The notes under the pieces: model-generated
Database searches by the model: none
The model's input: only the letters and a program-made list of their open reading frames with translations
Told to the model about the DNA's origin: nothing
In this document: positions 1 to 64,000 of the stretch, piece by piece
Position numbering within the stretch: position 1 is the stretch's first letter
Layout: each line of letters opens with the position of its first letter
NCBI GenBank assembly: GCA_000155695.1
Contig: DS990592.1
Span: 4,988,538 to 5,052,537, forward strand
Length of the DNA stretch: 64,000 nucleotides
From: Verrucomicrobiia bacterium DG1235
Lineage (GTDB): Bacteria; Verrucomicrobiota; Verrucomicrobiia; Opitutales; Opitutaceae
Direction of reading: 5' to 3'
Translations under genes and position numbers: made by a program

Positions 1-1
1 G

Positions 2-1021
2 TTTGAGGAGGGCGGACTGGGGCGTAGGGGGATGTTACTCGAGCTGAATCCAGCTTGCGGGTCGATGATCGCGGTGGAGTTGGATATCGATCGGGTGGCG
101 GTGGTTTTGGCGAATGTGGGGATGGATTTTCTGTGGCGTGGCGAGGTGGCTTTGGCTCGGAACGTATCGCCGGAGGAGGGGATGCGGAGCGCTTTGGAGT
201 TGGTGGAGGAGGTGATGGAGGAGGGGGAGAGTCGCTTGCTGCGCTGTTTGGGGATTTGCGTGGCCTGGGCGGGCTTGGTCGAGAGAAAGAGTGGCGAGTT
301 GGCCTTGGGCCCAACCTCGGGTTGGGCGGGGGTGGCGATCAAGCAGAATTGGGAGGCGCGTTTCGGGGTGCCGGTTTTCGTGGAGAACGAGGCGCATGCG
401 GGTGCGATCGCGGCGCATCATTTGGGTGAGCCGCGTGGGGAGGCTGACTTGATTTACCTGAGCTTGGGGGTGGGTTTGAGCGCGGGGGTGTTCGTGGACG
501 GGGAATTGTTGCGCGGGAGGCAGGGCTTCGCGGGGCAGGTGGGGCATGTGCCGTTCGTGGCGGGCGGGGAGCTTTGCGGCTGCGGGAAGTGCGGCTGCTG
601 GGTGACGGAGATCGGGGCGTCGGGGGTGTTGAGAAAGCTAGAGCGGGCTGGCGTGGGATTTGGCGCGGGCGAAGGGGGGGATTTGGGCTGGATCGAGCGG
701 ATTTGCGATTTGGCGGCGGCTGGGGATGAGCGGGTTTTGGCGGCGCTGGCTGAAGAGGGACGTCAGATCGGCGAGGGGCTGGTGCAGCTGGTGCAGGTTT
801 TCAATCCGTCGCGGGTGGTGATCGGCGGGCATCTGCGTAGGCTGGTGAAGCTTTGCGAGGGGGAGATTCGGCGGGCTTTGGAGGCGGGGGTGCTGTTTCC
901 GATGAGGGATGGGTTGACGGTGGCGGTTAGCGAGTCGGAGGAGGATCAGCTGATGGGGTGCTTGGCGACTGTGTTTGACGCGGTGATGAAGAACCCGATG
1001 GGGAGAAGTGGTGAGTGGTGA
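2..1021 (+). CDS. ROK family transcriptional repressor or sugar kinase, 5' end outside window
   Basis: ROK-family protein (NagC/XylR repressors and glucokinases). The frame is open to the window edge and the residues before the first ATG (position 32) read like the wing of a repressor helix-turn-helix followed by the usual LLELNP linker, so the true start is upstream. I therefore favour a DNA-binding ROK repressor over a free kinase. Counting from the ATG, a zinc-binding CGCGKCGC cluster lies near residues 186-193, preceded by the family GHVPF segment (usually GH with a zinc-ligand histidine), and a sugar-site E-N-E motif lies near residue 113. The final residues before the TGA are hydrophilic. 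A weak hairpin follows. Its sugar ligand and target genes are not visible. Confidence in the family is high; repressor versus kinase is inferred. Confidence 0.85.
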   Translation, partial: FEEGGLGRRGMLLELNPACGSMIAVELDIDRVAVVLANVGMDFLWRGEVALARNVSPEEGMRSALELVEEVMEEGESRLLRCLGICVAWAGLVERKSGELALGPTSGWAGVAIKQNWEARFGVPVFVENEAHAGAIAAHHLGEPRGEADLIYLSLGVGLSAGVFVDGELLRGRQGFAGQVGHVPFVAGGELCGCGKCGCWVTEIGASGVLRKLERAGVGFGAGEGGDLGWIERICDLAAAGDERVLAALAEEGRQIGEGLVQLVQVFNPSRVVIGGHLRRLVKLCEGEIRRALEAGVLFPMRDGLTVAVSESEEDQLMGCLATVFDAVMKNPMGRSGEW

Positions 1022-1062
1022 GTAGTGAGGGAGTTGGTCAGGTTGGCTTTGCCAAATAGGTG

Positions 1063-1083
1063 GCCTACGGCCGGTAGGTTTTT
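1063..1083 (+). terminator. possible terminator of the ROK gene
   Basis: A short imperfect hairpin (arms cctac at 1064-1068 and gtagg at 1074-1078) is followed by five T at 1079-1083. It lies 40 bases after the ROK stop codon and faces the end of the convergent DUF3307 gene. The stem is only five pairs, so support is modest. Confidence 0.4.
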
Positions 1084-1126
1084 GAGTGACTGATGGGTGG
1101 CAAGTAGAGTCGATGGGCGAGTGGGT

Positions 1127-1861
1127 TCATTGCAGGAGGAGTTTGGTGGCGTAGGCGAGGGCGATGCCGAGGGTGAAGCTGAGAAGGGTGCCGACGAGGA
1201 TGTATTCGGTTTCGCGGCGGCTTTCGTTGGCTTTTTGGAAGCGAAGAATGGATTTGGCGGCGATGAGGAAGCCGGCGGCGGAGAGTTGGCCGGAGTAGAC
1301 GAAGATGAGCAGGAGAAGTCGCTCGAGGTGGCCGATGTAGCGTCCGGCTCCGTTGAGGCCGGCGTCGGTTTGGAGTGCGCTCGGGTCGGTGGAGAGCATG
1401 GTGGGGAGGGCTTTGGCGATGAAGTGTCCGGCGGCGAGGGTGTTGGCTAGGATGCCGGTGAGGACGACGAGAGTTTGCAGGTAGGTGACGGGATTGTGGT
1501 TGAGCCACCAGGGGTTGAAGAGTCCGATGCGGGACCAGTCGATGGCGGCGATGGCGAAGATGACGGCGAGGTGGGCGGCCTGGTCGGCGACGAAGGCGGG
1601 AGCCTCGCGAATGAAGCGGGGGGAGAGACGGATTTTTAGAAGGTCGATAAGGCCGTGGCTGGCGACGACGAGAAGGGGAATGCGCCACTCGGTGAAGTCG
1701 CCGAGGAGGAGATAGGCGCAGAGGCCGGTGATGAGGAGGTGGAGGAGGAGGGTGAGAGGCCGTCCTTTAGCTCGGGCCATGGCGTCGGTCTGCAGGGCGA
1801 AGTCCGAGAGGAGGTGGGCGGCGAGCAGGGGGACGAGGAGGGCGAGGTCGAAGGACGGCAT
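1127..1861 (-). CDS. DUF3307 integral membrane protein
   Basis: Membrane protein of 244 residues in the DUF3307 family, function unknown. I place the start at the ATG at 1861 because the translation MPSFDLALLVPLLAAHLLSD opens directly into the family's first membrane helix, with the typical HLLSDFxLQTD motif. A longer reading back to 1990 would add a proline-rich tail overlapping the upstream gene. Several further hydrophobic segments follow, including one carrying a conserved-looking SHGLIDLLK. It lies 59 bases downstream of the satD-like gene on the same strand, so the two probably form an operon. From memory SatD and DUF3307 are often neighbours in other genomes, which supports a joint but unknown role. 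Confidence 0.8.
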   Translation of the reverse strand: MPSFDLALLVPLLAAHLLSDFALQTDAMARAKGRPLTLLLHLLITGLCAYLLLGDFTEWRIPLLVVASHGLIDLLKIRLSPRFIREAPAFVADQAAHLAVIFAIAAIDWSRIGLFNPWWLNHNPVTYLQTLVVLTGILANTLAAGHFIAKALPTMLSTDPSALQTDAGLNGAGRYIGHLERLLLLIFVYSGQLSAAGFLIAAKSILRFQKANESRRETEYILVGTLLSFTLGIALAYATKLLLQ

Positions 1862-1920
1862 GGTATAAGTGAATTTGTGGAGGGTGAGCTGTGAAATGAG
1901 GAGGGGTGTGCGGGCTGGCC

Positions 1921-2556
1921 TTATGGGGAGGGGGCTGACTGGCTGAGGGCTTGGGAGATGTATTGGAGGGCTTGTTTTACGAGTTTCCACTGGGCACTGG
2001 CGAGGTGTTTGCCGAAGGCTTGAGCGGAAATGGGCGGATTGAATTTTTTGGCGAGCTCGATGTTTGCTGCTTCGGTGCTAGCGAGAGCGATGGCTTGAGC
2101 TTGCTTGGAGGTCCAGTTGGAGGTGATGCCATCCAGTAGAGTAGTGGCGGCGTCGAGGAGCTGTCGGGTGGCGATGGGTAGGGCTTCGGTAGTGTGAATG
2201 GCGAGACGTCTATCTGCGGAGATGGATTTCAGGCCTTGGCCGGAGAGGACGAATGCTTCGCCTTGGGAGAGAGAAATCTTTTGGGGTCTAATGGATTCAT
2301 AGGAGCCGATGCCGATGCTGATGCGGGTGTCGATGCCTTTGATGCCCTGCAGGTAGGAGCGAAAAACCAGAGAGCGCACGAAGACGGTTTGGGGAGGCTG
2401 GCAGAGAGCTTGCCAGCTGTCGCCGCCGAAAACTTCGAAGCTTTCGCCGAGCTGAGCATAGTTGGCAGCTTCTCGCAGAGCGGAGGAGAGTTTGGAGCGC
2501 TCTCTGTTTTCTAGCTTTTGTGAATCTACGATGTCGCCTGTGAGTACTGAAATCAC
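1921..2556 (-). CDS. SatD-like protein
   Basis: Protein of 211 residues beginning at a GTG, resembling the SatD family (first seen in a streptococcal acid-tolerance operon). The opening V-L-T-G-D-I-V-D-S followed by a short helix and an F-E-V-F-G-G-D-S-W motif is the family signature. A central RISIGIG segment and a C-terminal helical half rich in alanine and glutamine follow; the latter could be a DNA-binding or packing domain. No signal peptide or membrane helix is visible, so it is cytoplasmic. It is the first gene of a two-gene unit with DUF3307. Its start codon lies four bases from the first of three evenly spaced palindromes, which suggests tight control of this operon. The biochemical role is unknown. 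Confidence 0.75.
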   Translation of the reverse strand: MISVLTGDIVDSQKLENRERSKLSSALREAANYAQLGESFEVFGGDSWQALCQPPQTVFVRSLVFRSYLQGIKGIDTRISIGIGSYESIRPQKISLSQGEAFVLSGQGLKSISADRRLAIHTTEALPIATRQLLDAATTLLDGITSNWTSKQAQAIALASTEAANIELAKKFNPPISAQAFGKHLASAQWKLVKQALQYISQALSQSAPSP

Positions 2557-2560
2557 AAAT

Positions 2561-2634
2561 AAACCTAAAAAGGTTTATATTGATTAAGTAAACATAAAAA
2601 GGTTTATATTTTAATTATAAACTTAAAAAGGTTT
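2561..2634 (-). promoter_or_regulatory. three 16-bp palindromes at exact 29-bp spacing (operator of satD operon)
   Basis: Three near-identical 16-bp units occupy 2561-2576, 2590-2605 and 2619-2634. The consensus is AAACNTAAAAAGGTTT; the first copy is a perfect inverted repeat AAACCT-AAAA-AGGTTT. The 13-bp spacers are both AT-rich and also begin alike (atatt). A TATAAT hexamer on the minus strand lies at 2619-2614, at the edge of the third unit, so bound protein would cover the promoter and the start codon. This arrangement is typical of a cooperative repressor operator. The binding protein is not identified. Confidence 0.7.
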
Positions 2635-2640
2635 TGTGGT

Positions 2641-2886
2641 GTGACGGGTCATTCTGCAATGGGGCCTGTCACGAACGGTGATTCTGCGGGGGCTTGTGAT
2701 GTGAGTTGAAGGGTGTTCGGGGGAAGTGGGAGGAGGGGCGAGGAGGGGTTGCGGTCTGGGGCGCGAAACGTGTAAGGTTGCGCGATTCGAGTTCCAGGGG
2801 TGTTTTGGGGGAGGCGGGTTTGGTTTTTTGGGGGAGGGATCTTTGGCTTTGCAAGTGGTCGGGCGGTGGTCATGGTGCGGGTTGCT
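2641..2886. other. intergenic region with one copy of a dispersed GC-rich repeat
   Basis: No gene is supported here. The stretch 2728-2816 is purine-rich and contains a hairpin-forming core at 2761-2783 that recurs at 13.9 kb (see repeat entries). No FMN-riboswitch signature could be recognised ahead of the riboflavin synthase gene. Confidence 0.5.
2728..2816 (+). repeat. dispersed repeat, copy 1 (hairpin core)
   Basis: About 75-90 bases match the stretch at 13877-13950. Both begin with gggaggagggg, share a GGGGCGCGAAACGTGTAA core, continue with GTTGCGC, and end in a CCAG-GGG-TTTTG block. The core can fold into a bulged stem-loop with GCGC base pairs at its foot. This copy has one change in the right arm (AGGTT instead of ACGTT) that breaks a pair. 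Both copies are intergenic. Confidence 0.65.
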
Positions 2887-3483
2887 ATGTTTACTGGAAT
2901 TGTTGAGGAAAAGGGCAAGGTTGTGGCTTGCGAGGAGCTTGAGGGTTCCTGGCGTTATCGCGTGGCGGTCGAGGTGGTCGGCGCGGAGATTTCTTTGGGC
3001 GATAGCGTGGCGGTGAATGGCTGTTGCTTGACGGTGGTGGAGATTGGCGAGGGGGTGTTGAGCTTCGATGTTTTGGAGGAGACGCGGCGTCTGACGAATT
3101 TGCGCGATATCGCGGTGGGGTCTTCGGTGAATTTGGAGCGCAGCTTGCGTTTCGATGGGCGCGTGGGCGGGCATTTCGTGAGCGGGCACATTGACGGGAC
3201 AGGCGTGATCAGGACGCTGCGGCCGGAGGGGAAGGACGTGATTTTGGAGATCGAGGCTCCGGAGGGTTTTGAGAAGTATTTGGTCTACAAGGGCTGTATC
3301 GCGATCGATGGGATGTCGCTGACGGTGGCGGAGGTGAAGGGTAGAATGGTGACGATTTGGCTGATTCCGCATACGCTTGAGGTGACGTCGATCGGCGAGA
3401 AGGGCGTGGGCGACGCGGTGAATTTGGAGTTCGATTTGATAGCGAAGTATACGGAGAAGATCGTGGCGCAGCGGGATGCGTGA
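2887..3483 (+). CDS. ribE: riboflavin synthase alpha chain
   Basis: Joins two molecules of 6,7-dimethyl-8-ribityllumazine to make riboflavin, in the cytoplasm. The start at 2887 is chosen because the product then begins MFTGIVEEKG, the near-invariant N-terminus of this enzyme; an in-frame extension to 2800 adds only low-complexity residues. The 198-residue product shows the expected two tandem beta-barrel lumazine-binding halves: the first carries VNGCCLTV and the second IDGMSLTV at the matching position, with GGHFVSGHIDGTG at the joint. Length is normal for the family. No other rib genes are adjacent, so it appears to stand alone. Confidence 0.95.
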   Translation: MFTGIVEEKGKVVACEELEGSWRYRVAVEVVGAEISLGDSVAVNGCCLTVVEIGEGVLSFDVLEETRRLTNLRDIAVGSSVNLERSLRFDGRVGGHFVSGHIDGTGVIRTLRPEGKDVILEIEAPEGFEKYLVYKGCIAIDGMSLTVAEVKGRMVTIWLIPHTLEVTSIGEKGVGDAVNLEFDLIAKYTEKIVAQRDA

Positions 3484-3496
3484 TGAGGTGTCTTCA

Positions 3497-3524
3497 ACCA
3501 CAAGAAGCACAGAAGTCACAAAAA
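3497..3524 (+). repeat. short dispersed repeat (ACCACAAGAAGCAC type), copy 1
   Basis: The 24-28 base string beginning accacaagaagcacagaag recurs with few changes at 59840-59863 and more loosely at 59889-59910. It lies in the gap between ribE and the glycosylase gene. Similar strings are widespread between genes in several Gram-negative phyla. Confidence 0.55.
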
Positions 3525-3549
3525 TTGATTTGAGCGTGGGAAAAGAGTT

Positions 3550-4467
3550 ATGAAGGCTGAGGTTGAGGCGTTGGTTGAGGAGTTGAAGCGTTTGCGGAAG
3601 GCGGGCGTATCTCGGGTGAATGTATCCGATTCGGCGATACAGGCTCTGCGGAAGCGTTCGGTCGACAAGGGCGTTGACACTTCGACGCGCGAGGCGGTTT
3701 TGAGTTCGATTCCGGAGCGGGTGCGTTCTGCGGACGCGAAGGATTTCGACAAGGTGTTTACGGATACCTCGACGGAGACGAAGCGAGCGGCGTCGCAGAG
3801 CGGCGGGCCGAAGTTGCCGCGGGCTCCGTTGGTGAACTTGGTGAAGGGGGATAAGCAGGCTCAGTGGGAGGCCTTGCGCGAGCAGGTGATGGGCTGCGTG
3901 GTTTGCAAGGGCCGTTTAAAGGAAGGGAAGAAGCTCGTTTTTGGTAGTGGGAATTTGGATGCTGATATTTTCTTTTGCGGCGAGGCTCCGGGTATCGAGG
4001 ATGAGGATACGGGAGTTCCGTTTAGCGGTCCGGCTGGAGATTTGCTGGGTAAGATGATCGGGGCGATGGGCTTGAAGCGTGGGGACGTTTACATCGCGGA
4101 TATCATGAATTGGCGTCCTGAGGCTTCGACGGAGAGGGGCAAGCGTCCTCCGACGGTGGAGGAGATGAATTTTTGCATGCCTTACCTGAAAGGGCAGCTT
4201 GAGATCGTGCAGCCTAAGCTGATCGTGGCTTTGGGAGCGACGGCGGTTAAGGGTCTGCTGGGCGCGGCGAACGTGAAGAATCTGCGCGACGTGAAGGGGC
4301 AGTGGACGGAGTTTGCGGGCGTGCCGATGTTGCCGACGTATCATCCGTCGTATTTGATTCGCAATGACACGAAGCGTGACAAGCGCAGCGCGTGGGAGGA
4401 CTGGCTGAAGGTGATGGAGAAGGCGGGCTTGCCGATTAGCGACAAGCAGCGCGGGTATTTTAGCTAG
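3550..4467 (+). CDS. uracil-DNA glycosylase, family 4-like
   Basis: Base-excision repair enzyme that removes uracil from DNA. The 305-residue protein has an N-terminal charged region of about 100 residues not needed for the family fold, then the catalytic domain with C116-x2-C119, the GEAPG motif at 144-148 followed by EDEDTGVPFSGPAG, and the HPSYL motif at 265-269. Family 4 enzymes hold a 4Fe-4S cluster with four cysteines. Here the first two and the last (C209) are present, but the third, usually in a KCRPP motif, reads NWRP with W188. Some related alphaproteobacterial proteins have the same change as far as I recall, so the protein may be active with an altered cluster. Named by motif; substrate range is inferred. 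Confidence 0.85.
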   Translation: MKAEVEALVEELKRLRKAGVSRVNVSDSAIQALRKRSVDKGVDTSTREAVLSSIPERVRSADAKDFDKVFTDTSTETKRAASQSGGPKLPRAPLVNLVKGDKQAQWEALREQVMGCVVCKGRLKEGKKLVFGSGNLDADIFFCGEAPGIEDEDTGVPFSGPAGDLLGKMIGAMGLKRGDVYIADIMNWRPEASTERGKRPPTVEEMNFCMPYLKGQLEIVQPKLIVALGATAVKGLLGAANVKNLRDVKGQWTEFAGVPMLPTYHPSYLIRNDTKRDKRSAWEDWLKVMEKAGLPISDKQRGYFS

Positions 4468-4488
4468 GTGGGCGGGCGCTTCGAGAGT

Positions 4489-6276
4489 TTAGTCTGCTTC
4501 GGCGACTTGGATGCGGTAGAAGATAGAGCCTTCTTCGGCGGTGGGCTCGAGGTCTGACTGGCTGAAGCGGAGGGTGTGGTCGGCTAGGCCGTCTCCAATA
4601 TTTACTCCGTCCAAGTTTGCTTGGATGGGGGTCCAGTCAACGAGGTTGGTGGATTTCGCGAGTTGTATATCGAGTCCTTCGTTGCGCGCTCGGAGGGTGT
4701 ATTTGATGAAGTCCGCGGCTCCGTCGGCGAGGATGAGTCGAGGGGATTTGGGAGTGTCCTGAGCGAGGGGATGGGTGCCGAATACAAATTCGTGGAGGTT
4801 TGAGCGTCCGTCTTGGTCTGGGTCGTCGGTGCGGGCGTTAGAAGCTTCTCCCCAGGTGATGAAGGCGGCCCAGGCGTCGTAGGTGGTGGCGTCGGCGGCC
4901 TCGGCGGCGAAGTTGACGGTGAGGGTGTCGTCTTCGGATAGAGTGACGATTTCTTCTTGGGTTTCGCCGTTGAAGGTGACGGTGACGCGGTGGGTGCCTT
5001 TGAAGGTGTTGGCGGTGTAGGCGCCGCTGGAGGCGGATGCTCCGGAGTGGTCTTGCCACCATTCGCCGAGGACTTTGTCGATGTAGAGCTGGCCGGTTTC
5101 CTTGAGTACGGGATCGATGCGGGTGCGGCTGGTGCCGGTTTCCTCGTCCTGGAGGTTGTCGAACATGATGGAGTTGCCGCGCCAGTGAGTGAAGTCGTCG
5201 ATGCCCCAGACGGTGATGCCGTCGACGGCGGGGTGTTCGAAGGCGCCTTCGAGCACGGCTTGGGTGACGGCTACTTCGTCTTCGATGGTCGGGTTTGGCC
5301 AGCCCCAGGTGTTGTCGAAGAATCGGTTGCGGATGGACATGTCGAGCTCGGTGATCTCGAGGCGTAGCCCTGGGAGGCCGTCGGGGTGGTTGGCGGTGGG
5401 GGCCATGGGGGCGGCGAGGATGTCGAGGCGGCGGGTGACGTCGGTCTTGGTGGTGGTGGGTCGGTCCATGTGGGCTTGGAGGCCGATGCCGTCTATCTGG
5501 CCGCCGGCGTCGCGGACGGCGTCGACGAATTCTTTATAGGCGACGACTCGGGTGTCGCCGCCGGTCCAGTCGTTGAGCACGTTGTAGTCGTTGATGAAGA
5601 GGATGGCGGCGGGATCGGCTTCTTTGGCTTTGTTGAACCAGGTGGCGACTTCTGCGGCTTCTTCGGCGACGACTCCGTTGGTGACGATTTTTTCGATGAG
5701 GAGGTCGCGTTCGTTGAAATGCTCGTTGTAGAGGTCGTAGTTATCGACGCCGGAGTTTTTGTAGGTGGTGTGGTAGTCGAAGACGTGGTCGAGGATTTGC
5801 TCGGAGATGTAGGCTCCGTCGGTGGAGTTTCGGACGCGGTTGGGAACTTGGTAGGAGGCTCCCCATACGGTGACGTGTCCGCGGAGGCGTAGCTTGTCTG
5901 GGCCGTCGAAGGCGCTGAAGGACTGGGGGAGGGCGGCGATGGCGAGGTTTTGGGCGTCGGTGCGGTCCTCGTAGTAGGTCCACTTCATGATGTTTCCGTA
6001 GGTGGCGGAGTTGAAGTAGGTTTGGAGGGTGTCGACGGTGAAGGGGTCGTAGCTGCTGGAGGAAGGGTCGATGAATTGGTGTTCTACCGCGCAGCCGAAG
6101 CGGAAGGCGTGGTTGAGCATTTCGATCTCGACGGTGGCTCCTTCGAGTGGGGTGCCGCTGCCGGTCTGGACTTGGACGGTGAGGCCTGCCTTGCGGTGGG
6201 CGATGTCTTGGGCGGCGGCGGGGATAGCCAAGCTAAGGATTGCTAGCCCGGGGATGAGGGTAGTGACGAGTTTCAT
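4489..6276 (-). CDS. secreted GH10 endo-1,4-beta-xylanase, tandem copy A
   Basis: Hydrolyses beta-1,4-xylan backbones outside the cytoplasm. The 595-residue protein has a signal peptide (residues 1-22, ending PAAAQ), an N-terminal beta-rich segment (about 25-60) opening the GH10 region, the acid/base glutamate E185 in DLYNEH, and the nucleophile E310 in EITELD. H269 and D271 lie in a QAHMDR motif. After about residue 405 come a beta-sandwich-like stretch (YTANTFKG) and a region rich in D-P-D-Q-D-G that looks calcium-binding, then a tail with a WTPI motif. It is paralogous to the next gene upstream, sharing long near-identical stretches in both the N-terminal and middle parts. The acid/base motif differs from the usual WDVVNE. 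Confidence 0.92.
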   Translation of the reverse strand: MKLVTTLIPGLAILSLAIPAAAQDIAHRKAGLTVQVQTGSGTPLEGATVEIEMLNHAFRFGCAVEHQFIDPSSSSYDPFTVDTLQTYFNSATYGNIMKWTYYEDRTDAQNLAIAALPQSFSAFDGPDKLRLRGHVTVWGASYQVPNRVRNSTDGAYISEQILDHVFDYHTTYKNSGVDNYDLYNEHFNERDLLIEKIVTNGVVAEEAAEVATWFNKAKEADPAAILFINDYNVLNDWTGGDTRVVAYKEFVDAVRDAGGQIDGIGLQAHMDRPTTTKTDVTRRLDILAAPMAPTANHPDGLPGLRLEITELDMSIRNRFFDNTWGWPNPTIEDEVAVTQAVLEGAFEHPAVDGITVWGIDDFTHWRGNSIMFDNLQDEETGTSRTRIDPVLKETGQLYIDKVLGEWWQDHSGASASSGAYTANTFKGTHRVTVTFNGETQEEIVTLSEDDTLTVNFAAEAADATTYDAWAAFITWGEASNARTDDPDQDGRSNLHEFVFGTHPLAQDTPKSPRLILADGAADFIKYTLRARNEGLDIQLAKSTNLVDWTPIQANLDGVNIGDGLADHTLRFSQSDLEPTAEEGSIFYRIQVAEAD

Positions 6277-6331
6277 GGTTTGGGTATTGAAGGTAGGTAG
6301 TATGAGCGCCTCTTAGTCATTTGGAAAAGAA

Positions 6332-6357
6332 AAAGCCGCGATTGGAATCGCGGCTTT
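6332..6357 (-). terminator. intrinsic terminator after xylanase copy B
   Basis: Perfect 12-bp stem (6332-6343 with 6346-6357, arms aaagccgcgatt / aatcgcggcttt) with a two-base loop. On the minus strand it is followed by a run of T broken by one C. It sits between the two xylanase genes and would end transcripts from the upstream copy, so the two genes probably have separate transcripts. Confidence 0.85.
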
Positions 6358-6385
6358 GAAAGGTGGGGGGAATTGCTTGCGAGGT

Positions 6386-8128
6386 CTAGGACTGGCTGGG
6401 TTCTGAGAGGGTGATGCGAAAGAATCCCACTATGTTGGATAGCTCGAGGGTGTGTCTCGTTTGGCCGTTGGGGAGTTGGGTTTGTTTGAGATCGAGCTGC
6501 GGTGTGGGGACGACGTCTGGCCAGGCGAGTTGATCGATGGGCGTCCAGGTGGTGAGGTTTTGGGAGTATTCTATAAGGAAGGATGCTCCTTGTGCGCGGG
6601 TCAGGAAATCGATGGAGAGGGCGTTGCCGTCTGTCTGCTGGATTTTGGGAACGGTTGGTGAGGGGGCGGCTTCAAGGGGGTCGGAGCCGATGAGGTATTC
6701 ATCAAGGTTGGTGAGGCCGTCGTCGTCGGGGTCTGCGTCTCGCAGGTTGGAGGCTTGGCCCCAGGTGATGAAGGCGGTCCAGGCGTCGTAGGTGGCGGCG
6801 TCAGCGGCTTCGGCGGCGAAGTTGACGGTGATGGTGTTGTCGTCGTCTAGGGCGACGATTTCTTCTTTGGTTTCGCCGTTGAAGGTGACGGTGACGCGGT
6901 GAGTGCCTTTGAAGGTGTTGGCGGTGTAGGCTCCGTTAGTGGCGGAGGCGCCGGAGTGGTCTTGCCACCATTCGTTGAGGACTTTGTCGATCCAGACTTG
7001 GCCGGATTGCTTGACGACCCAGTTGTTGGGGTCGGAATCGTCGAAGAGGATGGCGTTGCCGCGCCAGTGGCTACCGTCGTTTATGACCCAAATGGTGACG
7101 CCGTCGACGGAGGGGTGTTCGAAGGCGCCTTCGAGGACGTTTTGGGTGACTTCTGCTTCTTGCTCGTCGGTGGCGTTGGACCACTGTTGATCGTTGATGT
7201 CGAGCTCGGTGATTTCGATGCGGAGTCCGGGGAGGCCGTCGGGGTGGTTTGCGGTGGGAGCCATGGGCGCGGCGAGCAGGTCGAGCCGGCGGGTTATTTG
7301 CTCTTTGGTGATGAAGCGGTCCATGTGGGCTTGCAGGCCGATGCCGTCTATCTGGCCGCCGGCGTCGCGGACGGCGTCGATGTATTCTTTGTACTCAACG
7401 ACGAACTGGTCGTTGTTGTTCCAGAAGTTGAGGATGTTGTAGTCGTTGACGAAGAGGTTGGCGTTGGGATCTACTTCCTTGGCCTTGTTGAACCATGCGG
7501 CGACGATGGTGGCTTGTTCGGCTAGGTTTTTGCTCGGCACGATTTTGTCGATGAGGTCTGCGGGGGCGCGCATGTGCTCGTTGTAGAGATCGAAGCTGTC
7601 GATGCCGACGTCTTTGAGTGTGGTGTGGAAGGCTTCGACGTGGTCGAGGGCTCTTTGGTTGAGCTCGTCCGGGTCTGTAAGGGATCTGGCGCTGTTTGGC
7701 ATTTGCTGGCTCCAGAGCGTGACATGGCCTCTGAGGCGGAAGTCGTCGGGGCCGTTGAAGGCTTTGTAGGACTTGGCGAGGTTGGCGAGGCTGACGATGC
7801 GGGAGGGGGTGCTGTTTTCGTAGGAACCCCATTTCATGGCGTTCTCGAAGGTGATGGAGTTGAAGTACTTGGTGATCTCTTCCACGGTCTTGGGGTCGTA
7901 TTGTCCGTTGGCTTGCTCGAGCTTGCCGATATTGACGGCGGTGCCGAAGCGGAATGCGTGGTTGAGCATTTCGATCTCGACGGTGGCTCCTTCGAGGGGC
8001 GTGCCGCTGCCGGTCTGGACCTGTACGGTGAGGTCTGCCTTGCGGTGGGCGATGTCTTGGGCGTGGAGAGCGGTGGCGGCGAGTAGCGTGGCGGCGAGGG
8101 CCGCGGCGTAGGTGGCGAAGCGTTTCAT
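6386..8128 (-). CDS. secreted GH10 endo-1,4-beta-xylanase, tandem copy B
   Basis: Second GH10 xylanase of the tandem pair, 580 residues. Signal peptide 1-24 (ending LHAQ), acid/base E184 in DLYNEH, nucleophile E308 in EITELD, and the same QAHMDR motif as copy A. The first 40 mature residues and the YTANTFKG module are nearly identical to copy A, while the catalytic loops and the extreme C-terminus differ, for instance around residues 62-80 where copy A reads GCAVEHQF and this one GTAVNIGK. A D-P-D-D-D-G-L-T-N-L calcium-binding motif precedes the tail, whose YSQNLTTWTPI resembles tails common in secreted proteins of Verrucomicrobia. This suggests duplication followed by specialisation on different xylan decorations. 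Confidence 0.92.
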   Translation of the reverse strand: MKRFATYAAALAATLLAATALHAQDIAHRKADLTVQVQTGSGTPLEGATVEIEMLNHAFRFGTAVNIGKLEQANGQYDPKTVEEITKYFNSITFENAMKWGSYENSTPSRIVSLANLAKSYKAFNGPDDFRLRGHVTLWSQQMPNSARSLTDPDELNQRALDHVEAFHTTLKDVGIDSFDLYNEHMRAPADLIDKIVPSKNLAEQATIVAAWFNKAKEVDPNANLFVNDYNILNFWNNNDQFVVEYKEYIDAVRDAGGQIDGIGLQAHMDRFITKEQITRRLDLLAAPMAPTANHPDGLPGLRIEITELDINDQQWSNATDEQEAEVTQNVLEGAFEHPSVDGVTIWVINDGSHWRGNAILFDDSDPNNWVVKQSGQVWIDKVLNEWWQDHSGASATNGAYTANTFKGTHRVTVTFNGETKEEIVALDDDNTITVNFAAEAADAATYDAWTAFITWGQASNLRDADPDDDGLTNLDEYLIGSDPLEAAPSPTVPKIQQTDGNALSIDFLTRAQGASFLIEYSQNLTTWTPIDQLAWPDVVPTPQLDLKQTQLPNGQTRHTLELSNIVGFFRITLSEPSQS

Positions 8129-8238
8129 CGTGATGTAGTTTGGGGCTGGGGCTGCGAAATGGAACCCACTGGTAGGGTCATTGCAGGTCCTAAACGTGAT
8201 CGCTTCAACGATTTGTTTGAGCGCTCTATAGGTAGACG

Positions 8239-8257
8239 TTCAATCCTTTGGATTGAA
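8239..8257. other. small hairpin between xylanase B and the hybrid kinase
   Basis: Perfect 8-bp stem (ttcaatcc / ggattgaa) with a TTT loop, located 8 bases after the kinase stop on the minus strand. There is no T-run after it in either direction, so it is either a weak processing site or chance. Confidence 0.3.
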
Positions 8258-8264
8258 GTCTGAA

Positions 8265-10649
8265 CTACTTCTTGGAGGCGAGTTCGGCGAGCTTGCGGTT
8301 GAGCACGTCGAGGGGGACGGGCTTGCCGAGGACTTCGTCGATGTACTCGGGCTTTTCGCCGGAGTCTTTGATGAGATCTCCGAAGCCGGTGATCATGTAA
8401 ATGGGGGTATGCGGGGCGACGCGTTTGATGGCGGCGGCGAGTTGGTCTCCGCTCATGAGCGGCATGGCTCTGTCTGTGATGACGAGGTCGTAGGTCTTGT
8501 CTTGGAAAGCGTCGATGGCGCTGTTGGGGTCTCCGTAGATGTCTACGGTGTGGCCTCCGCTGGCCAGGAGTTCGGAGATGACTTCGAGGAGGACCTCTTC
8601 GTCGTCTACGAGCATGATGCGGAGGGATTTTGTTTCGCCGGTCGCGCTCACGTGTGTCTCCTCTTTTTTCTCAGCTTTGACGGCGGGAAACTCCATGATG
8701 ATGCGTGTGCCGATTCCTTCTTTTGATTCGATGTTGAAGGTGCCGTGGTGTCGCTGGACGACGCCGAACACGATGGAGAGCCCTAGGCCGGTGCCGAGCT
8801 TGCCTTTGGTGGTGTAGAATGGCTCGAGGCATTTGCGACGCGTTTCTTCGTTCATGCCGCAGCCGCTGTCTGCGATTTCTATTCGGACGCGTTCGTCTCG
8901 GTCCGATACGCCGACGGTGATGTCGCCGTCGCGGGCCATGGCGTCTACGGCGTTGATGATGAGGTTGGTGAAGACTTGTCGCAGCTCCGGCTCGTTGCCC
9001 ATGATGGGGCGACCGGAGGACATGCTCATTTTGAAGTGGATGTTGAGGCCTTTGGCTTCCGCTTGGTTTTTCCAGCGGTGGCGGGTGAGCTCTTTGACTT
9101 GCCAGAGCAGCTCGTCTGGGAGGATCTGGATGAATTCTTCTGGGGAGTTTTGGGAGCGGTAGAATTCGCGGAGTCGGCTGACGACGGCGGCTCCGTCCTG
9201 TGCGGCTACTTGGATTTTCTTGAGGTAGGAGGTGAGCTTGCCCTTGTCCTGCATGGTCTTGGGGACGGTGAGGAGGAGCTCGGAGAAGCCTAGGATGGGG
9301 GCGAGGAGATTGTTGAAGTCGTGGGCGATGCCGGAGGCCATTTGTCCGAGGGCTCTCAGGGATTCTTGCTGGATGAGGTTTTTCTGGGTTTCCTTGAGGT
9401 CTGAGAGGGCTTTCTGGAGTTCGTCGTTTTTCTTGGCGAGCTCGTCTGAGACGGTGCGGACTTCGGTGGCGTCTTCGAGGATGACGGCGAAGTAGTTGGC
9501 GGAGCCGGTGTCGTCTCGCAGGGGAATGAGGTCTGCGTTTGCCCAGAAGGCGTCGCCGCTTTTGCGGTAGAGAAGGAGGTTTCCGTTGTGTTCTTTTTGT
9601 TCCTGGAGGGATTCTTCGATGTCGAGAATGGCCCGGGCGTTGGTCTTGGGTCCGTGGAGGCAGGCGAGCGAGGAGCCGGCGACGCGGGAGTAGCGGTAGC
9701 CGGTCATGTGCTCGAAGGCGCGGTTTGCGTAGCAGATGCGGAAGCTGGGCCCGACTTTCATGAGCAGGAGCACGGACTCTTTGACGAGCTCGACGGAGGT
9801 TTTGAGCAGGTCCATGGCCGGGTTGTTTCCCTCGACGGTCATGTTCTTGGCTTCGATGACGAGCTTGGTTTGGGAAGCGTCGCGTCGGGCGGAGAGCAGG
9901 ATGGACTTGATGCGGTCGCTTTTTGCCTGGAAGCGTATGATGCAGGATTTGACGGAGTGGGCCTGCTGGGCGTCCTTGAGGAAGTTTTCCAGTCGCTCGG
10001 CGTCGGTGGGGACAACGATTTCGCTGATGTTGAGATCCTTGAATTGCTCGATGTTTATTCCGAGCAGCTCGGCCCAGCTGACGGATGCGGTTTTGAAGCG
10101 TCCGTCGAAAGCGTGGGTGGAGGATAGGTTGAGATTGACCGGGAAGGCTTTGGCGCTGGACGGGGAGTCGCTGGTCTGGACGGCCTTGAGCACAATGCGT
10201 GTCTGCTCGGCGTCGGTGGAAATGTAGATGGGGAAGGCCTTGAGGAGGAGGGCTTGTCCGGCTGATCCGGGGGCGCCGAGCGCGACGCGGAATTCGTGGG
10301 ATGCGGCGGCGGGGTCGAGGTTTACGAGCCAGCTTTTGAGGGCGGGGCCGTCGTTTACGAGAAGGGAAAGTGAGGTGGCTTTGGCTTGGCCGGGAGCGAG
10401 TCCCCAGACGCGGTCTGCGTTGGCGTCGCAATCGATGAAGGCGAGCGAGCCGTCGTGGAGCGAGTAGGCGGCGTTTTCGCCGGGAGTGCTGAGCTTCGCG
10501 AAGAAGGGCCAGTCGAGTACGACGGGATTCGGGCTTTGCTCGGATTTGGGTTCCGTGGAAAGGGCGCGTTCGCTCCTAGCTTCGGATTCGGCGGGAAGGC
10601 GCGATCCGTTGTGGGGCTGTTGTTTTTTGCTATGGCTCTCGCTAAGCAT
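8265..10649 (-). CDS. hybrid sensor histidine kinase (PAS domains, kinase, receiver)
   Basis: Cytoplasmic-looking sensor of 794 residues with no membrane helix. Two or three PAS-like regions occupy about 50-160, 180-270 and 285-400; the last is clearest (ICYANRAFEHMTGY and a GDAFWANADLIPLRD motif, followed by an A-V-I-L-E-D-A-T ending). A short coiled coil leads to the H-box with H443 (GIAHDFNNLLAP), an N-box (NLIINAVDA, about 562-570), the D-S-G-C-G-M motif near 594 and GTGLGLSIV near 619. A receiver domain begins about residue 676 with the phospho-acceptor D726 in VITDRAMP. It lies downstream of a LuxR-type regulator on the same strand, separated by two hairpins. The signal sensed is unknown. 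Confidence 0.9.
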   Translation of the reverse strand: MLSESHSKKQQPHNGSRLPAESEARSERALSTEPKSEQSPNPVVLDWPFFAKLSTPGENAAYSLHDGSLAFIDCDANADRVWGLAPGQAKATSLSLLVNDGPALKSWLVNLDPAAASHEFRVALGAPGSAGQALLLKAFPIYISTDAEQTRIVLKAVQTSDSPSSAKAFPVNLNLSSTHAFDGRFKTASVSWAELLGINIEQFKDLNISEIVVPTDAERLENFLKDAQQAHSVKSCIIRFQAKSDRIKSILLSARRDASQTKLVIEAKNMTVEGNNPAMDLLKTSVELVKESVLLLMKVGPSFRICYANRAFEHMTGYRYSRVAGSSLACLHGPKTNARAILDIEESLQEQKEHNGNLLLYRKSGDAFWANADLIPLRDDTGSANYFAVILEDATEVRTVSDELAKKNDELQKALSDLKETQKNLIQQESLRALGQMASGIAHDFNNLLAPILGFSELLLTVPKTMQDKGKLTSYLKKIQVAAQDGAAVVSRLREFYRSQNSPEEFIQILPDELLWQVKELTRHRWKNQAEAKGLNIHFKMSMSSGRPIMGNEPELRQVFTNLIINAVDAMARDGDITVGVSDRDERVRIEIADSGCGMNEETRRKCLEPFYTTKGKLGTGLGLSIVFGVVQRHHGTFNIESKEGIGTRIIMEFPAVKAEKKEETHVSATGETKSLRIMLVDDEEVLLEVISELLASGGHTVDIYGDPNSAIDAFQDKTYDLVITDRAMPLMSGDQLAAAIKRVAPHTPIYMITGFGDLIKDSGEKPEYIDEVLGKPVPLDVLNRKLAELASKK

Positions 10650-10680
10650 ACTGTCCGTCCGTGGGTAGTGCTTTGGTGGT

Positions 10681-10706
10681 AAAATGGGCTAAGTCCTTTT
10701 AGCCCA
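10681..10706 (-). terminator. terminator-like hairpin after the LuxR regulator
   Basis: Stem tgggctaa (10685-10692) with ttagccca (10699-10706), loop of six. Read on the minus strand it is followed by ATTTT. It falls between the LuxR-type regulator and the hybrid kinase and would end the regulator transcript. Confidence 0.6.
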
Positions 10707-10708
10707 CG

Positions 10709-10739
10709 GCCGAGTTCGGGAATGGTACCCGAGCTCGGC
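10709..10739. other. GC-rich hairpin between regulator and kinase
   Basis: Twelve-base arms (10709-10720 and 10728-10739) pair with one wobble position around a seven-base loop. No T-run follows in either direction. On the minus strand it comes just before the terminator-like hairpin at 10681-10706, so it may help stop or stabilise the regulator mRNA. Confidence 0.45.
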
Positions 10740-10830
10740 TGTTGGTGAAATTTCATCGAGCGGTCGCTGTGGGGCGGATCCGTCCGGTGATGCTTGATTG
10801 GAATAGTTTTTTTGGGGCCTGCGCGGCTGA

Positions 10831-11469
10831 TCAAGAGAGCGAGATGAGCTCGTGCTTGATGGCGTAGCGGGTGAGGGCTGCTACGTCGTGCAGGTTGAGC
10901 TTGCGCATGATGTTCGTGCGGTGGTTGTCCACGGTGCGAACGGAGATGTTCAAGCGGGAAGCGATTTCCTTCGTGGAGAAGGATTCGGCCACGAGCTGCA
11001 GTATTTGCTTTTCGCGATCGGAAAGTGGGATTTCGCTGGATGCGGCATCCGGGTTGAGGATGAGGGAGCGCATCACGCTGGCCATTTTCGGGCCGATGAA
11101 GGTGCCTCCGCCTGAGATGATATCGAGAGCTTTCTTGAACTCATCGAAGCCGTCCATCTTGTCGACATATCCTTGCGCTCCGGCCGACAGCAGTTCGCGG
11201 ATGTTCGCGGAGCTCGCTCTTCCGGAGAAGACGAGGACTTTGACACCGGGTACGTGCAGGGTAAGGCCACGCAGAACTTCTGTTCCGCTGAGCTCAGGAA
11301 GGCCAACATCGAGGATGACGATCTCGGGTTTTAGCTTTATACACCCTTGCAATCCTTCCTCGCCGGTCCCGAAGGAGCCCACAATCTCATAGCCCGGAAG
11401 CATGGATATGAACTCCGAGACCATTTCTCGGATTGCTGTTTGATCTTCGATTATTACGACGCTTTTCAT
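10831..11469 (-). CDS. LuxR/NarL-type response regulator
   Basis: Two-domain response regulator, 212 residues from the ATG at 11469, where the product begins MKSVVIIEDQ; a longer reading to 11508 adds basic residues without family match. The receiver carries the acidic pair (ED), the phospho-acceptor aspartate in VILDVGLPELSG, and a lysine in GYVDKMDGF. The C-terminal LuxR helix-turn-helix has LSDREKQILQLVAESFSTKEIA followed by SVRTVDNHRTNIMRKL. Its position just upstream of the hybrid kinase on the same strand makes that kinase a plausible partner, though the kinase already has its own receiver. Targets unknown. Confidence 0.93.
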   Translation of the reverse strand: MKSVVIIEDQTAIREMVSEFISMLPGYEIVGSFGTGEEGLQGCIKLKPEIVILDVGLPELSGTEVLRGLTLHVPGVKVLVFSGRASSANIRELLSAGAQGYVDKMDGFDEFKKALDIISGGGTFIGPKMASVMRSLILNPDAASSEIPLSDREKQILQLVAESFSTKEIASRLNISVRTVDNHRTNIMRKLNLHDVAALTRYAIKHELISLS

Positions 11470-11873
11470 TATAAGAGATTTCCTTTTGCTCCTTTGAATT
11501 ACGGACATGGGAATCTTTTCTTAAGCGCCAATGCGCAGGATCCTTGGTTGGCTAGGCTCTTTTGCGACCGGGCGTTGCGGAGGTTCTAGCAGGGTGGGTA
11601 GCTGATATGCGTCTGGATTCACACGAGTTTAAGGTAGTTTTCGCCGTTTGACGGGTGAGGTGTTAAATTTGGATTAAATCTCAGATAACTGTGTTTGGGT
11701 TGAGCGTCGGGAGGAAAAAATCGCGAATGGGGGCGAGCTTTTGGGAATGGGCATGAAAAAGACGGGCTCCGGTTTCCCAGAGCCCGCCATCCTATTCCTG
11801 CACCACAAATTAAAATGAGTGGGGGTCTTTGCTGTTTATATACTACTACCTGATTAACTGATTACCTGAAAAC
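11470..11873. other. intergenic region upstream of the LuxR regulator
   Basis: About 400 bases without a supported gene. It holds a minus-strand terminator at 11754-11786 and presumably the regulator's promoter. Short open frames here have no recognisable product. Confidence 0.5.
11754..11786 (-). terminator. terminator of the MamK-like gene
   Basis: Arms cgggctc (11763-11769) and gagcccg (11780-11786) with a ten-base loop. On the minus strand the hairpin is followed by TCTTTTTCA. It lies about 90 bases past the stop codon of the actin-like gene. Confidence 0.75.
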
Positions 11874-12992
11874 CTATCGCAGCAGGGTTTGCCACTGGCG
11901 TTCCTTGGCCTGGAAGGCGGCTTTGATGGCGCCGCTGGCTACGCGAGTCTTGTAGTCTTCGCCTACGCTGGTGACGACGCAGCCTTCAAAGCCTTCATCG
12001 GAGAGGAGCTTCTGGAGGGAGGCGTCGAGTCCCTTGATCATGCTGCCGCCGCCGGTGATGATGATGTTTTGGAGCAGATCGGGAATGCTGTCCGGATCGG
12101 CCTTTACGATGAGGGCGCGGACTGCTTCGTAGATCTTGCCGAGAAGCTTGTCGCATGCGGCGCCTACGGCGTCGGCCACTTCGAGCTGCTTGATCTTGCC
12201 GCTGATCATCACGGGGTGGGTGGCGTCCTTGGTGGAGCCTTGTACGAAAGAGTGCTTTTCCTTGATCTCGCGACACTTGGCGATGGAGACCTGGCTGTCT
12301 GGGTACTTGTTGAGGAGGGATTCCTGGATCATCTCGTCAACGGAGTCTCCGGCGAAGGCGAAGGAAATCTGGTCTTCGGCGGAGGGGTAGTAGCCTTGGA
12401 TGAGGCAGACGTCGGTGGAGCCGGCCCCAATGTCGACGAAGAGCGAGTTGCAGACTGGGTCGACGTAGTCGCTCTTGACGAGCTGCGCTTCTTCTCGGGA
12501 GCCGAGGGCTGCGAGGAATGGCTCGGGGATGAGGATGACCTTGTCGAAAATTCCGGTGACGGCGAGGCGGGTGTTTTCGCGCGCTTCAGCGTCGGCGTTG
12601 GCGGGCATGCCGATGACGGCGCGGACTTCTGCGTCTGGGGAGATGCCGGCGGTCTGCTTGATGTGTACGAGGAAGTCGCGGGCCGCGTCCATATCGGCGA
12701 TGATTCCGTCGCGCAGGGGTTGGACGAGGTTTAGGTGCAGCTTGTATTTAAGGGCAAGCTCTCCGTAAAGTGTGGTGGCGTCTCCGGGGATGATGCCTGG
12801 GAGGATGCCTTCGGTGGTGTAGCCGACGATGGAGGGGATGAGCTCCGAGGCGTCGACTTTGCCGGTGGTTGGTTTGGCGACTTGGATGCACGTAGTATTG
12901 GTGCCGAGGTCGAGTCCGACAAGAAGGAGATCGTTGGTGGTCTTCTTCGCTTTGGTTTTTTTTGGGGCGGTTTTGGATGTTGTGATACTCAT
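11874..12992 (-). CDS. MamK/MreB-like bacterial actin
   Basis: Actin-fold ATPase of 372 residues expected to polymerise into filaments. A lysine-rich tail (1-20) precedes phosphate-1 motif GLDLGTNTT (26-34), a catalytic-type glutamate E158 in IPEPFLAA, phosphate-2 VDIGAGSTD (186-194) and the adenosine motif IIITGGGSMIKG (310-321). By remembered sequence, the pattern through IPSIVGY, LQPLRDG-like VQPLRDGIIAD, AVIGMPA and EKHSFV matches MamK of magnetotactic bacteria better than MreB. Other magnetosome genes are absent here. The nearest upstream gene on the same strand, 57 bases away, encodes an unknown helical protein, so the pair probably forms an operon. Filament role (positioning, DNA or compartment) cannot be told from sequence. 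Confidence 0.85.
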   Translation of the reverse strand: MSITTSKTAPKKTKAKKTTNDLLLVGLDLGTNTTCIQVAKPTTGKVDASELIPSIVGYTTEGILPGIIPGDATTLYGELALKYKLHLNLVQPLRDGIIADMDAARDFLVHIKQTAGISPDAEVRAVIGMPANADAEARENTRLAVTGIFDKVILIPEPFLAALGSREEAQLVKSDYVDPVCNSLFVDIGAGSTDVCLIQGYYPSAEDQISFAFAGDSVDEMIQESLLNKYPDSQVSIAKCREIKEKHSFVQGSTKDATHPVMISGKIKQLEVADAVGAACDKLLGKIYEAVRALIVKADPDSIPDLLQNIIITGGGSMIKGLDASLQKLLSDEGFEGCVVTSVGEDYKTRVASGAIKAAFQAKERQWQTLLR

Positions 12993-13049
12993 TTTTTGTG
13001 GTCGGTTAGATTTCTAATATTATGATGCAGGTAGACGTCTCGCGCTGAA

Positions 13050-13652
13050 CTAGGCTTTTAGGATAGGATCGATATTTGCTTCGTTCATGCCTTGTACGAT
13101 GTCGTCTAGTGAAAGGATGGAATCGGCGAGCGCTTCGCTGTCGGTCTCTTGGAGGGCGTCGATCATGTCGCTCACGTTGCCGAGCTTGACGCGGCGATCG
13201 CCGGTGTTGAATCCGAGGGGCGTGTGCTTTTGCTCCTCGCTGTAGGAGGGGCGAACCCATGAGCCGGCGAGCTCTTCCTGGCGCTTGACTTTATTTTCCT
13301 CGAGTTTGGTGACGTAAAGGGAGCGGTATTTGGAGGCGATACGTTCCTCGACTTGCGGGATGATGCGCTTGACGAGGGTTTCCTTGAAAAGTTTTTGCAG
13401 CTTGTGGCCTTGGTCGACGATGCTCTGCTCGCGGGTGAACATGTCGCGCAGGTCGGCTTTGGCGTCTTCCTTCAGACCTGAAGGGAGCATTTGCATCCAC
13501 AGTTTGATCAGCGGCGGAAGCTCCTCTTTAATGATGCGACGCGACTCCCATTCCTTGCCGTCACGGTGGAGGATGCAGGCGCTGCGGAAACGTTCTACGA
13601 TAGCGTCCCAACGCTGCTGCGCACGGTCTGTCACTTTCATTGATGCGATCAT
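13050..13652 (-). CDS. unknown helical protein in operon with the MamK-like actin
   Basis: No family recognised. About 200 residues, highly charged, predicted mostly helical, no signal peptide or membrane segment. The N-terminal part has a W-D-A-I-V-E-R-F-R-S pattern and a long acidic/basic helix (about 100-135) that could form a coiled coil; the C-terminus is acidic (IDALQETDSEAL, LDDIVQGMNEA). The start is uncertain: a TTG at 13670, ATG at 13652 and ATG at 13640 are all in frame, and 13652 is used here. It is the first gene of a two-gene unit with the actin, so it may be a filament regulator, adaptor or cargo-binding protein; this is inference from position only. Confidence 0.7.
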   Translation of the reverse strand: MIASMKVTDRAQQRWDAIVERFRSACILHRDGKEWESRRIIKEELPPLIKLWMQMLPSGLKEDAKADLRDMFTREQSIVDQGHKLQKLFKETLVKRIIPQVEERIASKYRSLYVTKLEENKVKRQEELAGSWVRPSYSEEQKHTPLGFNTGDRRVKLGNVSDMIDALQETDSEALADSILSLDDIVQGMNEANIDPILKA

Positions 13653-13670
13653 AAGGTTTACGGCGCCCAA

Positions 13671-14089
13671 CTTAGCTTTTGGCGTGCCAACTTATGTAAG
13701 TCGTTGGAAGACAACGCGAATGTTGTCTAGGGAAAATTTCTTCCTGCGGGAACTCGGCAGAAAGGTACCGCTATTTCCGCAAAGCGAATCGTTTTTGCCT
13801 AGGGTCTGGCAGCTAGCGATTCTTAGAGAGGAATCGTTCTGGCGGGGGAGAGCGGAAACGGGGCGGCGGGGGATCGGGAGGAGGGGAAGCGTTGCTGGGG
13901 CGCGAAACGTGTAACGTTGCGCATTTCGTGTGCCAGAGGGGTTTTGCGGGCTGCGGGCTGGGTAGTGGGGAATGGTGAGGTGGAGGGCGAGGTGGGGGGA
14001 GTGGACTGCGGGGTGGGGAGTGGTGAGTTGGGGAAAAGGCTGAGTGGGAGTGACTTGGCGGGAGGGGCTGCGGGGATTGTTGGGAGAGC
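13671..14089. other. intergenic region with dispersed repeat copy 2 and G-rich tract
   Basis: About 420 bases without a supported gene; the long basic open frame on the minus strand is an artefact of GC bias. It contains repeat copy 2 (13877-13950) and a G-rich low-complexity tract from about 13950 to 14045 built of gtggggag-like units. The promoter of the unknown gene/actin pair should lie near 13660-13800. Confidence 0.55.
13877..13950 (+). repeat. dispersed repeat, copy 2 (hairpin core)
   Basis: Matches 2728-2816 in order and orientation. The core at 13899-13921 folds as GCGC, a GA bulge, AACGT, loop GTA, ACGTT, GCGC, giving nine pairs; this copy is the intact one. Located upstream of the actin operon. 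Confidence 0.65.
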
Positions 14090-14833
14090 TTACTCGAATT
14101 GGGCGCGGAAGGTGGCGAGGTCGTTTTGGAGGGTGGCGATGGTGATGGATTGTTGGGCGAGGGTGGATTCGAGGGCGGAAACTTTCGTCTCGAGGGTGGA
14201 GACGGTGGATTCGAGGGTGGCGATGCGGGTTTCGGCTTCGGCGGGGAGGGTGAGGGCGACGTCGACTTTGACGGGGGCGCTGGCGGGCGCGGCTGAGGTA
14301 AGAGCTTCGAGGTCGGGTGGGCCGGAGAGGAGGTGGGTGAAGCGGGAGTCTTTTTTGCCGAGTTGGCGGGGGAGCTCGAGGATGAGGGGCGTTGCGCGGG
14401 AGGAGAGTTGGTCGAGCTCCTCGCGCATCGAATCGAGGCCGCCGATCGGGCACATGCGCTCGCAGCGGGTGCGGAGCTCGCCGGCGGTTTGGGGGCCGCG
14501 AAGGAGGAGTTCTGCGAGGATGGCGATCTGGGGCTTGGGGATGGGATAGACGGTGTCGAGGTTGTGCTTGTATTTGGCGACTCGGGCGACGGTTTGGGTG
14601 ACGAGGAGGACGAGGTGCTTGTGGCGGAGCGACTCGATTGCGGCGGCGACGACTTCGTCGTCGAGGTCGAGCACGGGGGCGCGGTTGCTCTTTTGGTTGC
14701 AGGCGTTTACGAGGGAATTGAGGGTGAGCGGGTAGATGTCCGGCGTGGTGGCTTCCTTTTCGATGAGGCAGCCGAGGATGCGGGTTTCAACTAGCGAGAG
14801 GGGTTCGTGGGGGAGTGATGATTCGTCGCTCAT
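14090..14833 (-). CDS. YceH family (DUF480) winged-helix protein
   Basis: Protein of 247 residues. The start at 14833 gives MSDESSLPHEPLSLVETRILGC, close to the usual N-terminus; a longer frame to 14938 adds unrelated residues. Diagnostic stretches of the family are visible: LIEKEATTPDIYPLTLNSLVNACNQKSNR (first winged helix) and ILAELLLRGPQTAGELRTRCERM (second winged helix). The last 50 residues form a heptad-rich coiled coil (repeated TLEST and ALEST motifs), probably for self-association. No signal peptide. The molecular role of the family is not firmly known. Confidence 0.92.
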   Translation of the reverse strand: MSDESSLPHEPLSLVETRILGCLIEKEATTPDIYPLTLNSLVNACNQKSNRAPVLDLDDEVVAAAIESLRHKHLVLLVTQTVARVAKYKHNLDTVYPIPKPQIAILAELLLRGPQTAGELRTRCERMCPIGGLDSMREELDQLSSRATPLILELPRQLGKKDSRFTHLLSGPPDLEALTSAAPASAPVKVDVALTLPAEAETRIATLESTVSTLETKVSALESTLAQQSITIATLQNDLATFRAQFE

Positions 14834-15030
14834 GGGAGTAAGCGCTAGCGCAGCGTGGGATGGGGTACAATATCGGTTTGGATCAAGATGGAGTGTGAAT
14901 CTGGCGTCTTGTGCAGGAAGGGCGCAACATTGTTGCAAAGCTCGCAGTCTATAAACACTTTACACGGTCTGCTCTTCCGATTGGAACTCTTGCCAGACAA
15001 TCCCTGAACCCAAACCCTGTTGTACGAAGA

Positions 15031-15462
15031 ATGAAAAGGAGAGAGAACTTTCGCGGTAAGAAGTCTGGCTTTACGCTTATTGAAATGCTTTTGGTGCTGG
15101 CTCTGCTCGGGATGCTGGTGGGGTTTGCGGTGATGAAGTCGGACCAGATTTTTGGCGGAAACCAGGTGGCGATCACTGAGATGAAGGTGAAGGAGTCCTT
15201 TAGTGTGCCGCTATTCAAGTATCGCGCGGATACTGGGAACTATCCTACGACGCAGCAGGGGATTAAGGCTTTGCTGCAAAAGCCGGGGGATGACCGTGGT
15301 CGGTGGAAGGGGCCTTATGTAAACAAGCCGGACGACCTGATAGACTTTTGGGGGAACGAGTTGAAGTATCGTTTTCCGGGGACTAAAAACGTGGGCAGTT
15401 ACGACTTGTATTCACTCGGACCTGATGGAGTCGAATCGGGAGACGATATCGGTAACTGGTAG
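15031..15462 (+). CDS. gspG: type II secretion major pseudopilin GspG
   Basis: Main subunit of the periplasmic pseudopilus that drives type II secretion. The ATG at 15031 gives a 143-residue product with a short basic leader, the prepilin-peptidase site KSG/FTLIEMLLVLALLGMLVG and a hydrophobic helix. The C-terminal half has the family's NYPTTQQGIKALL and WKGPYVNK motifs, and a SLGPDG(V)E(S)GDDIGNW ending, the calcium-binding tail of GspG. First gene of an eleven-gene operon (to 25854). Confidence 0.95.
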   Translation: MKRRENFRGKKSGFTLIEMLLVLALLGMLVGFAVMKSDQIFGGNQVAITEMKVKESFSVPLFKYRADTGNYPTTQQGIKALLQKPGDDRGRWKGPYVNKPDDLIDFWGNELKYRFPGTKNVGSYDLYSLGPDGVESGDDIGNW

Positions 15463-15502
15463 TTGTTAGTTCGATACCACGAGTTGGTGCGGGCAGCTCC
15501 TT

Positions 15503-16033
15503 ATGGCTGAATTCTCGAAATATAGCCGAAAGGGATTCACTCTGGTAGAGATGCTCTTGGCGATCGCTTTGGTGGCGATGCTTGGGTCTGTTTTTGTATT
15601 AAATGTGGGCACTCTTCTGCGTGACGGGGAATTGGAGACGCTGGAGAAGGAGTATTGGCGGGCGGTGGAGACGGCACGCATGGGAGCTGTATTCAAACAG
15701 CAACCACACTTTATCGAATGGGACGGGAAGGGGCGGCAGTTTTTGGTTCGCTCGGCGGGTTCGGTGGAGTCGTTCGAAATCGATACGGAGTCGATGGGCG
15801 ACGTGGAGGTGGAGGTGTTTTTTGAGGAGATCGCTCCGGAGAATAGTTACGTCTTGATTGGCGGGGAGCTGGTTTCGAAGCGGGAGATCGCGACGGTGGG
15901 GTTTTTCCCTGACGGGACTTGTTCGCCGTATACGGTGTCGCTGAAGATCGCGGGCTTCGAAACGCATTTTCAAATGGACCCGTGGACGGGAGTGCAGCTG
16001 GTGAATCCGAACGAGAATGAAATGGGGATCTAG
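15503..16033 (+). CDS. gspH: type II secretion minor pseudopilin GspH
   Basis: Minor pseudopilin of 176 residues. The leader MAEFSKYSRKG is cleaved before FTLVEMLLAIALVAMLGS. The rest is a beta-rich head (GVFVxxx-like strands, FFPDGTCSPYTVSLKI) typical of GspH/FimT. Assigned to GspH by order after gspG and by the head motif F-x-P-D-G. Its 3' end overlaps gspI by 17 bases. Confidence 0.85.
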   Translation: MAEFSKYSRKGFTLVEMLLAIALVAMLGSVFVLNVGTLLRDGELETLEKEYWRAVETARMGAVFKQQPHFIEWDGKGRQFLVRSAGSVESFEIDTESMGDVEVEVFFEEIAPENSYVLIGGELVSKREIATVGFFPDGTCSPYTVSLKIAGFETHFQMDPWTGVQLVNPNENEMGI

Positions 16034-16487
16034 AGCTGAGAGTGGCTTCACTTTGCTGGAGGTGATGGTGGCGATGGCGTTGTTTGTCATGGCGGTGACG
16101 GTGTTCTCGATGACTTACTTGAATACTTTGATGGCGATCGAGGGGACGCGCGGGGATCAGGCTTTGGAGCAGGATATGGCGGCGATTCGGCGTCAGGCTT
16201 TGCTGCTTTCGGATATCGAGGATGTCGAGGCGGGCGGAGATCTCGTAACGGGTGAGCATGGGTTGGCGCGCTGGAAAATTGAATACGAACCGACAGAGGT
16301 GGCGGATTTGTTTTTGGTGACGCTTTCTGTGGAGCTGGACCCGGTCGACAAGGAGAATGGGGCGACGGAAGCCGAGGAGACGTTTTATCTGACGCGCCCA
16401 ACTTGGTCGGAGCCGTTGGAGCGGGAGGAGCTGAGGGCGCGAACCCGAGAAAAGCTGTTGGATAGGCAGTTGAATTTGAGCCGATGA
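16017..16487 (+). CDS. gspI: type II secretion minor pseudopilin GspI
   Basis: Short minor pseudopilin, 156 residues, with leader MKWGSRAESG and helix FTLLEVMVAMALFVMAVTVF. Fits GspI by position (third pseudopilin) and the LLEVMVAMALF pattern. The head is acidic. It overlaps both neighbours (start inside gspH, end sharing ATGA with gspJ), so translation is probably coupled. Confidence 0.85.
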   Translation: MKWGSRAESGFTLLEVMVAMALFVMAVTVFSMTYLNTLMAIEGTRGDQALEQDMAAIRRQALLLSDIEDVEAGGDLVTGEHGLARWKIEYEPTEVADLFLVTLSVELDPVDKENGATEAEETFYLTRPTWSEPLEREELRARTREKLLDRQLNLSR

Positions 16488-17164
16488 GAGGGAGACTTAG
16501 CAGGTCGACGCGGGGACGACGTTCCGGTTTTACCTTGTTGGAGGTTCTTTTGGCTGTGGCTATGGGAGCGTTTATTATGACGGCGATTACGACCTTCATT
16601 TTCAGCATGGCCGAGCTTTGGGGGGCGGGCTCGAACGAGCGGCTTTTCGAGAAGCATGCGCGTGGGGTTTCGCGGTTTTTGGAGAGCGGGTTTTTGAAGG
16701 CGAGCGCTCGTTACAGTACGGAGGCGGAAGGAAGCTCTCCGGTCTTTTGGATGAATTGGGAGGGGGATGATTCTCGGAACGAGGAGTTTTTGAGCTTCGA
16801 GCTGGAGAGGAGCCCAGGGGCCTTGATTTGGCCGGAGGATCCGCTGCCGCATGTGGTTTGCTCGCTGCAGTTCGACGAGGACGAGGGCTTGTTCTTGCTT
16901 TGGCGTTCGCGCTTGGAGGAGGTGTTTGACGAGGATCCTCCGCGGCGTACTTTGATCTCTCCTTTCGTGAGGGAGATTCGGTATCATTATATCAACTACG
17001 AGGAGGAGAATCCCGAGTGGGAGATTGAGACGACGCCGCTGCAGGAGGCGGACCAAACGTACATTTTGCCTGAGCGGATCGAGATATTGTTTGTCTTTAA
17101 GACGGAGGAGATTCGGCGACAGCTCATTCTGCCTAAGATCATGGAGGGGACTCCGATTTTGTGA
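16484..17164 (+). CDS. gspJ: type II secretion minor pseudopilin GspJ
   Basis: Minor pseudopilin, 226 residues. Basic leader (MRGRLSRSTRGRRSG), then FTLLEVLLAVAMGAFIMTAITTF. The head domain is longer than in GspI, with strands around IRYHYINYEEENPEWE, as expected for GspJ. Start overlaps gspI stop by ATGA; stop overlaps gspK start by four bases. Identity by order and leader motif. Confidence 0.82.
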   Translation: MRGRLSRSTRGRRSGFTLLEVLLAVAMGAFIMTAITTFIFSMAELWGAGSNERLFEKHARGVSRFLESGFLKASARYSTEAEGSSPVFWMNWEGDDSRNEEFLSFELERSPGALIWPEDPLPHVVCSLQFDEDEGLFLLWRSRLEEVFDEDPPRRTLISPFVREIRYHYINYEEENPEWEIETTPLQEADQTYILPERIEILFVFKTEEIRRQLILPKIMEGTPIL

Positions 17165-18188
17165 TGAGGGGAATTCGAGACAGGCGAGGTTCTATTCTGC
17201 TCATGGTGCTGGTGCTCATCGTGGTGGTGTCGTTCGCCTTGACGATGTTCATCGAGAAGGCGGAGGTGGAGATCAAGAGTGAGGGCTACTATGTGAAGCG
17301 AGCGGAGCTTCGCAAGGAGGCGTGGTCGATGATGGAGGTGGCGGTGGCGGTTTTGGCGGACGTGAAGGCGGTCGACAATGCGCTTTATGCTCCGGTGCAG
17401 GGCTGGAACAATCCTTTGGAGTACGCTCAAGTGGAGCCTCGGGAGGGGCTGGAGGTAAGTTTCGAATTCATAGACGAAAGCGGTAAGGTTAATATCAATA
17501 CACTGGAACGCGATTCGCTGATACTGCTTTTTGACGAGCTCGGGTTTGATTTGGAGATTTCGTCGAAGTTGAGCGACGTGTTGTTGGATTGGATCGACGA
17601 GGATGATCAGACGCGGATCGAGGGGGCGGAGTCGCGCGAGTACAGCACGCTCGAGCTAGACGCTCATCCGGCGAACCAGCCGCTTAAGTCGCTCGACGAG
17701 CTTCGTTACTTGTTCGGATTTCAGGAATTGTTTTTCGAGGAGAACGGGTTGCCGCTTCCGGTCTTCACTCAGCTTGAGGAGGCGGTGACGACGTTCGAAG
17801 TGAATTCGCTGAACGTGAATGCCGCTTCGTCGCTGGCATTGCGGGCGATCGCGGATTTGGATGAATATGACAAGCAGCGATCGACGAGTTTCAGAAGGGG
17901 CTCGATGGCGAGCTTGGCACGGAGGACGACAACTATTTCGCGTCGGCTGAGGATGTGTCGGCGGTGCTGGTGGACATTCCGGAGGGTGCTCCGCTTGGGC
18001 ATCAGATATCGGTGCTTACGATTAGAGTTTCTGTGAGCGAGGGTGGATACAGCTATACTTTGATTGGAACTTTGAGCGTACAGACGGAAGCTCCGGCTTT
18101 GGAGCAAAGTGGGGGGAACCTGCGCTATCCGTTTCTTTTTCTCGAATTAAGGGAACAACCGGGAGTTAATAATGCTCGACCCTCATAA
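17161..18188 (+). pseudogene. gspK: type II secretion minor pseudopilin GspK, frameshifted
   Basis: GspK caps the pseudopilus tip. The N-terminus (RRGSILLMVLVLIVVVSFALTMF) and the central helical domain (INTLERDSLILLFDELGF, VLLDWIDEDD) are typical. Near 17875-17881 the reading frame breaks: frame 1 runs into a basic nonsense tail ending at 18036, whereas frame 3 continues with IDEFQKGLDGELGTEDDNYFASAEDV, a classical GspK motif, to a TAA at 18188. Restoring one base (CAG GCG ATC for CAG CGA TC) joins both parts into a protein of about 342 residues. No slippery heptamer is visible. It may be a sequencing error or a real loss; the intact neighbours on both sides argue that the operon is otherwise functional. 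Confidence 0.85.
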
Positions 18189-18205
18189 CGTTTGCCTAGA
18201 GATTT

Positions 18206-19402
18206 TTGCGAATCGTGTCTCTTCTTTCTAAAATCAAGCCGAAAGCCCAAGCCTATGATTTAGATGCCTTTATGGCGCCGGGTCATTGGTTTTTCTGTCG
18301 TCGTATCGAAATCCCTATGGATTTGGAGTCGAGCGAGGTGGAGGGCTTTGCTCTGCTGGAACTGGAAAACATGTCTCCGTTTCCGCTGGAGCATCTGAAT
18401 TTTGGCTACCGCTTGGACGAGGCGGGAAGGTACGCGTTCGTTTTCGCAGCGTACAAACGCCGCTTCGAGCGGGTGGACCAGGGAGATTGGCGGCGGATCG
18501 ACGCGGTCTTGCCGGACTTTCTGATCGGGCTTCATCCCGAGGCGAAGGGGGATGGCGGGCTTGCGCTGGTGACGGAGAAAGCGTTTGTCGCATTCGCCTA
18601 CGACGAGTCTTCGAGTTTGCCTGCGGGCTTCTATGCGGAGTCGCGTGAATTGCCGGAAGGCGATGAGGAGGCTTCGCCGCTGAATAGCCAGCTGGAGGCG
18701 TTTTTGGAGTCGGCGAAGGAGCGACTCGGTTTTGAGGAAAACCGTATTTGGTTCGCTAATACGGATGCGAAGTGGGTAGGGCAAACGGCGTGGCTGGGGG
18801 CTGTTGACTCGAGCGAGGCTCCGGCTGCGAAGTTTTCCTTCTCGCGTGATCAGATTTGGAAGGCGGATTTGCGCGATCCGGATCTTGTAGACCAGGCGAA
18901 GAGGGACGAGCGGCAGAACGGATTTCTTTGGAAGGGGCTCGGGGCGCTGGCGGCGTGTATTGGTCTGTTGCTTCTCGGAGAGCTTTATTGGGCGGGTAGT
19001 TCGGTTTACCTTTCGTATCGCGAAGACGGGATTTCGAAGCGAGCGCCGCAGGTGCAGGAGATTCAGGGACTCAGGAATACGAGCGTCACGCTACGCGATT
19101 TTCAGGAATCGAACCTAATGCCGTTCGCGATGATCGAAGCTCTGTGGCCTCTGCAAAGGTATCCAGATATCGTATACAGGAAATTTGAGACGGAGGGGCC
19201 TGACGTGTTGGTGATTGACGCGAGGGCGTCGAACCAGACGCAGGTGACGGAGTTTAAGAAGCGCCTTGAGCGGTTTAACAAGATTTCATCGGTGGAGCTC
19301 TCGAACCAGGTTAACAATCCTTCCGGCACGACTTTTACGACGACGATTCGCTTCAATTTTGGAGCCTTCTATGGACTAGCGGGGGTGAGTAGCGATGGAT
19401 AA
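18206..19402 (+). CDS. gspL: type II secretion inner-membrane protein GspL-like
   Basis: Large protein of 398 residues that in type II systems links the ATPase to the periplasm. A cytoplasmic actin-like region (about 1-230) is followed by one membrane helix (WKGLGALAACIGLLLLGELYW, about 245-265) and a periplasmic ferredoxin-like domain. Sequence similarity to model GspL is weak; the call rests on topology and on the place between gspK and gspM. Start is a TTG at 18206 or a GTG at 18215. Its end overlaps the next gene by eight bases. Confidence 0.7.
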   Translation: MRIVSLLSKIKPKAQAYDLDAFMAPGHWFFCRRIEIPMDLESSEVEGFALLELENMSPFPLEHLNFGYRLDEAGRYAFVFAAYKRRFERVDQGDWRRIDAVLPDFLIGLHPEAKGDGGLALVTEKAFVAFAYDESSSLPAGFYAESRELPEGDEEASPLNSQLEAFLESAKERLGFEENRIWFANTDAKWVGQTAWLGAVDSSEAPAAKFSFSRDQIWKADLRDPDLVDQAKRDERQNGFLWKGLGALAACIGLLLLGELYWAGSSVYLSYREDGISKRAPQVQEIQGLRNTSVTLRDFQESNLMPFAMIEALWPLQRYPDIVYRKFETEGPDVLVIDARASNQTQVTEFKKRLERFNKISSVELSNQVNNPSGTTFTTTIRFNFGAFYGLAGVSSDG

Positions 19403-19973
19403 GGCAGTGTCAGGATTAGGCGTTCGTCTGTCGGCGGCTTTCGTGAAGTCGCGTCGGGCGTTTTTCAAGATGACGATGCGGGAGAAGGTCTTGGTCTTGC
19501 TCTTCGCTTTCGCCTTGTTGTTTGTCTGGTTCTCTTGGCAGCTTGATCGACACGCTCTGTTGGGAGCGGGGCATAATACTGCTCGAATTGCTGAAAGTAA
19601 CCAAAAGCTGGAGCTCGATGACGGGCCTAATGTTCGGGCGACTTATGAGAGTCAGAAATCTGAGATCGACCTGACGTCCTTGCCGACGAAGGATGAGGCG
19701 AGCGGGCTGATTGATGCTTTGGTGCGTCGTTCCGGCTTTTCCTCTTTTGACTTGGGGCAGCCCCGGACGGAGGAGGGAGCTGAGATGAACTTTCATACGT
19801 TTCAGCTCGTCGTACAGAAGGCGAGCTATCCGAAGATCAAGAGTTTCACAGAGAGGGTTAAGGCTGAGTTACCATTTCTCAGTCTTGAGCGCATCGTAAT
19901 TCAAGCACAGGCGAGGGACGATAGTTTCGTGGATGTGCGTTATGTTTTTAAGTCTATTGAATATACAAAATGA
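19395..19973 (+). CDS. gspM: type II secretion inner-membrane protein GspM-like
   Basis: Protein of 192 residues with a short cytoplasmic basic tail, one membrane helix (VLVLLFAFALLFVWFSW, about 32-48) and a periplasmic alpha/beta domain of GspM/PilO type. Follows the GspL-like gene with an overlap and precedes the secretin with an overlap, which matches the usual L-M order. Assigned by topology and position; sequence alone would not suffice. Confidence 0.7.
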   Translation: MDKAVSGLGVRLSAAFVKSRRAFFKMTMREKVLVLLFAFALLFVWFSWQLDRHALLGAGHNTARIAESNQKLELDDGPNVRATYESQKSEIDLTSLPTKDEASGLIDALVRRSGFSSFDLGQPRTEEGAEMNFHTFQLVVQKASYPKIKSFTERVKAELPFLSLERIVIQAQARDDSFVDVRYVFKSIEYTK

Positions 19974-22213
19974 GAATCTGGGCGCATAAGACAAAGATCG
20001 CGATGCTAGCCGTCGCCTGTGGCCTTGCTGCAGCCCTGCCACTGCAGGGGCAGGACACTACGGAGCGAACGGCTCCAGATCGGAACACGGTGGTCGAGAG
20101 TTACAAGGTCGTGGATCAGGAGTTGCAGGGAGTGTTGGAGATCTTGTCCGAGATGACGGGGCGTTCGATTCTCCGCCCGCAGGCCTTGCCAACTCCTAAG
20201 ATCACTTTCGATAGCGGGGGTCCGATAACAATTGGAGAGCTTATTCTGGCGCTCGAGAGTTTGCTAAGCTTGAATGATATTGGAGTTTCTCCGCTTGGAG
20301 AGCGATTCTTGAAGGTGGTTCCGCTCAACGAGATTCGCACGGAGGCGCCGGAGCTGGTGATCTCCAGTCTTGCCGAGCGTCAGTCCAGCGGGCAGGTGGT
20401 GAGTAAGCTCTTCCGTCTCCAACATTTGGATTCGCAGACTTTTCAGCAGCAGATCCAGCCGTTCTTGAGCCCGGGGTTTAGTTCGATTATCCCGTTTCAA
20501 AACTCGAATGCGGTAATTGTCACGGACACGATCAGCAATTTGCAGCGACTTGAGTATGTGGTAGGCGAGGTCGACAAGCCGTCGCGTTTGAACATCGAGC
20601 CTGTCTTTTACACGCTGCAGTTTGCCCAGGCCAGCGAGGTGGCTCAGCAAATTCAGCAGATGATCGAGGACGCGCGCAACCGCTTTGGAGATCAGAACAA
20701 TTCCAATACAGGGCGGGTAAACAACAATTCCGGCAACGTGCCTCCTCCGGTTCCACCCGGAGTGGGCGGAGAGCTTGAGGGTGGTTCGATTAGCCAGATT
20801 CTGTTTGGCTCGAATACGGCGATATCTGCGGATGACCGGACGAATCAGATCATCATCATGACTGCTCCGACGAATCTCGAATTCTTCGAGGGTATCATCC
20901 AAAAGCTCGACATCAAGGCGGACCCTTCGACGCGAATCGAAGTGATCCCACTGAAGCACGCGGATGCGACAGAGGTCGCTTCCTTGCTTAGTCAATTCGT
21001 ATCCGGCAAGACGAAAAATGATACGAACGATCGTACGAATAGTCCTGGAAATACGAATACAAGAAGTGGACGAAGCGGAGGAGCGGGTTCGCCTACCTTT
21101 GGGGGCGCTAACCAGAACGACACGCCTGTTCGGGAAACTTTGGGAGCTGGAGCAGGTTCTTCTGTTGGGGAGGACCGCGATAGTCAGTTCAGTACTTTTA
21201 TGACGATTCTTGCGGACGAGCGCAGCAATTCGCTGGTAATATCCGGAACGCGTAGCGACCTCGACCTGATGACAGTGCTAGTGAACAAGATCGATATATT
21301 GCTTCCTCAGGTTCGCATTGAGGTGATTATTGCTGAGGTCAGTCTGAACGAGAACGAAGGGCTTTCTCGAGGGATGGATGCGTTCTCGATGACCTATGCC
21401 GAACAAGATGATGGTTCGGCGAACATAACCATCCCCGGGCCAGGGGATGACGCTCCCGCAATCAATTTTCTCGGTTTAGGTCTCGATGGAAGTTTTAACT
21501 ACAATGATGGGGTGATAAGCGGTCTTACCTTGAATGGAATACTCAATACGGCTCGCTCCAATTCAAATGTTCAGCTCCTATCGGTACCCACTTTGGTGAC
21601 GACGCATAACAAGGAAGCGACGATTGTCGTGGCAGAAGCTCGTCCGATTGTGACGAGTTCTCAAACGTCTTCAATTTCTGATACGTTTCGACAGAATGTG
21701 CAGTATGAAGATATTGGTATTGAGTTAACGGTTACACCGTTGATTGGTCCAAACGACGTGATACAATTGGAGATCGATCAGAAGATTGACGATATTTCGG
21801 GGAAGGTGACGATTGATGGAAACGACCAACCGATCATTGGAAGACGTCAGGCGACTTCCTATGTGAGCGTAGCTAATCACGAGCTTGTAGTTCTCGGTGG
21901 ACTACAGCGAAATAGAGTAACTAAGGGGAGGTCGAAAATGAGTTTCCTTGGTGAGATTCCTTTGCTGGGCGGTTTGTTCAACCGACGTTCTGATGAGAGC
22001 GTAAAGACTGAACTTTTGGTGTTCATTCGTCCCGAGGTTATTCGGACAACGGATGACGTTAATCAGGATGCCAGCAAAAAAATCGACGAGCTAGAGGCGG
22101 CGGCGGCGATTCAGCGATTTCTTGAAACGGGCGAGTTGGACATTTCTAAAATAGGCGATCTAGATGAAGAGGCTCCGAAGGCTCAACCTAAGGGTAAGGG
22201 ATTTAGAAAGTAG
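19970..22213 (+). CDS. gspD: type II secretion secretin GspD
   Basis: Outer-membrane gate of the type II system, 747 residues with a signal peptide ending LPLQGQ. N-domains (N0-N3) cover about 40-450; they include a long low-complexity insert rich in N, G, S and T around 360-410 and another Asn-rich loop near 245-265. The secretin barrel begins near 450 with VRIEVIIAEVSLNE, and shows VPTLVTTHNKEATIVVAE, the VQYEDIGIELTVTP strand and the VVLGGLQRN ... GEIPLLGGLFN signature. A charged helix ends the protein. Overlaps gspM by four bases. Confidence 0.95.
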   Translation: MRIWAHKTKIAMLAVACGLAAALPLQGQDTTERTAPDRNTVVESYKVVDQELQGVLEILSEMTGRSILRPQALPTPKITFDSGGPITIGELILALESLLSLNDIGVSPLGERFLKVVPLNEIRTEAPELVISSLAERQSSGQVVSKLFRLQHLDSQTFQQQIQPFLSPGFSSIIPFQNSNAVIVTDTISNLQRLEYVVGEVDKPSRLNIEPVFYTLQFAQASEVAQQIQQMIEDARNRFGDQNNSNTGRVNNNSGNVPPPVPPGVGGELEGGSISQILFGSNTAISADDRTNQIIIMTAPTNLEFFEGIIQKLDIKADPSTRIEVIPLKHADATEVASLLSQFVSGKTKNDTNDRTNSPGNTNTRSGRSGGAGSPTFGGANQNDTPVRETLGAGAGSSVGEDRDSQFSTFMTILADERSNSLVISGTRSDLDLMTVLVNKIDILLPQVRIEVIIAEVSLNENEGLSRGMDAFSMTYAEQDDGSANITIPGPGDDAPAINFLGLGLDGSFNYNDGVISGLTLNGILNTARSNSNVQLLSVPTLVTTHNKEATIVVAEARPIVTSSQTSSISDTFRQNVQYEDIGIELTVTPLIGPNDVIQLEIDQKIDDISGKVTIDGNDQPIIGRRQATSYVSVANHELVVLGGLQRNRVTKGRSKMSFLGEIPLLGGLFNRRSDESVKTELLVFIRPEVIRTTDDVNQDASKKIDELEAAAAIQRFLETGELDISKIGDLDEEAPKAQPKGKGFRK

Positions 22214-22218
22214 AGGGT

Positions 22219-22785
22219 ATGAGCATGGTAGGGAAAACAGTTTTCGTAGTCAGTTTCTTCGTAGCCACGTGGGCTTTCGGGCAGGACGCGACTGCTGAGA
22301 ATCCCTTCCGGACTCCACCTCCTACGCCTGCTTCGGGGCCGGTCGTTCCGGAGGATGCGGTGACGTCGCTGGATGGTTTCGAGTTCAACGGGATAATGAA
22401 GCTGGGCGGAGTCTTGCGGATCAGCGTATTCGATTCGAAGACGAAGAAGAATTTTTGGCTGACTGAAGGGGAGCTCGGGGAAATGGGGCTTAGCTTCCAG
22501 CGATTCAACGACGAAAACGAATCGGTTGTAATTGTTCAGGGAGGTGTGACGAAGTCTTTGAGTCTGAATAAAGTGAAGATCGAGGCCTTGAAAATCACCT
22601 CTCCGCCAGTCTCGCCGGTCGCTGTGTCTACTCCTTCTGTAACGAGCCGTCCTCAGGGACCCGCTGAAGTGGAGTCGGATGAGGAGGCGCGTAAGCGCAT
22701 TCAGCGTGTGGCTGAGGAAATACGTCGCCGGAGAGCGGAGCGTCGTAAGCGGTTGGAAGAGCGAAGCACGGCGGGAGGTCGCTAG
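22219..22785 (+). CDS. periplasmic protein in GspC/PilP position
   Basis: Protein of 188 residues with a signal-like N-terminus (VFVVSFFVATWAFGQ), a proline-rich linker (about 28-45), then a small beta domain (GFEFNGIMKLGGVLRISVFD ... ESVVIVQGGVTKSLSLNK) that resembles the homology region of GspC or PilP, and a strongly basic helical tail (RKRIQRVAEEIRRRRAERRKRLEE). No canonical gspC exists in the operon, so this may be its functional equivalent linking secretin to the inner membrane. It lacks a clear transmembrane anchor beyond the N-terminus. Placed six bases after gspD and nine before gspE. The family is inferred, not recognised. Confidence 0.55.
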   Translation: MSMVGKTVFVVSFFVATWAFGQDATAENPFRTPPPTPASGPVVPEDAVTSLDGFEFNGIMKLGGVLRISVFDSKTKKNFWLTEGELGEMGLSFQRFNDENESVVIVQGGVTKSLSLNKVKIEALKITSPPVSPVAVSTPSVTSRPQGPAEVESDEEARKRIQRVAEEIRRRRAERRKRLEERSTAGGR

Positions 22786-22794
22786 TATTATAGT

Positions 22795-24507
22795 ATGCAG
22801 CTTGTGAATACAGGATTTGAGGAACGTTTCGAGCTTACCGAAGAGCAGTTGGTAGAGATGGTGAATTCGCGTCGGGGCGAGCGACTGGAACGGATCTCGC
22901 GTTACGCGGGGAGAAGTCTGAACGAGCTGGTAGGCGAGATGGCGGAGTTTTGCGGGCTCGAGCAGGTGGAGCACAACCGCTTTGACTTGAAGGCGCTACA
23001 AAAGGTGCCGGTGCGGATTTTGCATGAGTTTCATTGCGTACCGATAGGTCTGCTTTCCGGCGAAGACGATGAGGAGGTTGGCGACGAGGCTACGCGTTTC
23101 CCGTTCACACTAGCGACAAGTTGGCCGGTGACGCCCGAGATGGACGACTGGGTCTACGCTGCGTGCGGTGATCGTCCGCGCTGGGTAATCGCGCACCCGG
23201 AGCGTATTTCGAATTTCATTACGCAGAACTTGGGTGTGGGAGCGGAAAGCTTGGATGACTCGTTCGAGCTTGAGGCGGAGCTGGCCACAGTGGAGGACGA
23301 GGAAGAGGACGAAGATGCGGCGATCATTCGTTTCGTGAACGAGGTTTTCAATCAGGCGATTTCTGGTGGGGCGACTGATATTCATTTCGAGCCGATGGAG
23401 GATTATCTGCGGATTCGCTATCGTATCGATGGATTGCTTGTGCCGGTGCCGGTACCCGAAAATTTGAGACGTTTTCAGGACGCGATTGTGTCTCGACTCA
23501 AGATCATGGCGAAGCTCAATATTTCCGAGCGCCGCTTGCCGCAGGATGGACGCATCAATCACAAGGTAGGTTCGACGACGCTGGATATACGTCTGTCGAC
23601 GATGCCGGTGATGTATGGCGAGAGCATCAGCCTGCGTCTGCTCAACAAGAAGGATAAGCCACTGAGTCTGGCGCAGCTCGGAATGTCGGAGCGGGACACC
23701 TCGGTGGTGAACCGCGTCTTGAATTTGCCGCATGGAATCATTCTCGTAACAGGTCCGACGGGATCGGGGAAATCGACTTCGCTCAATGCGTTTATCCGTT
23801 CTATCAATTCTGACGATCGCCGTATCATCACGGTGGAGGATCCGATCGAGTACGAAGTGGCTGGGGTGAACCAAATCCAGGTGAAGCCTGATATTGGCTT
23901 TGGCTTTGCGGAGGCGTTGCGTCACGTGCTGCGTCAGGATCCGAACGTGATCATGGTCGGGGAAATCCGCGACCGCGAGACGGCGGATATCGCGGTGCAG
24001 GCTTCCTTGACGGGGCATTTGGTCTTCTCGACCTTGCACACGAATGATTCTGCGGGGGCGATTACCCGTTTGATCGATATGGGAGTGGAGCCGTTTCTCA
24101 TCGCTTCCAGTGTGGAGATGGTGATTGCTCAGCGGCTGTTGCGACGCGCCTGTCCGTCCTGCATGGGTATGCGATCTGCGGAGCCGATGGAGATCGAAGA
24201 TGCCTTGAAGGTCCTGGACTTGTCGCCTTCGCTAGCGAGCGGGGTGAGCGAGTTGCCTGAGTCCTGTGGTTGCGAGACGTGTCGAGGAATTGGATACAAG
24301 GGTCGAATTGGGATCTATGAAATTCTTCGCGTGACGGAGAAGATGCACGAGCCGATCGTACGGCGCGAAGCGGCTCCGGTGATTCGTCAGTTGGGTCTTG
24401 AGGCGGGGATGGTCTCTCTCGGCCGATCCGGCTGGAATCTGGTTGATCGGAAATTGACCACTTTGGAGGAAGTGGTGCGCACGATTTCGGTGAAGGAAGG
24501 CGAGTAG
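22795..24507 (+). CDS. gspE: type II secretion ATPase GspE
   Basis: Cytoplasmic motor ATPase of the GspE/PilB family, 570 residues. N-terminal domain to about 170 (with an acidic stretch EDEEEDED), then the catalytic core with ATDIHFEP (193-200), Walker A GPTGSGKST (320-328), an Asp box ITVEDPIEY, Walker B VIMVGEIRD and the His box FSTLHTND. A zinc-finger (CPSC near 453, CGCETC near 488) follows, typical of GspE. Located between the GspC-like gene and gspF. Confidence 0.95.
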   Translation: MQLVNTGFEERFELTEEQLVEMVNSRRGERLERISRYAGRSLNELVGEMAEFCGLEQVEHNRFDLKALQKVPVRILHEFHCVPIGLLSGEDDEEVGDEATRFPFTLATSWPVTPEMDDWVYAACGDRPRWVIAHPERISNFITQNLGVGAESLDDSFELEAELATVEDEEEDEDAAIIRFVNEVFNQAISGGATDIHFEPMEDYLRIRYRIDGLLVPVPVPENLRRFQDAIVSRLKIMAKLNISERRLPQDGRINHKVGSTTLDIRLSTMPVMYGESISLRLLNKKDKPLSLAQLGMSERDTSVVNRVLNLPHGIILVTGPTGSGKSTSLNAFIRSINSDDRRIITVEDPIEYEVAGVNQIQVKPDIGFGFAEALRHVLRQDPNVIMVGEIRDRETADIAVQASLTGHLVFSTLHTNDSAGAITRLIDMGVEPFLIASSVEMVIAQRLLRRACPSCMGMRSAEPMEIEDALKVLDLSPSLASGVSELPESCGCETCRGIGYKGRIGIYEILRVTEKMHEPIVRREAAPVIRQLGLEAGMVSLGRSGWNLVDRKLTTLEEVVRTISVKEGE

Positions 24508-24603
24508 GCTAAGGTGAAAATGAAGAATGCAGAATTGAGAGTTTATGGGATGAGGAGTTGTATTATGTCTTCATTCTTCGGTTTTACTTTTTAATTTAGA
24601 CGA
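24508..24603. other. gap between gspE and gspF with imperfect inverted repeat
   Basis: A 96-base gap, unusually long for this tight operon. It contains gaagaatg near 24524 and its complement cattcttc near 24572, with about 40 bases between. It lacks the compact hairpin and T-run of a normal terminator. It could tune the amount of gspF relative to gspE. Confidence 0.35.
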
Positions 24604-25854
24604 GTGCCGATCTACAAATACAACGCTAGGGACGAGTCGGGCGCGCAGCATCGCGGGGAACTGGAGGCGGCTAACCGCAAGCTGGCTCTGAGTCGTTTGG
24701 CGTCACAGCGGCTACGTCCAATATCGGTGAGCGAAGCAGGAGGCGATTCCGGAAGCGAATCGAAGGGGAGTTCGGTTTCGAGTCTTTTTTCCAAGACGAG
24801 ATCGAAGCAGGCAGGAACTCTGGACAGTCGGGTGACGCTGCCGTTTCTCACCGCGTTAAAGGAGTTGCTCGCATGCGGAGTGCAGGCTGGAGACTCGCTG
24901 CAGCTCATGAGTTCGCGTCTTAATGATCCTTCGCAGAAGCGTTTGGCGACGGAGCTTTGGGATGACGTGAGGCAGGGGCGTTCGCTCTCTGAAGCCTGCC
25001 GGAAGCAGACACGAGTTTTTGACGAAAGCATGGTCAGCTTGATCGAGGCTGGAGAGGCGACGGGCAACTTAAACAATGTGCTCGGTCGTCTGGTGGCGAA
25101 TCTCGAGGAGACGAAAGCGATCAAGTCGAAGCTCAGCGCGGCGATGGCCTATCCGGCATTTCTGATGGTGGTGGCAATGGGGCTTGTGCTGATGTTTCTG
25201 TTTTTCCTTTTGCCGAAAATAGAAGGACTGCTCACGTCGCTGGGCGGGAACCTGCCGTGGTCGACGAAGCTGCTGATTGGTTTGGCGGACTGGGCCTTGG
25301 CCTATGGCTGGCTGGCGGTTCTGGCGGCGGTTTTTGGCGTGGTGGCTACGATTTCCTGGCGGAAGACGAAGGCCGGTAGAGTGCGGTTCGACGAGCTCAT
25401 TTTAGGCCTTCCCTTGCTGGGTAGTTTTTTGAGGGATGTGCAGGTGCTTCGCCTGACTCAGGTACTCTCTCTCTTGCTGGAGAACGGAATCACGATGGTG
25501 CAGTCTTTGCACATGTCTGAGCGGGCGCTTTCGAACTACGCGATGCGGCAGCGTTTCGTGGAGGCTCGCGGTAAGGTGACGGAGGGCTCGTCGCTATCGG
25601 GTTCCTTCAAGGCGACGGGGTATTTCGACGGAATGGCTTTGGACATATTTACCGTTGGCGAAAATACGGGGAACGTGGTGCCAGGTTTGAAGCAATTGAG
25701 CCGTCAGTATTCGGAGCGCGTGGACAAGGCGATCAAGTCATTCATCGGAGTGACTTCGATTGGGGTGCTGCTTTTTGTTTTCGTTTTCGTAGGCTTGGTG
25801 GCGCTAGGGATCATATCTGCGGTTTTTCAGCTGAGCGGTAGTTTGTCCGGCTAA
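24604..25854 (+). CDS. gspF: type II secretion inner-membrane platform protein GspF
   Basis: Membrane platform of the type II system, 416 residues, GTG start at 24604. Begins PIYKYNARDESG as usual, with two repeated cytoplasmic GspF domains (F-E-A-G-E-A-T-G-N-type motif reads LIEAGEATGNLNNVL in the first, and FTVGENTGNVVPGL in the second) and three membrane helices, at about 183-203, 225-250 and 385-410. Last gene of the gsp operon. Prepilin peptidase GspO and GspN are not encoded in this window. Confidence 0.93.
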   Translation: MPIYKYNARDESGAQHRGELEAANRKLALSRLASQRLRPISVSEAGGDSGSESKGSSVSSLFSKTRSKQAGTLDSRVTLPFLTALKELLACGVQAGDSLQLMSSRLNDPSQKRLATELWDDVRQGRSLSEACRKQTRVFDESMVSLIEAGEATGNLNNVLGRLVANLEETKAIKSKLSAAMAYPAFLMVVAMGLVLMFLFFLLPKIEGLLTSLGGNLPWSTKLLIGLADWALAYGWLAVLAAVFGVVATISWRKTKAGRVRFDELILGLPLLGSFLRDVQVLRLTQVLSLLLENGITMVQSLHMSERALSNYAMRQRFVEARGKVTEGSSLSGSFKATGYFDGMALDIFTVGENTGNVVPGLKQLSRQYSERVDKAIKSFIGVTSIGVLLFVFVFVGLVALGIISAVFQLSGSLSG

Positions 25855-25966
25855 CGGGGATTGGGGGCTCTGTTCTTGCATTGCCAGTGCGAGTTTCGTA
25901 TTGAATAGCCCACGTCTCCTAGGGCGATGTTTCCCACCTAAGTCTCCGGATCCCAAAAGTGCCTCT

Positions 25967-28900
25967 ATGTCCACTTTCTCGACTAGTCGAACTGGCTTTT
26001 CGTTATCTAGCGTTGCATTGACTTTGTACGTTTTATTGAGCTTCGCACGTATTGCGGGCGCTCAGGATTGGAAGGTGGATTTGAATGCTTTGCGGTTCGA
26101 GTCGGTCGATATGAACGAGTCTGAGCCGAGCGGGGAAGTGAAGCGTATTGTCCAGGATTCCTTGGGCTTTGTCTGGTACGCTACAAGGGAGGGGGTTCAC
26201 AGGTTCGATGGATATGCGGTTAGGACTTATTCTAAGGTGCCCGGAGCGTCCAATTCCATCATTAGCAGCACGGTTTTAGAGCTCTTTCTGGATGCTGAGG
26301 ACAATTTGTGGGTGGGGACAGATCGGGGAGTTAGCCGTTACGATCTCGGGCTCGATTCTTTCAGGAATTACACGCTTGGGGGTAACGAAGCCTTGAACGT
26401 GAATGCGATCGTCCAAACTCAAAACGGTGGAATATATGCGTCAACAGAAGTTGGATACGTTTGCCGCTATGACGTGGAAATGGATCAATTCGTGCGAATC
26501 CAGTCTTCGCCGCTCGGGATCATTAAATCTATGGCGGCGGGATCTAGCGGTGAGTTGTGGATTGGTTCGCTCAATAGCCTGTTTAGACTTAATCTAGATT
26601 CAGGTGATGTCGTTCGCTATTCAGATGGCCTGTCTCCTGAGGATGGCGCTGTGAATAACTTTGTCGAAGCTTTGTTGTACGTCTCTTCGGATGAAGTTTG
26701 GCTCGGAACGGCGGCGTACGGGACGATTCTTCTGAATCCGGAGAGCGGTAGTATAAATCCTTTAGCGAGAGTGTATTCGAATGAGTCATACGTGCATGAG
26801 ATGCAGATTGATTCGTTGGGGAATATATGGATATGCCATAGTGATGGATTAACTGTTTATTCTTCCGATGCTGAAGCGTTGGCTCGGTATAATCGTAACG
26901 ACGCCGTTAGCCCGTTGCCCAGTAGTGGGATTCATTCCATGCTTTTAGATGCGCAGGGTAATGTTTGGGCGGGCTCACGCTATCACGGAATTTACATGGC
27001 CGCTCGGAATAAGCTTTTTCATCGGATTCCTGATTATGTAATTGGAAATGAAAAAAGCCGCCAGACGGTTGTTTCCTCTTTGTTGTTCGATAGTCAGGGG
27101 AATCTGTGGGTGGGTCGGAATGCGACAGGCATTGACGTTTTTCCTGCTGGCGGAGGAGCGAAGATTGAGTTTCGAAACGATCCAAGTAATTCGCGCTCTC
27201 TTGGGCCTAGTACAGTTTTTTCGATGATAGAGGATAGTCGTGGTGATATATGGATCGGTACGTTTATGGGAGGTTTGCAAAAGTATAATCCTGAGACGGA
27301 GGATTTTGAAACCTACAAGAAAATAGCTGGGGATGATACTTCAATTGCCGGCAACGATGTTCGCACGGTACTCGAAGCGAGTGACGGTAATTTTTGGGTG
27401 AATACTCATGGCATGGGCATTTGCTATTTCGATGTGGAAAAAGGCGAATTTACCAACTATGTTAGAGACTATGCTCCCGACCCGGAAAGTTTGATAGACA
27501 ACTGGGGAAGCACCTTGGATTTGATAGAAGGGAATCGGCTTTTAGTTGGAACGGGAATGGGGTTTTTCATTCTTGATGTTGAAACGATGCGCGGGGAGGG
27601 CGTTCGTGCTGATCCTGAAAATTCGAAGGGGCTATCGAATGGAACGATTAACGATGTTTATCAAGATCGAGAAGGGCGAATTTGGATTGGCACGAATGAT
27701 GGCTTAAATCTTTACAGTCATGATGAATCGTCTTTTGAGCGTTTTTCCGTGGAGGAGGGGTTAAGTAACCGTGTAGTTGTTTCGATCATACAGGATGATG
27801 ATGGATTTCTTTGGTTGGGAACCTATGATGGGTTGAGTCGTTTTGACCCAGAGACAGGTAAGGTTAGCACTTATACGGCGGGTGACGGATTGGGGCATGA
27901 CGAGTTTTATCCCCGCGCTGTAACGAAGGACTTTGAGGGGCGCTTGTATTTCGGTCACCGAAATGGCGTTGTCTTTTTTAGGCCTTCGGAAATTGAAGAT
28001 AACACTGTTGTGCCGGAGGTTTACATATCCGGATTGAAAGCTCTTAACAGATCTCTTCGGATTGATCCTGAGAATGGAGGGCTGGGGACGCTTGATGAAA
28101 ATATACTGGAGCTGGGTTCGGTTCGGTTAGGGCATGACCAAAAGGTGTTTTCCATCGAGTTTGTTGCTCTAAATTATATCCAGCCCGATAAAAATCAATA
28201 TGCGTATAAATTGGATGGGTTCGATGAGCACTGGAGTTATGTTGGGTCACGCAGAGAGGCAACTTATACAAATTTGAATCCGGGAAGATACGTCTTCATG
28301 GTTAAGGCTTCCAATAATGATGGTTATTGGAACGAGGTTCCTCGGATCTTGGAGATTATTATACAAAGGCCTTATTGGCAGACGCCTTGGTTTCGTGGGT
28401 TGGCTGTCGTCTTGGCGATTTCGCTTCCTTTCTTATACGCCATTAGGCGTTTGAAACGAAATCGGGAGCAGAAGCTACTTCTGGAATCGACGGTAAACAA
28501 GCGAACGAGCGATTTGCAGAGAGCTCATGAGGAACTTGGGCGAGCTTACAAGTTATTGGAGAGTAAGCAGTCGCAGATTCAGGTTCAGAATGCGGAGCTT
28601 CTGGGTCATCGTCAGAATTTGGAAAAGATGGTGGCCACTCGAACTCGCGAGTTAGAGGTTTCCAAGGAAAAGGCCGAGCGCTCGGATCGGTTGAAGTCAG
28701 CGTTTCTTGCGAACATGTCTCACGAAATTCGTACCCCGATGAATGCGATCGTCGGTTTGTTGGAAATCGTTCACAAAGAAGATTTGCCTGAGGATGAGCG
28801 GGAGACTTATGCGGAGGTTATTCGCCAGAGTAGTAGAACGTTGATGACGCTTATCGATGATATTCTGGATTTGTCTCGCATCGAGTCGGGGGAGGCCACG

Positions 28901-29869
28901 CTTCAGCTGCAACCGTGTCGAGTTGACGAAGTGTGTGAAGAACTGTATTCGCTTTTTAGGTACGTGACTAAAAAGGAGTCGGATGGCGATGTGGTTCTGA
29001 AGCTCGTTCGGGATGGAGTGGAGGGCTCTTTGTTGAATGAGGCGCGAGACGAGTTTTGTTTGGAGTTCGATCCTGTAAGGCTGAAGCAGATTTTGACTAA
29101 TCTTCTTTCAAACGCGATCAAGTTTACGGAGAAGGGCGAGATTTTGTTTGGTTATGATTCTGAAAATTTGGGATCAGAGGTGCGCATTCGCTTTTTTGTT
29201 TCCGATTCGGGAGTCGGGATTCCTCAGGATCATTTGGAAAAGATATTTGATCGATTTCACAAGGTTGAGGATCCGGATGGCCGTGTTCATCGGGGCACCG
29301 GGCTGGGGCTTACGATATCGAAGAGATTGTCTGAGATGATGTCAGGCGTGATCGAAGTGAATTCTGAGGTGGGGAAGGGGACCTGCTTTAGTGCGACTTT
29401 CACACGTCCAATCGTTGAATGTGAGCAGGGGCCTGATCAGTCAGAGACGCCTGAAGCGGAGAGTGTCCCCGTTTCGCTTGAGAGTGCTCCGGATTTGCGC
29501 GGCGTAAAGGTGCTGTTGGTTGAGGACGAGGAGCCGAACTACCTTTTTATTGAGAAGGCTTTACGGTCGACTGGGGCAGAGATTACTTGGGCTCAAGATG
29601 GAGTTGCCGCTATCGAGGCTTTTGACGAGGGTGGCTTCGGCATGGTGTTGCTTGATGTTTTGATTCCCAAGAAGGATGGGTACGAGGTTCTAAGCCATAT
29701 CCGCTCGGTGGATACCGAAGTGCCTGTTATCGTTCAGTCCGCATATACGATGGAAGGTGATGAGGATAAGGCTCGGAGTTTGGGCGCCTCGTCTTTCCTG
29801 CCAAAACCGTTTACGAAAGGGCAGTTGCTGAGCTTGTTGGAAGCGACAAGGCGCTCAGGGGAAGTTTGA
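25967..29869 (+). CDS. hybrid two-component sensor with periplasmic propeller
   Basis: Large sensor of 1300 residues from the ATG at 25967, chosen because it opens into a signal/membrane segment; a TTG at 25901 is the alternative. After the signal come many Reg_prop-type blades with repeated N-x-W-x-G-T or I-W-I-G-T motifs (to about 700), a Y_Y_Y domain, one membrane helix (about 820-840), a coiled coil, the H-box NMSHEIRTPMNAI, an N-box NLLSNAIKF, the G boxes and a receiver with V-L-L-D-V-L. Such proteins usually sense oligosaccharides in the periplasm. Unlike the Bacteroidetes relatives it has no AraC-type DNA-binding domain, so a separate response regulator is needed; none is adjacent. Confidence 0.93.
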   Translation: MSTFSTSRTGFSLSSVALTLYVLLSFARIAGAQDWKVDLNALRFESVDMNESEPSGEVKRIVQDSLGFVWYATREGVHRFDGYAVRTYSKVPGASNSIISSTVLELFLDAEDNLWVGTDRGVSRYDLGLDSFRNYTLGGNEALNVNAIVQTQNGGIYASTEVGYVCRYDVEMDQFVRIQSSPLGIIKSMAAGSSGELWIGSLNSLFRLNLDSGDVVRYSDGLSPEDGAVNNFVEALLYVSSDEVWLGTAAYGTILLNPESGSINPLARVYSNESYVHEMQIDSLGNIWICHSDGLTVYSSDAEALARYNRNDAVSPLPSSGIHSMLLDAQGNVWAGSRYHGIYMAARNKLFHRIPDYVIGNEKSRQTVVSSLLFDSQGNLWVGRNATGIDVFPAGGGAKIEFRNDPSNSRSLGPSTVFSMIEDSRGDIWIGTFMGGLQKYNPETEDFETYKKIAGDDTSIAGNDVRTVLEASDGNFWVNTHGMGICYFDVEKGEFTNYVRDYAPDPESLIDNWGSTLDLIEGNRLLVGTGMGFFILDVETMRGEGVRADPENSKGLSNGTINDVYQDREGRIWIGTNDGLNLYSHDESSFERFSVEEGLSNRVVVSIIQDDDGFLWLGTYDGLSRFDPETGKVSTYTAGDGLGHDEFYPRAVTKDFEGRLYFGHRNGVVFFRPSEIEDNTVVPEVYISGLKALNRSLRIDPENGGLGTLDENILELGSVRLGHDQKVFSIEFVALNYIQPDKNQYAYKLDGFDEHWSYVGSRREATYTNLNPGRYVFMVKASNNDGYWNEVPRILEIIIQRPYWQTPWFRGLAVVLAISLPFLYAIRRLKRNREQKLLLESTVNKRTSDLQRAHEELGRAYKLLESKQSQIQVQNAELLGHRQNLEKMVATRTRELEVSKEKAERSDRLKSAFLANMSHEIRTPMNAIVGLLEIVHKEDLPEDERETYAEVIRQSSRTLMTLIDDILDLSRIESGEATLQLQPCRVDEVCEELYSLFRYVTKKESDGDVVLKLVRDGVEGSLLNEARDEFCLEFDPVRLKQILTNLLSNAIKFTEKGEILFGYDSENLGSEVRIRFFVSDSGVGIPQDHLEKIFDRFHKVEDPDGRVHRGTGLGLTISKRLSEMMSGVIEVNSEVGKGTCFSATFTRPIVECEQGPDQSETPEAESVPVSLESAPDLRGVKVLLVEDEEPNYLFIEKALRSTGAEITWAQDGVAAIEAFDEGGFGMVLLDVLIPKKDGYEVLSHIRSVDTEVPVIVQSAYTMEGDEDKARSLGASSFLPKPFTKGQLLSLLEATRRSGEV

Positions 29870-29951
29870 TCCTTTTTCATGGACCCGCGCAAATGGTAAA
29901 ACTTGTAGTTGAAGCTTGGGAACAAAGTGCCCTTGCTAGGGCTTTCTTTCG

Positions 29952-31205
29952 ATGAGTCCTAATATTCAAATAGCCATCCGGTTTCTGATAGCCAAGAAGC
30001 GTTCCATGCTCATGAGTTTGTGTGGGATAGGGTTTGGAGTCGGTTTTTTTATAGTCACGCAGGCTCAGCTGACTGGCTTCGAGGAGTTCTTCATCGATAC
30101 GATTCTCGGGACGGATGGCGCGATCCGGATAGAGGACAAGTTTCAATCGACATTAGCTCAAGTCGAAGCGGCTTCGAGCAGCACGGGGAACACTTCGTTC
30201 TTCGTGGCGGATCGCGGCAATCGGCGTTATGTGGAAGGGGTAGAGTATCCGGACCAGATTATCGAGGCCTTGCGCATCTTGCCGAATGTGGCGTCTACCT
30301 CTTCCGTATTGAAGGGGAGAATTTCCGTTCAGAGCCCGCTGCGGGAAGAGTCGGCTCAGGTATTCGGCATCGTCCTGAATGACCACCTTTCAGTATCGGA
30401 TTTGGAGGATCAGCTTGTGTTTGGGAGTTTGGAGGAGTTTCGCGCGACGCCTTCGGGAATTTTGGTGGGGCGAAAGTTGGCGGACCGTTTGCAAGCCCGC
30501 GTGGGCGATTCAATCATGATTGAAAGCAAGGGAACGCAGAATCGCTATCGAGTGAGCGGCGTTTATGAAACGGGGGTTTCCGATATCGATCGTGTGCGAA
30601 TTTTCATGCACCTTGACCAGGCTCGCTCGCTTTTGCAGCGTCCCCACGGAGTTAGTTTCATTCAGGTGAGCGTTTTTGACCGTGACCGCGCGGAGTACGA
30701 TGCTCTGGTGATTGAAAACATGGTGCAGCATTCCGCAGCCCCGTGGCAGGATCGGGAGAAGGTTTGGCTGGATGTTTTTAAGGCCTTGCAGGTTTCAGCT
30801 GTGATCACTGTTTCCACGATAATCCTGATTTCGGGACTGGGGATGTTCAACACGCTAGTCATGATAGTGATGGAGAAGACGCGCGAGATCGCGATTTTGC
30901 GCTCGATGGGATATAGCCGGGCGGACATATCGTCGATTTTTCTTTGGCAAGGAGGGATCGTTTTGGCGCTTGGCATTGTCGTGGGCTTCGCCTTGGGCGC
31001 CGGGGTAACTTATGCGGTTTCCAATCTTCCGCTGCGTGTGCGCGGTATTTTTTCGACGGACAGCTATGTGGTTGATTGGTCGCTCGCTCACTATTTCTGG
31101 GCGGCGGTGACTGCGGTGATTATAGTTATGTTCGCAAGTTTTGCACCGGCTCGAAGGGCGGCGAGACTGATTCCTGGAGATGTGATTCGGGGGACAGCAG
31201 CATGA
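29952..31205 (+). CDS. ABC transporter permease, FtsX/LolC-MacB type
   Basis: Permease of 417 residues with one N-terminal membrane helix, a large periplasmic domain (about 45-275) and three C-terminal helices, the topology of LolC and MacB. The first helix reads SMLMSLCGIGFGVGFFIV and the domain contains a D-R-G-N-R-R-Y-type stretch. Overlaps the next gene by four bases. Lipoprotein release or an exporter role is likely from the family and its partner; the substrate is unknown. Confidence 0.85.
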   Translation: MSPNIQIAIRFLIAKKRSMLMSLCGIGFGVGFFIVTQAQLTGFEEFFIDTILGTDGAIRIEDKFQSTLAQVEAASSSTGNTSFFVADRGNRRYVEGVEYPDQIIEALRILPNVASTSSVLKGRISVQSPLREESAQVFGIVLNDHLSVSDLEDQLVFGSLEEFRATPSGILVGRKLADRLQARVGDSIMIESKGTQNRYRVSGVYETGVSDIDRVRIFMHLDQARSLLQRPHGVSFIQVSVFDRDRAEYDALVIENMVQHSAAPWQDREKVWLDVFKALQVSAVITVSTIILISGLGMFNTLVMIVMEKTREIAILRSMGYSRADISSIFLWQGGIVLALGIVVGFALGAGVTYAVSNLPLRVRGIFSTDSYVVDWSLAHYFWAAVTAVIIVMFASFAPARRAARLIPGDVIRGTAA

Positions 31206-31900
31206 GCGAGGTGCTAGCCGAATCCGAGGCGGCCATGGCGTGCCGTGGTCTTCACAAGTATCTGGGCGAAGGCGAGACCCGTGTGCATGTGCTTAGGGGA
31301 GTCGATCTTGATCTTCGTCGCGGTGAGGTGTCTGCGGTGGTTGGTCCTTCTGGCTGCGGGAAGAGCACTTTGCTTTACTTGCTCGGGCTCCTTGACCGGC
31401 AGGATGACGGAATGATTTTCGTTCAGGGAGAGGATGTGCCGATGGATAGGGACGGGGCGCATACGAAATTGCGCTGCGAGCATATCGGTTTCGTATTCCA
31501 GTTTCACTTTTTGCTGCCGGAATTCACTGCGCTTGAAAACGTGATGCTGCCGATGCGGAAGCTTGGAGCTTTGGCCGAAGGTGAGATGGTGGATCGCGCC
31601 AGCGAGTTGCTGAAGGAGGTCGGCCTCGGTGAGAAGATGGGGCGCCGACCGTCTCAGCTCTCCGGGGGAGAGCAGCAGCGAGTGGCGATCGCCCGGTCTT
31701 TAGCGAATCGCCCGAGCGTCCTGCTCGCGGACGAGCCGACAGGTAATCTCGATGTAAAAAACTCGATGATGGTTTTCGATCTGCTGACCCGACTGGCGAA
31801 GGAGTATCGCCAAGCGGTGTTGATCGTCACCCACAATCCAGATCTTGCGAAGCGCTGCGATCGCATCCTTCGAATGGAGGACGGGCTTTTCGTCGATTAG
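31202..31900 (+). CDS. ABC transporter ATPase, LolD/MacB type
   Basis: ATPase of 232 residues, started at 31202 (ATGA overlap with the permease) because the longer frame from 31076 reads through the permease. Walker A GPSGCGKST, Q-loop IGFVFQFHFLLPEFTALENV, signature LSGGEQQRVAIARSLA, Walker B VLLADEPTGNLD and H-loop VTHN are all intact. The LLPEFTALENVMLP stretch is characteristic of LolD-type ATPases. Forms the transporter with the preceding permease. Confidence 0.93.
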   Translation: MSEVLAESEAAMACRGLHKYLGEGETRVHVLRGVDLDLRRGEVSAVVGPSGCGKSTLLYLLGLLDRQDDGMIFVQGEDVPMDRDGAHTKLRCEHIGFVFQFHFLLPEFTALENVMLPMRKLGALAEGEMVDRASELLKEVGLGEKMGRRPSQLSGGEQQRVAIARSLANRPSVLLADEPTGNLDVKNSMMVFDLLTRLAKEYRQAVLIVTHNPDLAKRCDRILRMEDGLFVD

Positions 31901-32059
31901 GTTGCATGCTTCCAGGTGTTGACTATAAGGAAATCGAACATGTGCTTGCAGCTTAACTTATAACCCGAATGGAGCATTTCAAAGTCGCCCACATTTTATT
32001 TGCTTTTCAATGCACTAATCTTTCACTCCGAAATCCTCTAAAGACTAATCCTCTGCTCA
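31901..32059. other. upstream region of the respiratory operon
   Basis: AT-richer gap of 159 bases between the ABC ATPase and the respiratory cluster. It must hold the main promoter of the act genes, but no single -35/-10 pair stands out, so none is called. Confidence 0.4.
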
Positions 32060-32245
32060 GTGAGTTCCGAAAATTCCCGCAAATCATTCTTACTTGCGAT
32101 CGCGGCCGTTGTGGCTGGCGTAATCGCATTGCCTAAACTGCTTGCTCGCGCGAAGGCGAAAGGCAGTTCCACTCAGTCAGCTTCTCTCATAAAGCTGCGC
32201 CAGGATCCTCGTTCCGTTCATCGAGAGGATTCGCGATTCGCCTAA
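32060..32245 (+). CDS. small single-membrane-span protein ahead of actA
   Basis: Possible gene of 61 residues with a GTG start. A basic N-terminus (SSENSRKS) precedes one helix (FLLAIAAVVAGVIALPKLLA), then a positively charged tail ending VHREDSRFA. No family is recognised. It lies 39 bases before actA on the same strand, and its compact membrane-anchored plan suits a small accessory of the complex, but the GTG start and short length leave doubt. Confidence 0.5.
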   Translation: MSSENSRKSFLLAIAAVVAGVIALPKLLARAKAKGSSTQSASLIKLRQDPRSVHREDSRFA

Positions 32246-32284
32246 CCGTTTTCCCTGACAGGAACGGACAACCTTTTAACCGCT

Positions 32285-32941
32285 ATGTCTAAAGTGTTTC
32301 CAAAGTGGTCGAACGCGTTGCCACTGAAGATCGTTGTTTTTCTCTTCGTCTTCGTGACTACGCTCCTAGCCGGCATCACCTACTATGTGACGCCAAAGTA
32401 TGTGCGAGTCGGATACGAGCCGACTCAGCCGGTCCCTTACGATCACAGTTTTCACGTGGGTGAGCTCGGGCTCGACTGCCGTTACTGTCACGATAAGGTC
32501 GACCAGTCGGATGTCGCTAACATCCCGGCGGCTGACACCTGTATGAAGTGTCATAGCATGATCAAGACTGACAGCGCGCTGTTAGCGCCGATCCGCGAGA
32601 GCTTTGCTACTGGGCAGCCAGTCGCTTGGAAGCGCGTGCATCAGGTACCGGACTATGTTTATTTTAGCCATCAGGCTCACGTGACCCGTGGGGTTTCCTG
32701 CGTGGAATGCCATGGCAAGGTGGACGAGATGGAAGTTGTTTCTCACGCTGAGCCGATGAGCATGAGCTGGTGTCTCGACTGCCACCGCCATCCGGAAGAA
32801 GCGCTGCGTCCGATCGACGAAGTCTTCAACCTTGATTGGGAACATCCCGGCGGCCCGCTCGGCCAGACGAAGGCCGGCCTCGAGTTCATCAAAGAACGTA
32901 ACATCACTCCTCCACAAAGCTGCACAGGCTGCCACCGATGA
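32285..32941 (+). CDS. actA: Alternative Complex III pentahaem cytochrome ActA
   Basis: Membrane-anchored multihaem cytochrome c, 218 residues, that passes electrons within Alternative Complex III. One N-terminal helix (IVVFLFVFVTTLLAGITYYV) anchors it. Five haem motifs are visible in order: CRYCH, CMKCH, CVECH, CLDCH and CTGCH, as expected for ActA. Extra histidines (SFHVGE, FSHQAH) can serve as distal ligands. First core gene of the operon; its last codons overlap actB by four bases. Confidence 0.93.
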   Translation: MSKVFPKWSNALPLKIVVFLFVFVTTLLAGITYYVTPKYVRVGYEPTQPVPYDHSFHVGELGLDCRYCHDKVDQSDVANIPAADTCMKCHSMIKTDSALLAPIRESFATGQPVAWKRVHQVPDYVYFSHQAHVTRGVSCVECHGKVDEMEVVSHAEPMSMSWCLDCHRHPEEALRPIDEVFNLDWEHPGGPLGQTKAGLEFIKERNITPPQSCTGCHR

Positions 32942-35900
32942 AACGCGCACCTTACAACCATCCTGAAACAGCGGAACTGTCTGGCCCGCGCTACTGGCGC
33001 AGCCTAGACGAACTCTCGCAAACGCCCGAGTTTCTCGCGGAAGTTGAGCGCGAGTTCGGTCCGGAAGCCTCGGAAATGAACGACGTTGATCGTCGTCACT
33101 TCTTCAAGATTATGGCGGCTTCTTTCGCGATTGGCGGACTCGGATTTTCCGGCTGTCGCCGTCCCGATGCCCATATCCTCCCGCACTCCAAGATGCCGGA
33201 GCATCAGATTCCTGGTCAGGCGCTTTATTACGCGACTGGTTTTCCGCTGCGTGGCGAAACGCTTCCACTCCTCATCGAGACCCACACTGGCCGTCCAACC
33301 AAGGTTGAAGGCAACGCTGAGCACTCCGGCTACAAAGGCGGAACGACGCGTAAGGCGCAGGCCGCTATCCTCGATCTCTACGATCCAGATCGCGCGACCG
33401 CTCACACCAAGGGTACCTCTAAGATCAGCAACGCAGACGTCTACGATCTGCTCGCCAATCTCAATAAGAGCTATTCGGCCTCCAAGGGAGCCGGTGTCGC
33501 AGTTCTAGCCGAAAGTTCCTCTTCGCCAACGCGCCTTCGCCTCAAGAAAGCTTTCCTCAAGGCTTTTCCGCAAGCGACATGGGCAGAGTACGACGCCATC
33601 GACGCCAGCAATGCCGCCATTGGCGCTGCGAAAGTTACTGGCAATGACAAGCTTCAGCCAAAGTACGACCTTACCAAGGCATCCCGCATCCTTGCGGTAG
33701 ACGCCGACTTCCTCGACGAGGAGCAAGGTTCGGTTCAGTTCTCCAAGCAGTTCGCGGAAGGGCGTCGGGTACGCTCGAGCCACGACAAGATGAATCGCCT
33801 CTATTCAGTCGAGAGCATTTTCTCGATCACTGGCGGCATGGCGGACCATCGCAAGCGTCTCGCTACGAGCCAGATGGTGGCGTTTCTTGCGGCCATCGCT
33901 CTCGAGCTTGATCTCGGAGTCGAGGGAAATGCTCTCAAGTCTGTTCTCGAACCGCTCGCGGCGAAGCTCGACGCAGAGACGAAGGAGTGGGCAGCGAAGT
34001 GCGCCGATGATCTAGCCCATCACAAGGGCGAAAGTCTCGTTTTTGTTGGGCAGCATCTCTCTCCCGAAGCCCATGCTCTCGGCCTCTTGGTAAACGAGAA
34101 GCTCGGCAATCTGAAGAAGACGGTCTCTCTCGTATCGGTTGACAAGGGTACTACCGCTTCCATTCGGGACCTCGCGGCTGCCATCGAAAACGAAGCGGTT
34201 CAGTCTCTCGTCATCCTTGGCGGGAACCCTGTCTACAACGCTCCGGTCGATCTCGATTTTTCATCCTTGCTCATGAAGGTAGGGGAGGTCGTACGCCTTG
34301 GATACTACGCTGACGAGACGTCCGAAGAATCTTCCTACCACCTCCTGCAGTCTCACTTCCTCGAAGCGTGGGGCGATGGACGTACTTACGGTGGCGACGT
34401 GGTTGCCCAGCAGCCAATGATTCTTCCGCTCTTCGACGGCTTGTCCGAAATCGAAGTCCTTGCTCGCCTGCTTGGCGAAACGGCGGCGGATGGCTACAGC
34501 CAAGTTTACTCCACCTTCCAGTCTGCGAACGGAAATTCCGGAAAGCGCGGCTTTGATGCATTCCTTAACGAAGGTTTCGCAGCAGGTGGCTACAAAGTGT
34601 CGAATACCAACGTGTCCGGCCTCGAGCTCGCCGACCTCCTCAAAGGCTACGCGGCTCCTGCGGCTCCGACCGGTAAGGAAAACCTCGAAGTTCGTTTTCT
34701 TAACGACGCCTCTGTCGACGATGGACGTTACGCGAATAACGGCTGGTTGCAGGAATGTCCGGACCCAATGACCAAGCTGACTTGGGACAACGCGATCATC
34801 GTGAGTCCGCGTCTCGCGAAGGAACTCGACATCGTCGCTCCCGACTCCGCCAAGCAAATCGCCCGCAAGAATCCGAACAAGGTTCGTGACGGTCGCCAAT
34901 TCGCTCAGGTCGCGAAAATTTCAGTGGGTGGCCGCGAGATTGAAGGCGCGATCCATATTCAGCCCGGCCTCGATAACTACACGGTTATCCTCCCGCTTGG
35001 ATACGGTCGCGAAAAAACTGGCCGCGTTGGCACAGGTTCGGGATTCAGCGCCTACGCGCTGCGTAGCGAGACCGCCTTTGTCTCCGGCGCTTCGCTTGAG
35101 CTTTCGGGCGCTGAGTACCAGCTCGCGGAAACGCAGTCGCACTGGTCTATGGAAGGTCGCGCGATTGTTCGCGAGGCGAACCTCGACGATTACGAGGCGG
35201 ATAATTCTTTCGTTTCCAAGATGGGTATGGAGTCTCATTCGCCGGCTATTTACGCCGGAGCGGAGGACATGACCACCCAGGAGAAGATCACCGAAACGCC
35301 GCGTGGCGGTTCGATGTACGAACACCCCGATCTGACTGGTATCCACCAGTGGGGTATGAGCATCGACCTCAATGTTTGCACGGGCTGTAACTCCTGTGTA
35401 ATCGCCTGTCAGAGCGAAAACAACATCCCGATTGTTGGACGCGACCAAGTTCGTCGCGGACGCGAGATGCACTGGATTCGCCTCGATCGTTACTTTTCGT
35501 CCGGTTCCGAGGATCTCGCGGAAATCCCCGAAGATCCGCAGGTATCCCTCCAGCCAATCGCTTGTATGCAGTGCGAAACGGCTCCGTGTGAAACCGTTTG
35601 TCCGGTCAACGCGACAGTGCACGACGAGGAAGGCCTCAATGCCATGGCGTACAACCGTTGTATCGGTACGCGCTACTGCGCGAACAACTGCCCGTACAAA
35701 GTTCGCCGCTTCAACTTCTTCGATTACCAGCAACGCCAGTTGGACAAGCTCTACCTCGGACCGCTAGCTCCGAAAGGCATGCCAGAGCTCGTGCAGATGG
35801 CGCAGAATCCAGACGTATCCGTGCGTATGCGCGGCGTAATGGAGAAGTGTACCTTCTGTGTTCAGCGCATCAATCAGGCGAAAATTGCCCAGCAGGCGAA

Positions 35901-36240
35901 GGCCGGCGGGGGAGACGACGTTCGAGTGCGCGACGGTGCGATCCAAGTGGCTTGCGAACAGGCTTGCCCGACCGATGCTATTGTCTTTGGCGACCTGCTG
36001 GACAAAGAAAGCCGCGTCGCTCAGCTTCGCGAAAACGAACGCTCGTATTCGCTTCTTGGGTACCTCAACACGCGTCCGAGAACGACTTTCATGGCCCGCA
36101 TCCGTAATCCTAATCCAAAGATGCCGGACTACCAGGATCTACCGCTATCCACGGTAGAGTACAATGCCGCTTCACCACATGGCTCGCATGACGAAGACCA
36201 CTCCGATTCCCATTCTGACACTGAAGGAGGACACCACTAA
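32938..36240 (+). CDS. actB: Alternative Complex III iron-sulfur subunit ActB
   Basis: Fused molybdopterin-like and ferredoxin-like protein of 1100 residues. A twin-arginine-type motif (DRRHFFK, about 51-57) is followed by a hydrophobic stretch with a lipobox-like GFSGC. The middle part (about 90-700) resembles molybdopterin enzymes but keeps no obvious cofactor ligand, as usual in ActB. The C-terminal part carries four cysteine clusters, starting at C814 ([11 protein letters not shown]), C876 (CMQCETAPC), C908 ([11 protein letters not shown]) and C971 (CTFC), with a later CEQAC near 1006. It belongs to the quinol-oxidising complex on the periplasmic side. Confidence 0.93.
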
Positions 36241-37661
36241 TGGCCAGCGCTAGCCACCATTCTCAAGATATGAGACCCGCGATTCTCGATGAAGTGGATC
36301 CGGTCGATATTCCGCGCCAACCCTGCGTAGCGAACGACCGCAGTTTCAATTGGATCACCGAAAAGGTCTGCGGAATCATCGAAGAGAAGACGCCTACCTG
36401 GTGGTGGGTTTGCTTCATCATCGCTTGCTGTACCGCTAGCTTCACAGTTATCGGTCTTGCTTACCTGACGGTTACGGGTGTTGGTGTTTGGGGTCTCGCC
36501 AATCCAGTTAATTGGGGTTGGGCGATCGTAAACTTCGTATTCTGGATCGGTATTGGCCATGCGGGTACACTGATCTCCGCTATCCTCTGTCTTCTAAGAC
36601 AAAAGTGGCGCACTTCGATCAACCGGGCAGCGGAAGCGATGACGATCTTCGCGGTTGTCTGTGCGGGCTTGTTCCCGGTATTTCACGTCGGTCGCGTGTG
36701 GTTCGCAATTTATCCCGGGTATCTTTTCCCATTCCCGAACGCGAACGCGATCTGGCCGAACTTCCGTTCTGCTCTCCTTTGGGACGTGTTTGCGGTTTCG
36801 ACTTACGGCACCGTTTCGGTGCTCTTCTGGTATATCGGATTGATTCCCGACTTCGCTACGGTCCGCGATCGCGCGACGACAAAAATTCGCAAAATCGCTT
36901 ACGGCATCGTGGCCATGGGCTGGCGCGGATCGAATCGCCATTGGAGCAACTACGAGATGCTCTATTTGATCTTGGCCGGTCTTTCCACGCCGCTCGTTCT
37001 TTCGGTTCATACGATCGTATCCTTCGACTTCGCGATCTCTCTCGTGCCTGGCTGGCACACGACGATCTTCCCGCCGTACTTCGTGGCAGGGGCTATCTTC
37101 TCCGGCTTCGGCATGGTGATCACCTTGATGCTGCCGCTACGCGCCGTGTACGGTCTCCAAGATCTCATTACGCAGTACCACATCGACTGTATGACCAAGA
37201 TCATCTTGGCCACCGGTACGATGGTTGGCTATGCCTATGGTATGGAGTTCTTCATCGCTGCCTATGGCGCGAATGACTTCGAAATCTTCGCTTTCGTGAA
37301 CCGTGCCTTCGGCAACTACGCCTGGGCATACTGGATCATGATTTCCTGTAACGTTATCTCGCCGCAGTTCTTCTGGTTCAAAAGTATCCGCGAAAACACG
37401 ACGCTGGTTTGGGTTATCTCCCTTTTCGTCAATGTCGGCATGTGGTTCGAGCGTTTCGTTATCACCGTTACCTCCCTGTCCCGTGACTTCCTTCCTTCGA
37501 GCTGGGGTTACTACTCTCCGACAGTGGTGGACATCTTCACTTACCTAGGAACTTTCGGCCTCTTCTCGGTGCTGTTCCTGCTCTTCCTTCGCTTCGTGCC
37601 GCTTATGGCCATGGCGGAAATCAAGGCAGTCACACCGCAGGCTGATCCTCACCACCACTAA
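36240..37661 (+). CDS. actC: Alternative Complex III quinol-binding membrane subunit ActC
   Basis: NrfD-like integral membrane protein, 473 residues, with about ten membrane helices. It provides a quinol site. Conserved-looking stretches include [15 protein letters not shown] and [13 protein letters not shown], with [15 protein letters not shown] following. Starts one base from the actB stop. The C-terminus is histidine-rich (DPHHH). Confidence 0.93.
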
Positions 37662-37686
37662 TCTCTAAACGTCGACTCCTCTTATA

Positions 37687-38217
37687 ATGGCGGACAAATT
37701 TGGAATACTCGCTAAGTTCGACACCCCGGCTGACATCATGCATGCAGCGGAAAAGGTGAGGGACGCTGGCTTCAAGCGTTGGGACGTGATCACTCCGTTT
37801 CCGATACACGGCATGGATGGCGCCATGGGGCTGAAGCGCTCCTGGGTGCCCCGTTTCACAATCGTGGGCGGCACGACCGGTTTCATTGCCGGCATGAGCA
37901 TGATCTTCTTCACCAACGCGTTTGACTACAAGATCCTGATCGGCGGCAAGCCGCTCTTCAGCCCGTTCTTTGCCTTTCCGGTATCGTACGAGCTTACCAT
38001 CCTCTTCTCGGCTTTTGCGTCCATCGCTGGCATGTTTATCTTGAACAAGCTTCCGATGCACTACCATCCGGCGCTGAAGATCGACAGGGTTGCCGAAGCT
38101 TCGGACGACAAGTTCTTCCTCTACATAGAGTCTGAGGACCCACAATACGACGACACCAAGACCCGCTCCTTTGTCGAAGGGCTTCATCCGGTCGAAGTAT
38201 CCGACATGGAGGCATAA
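37687..38217 (+). CDS. actD: Alternative Complex III subunit ActD (DUF3341)
   Basis: Small membrane protein of 176 residues in the DUF3341 family. Two membrane helices (about 58-77 and 97-120) follow a soluble N-terminal region opening with FGILAKFDTPADIMHAAEKVRDAG, typical of ActD, and a DVITPFPIHGMD motif. Lies 25 bases after actC and four before actE. Confidence 0.93.
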   Translation: MADKFGILAKFDTPADIMHAAEKVRDAGFKRWDVITPFPIHGMDGAMGLKRSWVPRFTIVGGTTGFIAGMSMIFFTNAFDYKILIGGKPLFSPFFAFPVSYELTILFSAFASIAGMFILNKLPMHYHPALKIDRVAEASDDKFFLYIESEDPQYDDTKTRSFVEGLHPVEVSDMEA

Positions 38218-38221
38218 CGAG

Positions 38222-38832
38222 ATGCGCTACGTATACCTGATATTGATTTTCGTCGTTATAGCGGCGGTGAGCGTGCTCGGTTTCCGAGGCACGAAGTCTA
38301 CTAAGAATCCACTCGAGATCTTCGACGACATGGACCACATGCCGAAGTATCAACCGCAGGATGAGAGTGCCTTTTTCGCGGATGGCCGTACGGATCGACT
38401 CCCCGTTCCAGGCACCGTCGCTCGCGGCACTTTCGAGCCTGACGCTTTCAAGGCTTCCGGGAAAAACGGCGATGCTTACGGTTCCGGTTTTCCAATCGCT
38501 GTGGACAACGCTGCCATGAAGCGTGGTGAAGAGCGCTACAACATCTACTGCACGCCGTGCCACGGCGCGGCTGGTGATGGCCAAGGTAGACTTGCTGCCT
38601 ACGGCATGACTGCGATCGCAAACCTGACGGCCGCTCCCTACACGGAGATGCCAGAGGGCGAGATCTACCACTACATCGTAAACGGTAGCCGCAGTGGACG
38701 TATGTATGGCTACAAGGAAAAGCTTTCGGTCGAGGACCGCTGGAAGGTCGTTCTCTACGTCCGCGCGTTGCAGCGCGCCGCGAACGGTTCCGTTAATGAC
38801 TTAACTCCTGCTGACAAGGAGGGACTAGGACT

Positions 38833-38836
<4 letters not shown>
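38222..38836 (+). CDS. actE: Alternative Complex III monohaem cytochrome ActE
   Basis: Monohaem cytochrome c, 204 residues from the ATG at 38222, where an N-terminal helix begins (YVYLILIFVVIAAVSVLGF); an earlier in-frame start would lie in actD. The haem motif is CTPCH with GAAGDGQG after it, and a candidate axial methionine lies in the region around GRMYGY. In some bacteria ActE is lipidated; no lipobox is present here. Overlaps actF by four bases. Confidence 0.9.
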
Positions 38837-40059
<1,223 letters not shown>

Positions 40060-40067
40060 TTTTTATC

Positions 40068-40352
40068 ATGAGTACTCAAGCGCATACACCATCGCGTAGC
40101 TCCTTCCCTGTCGTTGTCGCAATAGTCGGCATTTTCCTTCTTTTCTGGTTCCTCACGAGCAAGGTTTACGTGGACCAGAATGAAGCTGCACCTGTATCTA
40201 ACTTCACGGTCGTCGACCAGACGCTTGCGGAACATGAAGGAGCTGCAGCCACTCTTCTCTCAACTTCCAAGGTCACCGATGCTGCCAACGGCAAGGTTCG
40301 CCTTGATCTCGAGCGAGCTAAGGATCTCGTGATTGCGGAGAATTCCAAGTAA
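40068..40352 (+). CDS. small membrane protein between actF and the CcoN-like gene
   Basis: Unrecognised protein of 94 residues started at the ATG at 40068. One N-terminal helix (FPVVVAIVGIFLLFWFLTS) and a soluble tail of about 65 residues with a helix rich in leucine and alanine. It lies between ActF and the oxidase-like genes in a tight operon, so it may be an accessory that joins the two parts. No haem motif or copper ligands. Confidence 0.75.
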   Translation: MSTQAHTPSRSSFPVVVAIVGIFLLFWFLTSKVYVDQNEAAPVSNFTVVDQTLAEHEGAAATLLSTSKVTDAANGKVRLDLERAKDLVIAENSK

Positions 40353-40397
40353 GTGGGCAATTAGTCGCCTGACGCATTCGAAATATCGAACTAAGCT

Positions 40398-41879
40398 ATG
40401 AATTTGATCTGCAACCTATTTTCATCGTTCTTTCCAAATTTGGAAAGCGATGGAACGCATCGCGAAAGGGAACAGAATATCGACGCGTCCGTCCGCTTCG
40501 CGGTGCTTGGGCTTATCAAGGGCTCCGTCGTGTGGCTGCTTGTCGTGTCGCTGCTGGGCTTGATCGTTTCGCTTAAGCTGCATTCTCCGTCCTACCTTTC
40601 TGAATACGGCTGGTTGACTTACGGTAAAGCGTATCCTGCATTTTGGAACGCTCTCGTCTATGGTTGGCTTTTCAATGCTGGGCTGGCTTGTGTGGCTTGG
40701 ATCGTCGCTCGTCTCGGGGGGCGTCCGATCGGTAACGGCGGTTTGCTGATCATCGCCAGCGGAGCTTGGAATATCGCGGTCATCATCGGACTATTTGGAA
40801 TTTTCAAGGGCGACCAGAACCCTTACCGTATGCTCGAGTTCCCGGTGTACGTGGCTCCGTTTCTCTTCGCTGCTTTTATTGGAATCGGCCTTTGGATTTT
40901 GTTGGCGTTCAAGGCCCGCGCTTATCGTTCGTCCTTCGCCTCCCAATGGTACGCCCTCGCAGGCGTGTTCAGTTTCCTTTGGATCTTCACGGTCGCCCAG
41001 GTAATGATTTTCTGCCTGCCTGCCCAAGGTGTTTTCCAAAGCGTGGTAGCTGCTTGGTTCGGAGGGAATCTCCTCGGACTAGTGGTCGCGCCTTTCGCCT
41101 TCGCGGTAATCTATTACATCATTCCCAAAGTTTTGGGACAGCACATCATCGGTTACGGCCAATCTGGTATCGCGTTTTGGAGCTGGATCCTGTTTGCCAG
41201 CTGCAGCGGTCTCGCCTCACTCGTTAACGGACCATTTCCCGCATGGGTGGCTTCAGTAGGAGTCGTGGCGAGTTTTGGGCTTTTCCTGCCGCTTTCGGTT
41301 TTTACGATGCAGTTCGTATCCAGCTTTCTGGCGAGCTTCTCAAGGGTTTGGGATACGATATCCGCTCGATTCGCGTTTTACGCAGTGGTCGCTTTTATCG
41401 TTTCGACCGTTCTGCTGATTCTCGGATCTCTGCGCGGGGTGCAGGAAGTAACGCAATTCAGCCAGTTCAACGACGGCGTGCGTTACCTCTTTCTAGTCGG
41501 ATTTGCGGGCATGGCTTTCACTGGCATGATCTACTACATGCTTCCGCGCCTCCTCAATAAGGAGCTCCCCAATTCGTCCCTAGCTGATTTGCAGTTTTGG
41601 GTTCAGGGCTTGGGGATTTTCACGATAACAGTGAGCCTCGTGGCCGGTGGCTACGCCCACGGAGCGTTGTTGAACGGAAGCGACGCCGACACGATCGCTA
41701 TTCTATTCAACACGAAAGGATATCTCTTTCTCACATCGCTCGGTTCCGTGATATTCGCTTTTGGCAATTTCGCCTACGCGGTATCATTTGTTTGGATACT
41801 ACTCTCTCCTCGCACTGAGAAGGAAAAATCGGCTGACTTGATCAAGTCTGCTCCTGAACTTGAGTATACGCATTCATGA
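40398..41879 (+). CDS. CcoN-like subunit lacking all haem and copper ligands
   Basis: Membrane protein of 493 residues with about 12 helices, clearly of the cbb3-oxidase subunit I (CcoN) fold. Aligned with canonical motifs, every metal-binding histidine is gone. The low-spin haem ligand in PxHTNA is F82 in PAFWNA. The copper ligand in WYGHN is G223 in WFGGN. The paired histidines are L272-A273 in SGLAS. The two histidines in GHVH are V361 and Y363 in DGVRYL. Surrounding helix motifs (VIYYIIPKVLG, MIYYMLPRLLN) are well kept. The protein therefore cannot reduce oxygen as known enzymes do, yet it is followed immediately by cytochrome genes like ccoO and ccoP. Confidence 0.88.
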   Translation: MNLICNLFSSFFPNLESDGTHREREQNIDASVRFAVLGLIKGSVVWLLVVSLLGLIVSLKLHSPSYLSEYGWLTYGKAYPAFWNALVYGWLFNAGLACVAWIVARLGGRPIGNGGLLIIASGAWNIAVIIGLFGIFKGDQNPYRMLEFPVYVAPFLFAAFIGIGLWILLAFKARAYRSSFASQWYALAGVFSFLWIFTVAQVMIFCLPAQGVFQSVVAAWFGGNLLGLVVAPFAFAVIYYIIPKVLGQHIIGYGQSGIAFWSWILFASCSGLASLVNGPFPAWVASVGVVASFGLFLPLSVFTMQFVSSFLASFSRVWDTISARFAFYAVVAFIVSTVLLILGSLRGVQEVTQFSQFNDGVRYLFLVGFAGMAFTGMIYYMLPRLLNKELPNSSLADLQFWVQGLGIFTITVSLVAGGYAHGALLNGSDADTIAILFNTKGYLFLTSLGSVIFAFGNFAYAVSFVWILLSPRTEKEKSADLIKSAPELEYTHS

Positions 41880-42502
41880 ACAGAGGACCTTTCATCTTCA
41901 TAGGCGTTCTGATTATCGTCTCGCTTTCTTGGGCGCTCACCTTGGTCAAACCGATTCAGGAAGCGGGCAATCTGCAAGCGATCGGAATTGGCAATGATCG
42001 TATACCGGCTCGTCTTACGGGTCTCGCTGAACAGGGGCGTGACGTTTATCAGGAGCAAGGCTGTGTCAATTGCCACACGCAGCAAACGCTTGCCCTTGTC
42101 GGTTCTGACATAGAGCGAGGTTGGGGAGAGCGTCAGTCCATGCCGCTCGATTACATCGACCAGAGTCCAGTTTTCACAGGCACGAATCGCGTAGGTCCCG
42201 ATCTTGCAAACGTAGGCGTTCGTCGCGGCGAGGCGAATTGGCACTATCTCCATTTCTACAATCCTCAGATCACTTCAGCTGGCAGCAATATGCCGCCGTT
42301 TGATTTTCTATTCGAGACTCGCGAGATCGTGGGCGAACCCTCTGATCGCGCGCTTGAACTTCCTGAAGGCTTCCGTCCGGCGGAAGGGTTTGAAGTCGTG
42401 CCGACTCGCGACGCGGACGCTTTGGTCGCCTACATGCTAGGTTTGAGCCAAGCCTATGAAATTGAAGAGGCTCCGACGCCTGAAAAGCTCGCCTTCAAGT
42501 GA
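41876..42502 (+). CDS. CcoO-like monohaem cytochrome c
   Basis: Membrane-anchored cytochrome of 208 residues, like subunit II of cbb3 oxidases. One N-terminal helix (FIFIGVLIIVSLSWALTLV), a single CVNCH haem site in QGCVNCHTQQ, then R-V-G-P-D-L-A-N-V-G and WHYLHFYNPQ motifs, with a likely axial methionine in NMPPF. These features match CcoO. Start overlaps the CcoN-like stop by ATGA, so translation is coupled. Confidence 0.85.
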   Translation: MNRGPFIFIGVLIIVSLSWALTLVKPIQEAGNLQAIGIGNDRIPARLTGLAEQGRDVYQEQGCVNCHTQQTLALVGSDIERGWGERQSMPLDYIDQSPVFTGTNRVGPDLANVGVRRGEANWHYLHFYNPQITSAGSNMPPFDFLFETREIVGEPSDRALELPEGFRPAEGFEVVPTRDADALVAYMLGLSQAYEIEEAPTPEKLAFK

Positions 42503-43158
42503 TGCAAGACGATCAAGAACAACCACATCTACCGGGAGTCGACGCGAGTAAGGCGACCGACGAAAGCGTCCTTCGTGTTCACGCTCAGCTACGCCGTCAG
42601 CGCGTTGAAGGTTCACCGGTCGCTTTTTTCACAGCGGTAGCTTTTATCATAGTTTTCGTTTTCGCTTGGTTCTACGGCCGTCGTTATTTTGCGGAAATGG
42701 ATTCAGCGGGCGTGCTTGCCGAGCGCGAGCAGATAGCTGCTTTGGAGGCTTGGAAAGCCCGACCGAAGGAGCCTGCGGGTCCAGTGGTTATCGATGGGGC
42801 TCAGTTGTACGCTCAACAGTGCGTCGCGTGCCACCAAGCTTCAGGTCAAGGTCTAGCCGGAGCTTTTCCTCCGCTTGCGGACTCGGAGTGGGTAACCGGC
42901 GAACCTGAGCTTCCAATCAAGATCCTGCTATCGGGTCTTGGAGGTCCTATCGAAGTGAAGGGTGTTTCATACAACGGAGCGATGCCCGCCTTCGGCGCTG
43001 TTTGGGATGACGCGCATATCGCGGCAATCGTGAGTTATATACGCGGTTCTTGGGACAACGGCGCGAGTGAAGTCACTGCGGAGCAAGTCGCTGAAGTTCG
43101 AGCGGCAATTGGCACTCGCGGAGCTTGGACAGCTGACGAGCTTGCCGAGCATTTTTGA
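42499..43158 (+). CDS. CcoP-like cytochrome c
   Basis: Cytochrome of 219 residues with one membrane helix (AFFTAVAFIIVFVFAWFYG, about 42-60) and one haem site CVACH in QLYAQQCVACHQASGQG. A motif GAMPAFG supplies the methionine ligand. Canonical CcoP has two haems, so this single-haem form is short and resembles only its C-terminal half. Overlaps the previous gene by four bases and ends the operon, followed by a strong bidirectional terminator. Confidence 0.82.
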   Translation: MMQDDQEQPHLPGVDASKATDESVLRVHAQLRRQRVEGSPVAFFTAVAFIIVFVFAWFYGRRYFAEMDSAGVLAEREQIAALEAWKARPKEPAGPVVIDGAQLYAQQCVACHQASGQGLAGAFPPLADSEWVTGEPELPIKILLSGLGGPIEVKGVSYNGAMPAFGAVWDDAHIAAIVSYIRGSWDNGASEVTAEQVAEVRAAIGTRGAWTADELAEHF

Positions 43159-43182
43159 TATTCCGCGAATGAACGAATTTAC

Positions 43183-43217
43183 AAAAAGACCGCTCTGGAT
43201 TTCAGAGCGGTCTTTTT
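43183..43217. terminator. bidirectional terminator between the respiratory operon and proC
   Basis: Fifteen-bp stem (43183-43197 with 43203-43217), arms aaaaagaccgctctg and cagagcggtcttttt around a five-base loop. T-runs follow on both strands, serving the plus-strand operon and the minus-strand proC transcript. Confidence 0.93.
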
Positions 43218-43254
43218 AGTGAAAATTTCGTTGTAGTTGATGTATCGATACACG

Positions 43255-44055
43255 CTATGCTTTCGATAGCTCTATGGAGCGATTGACGGCATCTTGAGCG
43301 GATTGGTCCATGATAGCGGGAAGACCTTGGCGATCGAGACTCGTGAGTAGTGCGTGGGTCACACCGTTTGGCGAGACAACTTCGTCTATCAGCTCCTGGG
43401 GATCGCGTTCGCTAGCTAGCAGGAGTTCGAGCGAACCGATAGCTGTCTCGGCGGCGAGTCGAATCGCGAGTTCTTTGTCGAGTCCGCGCGCTTCTGCGGC
43501 GTCGCCGAGTAGCTGGGCAATGCGAAAGTAGAAGGCTGGCCCGCAACCGTTTATGACGGTAGCGATGTGTAGTTGATTTTCTTGTACCTCGTAGGCTGTG
43601 CCGAGCGAACTGAGAATGGCCTCGATATCAGTCTTCTCCTGCTCGCTTGGTTGTTTGTGAAAGCAGTAGGTCGATACGCCTTTGCCAATTTGCGAGGGCG
43701 TGTTGGGCATGACGCGTACGAGATTTGCGGCGAGAGGGAAAACGGCTCGCATAGACTCGAGCGTGCGTCCTGCTAGGACGGATACGACGAGTTTACCCTT
43801 GGCTGCTACCGCTTCTTCTTCGGTAATGGTTTCGAGGTGCTGTGGTTTGAAGGCGAGGACGATGACGTCTGAAGCTGCGATAAGGTCGACCTTGCTGGAA
43901 GCGATTGTCGCTCCTGTTTGTTCGGCCATGATGGCTGAGCCTTTGCCCGATGCGCTGATGCAGAGTAGGTCTTTAGGCTCGCAGATTCCTTTTGCGACAA
44001 TCCCATTTGCGACGGCACGGCCCATGTTGCCGGCTCCGATAAATCCGATTTTCAT
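43255..44055 (-). CDS. proC: pyrroline-5-carboxylate reductase
   Basis: Last step of proline synthesis, reducing pyrroline-5-carboxylate with NADPH. Rossmann motif MKIGFIGAGNMGRAVANGI at the N-terminus, a VRVMPNTPSQIGKGVS motif, VINGCGPAF and the C-terminal EVVSPNGVTHALL signature. The length of 266 is normal. First in a run of minus-strand genes with the REC-kinase upstream. Confidence 0.97.
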   Translation of the reverse strand: MKIGFIGAGNMGRAVANGIVAKGICEPKDLLCISASGKGSAIMAEQTGATIASSKVDLIAASDVIVLAFKPQHLETITEEEAVAAKGKLVVSVLAGRTLESMRAVFPLAANLVRVMPNTPSQIGKGVSTYCFHKQPSEQEKTDIEAILSSLGTAYEVQENQLHIATVINGCGPAFYFRIAQLLGDAAEARGLDKELAIRLAAETAIGSLELLLASERDPQELIDEVVSPNGVTHALLTSLDRQGLPAIMDQSAQDAVNRSIELSKA

Positions 44056-44091
44056 AATGTGTCCCAGCTAGGTAAAGTCTCTTGAAAGCCT

Positions 44092-45228
44092 TTAGCCTTC
44101 GTCCCGATTAATGGGGTGGGAGAATTTAGTTGTGACGCCTTTGCCATCCTCGTTTGGATTTATGTATATTTCTCCGCCGAGGGTTCGGATAGCGTGTCGA
44201 GCCACGGTAAGGCCCATGCCGACTCCAACTGTGTTTTTGGTGCTGATGAAGGGTTCGAACATGTTCTCTTCTACTTCGGGGTCGATGCCGTTGCCCTGAT
44301 CGATGAGGCGGAATTCGATTTCGTTGTCGACGGAGGACACCTCAAGCGTGATGGGGCGAGGACCTGCAAAGTCTGAGCCGTAGCTTTCCCACGCGTTGAT
44401 GACGAGTTTTGAGAGAGCGTCTTCGAAGGCTTCGATATTGGTGCGGATAAATTTTTCGCCGAGCTCGTTTTTGACATCCACTTTGTAGTCGCGGTTCGTG
44501 TCTTCCTTGGCTCGACGCAAACTGCCGGAGATGAGGCGGTCGAGTCTCATCTCGTGAAGTGGAAGCCGAGTAGTGAAGGCGACGGTGCTCAGCTGTTTGA
44601 TGATGCCGACGATGCGATTGGATGCGGACTCCACGCGGGCGATATTCTTGAGCACCTTGTCGGGATCCTTGTAGTTGACCTTGGCCAATTCGAGGTAGCC
44701 CATGACGACGCCGAGCAGGTTGTTTAGATTGTGTGCAATGCCTTGGGTGAGGGCGCCGATGGCCGCGGAGCGACGAGATTCGCCGAGGCGGCGCGTGAGC
44801 TCGATGTTTGCCTTGTTGATGGCGAGGTAGCTGAGCTGGGTGCGTACACGGGCGATGGTTTCGTCGAGGTCGATCGGTTTGGTGATGTAATCCACCGCTC
44901 CGGCTTCAAGTCCCTCGAGTTTGCCTTTCTTGGAGTTGTGAGCGGTGACGAAGATGACGGGGATCGCCTTGGTGCGTTTGTCCTCGCGAAGCTTGGCGCA
45001 GACAGCGAAGCCGTCCATGCCGGGCATCATCACGTCTAGGAGGATCAGATCCGGGCGTTCCGCTTTGGCTACTTTGAGACAGGCTTCTCCATTTGTAGCG
45101 GTAAGAACGGTGATGCCGTCCCACTCCAGTTTGCGTTGCAGCAGCTGGATGTTGATTGGCTCGTCGTCGACGACGAGGACGGTGCGTTTTACTTGTGGAA
45201 TTTCTTGAGTTGGAGTGAGTTCGCTCAT
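44092..45228 (-). CDS. receiver-histidine kinase fusion
   Basis: Protein of 378 residues with an N-terminal receiver (acceptor D in LILLDVMMPGMDG; DD at the pocket; TKP-like lysine in VDYITKPIDL) joined to a kinase core. H-box: GIAHNLNNLLGVVMG; N-box-like LVINAWESYG; D-Q-G-N-G-I; VGMGLTVA. The receiver-first order is typical of proteins that take a phosphate from another kinase. No membrane or sensory domain. Confidence 0.9.
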   Translation of the reverse strand: MSELTPTQEIPQVKRTVLVVDDEPINIQLLQRKLEWDGITVLTATNGEACLKVAKAERPDLILLDVMMPGMDGFAVCAKLREDKRTKAIPVIFVTAHNSKKGKLEGLEAGAVDYITKPIDLDETIARVRTQLSYLAINKANIELTRRLGESRRSAAIGALTQGIAHNLNNLLGVVMGYLELAKVNYKDPDKVLKNIARVESASNRIVGIIKQLSTVAFTTRLPLHEMRLDRLISGSLRRAKEDTNRDYKVDVKNELGEKFIRTNIEAFEDALSKLVINAWESYGSDFAGPRPITLEVSSVDNEIEFRLIDQGNGIDPEVEENMFEPFISTKNTVGVGMGLTVARHAIRTLGGEIYINPNEDGKGVTTKFSHPINRDEG

Positions 45229-45262
45229 TCAGGATGGGGGCAAACGATAAGAGGAGATTCTG

Positions 45263-46138
45263 CTAGGAACGTGACTGAAGTTGGTAGGCTTTGAAAGTGT
45301 TTTTCATGAGCATTGCAACAGTCATTGGCCCGACGCCGCCGGGGACGGGAGTGATACGCGAGGCTTTGGGCTCGACTGCTGCGAAATCCACGTCGCCGAC
45401 GATGCGGTAGCCGGATTTCTTGGAAGGGTCTTCGACGCGGTTTATGCCGACGTCGATGACGACTGCGCCGTCTTTGACCATGTCGGCGGTTACGAAATTC
45501 GGGCGGCCAATCGCCGCTACTACCACGTCTGCGGCGCGGACGACTTCCGGCAGGTTCTTGGTGCGGGAGTGGCAAACGGTGACGGTCGCATTCGCGTGCG
45601 GACCTTTTTGCATGGCGAGCAAGGCAAAGGTTTTGCCGACGATGAGGCTGCGGCCGATCACGACAACGTGTTTTCCTTCCAGGGAGATTCCTTCTCGCTT
45701 ACAAATTTCGATGATTCCAGCGGGTGTGCAGGAGACGAAGCCATCGGGATCTTCCTGGACGACGCGCCCTGCGTTTTGCACGTGGAAGCCGTCGACGTCC
45801 TTGTTTGGATCGATGAGGTTGAAGGCAGCTTGCTCGTCGAGGTGCTTTGGGAGGGGGGATTGGATTAGGATGCCATTGACGGTTTTGTCCGCATTGAGCT
45901 CCTCGACCTTGGCGAATAGTTCTTCTTGGGTGACGGTCTCGGGCAGTTCGAAGAGTAGTGGCGTAATGCCGATTTTCTCTGCCGTTCGGTTTTTCTGGCG
46001 TACGTATGAAACGGAGGCGGGATCTTCGCCGACTCGGATGAAGGCGATGCAGGGTTTTGTCCCCTTGAGTTCGGCGACCTCTGTAGTCAGTTCGGATACG
46101 ATGTCTTGGGAGATTTGTTTTCCGTCGATGAGTTTCAT
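45263..46138 (-). CDS. folD: bifunctional methylenetetrahydrofolate dehydrogenase/cyclohydrolase
   Basis: Interconverts one-carbon folate forms using NADP. Standard length (291). Visible motifs are [15 protein letters not shown] with the catalytic lysine region, [30 protein letters not shown] and [15 protein letters not shown]. Located on the minus strand between the receiver-kinase and the secreted protein. Confidence 0.97.
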
Positions 46139-46195
46139 TAGGAAAGGAAAGGAGAGTGGGTAGGTGACGAGTGGAAGTGTCTGGTGAAGGCTAAA

Positions 46196-46924
46196 TCAGA
46201 ACAGTTTCTTTATAGATTTTGCGGTGAGGATGACATCTGAACCATTTTCGCTTTGTTTAAGGAATCCGGAAATGCGAACTTCGCGAGTGAGGAACTCGTC
46301 GATTTGTATTCGCTCTGGCACGTCAGAAGCGTCGATGAAGGCAAGCGTTTTGCCGGTGGGGCCGATGAGCTTGTAGGGGAGTCCGGTGCGGTTGCGACCG
46401 AGGAGGCCGGTTTTGTCTAAACGGCCGACGAGTTCGGTGATGGCGGTTGCGGTCGGTGTGGCGCTTGTTTGCGGCACGGCTGCAGCGGGTAGGCTGGTGA
46501 CGATGCTTTCGGCTTCGATGGAGGAGCTCGGAATGTAGCCGACGACGATGGTCTCGAGCTGCATCTTGCAAAACCATGTATCCACGCTGAGGATATCGAC
46601 TTTGTCCTTGTCGGTGGCGATGCAGAGCATGGGCGAGGTTTTCTCTGGCGAGAGGTGGTAGGGGACACCAGGTTTGGCTGCTAGATTTTTGCCAATGTCA
46701 TTGTTGTCTACATACACTTCGAAGACTCCGTTGAATAGAATTGGCTGCCAGCCGTCTTGAGGCGCGACGTCGCGCGGCCACTCGGCGGCGACAGCGAGGG
46801 AGATAGCTTCAAGCTCGCCGATTTGGGGAGCTTCGCCGGTCGGATCGAGGTGGACGGGTATGCTTGCTGTCGCGGTTGCGACGACTGCAATAGCTGCGAC
46901 TAGGAGTGCGATAAGGTGCTTCAT
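46196..46924 (-). CDS. secreted protein of unknown function
   Basis: Protein of 242 residues with a signal peptide (LIALLVAAIAVVATATAS). Two parts follow: a region about 25-135 that may be an SH3-like beta domain (GVFEVYVDNNDIGKNLAAKPG, with a VGYIP ending) and a C-terminal region (about 165-240) resembling an OB-like or repeat beta fold (VRISGFLKQ). An alanine/threonine/proline linker joins them. The family is not recognised; a periplasmic or envelope role is the most that can be said. Confidence 0.7.
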   Translation of the reverse strand: MKHLIALLVAAIAVVATATASIPVHLDPTGEAPQIGELEAISLAVAAEWPRDVAPQDGWQPILFNGVFEVYVDNNDIGKNLAAKPGVPYHLSPEKTSPMLCIATDKDKVDILSVDTWFCKMQLETIVVGYIPSSSIEAESIVTSLPAAAVPQTSATPTATAITELVGRLDKTGLLGRNRTGLPYKLIGPTGKTLAFIDASDVPERIQIDEFLTREVRISGFLKQSENGSDVILTAKSIKKLF

Positions 46925-46946
46925 AATCGTGTTGGTTGAGAGAATT

Positions 46947-47696
46947 TTATAGGTCTGAATCGGCTTTGAAGAGCAGGCTGATGTCGCGGGGAGATAGGCC
47001 GATGCTGGCTCCTTTGGGCATGCCTTTTATGCTGTATCTGCCGATTTGATACCGTTTGAGTTTCTTGACGTCGTAGTGGAGGGCTTGAAACAGGCGTCGG
47101 ATTTCCCGCTTCTTGCCGTGGTGCATGGCGAGGTCGAGTTCGGTCGATTCGGCCTTGTTCTTGTCACCAGCGAAGACAGCTTTTTCGACTTTTAGTTTCT
47201 CGCCTTCGACAGTGACGCCTCGCATGAGGCGGAAGATCTTGGCTTTGGGGAAGGGCTGCTTGAGCGAGACGTGGTAGCGCTTCGTGACGAGGTTGGACGG
47301 GTGCATGAGGCGGTTGGCCAGGTCTCCGTCGTTGGTGAGGATGAGGAGGCCTTCGCTGTCTTTGTCGAGGCGTCCTGCGCAGAAGAGGCGTTCGCGGTTG
47401 TAGTCGGTTGGCAGGAGGTCGAATACGGTGCGATCGTTGTGCGGGTCGTCGTTGCTGCAGATGAAGCCTTTTGGCTTGTTGAGGGCGATGACGAGCTGCT
47501 TGTGTTTGACGACTTTGATGCGGCGGCCGTTGAGGCGGACGTCGTCGATGGCTGGATCGACCTTCGACCCGAGCTCGGCTGTTTTGCCGTTGATGGTTAC
47601 CTCTCCGTTTTTGATGTACTCTTCCGCGACGCGGCGTGAGCAAATTCCGGCGTCGGCGAGGAGTTTTTGAGTTCGTATCAGCTGTGGCGAGTCCAT
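46947..47696 (-). CDS. 23S rRNA pseudouridine synthase, RluB/RsuA family
   Basis: Converts a uridine in ribosomal RNA to pseudouridine. N-terminal S4 RNA-binding domain (CSRRVAEEYIKNGEVTINGK) and catalytic domain with the aspartate in AGRLDKDSEGLLILTNDGD, plus the MHHGKKREIRRLFQAL motif. RluB-like by the NKPKGFICSNDD segment. Length 249 is normal. Confidence 0.93.
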   Translation of the reverse strand: MDSPQLIRTQKLLADAGICSRRVAEEYIKNGEVTINGKTAELGSKVDPAIDDVRLNGRRIKVVKHKQLVIALNKPKGFICSNDDPHNDRTVFDLLPTDYNRERLFCAGRLDKDSEGLLILTNDGDLANRLMHPSNLVTKRYHVSLKQPFPKAKIFRLMRGVTVEGEKLKVEKAVFAGDKNKAESTELDLAMHHGKKREIRRLFQALHYDVKKLKRYQIGRYSIKGMPKGASIGLSPRDISLLFKADSDL

Positions 47697-47871
47697 CGGA
47701 AAAAACGGCAGATCGTGCAGGGGAAACCCGCTGTGGCAATGTTTCTTGTCATTAAGCTTTCGCTTTCGGGAAAACTATCGTTGCCAAGTGCCATGTCAGT
47801 CATAGTCCTTCTCTTCTTTTTATGAGATCGACCGTGATCGGATCGTTCGAAAACCGCAACCCTTCCCAATC

Positions 47872-48618
47872 ATGAAGCTCACATTTGAAAATAAAGTTGC
47901 ACTTGTAACGGGCGCCGGCCGTGGCATCGGTCGCGCGATTGCCGAATCTCTTGCTAAGGAAGGCGTTACCGTCATTTGCGTTTCTCGGTCCGAATCGTCC
48001 TGCGGCGAAGCGGCCGAGGCGATCAACGCGTCGGGCGGCAAGGCGGTTGCGAAGGCTGTCGACGTGGGCAACAAGGCGGATGTTGCCAAGGTGTGCGAGG
48101 AGTTGCTCGCGGAGTACGGCAACATTGATATTCTGGTAAACAACGCCGGGATCACCAAGGACAACCTCGTGTTTCGCATGTCTGAGGAGGATTGGGAGGA
48201 TGTCATCAGCACCAATCTCAACAGCGTTTTTTACTGGGTGAAGGGGCTTGCTCGTCCGATGACCCGTAAGCGTTTCGGCCGCGTGATCAATATAACTTCG
48301 GTTTCCGGGATCATGGGCAACGCTGGCCAGACCAACTATTCGGCTTCGAAGGCGGGCATGATTGGCTTTACCAAGAGTCTTGCGCGCGAATTGGCGTCTC
48401 GCAGCATCACGGTGAATGCGGTTGCTCCGGGCTTCATCAAAACGGATATGACGTCGAAATTGGCTGACGCGGCGCTGGATATGGTTTTGCCGCAAATCCC
48501 TCTGAAGCGGATGGGCGAGGCAAGCGATATCGCCAACATGGTCACGTACTTAGCTTCGGAAGAGGCTAATTATATCACGGGTCAAGTTTTTACCGTTGAC
48601 GGCGGCATGGCGATGTGA
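47872..48618 (+). CDS. fabG: 3-oxoacyl-ACP reductase
   Basis: Reduces beta-ketoacyl-ACP in fatty-acid elongation. Short-chain dehydrogenase, 248 residues: TGAGRGIGRAIA cofactor motif, NNAGITKD, catalytic serine in SVSGIMGNAGQ and Y-S-A-S-K-A-G. First gene of fabG-acpP-fabF-ndk. Confidence 0.97.
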   Translation: MKLTFENKVALVTGAGRGIGRAIAESLAKEGVTVICVSRSESSCGEAAEAINASGGKAVAKAVDVGNKADVAKVCEELLAEYGNIDILVNNAGITKDNLVFRMSEEDWEDVISTNLNSVFYWVKGLARPMTRKRFGRVINITSVSGIMGNAGQTNYSASKAGMIGFTKSLARELASRSITVNAVAPGFIKTDMTSKLADAALDMVLPQIPLKRMGEASDIANMVTYLASEEANYITGQVFTVDGGMAM

Positions 48619-48656
48619 TCCCTCGTTTCTTTTTATTACAAAATTTTTGACCGAAA

Positions 48657-48917
48657 ATGGCTGACGAAAAAACAATCGAACAACGGGTCTCCGAGATCAT
48701 CGTAAACCAGCTCAACGTAAACGAAGAGCAGATCACACCAGGCGCTTCTTTTCTAGACGACTTGGGTGCGGACTCCCTCGATACAGTCGAGCTCATCATG
48801 GCCTTCGAGGAAGAGTTCAAGGATGAGATCAACGGCGAAATTCCGGAGTCTGACGCTGAGAAGCTTCAGACTGTTGGAGATGTGATCACATACATCAACG
48901 GCAAGGCGGGCGCGTAA
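48657..48917 (+). CDS. acpP: acyl carrier protein
   Basis: Carries fatty acyl chains on a phosphopantetheine arm attached to the serine in [11 protein letters not shown]. The 86-residue acidic protein has the usual four-helix pattern. Lies between fabG and fabF and is followed by a hairpin with a T-run. Confidence 0.97.
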
Positions 48918-48950
48918 GGCGTTTCACCCCGAAGATCAATTTTCGACAAG

Positions 48951-48985
48951 AGTCGCTTGGAAGTCTTTGCTTCAAGCGACTTTTT
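48951..48985 (+). terminator. terminator or attenuator between acpP and fabF
   Basis: Nine-bp stem agtcgcttg (48951-48959) / caagcgact (48973-48981) followed by TTTT. It lies in the 90-base gap between acpP and the fabF start, so it may let acpP be made in excess of fabF. Confidence 0.75.
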
Positions 48986-49007
48986 CGTACAAGAACAGCA
49001 GCATTCT

Positions 49008-50258
49008 ATGAGTGAATTGCCGGATAATCAAAGAGTGGTAGTGACGGGCCTAGGCGCCGTCACCCCTATCGGCCTTGACGTCGATAGCTTCTTCAACGGC
49101 CTGATCGCAGGCAAAAACGGGATCAGCCGCGTCGACGCTTTCGACACGGAGCCGTTCACCTGTAAGATCGGTGGCCAGATTCGTGACTTCGACCCGACGG
49201 CCGTGATGGATCCGAAGGAAGCCCGTCGCAACGACCGATTCGTACAGTTCGCCTTCGCGGCGGCGAAGGAAGCCGTGACTCAGTCCGGTCTCGAGTTCGA
49301 TAAGGAGGATCCCGAGCGCATTGGCGTTTTTGTTGGTTCCGGTATCGGAGGAATGGATACGATGGAGAAAAACTGCAAAAAGCTGCTCGAAAGCGGTCCG
49401 CGCAAGGTGTCTCCGTTTCTGATCCCGGCTTTGATTTCCAACATGGCCTCGGGCGTGCTTGCAATCGAGTACGGAGCCATGGGGCCGAACTTTTCGATTG
49501 TCAGCGCCTGCGCGACGGGAGCTCACGCGATTGGCGAGTCGGTCAAGACGCTGCGTCTCGGCGAAGCGGACGTGATGATTTGCGGCGGCAGCGAGGCGAC
49601 AATCACTCCTCTCGCTTACGCGGGCTTCTGCTCGATGAAGGCGATGTCGACCAATAACGACGATCCCGAGCACGCGAGTCGTCCCTTTGATTCCGGACGC
49701 GACGGTTTCATTATGGGCGAGGGCGCAGGTATCATCGTCTTGGAGACGCTTGAGCACGCGAGAAATCGTGGAGCGAATATCATCTGTGAAGTAGCCGGTT
49801 ATGGAGCTTCTTGTGACGCGAACCACATCACGGCTCCGCATCCAGAAGGCAAGGGCTTGATCTCCGCTATGAAGAGAGCTCTTGGTTCCGCGAAAATCAA
49901 TTCGGATCAGATCGAATATATCAATGCTCATGGCACTTCGACTCCTTACAACGACAAGTTCGAGACGGCGGCGGTGCGCGGGCTTTTTGGAGCTCACGCC
50001 GATAAGCTGATGATCAGCTCTACGAAGTCGATGACTGGTCACTTGCTAGGAGCGGCCGGTGGAATCGAGTCGGTTGCCTGCGCGAAGATGCTGCAGGAAG
50101 GCAAGGTAGCGCCGACTATGAATCTGCAAAACCCGGATCCAGACTGCGATCTCGACTACGTGCCCAACGAAGCCCGCGACGCGAAGCTCACCTACACGAT
50201 GAGCAACAGTCTCGGCTTTGGCGGTCAAAACGCATCGCTGATATTTAAGGCGGTGTAG
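49008..50258 (+). CDS. fabF: 3-oxoacyl-ACP synthase II
   Basis: Condenses malonyl-ACP with acyl-ACP. The ATG at 49008 is preferred over the frame start at 48957, because that region forms the hairpin after acpP. The catalytic cysteine is in VSACATGAHAIGE, with histidines in NAHGTSTPYND and KSMTGHLLGAAGG. 416 residues, normal for FabF. Confidence 0.96.
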   Translation: MSELPDNQRVVVTGLGAVTPIGLDVDSFFNGLIAGKNGISRVDAFDTEPFTCKIGGQIRDFDPTAVMDPKEARRNDRFVQFAFAAAKEAVTQSGLEFDKEDPERIGVFVGSGIGGMDTMEKNCKKLLESGPRKVSPFLIPALISNMASGVLAIEYGAMGPNFSIVSACATGAHAIGESVKTLRLGEADVMICGGSEATITPLAYAGFCSMKAMSTNNDDPEHASRPFDSGRDGFIMGEGAGIIVLETLEHARNRGANIICEVAGYGASCDANHITAPHPEGKGLISAMKRALGSAKINSDQIEYINAHGTSTPYNDKFETAAVRGLFGAHADKLMISSTKSMTGHLLGAAGGIESVACAKMLQEGKVAPTMNLQNPDPDCDLDYVPNEARDAKLTYTMSNSLGFGGQNASLIFKAV

Positions 50259-50297
50259 TTAGAATTTAGATACGATTTATAACCCTAGTAAGTGAAA

Positions 50298-50714
50298 ATG
50301 GAAAAGACGTTTATTATCCTGAAGCCAGACTGTATGGAAAAAGGGCTCGCCGGCCAAGTGCTGCAGCGCTTTGAAAAAGAAGGCTTCCAGATCGTGGCAT
50401 GCAAGATGTCGAAGCTAGGCTCCGCGATTTTGCGTGAACATTATGCGCACGTAACGGACAAGCCTTTCTTCCCGGACATTGAGGTCTTCATGAGTTCGCG
50501 CACAGTGATTTTTGTAGCTTTGCAGGGAGAGAACGTGATCTCTCGCGTTCGCGACTTGCTTGGTCCGACGGATTCCACCAAGGCTCCTGCTGGCACGATT
50601 CGCGGGGACTTTGGCACGGACATGATGCGCAACGTAGTGCATGCTTCCGATGGCCCTGATACTGCGGCAGCAGAGCTTAAGCGTTTCTTCTCGGACGACG
50701 AGATCTACGGCTAG
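50298..50714 (+). CDS. ndk: nucleoside diphosphate kinase
   Basis: Balances nucleoside triphosphates. The ATG at 50298 (MEKTFIILKPDCMEKG) is preferred over the in-frame GTG two codons earlier. Catalytic histidine in NVVHASDG. The 138-residue length is typical. Followed by a strong terminator. Confidence 0.96.
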   Translation: MEKTFIILKPDCMEKGLAGQVLQRFEKEGFQIVACKMSKLGSAILREHYAHVTDKPFFPDIEVFMSSRTVIFVALQGENVISRVRDLLGPTDSTKAPAGTIRGDFGTDMMRNVVHASDGPDTAAAELKRFFSDDEIYG

Positions 50715-50740
50715 TCGCCTGAAGATTCCTTTCTTCTTGA

Positions 50741-50771
50741 GGTCGTCCACTACGAGTGGACGGCCTTTTTT
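50741..50771 (+). terminator. terminator of the fab-ndk cluster
   Basis: Stem ggtcgtccac (50741-50750) with gtggacggcc (50756-50765), one wobble pair, five-base loop, followed by CTTTTTT-type run. Confidence 0.92.
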
Positions 50772-50857
50772 CGGATAAATGTTCCTCGGCGTTTTGCCCT
50801 TCAAGGCAGTTTAGCATAGTGTGGGAAAATTCTCCTTCGCAGTACGCGAAAAGTAGC

Positions 50858-51226
50858 ATGTCCGAATTATCCTACAAAGCCCATAAGTTCTTTATTCCTG
50901 AAACGCTACTTTCTCGGTTGATGGATGATGAAGACCTCATGAAGGAAGTGCTCGATGCTTGTCTTCCGGACTTGAATGACAACGTGAAGCTGTTCAGCCA
51001 GCAGCTAGAAGACGGCCTTTACAAGGAAGCGACACGAACAATTCATACGATCAAGGGCTCCGCTCAGAATTCCGATTTGAAAGCCTTGTCGCTCTTGTCA
51101 CTTGAGATTGAAGACGCGCTCTACAGTGGTCTTGTCGACAAGGCGCGTTCTCTTCGGCCAGATCTTGATGAAGTGGTAGGGAATTCTATCCAGGCGGTGG
51201 AGAGGTACTTTGCCGAGCGTAGTTAA
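50858..51226 (+). CDS. histidine phosphotransfer (HPt) protein 1
   Basis: Free-standing HPt protein of 122 residues from the ATG at 50858. The phospho-histidine is in TIHTIKGSAQN. It shares a helical N-terminus with the second HPt gene (LLSRLMDDEDLMKEVLDAC here; LLSRLMGDEELAAQVLEAC there), so the two are paralogues. It probably passes phosphate between the receivers encoded in this locus. Followed by a clear terminator. Confidence 0.88.
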   Translation: MSELSYKAHKFFIPETLLSRLMDDEDLMKEVLDACLPDLNDNVKLFSQQLEDGLYKEATRTIHTIKGSAQNSDLKALSLLSLEIEDALYSGLVDKARSLRPDLDEVVGNSIQAVERYFAERS

Positions 51227-51539
51227 GCGAATCTCGGCGCGACCCTTCGGCGCTTTGACTCAGCGGCGTATTCTTGGGGGTAGGCTACGTTAATTAGTTG
51301 TAAGCGAATTCTTGGAATTCGCTTTTTTTTGACCACTTGAGAACAGCGATTCGCCGCCGACTTTAAAAGCGGCGCTAATCGGGAAGGTTAGCTTCTTTAG
51401 TGTCTAGACTCCGCTTTGTAAGGTGAATGCAGCGCCGATCTCTAGGGTGGCGAAACCGCCAAAACGACAATGGGCCTGTGTAGCTTTGACCGAGCGCACA
51501 GGCGAATCACCCCTCGTCACGAACACCACTGACCACATT
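51227..51539. other. intergenic region with terminator and second hairpin
   Basis: Holds the HPt terminator (51302-51330) and a small hairpin (cgccgc 51352-51357 with gcggcg 51369-51374). The promoter of the next gene probably lies in the remainder. No gene is supported. Confidence 0.5.
51302..51330 (+). terminator. terminator of HPt gene 1
   Basis: Perfect ten-bp stem aagcgaattc / gaattcgctt with a three-base loop and a run of T after it. Confidence 0.92.
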
Positions 51540-52682
51540 ATGAATTCAACAACTGAATCTACAGCGATCCGCACCTCCAATAGTCCCGTGAATGTATTAA
51601 TAGTGGACGACAGTATCCACGACTACCGCTCGCTGTCGGTAATGATTGGAACCAATTCTGACAACAACTATGAGTTTGATTGGGCCCGCAATTCTGAAGA
51701 AGCGGAGTCAAAGCTCGAGGAAAGCGATTACGAGATTGTGGCTGTTGACTACAATCTTGGTCTTGAAGAAGGCTCGGAAGTCATTGAGAGCCTATCGGCC
51801 AGTTACCCAGGCTCGGCTTACATTTTGGTGACTGGAAACCAGGACCCTGATGTCTATAAGCGAGGGATTCGGGCCGGAGCGGTGAATTTCGTGCAGAAGA
51901 CCAAGGATTGCGGGATCATTTTCGATCGAATGGCGCAGTATGCCGTCGAGAGGAAGCGCAGCGAAACCTCTTTGAGAGTCGCGAACGCGTCGAAGGACTG
52001 GCTGATGTCTCTGCTTGAAACGGACTTGGCTACGCCTTTGTTCGCCTTGAACCAACTGCTTTCGACAACTTACAAAGAGGCGGATCACATGCCCAAGGAG
52101 ATGTTGATCGAACTGTTGGAGACTGCTTACCAGACTTCTTGTGAAGCGCTGGTCGCCACGAAGGAACTTCTTGACTGGGGGAGAAGCGTTCGCGGAGCGA
52201 TGCGACCAAGCATGACCATGGTCGATGTGGCAAACAGCATTCATCGGGCGGTGCGTTTGCTAACGGCGCTGGCGGACGAGCGTGGCATCTACATTGCTCA
52301 GCGCGGAGTTTTCGACTTCAAGGCTTACTGCGACGAGCGGATGCTTTCGACTGTGTTGCGTAATCTTCTATCAGCTGCGCTTTGCTATTCAGGGAACGAC
52401 AAGACGGTTCGCATCGAATCGGCGGTAGAGGACGGGTATCTAGCCCTGTCGATTGAATGTGAGGGGCGTGGCATCGAGTCTGCTGATTTCGCATCGCTAT
52501 GCAGTACGACCGGCACGCCGCGAGAGGGTACGAGCACCGCGGATCGTCCAGCGATCTGTTCAATCCAAGTGGCGAGTCATATGCTGGATTCGATGGGATG
52601 TTCGTTGGAGCTCAAGAACCATGTTAAGTCTGGAGTGCAGTTTTCGTTTAAGTTGCCACTGAAGCTTCCTCTTGGTCCCTAG
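51540..52682 (+). CDS. receiver domain fused to a degenerate histidine kinase
   Basis: Protein of 380 residues, ATG at 51540 because the longer frame starts in the intergenic hairpin region. The receiver (about 19-125) is intact: DD, acceptor aspartate in VAVDYNLG, threonine in LVTGNQD and lysine in FVQKTK. The kinase part keeps the fold but not its chemistry: the H-box reads LLETDLATPL with threonine for histidine, the N-box NLLSAALCYS lacks the key asparagine, the G1 box reads ECEGRGIES with no D-x-G, and a G2 box is missing. It looks like a signal-binding pseudokinase that still accepts phosphate on its receiver. Confidence 0.82.
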   Translation: MNSTTESTAIRTSNSPVNVLIVDDSIHDYRSLSVMIGTNSDNNYEFDWARNSEEAESKLEESDYEIVAVDYNLGLEEGSEVIESLSASYPGSAYILVTGNQDPDVYKRGIRAGAVNFVQKTKDCGIIFDRMAQYAVERKRSETSLRVANASKDWLMSLLETDLATPLFALNQLLSTTYKEADHMPKEMLIELLETAYQTSCEALVATKELLDWGRSVRGAMRPSMTMVDVANSIHRAVRLLTALADERGIYIAQRGVFDFKAYCDERMLSTVLRNLLSAALCYSGNDKTVRIESAVEDGYLALSIECEGRGIESADFASLCSTTGTPREGTSTADRPAICSIQVASHMLDSMGCSLELKNHVKSGVQFSFKLPLKLPLGP

Positions 52683-52787
52683 GCGTGGCGTTTCGGGCGA
52701 GCGTTTCGCTAGGTCTACTTGCGAAATACTTTCTAAAAAGCCCCTAGCGTTTGAGAGTAGGTGTTTTTGAGTATTTTGCGTTAGAAG

Positions 52788-53951
52788 ATGGAATTTCCTA
52801 GGCCGATACGCATTTTACTAGTGGAGGATAGCCGTGACCAAGCGGTCTTTTTTCAGGCTGCGCTCGGCAAGGCTTTCAAGCACGCGCATCGTATTGATTT
52901 GGCGGAATCTTTGGGGCAGTGTTTTGAGCTGCTCGCGGACTCGCGTTACGATTTGGTGGTGCTGGATTTGGGGCTGCCCGAGAGTCAAGGCTTGGAGACT
53001 TTGAACACGTTTTTCCGGGTCATGGGACCTTCTAACCCGGTCATCGTATTGACTGCCAATTCCAGCGAAGGCATTGGTGAGAGCTCGATAAGAAGCGGTG
53101 CGATCGACTTTTTGACGAAGGGCGAATTCGGCGCGGACCAGCTGGCTCGAGCGGTTCGCTATGGGCTTGAGCGGTGGAGGCAGCGGATGGCGTTGGACGA
53201 GGCTCAGCGCAACTTGAAGAGTTTCGCGCATGTGGCGGCTCATGATCTGAAGTCTCCGGTTAATTCGATCGGGGTGTACGCGCATCTTCTCAAGCAGAAG
53301 GCGCTCTCTCGCGAGGCCGATTCTGAGGAGCTCGAATTTCTCGGCTTGATTGAGAATTTCACGGACCAGGCTGAAAAGTTGGTGGACAGTCTTTTACATT
53401 TTAGCGTTCTCGGGGAGAAGGCGGTCAATTTGACTGCTGTGGATGTGGAGCGTTTGACTCGCCAAGCGGTCTCAAATCTCACTGCCCGCGTGGAAGAGGA
53501 TGGGGCGACGGTCGAAATTGAGAACTTGCCGAAGGTGCAGGCGGATGAGGGCTTGTTGATTCACGTTTTGCAGAATCTGATTTCCAACGGAATCAAGTAC
53601 CATGGTGACGCTCGACCTCATATCAAGGTGAGCGGACGACAACTTGCGGGCGAGGTGGAGATTTCAGTGACAGACAATGGAAGAGGAATCGATCCGAAGT
53701 ACTTTAATCGTATTTTCGAGCCGTTTAAGCGGCTGACCGGTCGAGAGGACCCGGAAGGAGTCGGTCTTGGACTAGCAATTTGCAATCGGGTGATCGAGGC
53801 GCATCACGGTAGAATTTGGGTGGAGTCTGAGATTGGGGTCGGATCAGTATTTAAGTTCACCTTGCCGAGTCCGCCTGATGGGTCGGAAACTATTGATGCA
53901 GAATCGGATCCAGTTTTTTCGCATGAGGCGAAGACTGCGGTTAATAACTAG
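52788..53951 (+). CDS. receiver-histidine kinase fusion, catalytically intact
   Basis: Protein of 387 residues. The receiver has ILLVEDS, acceptor D in VVLDLGLPES, T in VLTANSS and K in FLTKGEF. The kinase H-box reads FAHVAAHDLKSPVNSI, the N-box NLISNGIKYHG, then D-N-G-R-G-I, and EGVGLGLAIC. It can phosphorylate, in contrast to the upstream pseudokinase, and is the likely phosphate source of this locus. Confidence 0.92.
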   Translation: MEFPRPIRILLVEDSRDQAVFFQAALGKAFKHAHRIDLAESLGQCFELLADSRYDLVVLDLGLPESQGLETLNTFFRVMGPSNPVIVLTANSSEGIGESSIRSGAIDFLTKGEFGADQLARAVRYGLERWRQRMALDEAQRNLKSFAHVAAHDLKSPVNSIGVYAHLLKQKALSREADSEELEFLGLIENFTDQAEKLVDSLLHFSVLGEKAVNLTAVDVERLTRQAVSNLTARVEEDGATVEIENLPKVQADEGLLIHVLQNLISNGIKYHGDARPHIKVSGRQLAGEVEISVTDNGRGIDPKYFNRIFEPFKRLTGREDPEGVGLGLAICNRVIEAHHGRIWVESEIGVGSVFKFTLPSPPDGSETIDAESDPVFSHEAKTAVNN

Positions 53952-54079
53952 TTGGTTAGGTACATGTCTTGGGGTTTGGTTAGGTATTTGACGCGATAAG
54001 CGTTCATGACCTTTAAAACGGGCTGCCTGGGTCGATCTATCTGGAGGACCAGACCCTTAATTTTGATTGACCATCCGAC

Positions 54080-54442
54080 ATGCCTGACCGCCGGGAGACT
54101 TCCCTAAAACTCTTCGATTCTGATCGCCTCCTCTCACGATTGATGGGAGACGAGGAATTGGCAGCTCAAGTTCTCGAAGCTTGCGTACCCGATATAAACG
54201 CTAACTTTCTCGAATTTGTGGACGCGATCGAATCCGGTGAAATTGGCGTTGCTACTCATCGCATTCACGCGATGAAAGGCGCCTCGCAAAATGCTGACTT
54301 AAGCGCGGTGTCGGCTCTCACATTCAAGATCGAAGAGTCCCTTCGGGCTGGCGAAACAAGTTTTGCGCTTGAGAGCATCGAGCGACTTGAGGGCATCGTT
54401 GGCGAGACGATTGGCGAGGTGCGGCGATATTTGAACAACTAG
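54080..54442 (+). CDS. histidine phosphotransfer (HPt) protein 2
   Basis: Free HPt protein of 120 residues with the phospho-histidine in RIHAMKGASQNADL. Paralogue of HPt 1. Lies 128 bases after the receiver-kinase on the same strand. Confidence 0.88.
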   Translation: MPDRRETSLKLFDSDRLLSRLMGDEELAAQVLEACVPDINANFLEFVDAIESGEIGVATHRIHAMKGASQNADLSAVSALTFKIEESLRAGETSFALESIERLEGIVGETIGEVRRYLNN

Positions 54443-54535
54443 TTTAGTTTCGGAAAGGCGCGCTTGAAGGGTGGCTACTTGGAATAAGTAGGCTCGCAAA
54501 CGCGGCGAAGAGTCTCTTATAAGGTCGAGTCTCCA

Positions 54536-55603
54536 ATGATGCGTTTCTATTGCTGTTTGCTGACACTTTGCTTTTTGGCTCTCGCCGGATGCGAGACGAC
54601 CGATAGCGCGACTCGGAAGGAACAGCGGGCGCGACAAGCTGAGGAGCAGGCTCGGCTGAGGGCGGCGTTTCTGGGGCGTATCCACGAAGCGGAGTCGGAG
54701 GTTTGGGAGATTTTGCATCCGCTCATTCAGCAGGCTGCGAATTATCGGGAGTCGGAGACGAATGGCTACATCGGAGCGGTGTTTGTTACCGAGGCCTTCT
54801 ATAGCGAAGCCTTGCTCTTGGAGGCGCGTGCGGAAGGGTTTGGTCCCTATGTTTCTGTGCTTACGGTTTTTCCGGACTCTCCGGCGGAGAGCGCGGGGCT
54901 GAAGCCTGGGGATCGTTTGCTGTCGGTGAATGGGATCAAGTCTCCGAATGGGCAGCGAGCGGCAATGTTTGCGGCTCGGCGAGTGAAGGGGTTGTTGGAG
55001 CCGGGAGTCGAAAATGAGCTGGAGGTGTTGCGAGGTGAGGAGGTTCTAACGTTGCGTGTCGAGCCGGTCGAGGGCGCTTATTACGCGGTCGTGGTGGTCG
55101 CTTCCAATACGGTGGACTTACAGGTTGACGGGGATGTGATTTGGATTGGCTTATCACTGGTGGAGGCTTTGGAGAGAAGCGAGGATCTGTCTTACTTGTG
55201 CGCTTACGCCCTGGCGAAAAGTGTGATGCGTCATCCGAAGCAAAAGGGGAAGAACGCGTTTATCGGTCAGCTGCTCGATGTGGCCGCCGCTGCGAGCGGG
55301 GTGGGCACTGGCGGTCTGTTTGGAGCGATGGGTGACAATGCGTATTCGCATGCTTTCGAGGTGGAGGCGGATTTGATTGCTCTGTATCTCCTCGCTTCCT
55401 CGGGATATGAAATTGAAGCGTATCCAGATTTCTGGGATAGATCATTGCGTAGTCGATCTCGCAAGGGAGAGCTTACGGTGAAGGAGGCGGAGCGAATTGA
55501 GATCATGGGTAAAGTGATCGATTCACTCACGGAAAAGATCGAAGCGGAAGAGCCGATTTTTCCGGAAGCCTACTTGCAGGGTGACGTCTCGGAGATCGAG
55601 TGA
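54536..55603 (+). CDS. lipoprotein with PDZ domain and degenerate M48-like peptidase domain
   Basis: Lipoprotein of 355 residues: lipobox FLALAGC (Cys near residue 19), a helical region rich in R/Q/E, a PDZ domain (about 110-180, with PDSPAESAGLKPGDRLLSVNG), then a region like zinc peptidase family M48. Where M48 has AHELAH this protein reads AYALAKS, and the conserved E-x-x-x-D motif survives as EVEADLIALYLLASSGYE. It would bind but not cleave, so it may be a chaperone or adaptor at the outer membrane. Confidence 0.8.
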   Translation: MMRFYCCLLTLCFLALAGCETTDSATRKEQRARQAEEQARLRAAFLGRIHEAESEVWEILHPLIQQAANYRESETNGYIGAVFVTEAFYSEALLLEARAEGFGPYVSVLTVFPDSPAESAGLKPGDRLLSVNGIKSPNGQRAAMFAARRVKGLLEPGVENELEVLRGEEVLTLRVEPVEGAYYAVVVVASNTVDLQVDGDVIWIGLSLVEALERSEDLSYLCAYALAKSVMRHPKQKGKNAFIGQLLDVAAAASGVGTGGLFGAMGDNAYSHAFEVEADLIALYLLASSGYEIEAYPDFWDRSLRSRSRKGELTVKEAERIEIMGKVIDSLTEKIEAEEPIFPEAYLQGDVSEIE

Positions 55604-55614
55604 GGGTGACGTGA

Positions 55615-56493
55615 TTATTGCGTCGCGGTTTTTCGGATACGAGCGGCTTCGTGGACGACGATTACGGCTCCGCTTATGCAGAGGACGGCGGCAAAGTAGA
55701 AGATGGTCGGCGGAGTGTCCTTGAAGATGAGCCAGCCCATAATGCCGGCGAAGACGAATTGGTGGAGGTTGACGACGGCGAAGGTTTGGGCGGCGAAGTA
55801 GCGTAGGCTGCGGTTGAGGGTGACGTGCCCGAGTATCGTTGGCAGAACCGCCATGGCGAGCATCCAGCCGACTTCGTCTGTGCTGCGGATGGAAAGGGAG
55901 TCGAGCGTGAAGAAAGAAAAGATGAAGCAAATGACGGAGGCGATCACGTAGATGGGAATCATGTAAAGCCAGATGGAGGGGAAGTCGCGGTTGATGCGGC
56001 CGAAGGCGAGGTAGGCGGCGAAGGTGATCATCGACCCGAAGCAGACTACGTTTCCGAGTAGGAACTGGGGGTCTATGCTGAAGGCGCTGTAGGACAGGAT
56101 GAAGACTCCGCAGAGCGCAACAAGCGTACCCAGGATTTCCTTACGAGTAACCTTTTCTCGAATAAGGAAGTGGGCGAGGAAGGGCATGACGGCTGGGGTG
56201 AGGTTGATAATGAGGGTCGCGTTGGCGATGTAGGTGAGGCGAGCTCCCCAGGCCCATGAAATGAAGTGGGTGGCTAGCAGGACTGCGGGGAGAATGCAGC
56301 GCAGGAATTGGCGAGCGGGGAATGCGTTGCGATGTTTTTTCCAGGCGAGAAGGAAGGGCGGGGAGAGGAGGACGGCGGCGAAGATGAGCCGATAGGCTGC
56401 GAGCAGGCTCGGCGGGAGTTCGCTGGACCGGATGATGATGACGGAGGTCGAGCAGAAGAAGACGCCGGAAAGTAGGAGGAGAAAGCGTAGCAT
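55615..56493 (-). CDS. EamA/DMT-family transporter
   Basis: Membrane transporter of 292 residues with ten predicted helices in two repeated EamA halves. The first helix reads LLLLSGVFFCSTSVIII. Conserved features include a proline-rich turn and R-x-x-F-A-A-V-type motif. Its substrate is unknown; family members export metabolites and amino acids. Confidence 0.85.
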   Translation of the reverse strand: MLRFLLLLSGVFFCSTSVIIIRSSELPPSLLAAYRLIFAAVLLSPPFLLAWKKHRNAFPARQFLRCILPAVLLATHFISWAWGARLTYIANATLIINLTPAVMPFLAHFLIREKVTRKEILGTLVALCGVFILSYSAFSIDPQFLLGNVVCFGSMITFAAYLAFGRINRDFPSIWLYMIPIYVIASVICFIFSFFTLDSLSIRSTDEVGWMLAMAVLPTILGHVTLNRSLRYFAAQTFAVVNLHQFVFAGIMGWLIFKDTPPTIFYFAAVLCISGAVIVVHEAARIRKTATQ

Positions 56494-56565
56494 GTGTTGA
56501 CGGAAGGTTTCCCACGATGGGAAGAGTGTGTCACGGCGGAAAGTTTCGGACAGGAGAAGCGGCGC

Positions 56566-57669
56566 TTATTTGGAAAAGGCTTTGAGTACGGATTGGTGGG
56601 CGGGCTTTTTTTGCAGGTTTCGGTCGAAAAGGAGCGGGTAGTTTGTGCGGCCGGTTACCGGGAAGTCATTGAGCCAGGATCGTCCGTCGTGAGAGCCCCA
56701 GAAGGTGATCATCTTGACTTCCGGGTGCTCGAGGATAGCGGCAAAAAATTCGTGGTAGATTTGGGCGAGCTCGCGCTGGACCGGCTCGGGGAGGGCGTCT
56801 GGGTAGGGGTTTGGACCTTCGTCGACGGTGGCCATGTTTGCCCCCGCGACGGTGCGTGGCAGTACATCGACATCGAGCTCTGTAATGTAAATGTCGATAC
56901 CCTCGCCGGCGAAGGCATTGATGGAGTCGTGGATCCACTGAATCTCCGGGAAGCCGAGGAGCCAATGGCCTTGCATGCCGATAGCGTCGAGCCGGATGTC
57001 GGCGGCTTGGAGTTCGCGAATGAGGCGAAGGGCTTTTTCGCGTTTCTCTGGGACGACGAGGTTGTAGTCGTTGTAGTAGAGTGGAACGTTCGGATCGGCT
57101 TCTTGGGCGAATTGGAAGGCGAGCTGGACGTAGTCTGGGCCGATGCTGCGGTAGGCGGATGTTTCGCGGAGGTATTCTCCAGGGGTGTCGCTGATGGCTT
57201 CGTTGACGACGTTCCAGCCGGCGAGGCGGCCGCGGTAGTGTGTCGCCACTTTTTGGATATAGGTTTTAAGGTTGGCGATTCCTTGTTCACGGGGGAGAGG
57301 AGTGCCGTTTGGGTCGGTAAACATCCATTGCGGCGTGCGGTAGTCCCATAGCAGCATGTGTCCGTAGACGGGCAGGTCATGGGCGTCGGCCCACTCTAGG
57401 ACACGGTCTGCGTTTTCGAAGGCGTAGTCGTCTTCGTCCGCTCCGAGCTTGAAAGGCATGAGCTCGGTTTCGATGGTGATGGTGTTGAACTCGCGCAAGA
57501 CGAGGTCGAGCAGCAGCGTATTCGACAGATCGATACCGCCGACGGGGCAACCGATGAGTAGCTTGTCGTTGGCAGCTTGGCGAAGCGTTTCGGGACCGGG
57601 AGCGACTGGAGCGGGAGCAATATGAGCCGCGGCGAGGATCAGGAGGCTTGAGAAGGCGCGGATTGGCAT
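56566..57669 (-). CDS. secreted GH10 endo-xylanase, single-domain
   Basis: Third GH10 enzyme, 367 residues with a signal-like N-terminus (SSLLILAAAHIAPAPVAP). Canonical acid/base E157 in WNVVNEA and nucleophile E264 in ITELDV, plus GHMLLWDYRTPQW near residue 103. Unlike the tandem pair at 4.5-8.1 kb it has no extra C-terminal domains, and its motifs are canonical, so it is only distantly related to them. Confidence 0.95.
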   Translation of the reverse strand: MPIRAFSSLLILAAAHIAPAPVAPGPETLRQAANDKLLIGCPVGGIDLSNTLLLDLVLREFNTITIETELMPFKLGADEDDYAFENADRVLEWADAHDLPVYGHMLLWDYRTPQWMFTDPNGTPLPREQGIANLKTYIQKVATHYRGRLAGWNVVNEAISDTPGEYLRETSAYRSIGPDYVQLAFQFAQEADPNVPLYYNDYNLVVPEKREKALRLIRELQAADIRLDAIGMQGHWLLGFPEIQWIHDSINAFAGEGIDIYITELDVDVLPRTVAGANMATVDEGPNPYPDALPEPVQRELAQIYHEFFAAILEHPEVKMITFWGSHDGRSWLNDFPVTGRTNYPLLFDRNLQKKPAHQSVLKAFSK

Positions 57670-57867
57670 GTTTCGGAAGAGTGTTAGGATGAAATGGGAG
57701 TAGAGGAAGTTGCGTCAAAATGTGAGAGGTTCGGCAGGAATGCGAAGCCAGAATAGCGAAACAATGGTTTAGGTTGGGCGGGTGTCGAGTTGACGCCTTC
57801 CAGGATAGGATAAGCGGGGGAGGGTAGAGGTGACGGGGCGTGTCTTTCCTGTTTGCTCGGGTACGAA

Positions 57868-57900
57868 AAAGCCCTGCACGCTCGGGGCGGTCAGGGCTTT
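57868..57900 (-). terminator. terminator of the former ammonium transporter gene
   Basis: Stem aaagccctg (57868-57876) / cagggcttt (57892-57900). On the minus strand a run of T follows, just downstream of the pseudogene. Confidence 0.85.
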
Positions 57901-57928
57901 GGGAATAGTTGGCTACTCGCTGGCCGAT

Positions 57929-58471
57929 CTAGTCGCTGTGGACGAGGCCGTAGCCGTGTTCGCCGTGGAGGGTTTGGCCGAGGCCGGTGATCTCTCTTTG
58001 CTTGTCGACGCGGAAGAGCATGCGTTCGGCGAGGGCGCCGGAGATGAGGGCGGGGGTGATGATGGCGAACTTGCCTTGGAACATGGCAAGGATGTACTCG
58101 GGGACGCCGTCGACGATGCTTTCGTTAATGCCGCTTAGCATGAAGCAGTCGGGATTCCAGCCGACGAAGCCACCGAGGATGCCGTCGCCAAAGGTGAGGG
58201 CGTAGCCGCAGACGACCCAGAGGACGCTGATGACGGCCATGGCCACGAAAGAGTGCATCATGGTGCTGAGCACGTTTTTAGTACGGACGAGGCCGCCGTA
58301 AAACATGGCCAGTCCGGGGACCATGAAGAGTACCAAAACGGTGGATATGAGCATCCACGCGGTAGTACCTGTGTCTACAACTCCTTCAGTTGACGCTTCT
58401 TGGGCGAGGCAAACTTGGGGCAGGGAGAGTAGAGCGAGTTATCTAAGAGGGAGGGTTTCTATTCGTTTCAT
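57929..58471 (-). pseudogene. decayed ammonium transporter (Amt)
   Basis: Remnant of an Amt/MEP channel. Reading from an ATG at 58471, codon 11 is a TAA stop (58441-58439) in what was the signal peptide; after it the frame continues with LALLSLPQVCLAQEAS and the mature N-terminus DTGTTAWMLISTVLVLFM. The pore helices run through GKFAIITPALISGALAERMLF, then the sequence jumps straight to a C-terminal tail like the one that closes Amt proteins (GLGQTLHGEHGYG). Some 250 or more residues of the middle are missing. The remaining ORF of 141 codons from 58354 is therefore not a working channel. Confidence 0.88.
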
Positions 58472-58860
58472 CGGGCGCGAACTAATCTGGCGTAACATGA
58501 ATGAAGCAAGGGGGTTTCCATGAATGCGATTCATGCTTTCTGGCATCGAAGCTTTGGGGATAAAGTCGGGGGATAAATCCGAGATCTTAAATGGTAGATC
58601 CGAATGGGGAGTTTTTTAGCGGCAGATGGACGCTAATTAACGCGAATTTTTGATAGGCGGTTGGGGAGGCTCTAGTGAGCTTTTGTGGAGGGCAGTCGGA
58701 TGACTGCGGCATGAATGCTTTGATGGGAGTTGAGGATTTGGAGGTTGGGGGAGGTTTTGATAAGGGTCTGACAACCTTAGCTTTTTGATTGTTGAAAGTT
58801 TTTTTGGGGGCCAAATTAGCTCGAATAAAGATAGAAGTGTAATTATTGGCTGGTCTCCTA
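58472..58860. other. intergenic region with repeat copy A
   Basis: About 390 bases without a gene. It contains repeat copy A at 58616-58711 and a short palindrome catgaatgcgattcatg near 58520-58537. Confidence 0.5.
58616..58711 (+). repeat. diverged dispersed repeat, copy A
   Basis: Shares with 60003-60088 the order atggacgctaat, tttttga, gctct, ttttgtg, gcagtc-gatgact. About 90 bases, heavily diverged. Both lie in the same orientation on either side of the radical SAM gene. Confidence 0.55.
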
Positions 58861-59826
58861 ATGAGGATGACGAGACCTAGGGAATTGGGTACTGATCTGG
58901 AGGAGCGTTTTTATCCGAAGCGTTATCACGCTTATGGACGGTTTTTACGGGAGCGTTTCGGGGCGCGAGTGTTTCGGGTGATCGTGGACGCGGGCTTCAC
59001 TTGTCCGAATCGGGATGGGACGAAGGGCTGGGGCGGTTGTTCGTACTGCAATGTGGATTCGTTTACGCCGAAGGAGAATCGTAGGAGCTTAGCGAGCGTG
59101 CGGGAGCAGGTGATCGAGGGGATGGAGCGGGCTCGCCGCAAGTATGGGGCGGAAAAGTTCATGGTGTATTTTCAGCCGAACACGAATACGTATTCGGATG
59201 TGGATACGCTGGAGCGGATTTACTCACAAGCGGTTGATGCTGCTCCGGGCGAGGTGGTTGGGCTGACGATCGGGACGCGTCCGGATTGCATTGATCGAGA
59301 AAAGCTGGAGATGCTGAAGCGTCGGTTTGGGCATTTGTACGTATCTATCGAATACGGGCTGGAGTCGATGCGGGACGATGTTTTGGCGGGGATTAACCGT
59401 GGGACGACGCATGAGGAGTTCGTGGCGGCGGTGGAGTTGACGGCGGAGTATGGCTTCGAGGTGTGCGCGCATACGATATTCGGGCTACCGGGCGAGGCGG
59501 AGGGTGATTGGCTAGCGGTGGCGGATGAGTTGAATCGACTGCCGATTCGGCACGTGAAGCTGCATCATCTGCATGTAGTTAAAGGTTCGATACTGGCGAA
59601 GCGGTATCGGGATGAGCCGTTCGAGCTGTTTACGCTGGAGAGCTACGCGTCGTTTCTGGGGAAGTTTTTGGCGCGGCTATCTCCGGAGATCGTGGTGCAG
59701 CGTTTGTTTGGGGTGGCGGACGAGGAGGATCTGGTGGCTCCGGATTGGGGGTTGAGGAAGTCGCTGATTCAGCGGGAGCTGGAGCGGGCTTTGGAGCTCG
59801 ATGGCGTGGTGCAGGGGAGCGGGTGA
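58861..59826 (+). CDS. radical SAM protein, YhcC-like (TIGR01212 type)
   Basis: Iron-sulfur radical enzyme of unknown substrate. The ATG at 58861 gives 321 residues; a TTG further upstream is possible. The cluster motif is CPNRDGTKGWGGCSYC, spaced C-x12-C-x2-C as in the family, with a TIGTRPDCIDREKLEMLK stretch. Flanked by two diverged repeats, but codon use does not differ from neighbours by eye. Confidence 0.9.
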   Translation: MRMTRPRELGTDLEERFYPKRYHAYGRFLRERFGARVFRVIVDAGFTCPNRDGTKGWGGCSYCNVDSFTPKENRRSLASVREQVIEGMERARRKYGAEKFMVYFQPNTNTYSDVDTLERIYSQAVDAAPGEVVGLTIGTRPDCIDREKLEMLKRRFGHLYVSIEYGLESMRDDVLAGINRGTTHEEFVAAVELTAEYGFEVCAHTIFGLPGEAEGDWLAVADELNRLPIRHVKLHHLHVVKGSILAKRYRDEPFELFTLESYASFLGKFLARLSPEIVVQRLFGVADEEDLVAPDWGLRKSLIQRELERALELDGVVQGSG

Positions 59827-59839
59827 ACGGTGATTATTG

Positions 59840-59910
59840 ACCACAAGAAGCACAGAAGGCACATGAGATTGGGATGTGTTGGTTTTGGCCACGAAGAGGC
59901 ACAAAAAGAC
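59840..59910 (+). repeat. short dispersed repeats (ACCACAAGAAGCAC type), copies 2 and 3
   Basis: 59840-59863 matches 3497-3520 with one or two changes. 59889-59910 (ccacgaagaggcacaaaaag) is a looser relative. Confidence 0.5.
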
Positions 59911-59933
59911 TCTGTTGTGTCTTGCTCGCGGCT

Positions 59934-60000
59934 CTAGACTTCGGTGAGGGCGTCGCAGGGGTGGGCTTTGAGGGCGGAGCGGGCGGGGAGGTATATGACG
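59934..60000 (-). pseudogene. remnant of an ABC permease C-terminus
   Basis: On the minus strand the bases read V-I-Y-L-P-A-R-S-A-L-K-A-H-P-C-D-A-L-T-E-V then a TAG, which resembles the conserved end of FtsX/MacB-type permeases (a Y-x-P-A-R-x-A-x-x-x-x-P-x-x-A-L pattern). The frame is lost just upstream, at the edge of repeat copy B. Only about 22 codons remain, so this could be chance. Confidence 0.5.
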
Positions 60001-60002
60001 AA

Positions 60003-60088
60003 TGAACGCGAATGGACGCTAATTTTTGAGACGTAGCTAGCGAAGCTCTGAAGGTTTTTGTGAAGTGCAGTCTGATGACTAATGCAGG
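60003..60088 (+). repeat. diverged dispersed repeat, copy B
   Basis: Second copy of the element at 58616-58711. Begins tgaacgcgaatggacgctaat. Confidence 0.55.
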
Positions 60089-60427
60089 GCGGGAAGATAG
60101 CGAGAGTTGGGGTGTAGGGTCGGGCGTTCGAGGAGGGATGGGACGTTCTCGAATGGCTCTGCGGGAGCGGGGTGGGTTTGATTCGAAGGCTTACAGAAAC
60201 GTGACACGCTCGGTCTGCTTTGCCGGAAGAGCTCGAGGCGTTCTTTTTTCAATCTGCAGTCTACTTATACTGTTTTCCTCATTCGGTGGACATGTGCGTA
60301 TACTAGCCAAAGATCAGAACCCTAAATAGGAGGTCGAACTGTATTGCCTACCGCAAAGAGCAAGGATTGACACTTTTGCGCATTGCTTGAAATTCTGAAG
60401 TAGTGTCATTTTTGGGAGGGTATTGCT

Positions 60428-60832
60428 ATGGCAACCCTGAGCTTTTTTCTGACTGTGAGCATTTACATCTCTTATTTTCGGTTCGTTGTTCTATTCGCTA
60501 TTGCGGCGACGTTTGTGGGATGTGGCAGCGTAACGAGCGTGCCGGGTAAAAAGGTAGTTCCCTCTGAGACGATTGTAATCGAAAAAGGGTTGCCTGCCTC
60601 CGAGTTGATTGAGTTGCTGGGAGAGCCTGAGGAAGTGCGGGATGTAGAAGCTCCGCGGGAGGGCTTCGAGGTTTGGGTTTACACTCAAGTCGTAAAGAGC
60701 ACTGAATACGTTGGGACGGATCGTATTAGTCCGGAAACTTCCACCGTAACTGCTGAGACGCAATTTTTGATAGCCGATGGTTTCGTTGTAGGATGGAAGC
60801 GGAAGAAGGATGTAGACTTCAACTACGATTGA
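60428..60832 (+). CDS. small lipoprotein, BamE-like fold
   Basis: Protein of 134 residues with a long hydrophobic leader and a lipobox ending at Cys32 (ATFVGC). The mature part has GLPASELIELLGEPEEV and EGFEVWVYTQ, a pattern like SmpA/BamE-type domains (helix then strands with a G-x-P turn). Function is not known. Expressed alone or with the next small gene. Confidence 0.72.
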   Translation: MATLSFFLTVSIYISYFRFVVLFAIAATFVGCGSVTSVPGKKVVPSETIVIEKGLPASELIELLGEPEEVRDVEAPREGFEVWVYTQVVKSTEYVGTDRISPETSTVTAETQFLIADGFVVGWKRKKDVDFNYD

Positions 60833-60987
60833 TTGTAGGGGAAAATTGTATACATTGAGTGGAATGGTAGCTTTCTAGGGGAGCGTAAGTCGTGAGGCGT
60901 GGGTATGCTTGTGAATCAAGGTGTTGAGGAAGGGAGCGCTTGCAGTTTGGTGGGTTATCAGGATCTTATTTCTAAGGCAGTACCTCT

Positions 60988-61125
60988 ATGAGTTTAAGTT
61001 TAAGGAAGTCGTGTATTGTTTTGGCAATAGTCGTAGCAGTTGCCTTTATTTATGGGCTTGTGGGTTGCTCGCGCGCTGAGTCGGAGGATTTGATTATGGG
61101 ATTGAAGGATATGCCGCGACCCTAA
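60988..61125 (+). CDS. very small lipoprotein
   Basis: Forty-five residue product: basic start MSLSLRKS, a hydrophobic helix (CIVLAIVVAVAFIYGL), lipobox V-G-C, then a short acidic tail ending MPRP. The plan is that of small entericidin-like lipoproteins, but no family is matched. Located 155 bases after the other small lipoprotein. Confidence 0.55.
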   Translation: MSLSLRKSCIVLAIVVAVAFIYGLVGCSRAESEDLIMGLKDMPRP

Positions 61126-61215
61126 GGATCGCCTGCTAGTCCCTGGAAAATGCAATTTCCCGTCGTTTCACTTCAGTTTTGTGAAGCCAGTACTTGTACC
61201 AGCTACTGCTCTCCT

Positions 61216-63615
61216 TCACCAGGCGTAGTCCAGGCGTATGCCAATGAGCGGTTCGGCTTCGCTTTCGTCTTCCACTTGGACGCCTCGGCGGTAGTCAAAC
61301 TCGGTGTCGTCGCTCGACGAGGCTGCCGTTAGGTTGATGACGTCGAGAAAGGTTGTTACGTCTATGGGGCCGAACGAGCGCCGATAGTCAACGCGAAGGT
61401 TCAGCAAGCCGTAACCGCTGTTGCGACCAACATTGCGCTCGGTGATCTCTTTCGAGAAACGGAGCGGTTGGCCTGCACCCAGAACGTCTGAGTGGATAAT
61501 AAAGTCGTCGTATGGCCGGCCGGAAAGGTATTTGTAGCGCGCGGCGACTTTCCAGCGGTCGCTGATTTCCCAAGTCATGCCGAGGGTCGCGACATGCTCG
61601 CGGCTGAAGTCGGCGGCAACGTCACCGCGACCGTCCTTCTCGTCGACTACGGCATCGTTGTAGGAGTAGGTTGCCGTAGCGTAAAGACCTTCGCGGATGG
61701 TGCCGTTGACAACGATATCGAGGCCGTACGATGTTCCGTCTCCGATGTTTGAATACGTGCCGTTTACTCGATCCAGGTCTACGACCAGGTTGTCGAGGTT
61801 TTGATAATAGACCTCAGTCAACACGGACCAGTTTTCGTTCGTGAAAAATTGTACGCCGAAACTGCCGTGCGTGATTTCTTCGTTCTCAAGGGTGTTCGAC
61901 GTGTCGGCGGCAAGGTCTAAATATCGTGGCGACTGATGAAAGAGTCCTGCGGTCGCAAAGTATCGAACCGTATTGCTCGGCCGCCAATTGACGCTGAACC
62001 GGGGCGACGCGAAGCTTTGGTCGGCAAAACCGTCTTGTTCGAATCGCAGGCCTGTGCGAATGTCCCAATCGCCACGTTCAAAAACCTGATCAACGTAGCC
62101 TGCGAGGTTTGTTTCTTTCTGGTTGAGTGAAGCGTTGATACTGGCGGGAGTCAGCGTAATATAACGCTGATCGGAGTTTGGTCTAAAGTCATCGGCATCG
62201 TAGACAAAACGGTTCCAATTGCCATCCAAGACCGTGTCGTAGTCCAGTTCAACTTGGGTTGCTTGTATGCCTGCGCTGAATACGCCCCATTGGTTCACCG
62301 TCGTGAAGTCGCTTCGCCAGCCGGTCTCTTTCTCACCTTCACCGATGGTTATGATGTTTTCCCGTACTGGAAAACTGGATGCGGGCGATCCCGGAGGTAC
62401 GAGATCAGGAAAGGCTTCACCCTCTGAGCTCGTCTTGTCGCTTTTGCGGTAGTATACCTTGTTGGTCCAAACTGCTTCTGCGCCGATCAACGATCGCAAT
62501 GTGAATCCGTACAAATCACTGTCTTGTTTGAAATCTAGCAGCGCAGCATCTTCGAAGTTAGGCGACGCAAAGACGTGCGTCACATCGCGGGTATAGTCTT
62601 CTTGTGTATCGATCAGTAGGGCCTCGAACGTGTGGTTCTCGTTGATGGGTATGACCGACTTTACGATAATATCGCTTAAGACAGGATTTCCGATATCTAG
62701 CTCTTCGATATCTTCGAAAAAGTCGCCGAAATCCAGATCTCGTGCAGAGACGAGCAAAGTAGAGCCTTCTGTTATGCCGGCAGGTCCGTCGTATCCAAAT
62801 TCATTGCCCGCAATGTCAAAGCGCAGACTTGCGGAAGGACTTGGGTTGCCACTGGCGACTTCCAATTTTAGAAGCGATGCCGCGCGGCCGCCATAAGCCG
62901 GACCCCATCCGCCGGGTGAGAACTCTGCTCCGCTTATAACATTCGGAGCGAAGATCGAGAAACGGCCGCCGCCGCCGACATCTTCTTCTTCACCCAATGT
63001 CGCGTCGAAGTGCACCGCTTTATCAAAGGGAAAGTCATCGACGAACAACAAATTATCTCTCGGTCCGCGTCCGCGCACGTTGAAGTTCGCGAATTCATTG
63101 GTGGATGCCAAGCCCGGTAGTCCGTCCAATGAAAGCAGCGGATCTGCGCCGCCACCAACCGAACTTCGCAACTCTTCCCTATTGCGATAGGAGCTCGAAG
63201 CTGAAGCAAATGTATCGGCCTGTTGGGCTCGAACCACTACTCCCTCAAGTTCCACCATCTCTCCAAGTTGTTCGAGTAGTTCGAATCGAATCAGAATGTT
63301 TTTGCGCGTTATCACGCGTACACTTGGCTCGTACGATGAAGCGAATCCGCCTTTGGCTACATTCACCGAGTAGAGGCCGGGGTCGAGCGGTTCAATGACG
63401 ATGCGACCTCGCGCGTCGGTTTCAACGGATCGCGTGGAATTGTTTTCCCGTTCCGTGATCGTGATCTGCGCGTTTGAGAGTGGCCGCTCAGTAATCTGAT
63501 CTTTAACAACAATAGTCATCCCACCGGGCGCCTCTGCTGCCTGGGCGAAAATTGGAAAGCCAATTAGCACCGCCGATAGAGTGAACCATAATACCTGTCT
63601 TGAAATCTTACTCAT
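61216..63615 (-). CDS. TonB-dependent outer-membrane receptor
   Basis: Outer-membrane transporter of 799 residues. Signal peptide (VLWFTLSAVLIGFPIFAQA), then a carboxypeptidase-regulatory-like beta domain (about 32-110; GRIVIEPLDPGLYSVNVAKGGF), a plug with RGRGPRDNLLFVDDFPF and a 22-strand barrel ending in the usual aromatic residue (LDYAW). No TonB box of typical sequence is obvious before the plug. Divergent from a response regulator at the window end, which may control it. Substrate unknown; a carbohydrate fits the neighbourhood. Confidence 0.92.
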   Translation of the reverse strand: MSKISRQVLWFTLSAVLIGFPIFAQAAEAPGGMTIVVKDQITERPLSNAQITITERENNSTRSVETDARGRIVIEPLDPGLYSVNVAKGGFASSYEPSVRVITRKNILIRFELLEQLGEMVELEGVVVRAQQADTFASASSSYRNREELRSSVGGGADPLLSLDGLPGLASTNEFANFNVRGRGPRDNLLFVDDFPFDKAVHFDATLGEEEDVGGGGRFSIFAPNVISGAEFSPGGWGPAYGGRAASLLKLEVASGNPSPSASLRFDIAGNEFGYDGPAGITEGSTLLVSARDLDFGDFFEDIEELDIGNPVLSDIIVKSVIPINENHTFEALLIDTQEDYTRDVTHVFASPNFEDAALLDFKQDSDLYGFTLRSLIGAEAVWTNKVYYRKSDKTSSEGEAFPDLVPPGSPASSFPVRENIITIGEGEKETGWRSDFTTVNQWGVFSAGIQATQVELDYDTVLDGNWNRFVYDADDFRPNSDQRYITLTPASINASLNQKETNLAGYVDQVFERGDWDIRTGLRFEQDGFADQSFASPRFSVNWRPSNTVRYFATAGLFHQSPRYLDLAADTSNTLENEEITHGSFGVQFFTNENWSVLTEVYYQNLDNLVVDLDRVNGTYSNIGDGTSYGLDIVVNGTIREGLYATATYSYNDAVVDEKDGRGDVAADFSREHVATLGMTWEISDRWKVAARYKYLSGRPYDDFIIHSDVLGAGQPLRFSKEITERNVGRNSGYGLLNLRVDYRRSFGPIDVTTFLDVINLTAASSSDDTEFDYRRGVQVEDESEAEPLIGIRLDYAW

Positions 63616-63808
63616 ATAGATTCGAGAGACTACGCGAGCGCGCGTGAACGCGTCGTGAGGCGAACGTTAAGGAAACGCAAAATCGCGCCTCCGTGAGCTC
63701 TTCAGCCTCGCAGCGCGGTACAAACAGGTTGAAATGATGGCTGGTTTCGGCTTCCAAGTTGGAACCCGCTCGGACGATGGCGCTTTTTGGCCACGTGCGC
63801 TTTTCAAG

Positions 63809-64000
63809 ATGAACGACGCTCCCAACACACCCGTTCTCCTCGTGGAGGACAACTTCGACCTAGCCGGCAATATTCAGGACTACCTCGAGCAACGGGGCTG
63901 GAGTGTCGACTACGTGCCCAACGGAGCCCTCGCCCTGCACCGCGTGAACGAGCAGACGCACGCGGCGGTGATTCTCGATCTTCGCCTCCCGGTTATCGAC
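63809..64000 (+). CDS. response regulator, 3' end beyond window
   Basis: First 64 residues of a receiver domain from the ATG at 63809: VLLVEDN at the acidic pocket and the acceptor aspartate in AVILDLRLPVID. The window ends before the output domain, so family is not known; the style suits OmpR. Divergent from the TonB-dependent receptor with about 190 bases between. Confidence 0.85.
   Translation, partial: MNDAPNTPVLLVEDNFDLAGNIQDYLEQRGWSVDYVPNGALALHRVNEQTHAAVILDLRLPVID

Follow-up and report, generated by a model that had tools for sequence, protein, structure and literature searches.

Several respiratory systems come close to the locus described here. Operons joining alternative complex III (ACIII) to a cbb3-type oxidase have been reported for Methylacidiphilum (PMC6688271). 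In Rhodothermus, Flavobacterium and Acidobacteria, superoperons and supercomplexes pair ACIII with caa3 or aa3 oxidases (PMC5928083, PMC8552683, PMC8407424), and one of these papers reports docking between the two with electron transfer independent of soluble carriers (PMC5928083). A 2026 genome paper labels three genes directly behind act as 'caa3 (2)' (PMC13274419). For cbb3 itself, mutants without CcoS are reported to assemble the oxidase in an inactive form (PMC5742617). A full-text literature search, in which few subscription papers were covered, returned ACIII–oxidase operons and no description of a CcoN deprived of its metal ligands. Subunit I of the haem-copper oxidases is usually viewed as inseparable from its metal centres; at this locus it is kept without their ligands.

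Gene order and ligand sites at the locus

The window, that is, the whole 64,000-nucleotide stretch of Verrucomicrobiia bacterium DG1235 (contig DS990592.1) that was analysed, carries a complete actABCDEF cluster (32285-40059), followed by a small membrane protein and then by three genes in the order N-O-P. Downstream of P lies an open reading frame (ORF) on the opposite strand. The features are as follows, with the basis of each assignment in brackets.

32285..32941, + strand: actA, multihaem cytochrome c of ACIII (cytochrome c7 families, QrcA-like match, synteny)
32938..36240, + strand: actB, molybdopterin-like/4Fe-4S subunit (profile matches, synteny)
36240..37661, + strand: actC, NrfD-type membrane subunit (NrfD 1.2e-20, synteny)
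37687..38217, + strand: actD (ActD PF11821, 2.1e-62)
38171..38836, + strand: actE, monohaem cytochrome c (Cytochrome_CBB3, 2.9e-11); the true start may lie slightly inside this ORF
38833..40059, + strand: actF, second membrane subunit (position and conservation, without a Pfam match)
40068..40352, + strand: 94-residue protein, probably spanning the membrane with one helix (ORF between actF and N, listed as 104 aa from an earlier GTG)
40398..41879, + strand: N, ligand-less CcoN-like protein or pseudo-oxidase subunit, 493 aa (COX1/CcoN homology, alignment)
41876..42502, + strand: O, CcoO-like monohaem cytochrome c (CXXCH at C63-H67 and MP motif)
42499..43158, + strand: P, CcoP-like with a single haem c (CXXCH at C108-H112, Met162)

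An earlier note on this DNA, made from the sequence alone, had placed N-O-P right after the act genes and described N as coupled to the c-type cytochrome genes. Both points hold: N/O and O/P overlap by 4 bases each, and 143 homologues of N likewise lie behind actF. The locus resembles cbb3 (CcoNOP) in its gene order, in the homology of most of N to CcoN and in the single haem c of O. It differs in adjoining ACIII, in an N without the six metal ligands and the active-site tyrosine, in an actF-N gap without ccoS and in a P with one haem. Classic CcoP has two haem c sites; the P of the window has one CXXCH, as do the P proteins of the sister operons in which the ligands of N are intact.

N matches Pfam COX1 (E 1.2e-31), and its homology to COX1/CcoN spans residues 42-452 of 493. 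Against TIGR00780 ccoN the E-value is 3.6e-23, but the score of 82 bits compares with a cut-off of 583. When N was searched against the PDB with E up to 1, its sole relatives were five chains of cytochrome oxidases (E 6e-14 to 3.4e-9). The residues that we take to be the six haem and copper ligands of P. stutzeri CcoN (3mk7: H60, H207, H257, H258, H345 and H347) align to F82, G223, A273, S274, V361 and Y363 of N, so that none of the histidines for haem b, haem b3 and CuB is present. The place of the active-site tyrosine, presumably Y251 in P. stutzeri numbering, is taken by A267. The loss of all six ligands proposed in the earlier note is thus borne out, as are its F82, G223, V361 and Y363; the adjacent histidine pair, which it had put at L272-A273, falls at A273-S274 in the 3mk7 alignment. 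No histidine is invariant in an alignment of the window N with its five nearest homologues, which argues that the ligands have not simply been displaced. An AlphaFold model of the six-row N alignment reached a pLDDT of 36 and was left out of the evidence.

Judged at the level of sequence, the loss of the haem b, haem b3 and CuB ligands implies that N should not reduce oxygen. Neither in this marine bacterium nor in its many relatives with a ligand-less N should the protein be taken for a terminal oxidase. Such genes match COX1 and ccoN models and can inflate terminal-oxidase counts when aerobic metabolism is predicted from genomes.

Ligand-less N proteins across Verrucomicrobiota

A profile of six N proteins was run on two overlapping genome sets, 132 from the order and 387 from the phylum, the survey being confined to Verrucomicrobiota, the phylum of the window. 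We examined 155 N loci, made up of 149 regions from the matches listed, five nearest-relative loci and the window; fragments (G057, G009), most fused proteins of 650-880 aa and several weaker matches from other classes were excluded. Twelve of the 155 (11 intact and one ligand-less, L195, on a short contig) had no ActF on the stretch and were kept outside the remaining 143. An N was called intact when all six histidines were present and ligand-less when some or all of the six were gone. On this definition 46 of the 143 N loci behind actF were intact and 97 ligand-less. Both a chance origin of the ligand loss and an oddity of one genome were rejected as explanations, given ligand-less states in 97 of 143 syntenic homologues. 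The intact act-ccoNOP operons of the sister lineages (46/143) are presumably active, and their existence marks the ligand-less form as derived from a module of ACIII and cbb3 oxidase. These intact relatives were absent from the earlier note.

Ligand-less N proteins retained no histidine at the six sites in 29 cases, one in 48, two in eight, three in 11 and four in one; those that keep some could in principle still bind something. The active-site tyrosine was present in 46/46 intact and 1/97 ligand-less proteins. We scored 157 columns that were at least 95% conserved in 21 intact N proteins in 78 ligand-less ones. The ligand and tyrosine columns fell to 1-28% across the 78, and the least retained columns included Tyr251 (0.01), H347 (0.04) and H257 (0.09), with R57, W203 and H337 (each 0.10), H345 (0.13) and H60 (0.19) also poorly retained. 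W220, G76, G89, P149, P279 and P281 (window numbers) were present in 78/78. Some of the least retained columns, for example S325, M327 and L61, are not known cofactor residues.

The residues that replaced the ligands bear on whether new ligands still let N bind a cofactor, or whether N has taken on a new catalytic or ion-conducting role, with polar or charged residues now functional at the former ligand sites. K, R, D or E occupies at least one of the six sites in 66 of the 97 ligand-less proteins, and some patterns are stable inside a clade (HSQKF, QQRHQQ, FE.[KD]V), as such a role would predict. There is no common replacement, however, and the patterns change from clade to clade (QQRHQQ, AHSRRW, FE.[KD]VQ, HSQKFI, QQHHHN and others). 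The clade of the window reads FGASVY, with no charged residue, no ligand histidine and no invariant histidine elsewhere. The loss of ccoS described below also tells against new ligands, and we regard this reading as very improbable.

The nearest named relatives of N are on contigs of Pelagicoccus (Verrucomicrobiota), at 81-86% identity. Pairs involving these proteins gave dN of 0.08-0.12; dN/dS, computable for five of the six, was 0.049-0.084, similar to ActB. Other pairs of ligand-less N proteins gave 0.047-0.242, some dS values in these comparisons being saturated. In nine of nine trios, N had evolved faster after ligand loss than in its intact sister, while ACIII differed by no more than 0.05; in one example the distances to the same outgroup were 0.46 and 0.26 for N and 0.26 and 0.24 for ACIII. 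The faster N in all nine trios, together with one ligand-less pair at 0.24, indicates that constraint on N was partly relaxed.

This acceleration is what a decaying remnant on its way to being lost would show. Against decay, no stop codons were found in N among the matches listed from the order and phylum profile searches, ligand-less N proteins measure 459-528 aa, and their dN/dS (up to the 0.242 above) remains low. O starts within 60 bases past N in 96/97 ligand-less operons, and N is present in 97 genomes. Decay is accordingly given almost no weight here, and a pseudogene reading was rejected given the open frames and a dN/dS far below 1. The earlier note had judged that the operon seems conserved and not decaying, and had named two grounds for giving its reading up: histidines aligned at the ligand positions, or restriction to one genome with relaxed selection. 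The Pelagicoccus values and open frames agree with conservation, no histidine of N aligns at a ligand site, and the homologues are neither confined to one genome (97/143 ligand-less) nor free of purifying selection. Ligand loss and retention of N are thus both well supported by sequence comparison.

The ccoS-like gene and the phylogeny of ligand loss

When the gaps between actF and N were read, small proteins like the 94-residue one were found there in intact and ligand-less operons alike. Intact operons carry a second small gene in this gap, here called ccoS-like on the basis of its position and of matches to PF03597 and TIGR00847. Three copies tried against PF03597 (FixS/CcoS) scored 27.3 bits (E 2.9e-6, which passes), 20.1 (just below) and 13.1 (weak), and TIGR00847 ccoS matched three of four copies, under its cut-off. 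CcoS helps to insert haem b and Cu into the oxidase. Searching with a profile made from six ccoS-like copies located the gene in 45 of 46 intact operons and in one of the 97 ligand-less ones; reading the gap of the 46th intact operon (L186) revealed it there too, giving 46/46, and the ligand-less exception (L110) carries a diverged copy. In the actF-N gap of the window, no ccoS-like gene follows the 94-residue protein. Among 13 independent pairs on the ACIII tree, 12 on average were concordant for ligands and ccoS and 0.5 were opposite (median p 0.0005).

These operons share the co-location of act and cbb3 genes with those of Methylacidiphilum (PMC6688271), and 46 of the 143 have an intact ccoN and a ccoS-like gene. 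They depart from them in the 97 with a ligand-less ccoN, of which 96 yielded no ccoS by the profile. The CcoS-lacking mutants, with their assembled yet inactive cbb3 complex (PMC5742617), offer a laboratory likeness; here, in contrast, the state occurs in nature and is fixed, and even the ligands have been lost.

The number of losses was estimated on trees of ActA-F (89 and 135 rows), N (102 rows) and O+P (87 rows). The concatenated ActA-F tree (FastTree) required at least 11 switches between intact and ligand-less states with 89 rows and at least 13 with 135 rows, the latter with long-branch warnings; under losses only and a midpoint root, the 135-row tree implied 20 losses. The O+P tree required seven switches, six of them forced by starred branches, and the O+P data rejected a single ligand-less clade (p 0.0001).

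The N tree drew 72 ligand-less rows together and needed four switches. It is the ground for supposing that the ligand-less state goes back a long way, with one or a few origins, and that intact operons regained an active ccoN and ccoS by exchange. Many of the ligand-less rows united there are long branches, however, and a clade in which one family's intact N proteins join its ligand-less ones is not rejected by the N data (p 0.475). The intact N proteins of one family cluster, and the partly ligand-less L064-L066 stand beside intact L096 and L106. In the group of G024, G042, G119 and G096 the ligands appear to have been lost recently. With the O+P rejection and the 13 switches of the ACIII tree (FastTree, with its long-branch warnings) also against it, re-acquisition seems improbable, and recurrent loss of the ligands is the most likely reading of the sequence data. 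The conversion would then have recurred often, the adjoining ccoS being lost on every occasion. Apparently repeated ligand loss with matched ccoS loss amounts to a natural, replicated experiment on the non-catalytic roles of CcoN, such as anchoring cytochromes and docking to complex III.

Cytochromes O and P and the neighbouring oxidases

We interpret the locus as ACIII with a 'pseudo-cbb3' module. The ancestor of N would be the catalytic subunit of a cbb3 oxidase linked to ACIII, and N would have been kept as a CcoN-like membrane bundle that holds cytochromes O and P beside ACIII, so that N probably serves the respiratory chain as a scaffold or relay. Electrons may pass from menaquinol through ActA/ActE and the haems of P and O to a separate oxidase, whose gene may belong to the operon itself in some relatives and lie at another place in the genome of the window. 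That a ligand-less N is a cofactor-free pseudo-oxidase which anchors CcoO- and CcoP-like cytochromes at ACIII and hands electrons on to another oxidase is, in our judgement, somewhat likelier to be right than wrong.

The cytochromes give mixed evidence. CXXCH was present in O and P of 97/97 ligand-less operons, and the window O also retains the MP motif with the likely axial Met, as expected of a CcoO-like protein. The Met of P (Met162 in the window) was present in 84/97 ligand-less and 42/42 intact operons. The MP motif of O was recognised in 58/97 ligand-less and 43/45 intact operons, rough counts because several O starts are ill defined and the pattern misses true Met residues (L093, L174, L197). 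Of the 39 ligand-less O proteins without a recognised motif, 23 have Cys at that place and at least one has Met. Replacement of an axial Met by Cys should lower the potential of the haem, and O may thus be off a high-potential path in those operons. The replacement in many ligand-less O proteins, as read from their sequences, argues against one uniform wire.

An aa3-type CoxA lay within 4 kb downstream of N-O-P in 24/97 ligand-less and 1/46 intact operons, although linked oxidases may have been missed at the 10/97 ligand-less and 6/46 intact loci with less than 3.5 kb of downstream DNA. All 24 belong to four families of the class, none in the order of the window; they are therefore not 24 independent cases, and this clustering lowers our confidence in the relay. 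An additional haem c protein occurred in the actF-N gap of 16/97 ligand-less operons (L214 being doubtful) and of 0/46 intact ones. The linked aa3 genes and this additional protein point to a functioning electron route in the families concerned. As in the ACIII-caa3/aa3 systems, where ACIII feeds an A-type oxidase (PMC5928083, PMC8552683, PMC8407424), an aa3-type CoxA follows in the 24, a likeness in gene order; the difference from those systems is the pseudo-cbb3 module of N, O and P between act and cox. The earlier note had proposed an electron wire from ACIII to another oxidase, and the parallel ccoS loss and the 24 linked CoxA genes fit it, while the replaced axial Met of many O proteins tells against a wire of one uniform kind.

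Several of these observations would also suit a structural or regulatory role, in which N, O and P stabilise ACIII or buffer electrons as a dead-end sink, with no relay to an oxidase. The repeated replacement of the axial Met of O and the faster evolution of N following ligand loss are in keeping with it, as is the genome of the window, whose other oxidases all lie apart from the operon; ActE has been proposed as an electron sink (PMC8552683). What it explains less well is the c-haem motifs in 97/97 O and P proteins, the P Met162 in 84/97, the aa3 genes behind N-O-P in 24/97 and the additional gap protein in 16/97 against 0/46. We consider such a role unlikely, while giving it serious weight.

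At least two COX1-family matches were found in 50/50 ligand-less genomes searched; other COX1 proteins also occurred in 20/21 intact act-linked genomes, so the presence of another oxidase does not discriminate between the two states. The window genome encodes three other COX1 proteins with ligand motifs (one aa3-like, one fused cbb3-like and one in a lone cbb3-like N-O-P), its aa3 oxidase not being linked to act. In one intact genome (G010), the act-linked N is the sole COX1 protein and COX2 had no match, which argues that the intact forms are working oxidases.

In a broader form of the relay reading, ACIII would carry a cofactor-free pseudo-oxidase and two c-type cytochromes that give it an electron wire of its own and a platform to which an A-type oxidase docks. 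At least a dozen independent conversions of catalytic ACIII-cbb3 oxidases would have led to this state within a single phylum, the ligands, the active-site tyrosine and ccoS being lost on the way, and the architecture would be one undescribed so far. Taken as a whole, this falls just short of an even chance in our estimation. The system offers a direct test of electron delivery by ACIII.

In the act-NOP-cox operons looked at, a COX2 match lay further downstream of CoxA. An apparent absence of CoxB from several of them was rejected, the COX2 search having placed CoxB further downstream.

Residual ligands in N

Five CcoN-like proteins (N) from Verrucomicrobiota were partly ligand-less, keeping some of the six haem and copper histidines. 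Residues are listed in the order of H60, H207, H257, H258, H345 and H347 of P. stutzeri CcoN.

Six-site patterns of partly ligand-less N proteins
L064: YHQHQQ
L065: THHHQQ
L066: YHHYLQ
L188: YHRHHH
L195 (short contig, no ActF on the stretch): YHRHQH

Loci L096 and L106, both with an intact N, were near relatives of L064–L066. Such partly ligand-less N proteins are possible intermediates in ligand loss.

Cytochrome features of ligand-less operons

A monohaem cytochrome c motif in the protein encoded between actF and N was observed in ligand-less operons alone (L115, L116, L121, L129, L138, L140, L144, L146, L149, L205–L208, L212 and L213, with L214 as a doubtful 16th entry). Cysteine replaced the likely axial methionine of the CcoO-like (O) haem in 23 ligand-less operons (L119, L120, L122, L124, L138, L140, L143, L144, L146, L149, L198–L201 and L205–L213).

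Solitary loci and operon surroundings

L067 and L068 were solitary cbb3-like NOP loci with every ligand present and without act genes; L068 (G000:C6:1077749-1079092) belongs to the same genome as the window. Apparent splits, which may be genuine or may stem from misassembly, were seen in actF of L076 and actB of L114, each read as two ORFs.

By-eye reading of the window suggested the following genes:
25901-29869: large protein resembling a hybrid sensor kinase, its N-terminal part being a propeller
after it: ABC-type permease and ATPase genes

GC skew was strongly positive across window positions 1-32000 (0.11 to 0.48 per 2 kb), falling to approximately 0 across the act-NOP operon (32000-42000).
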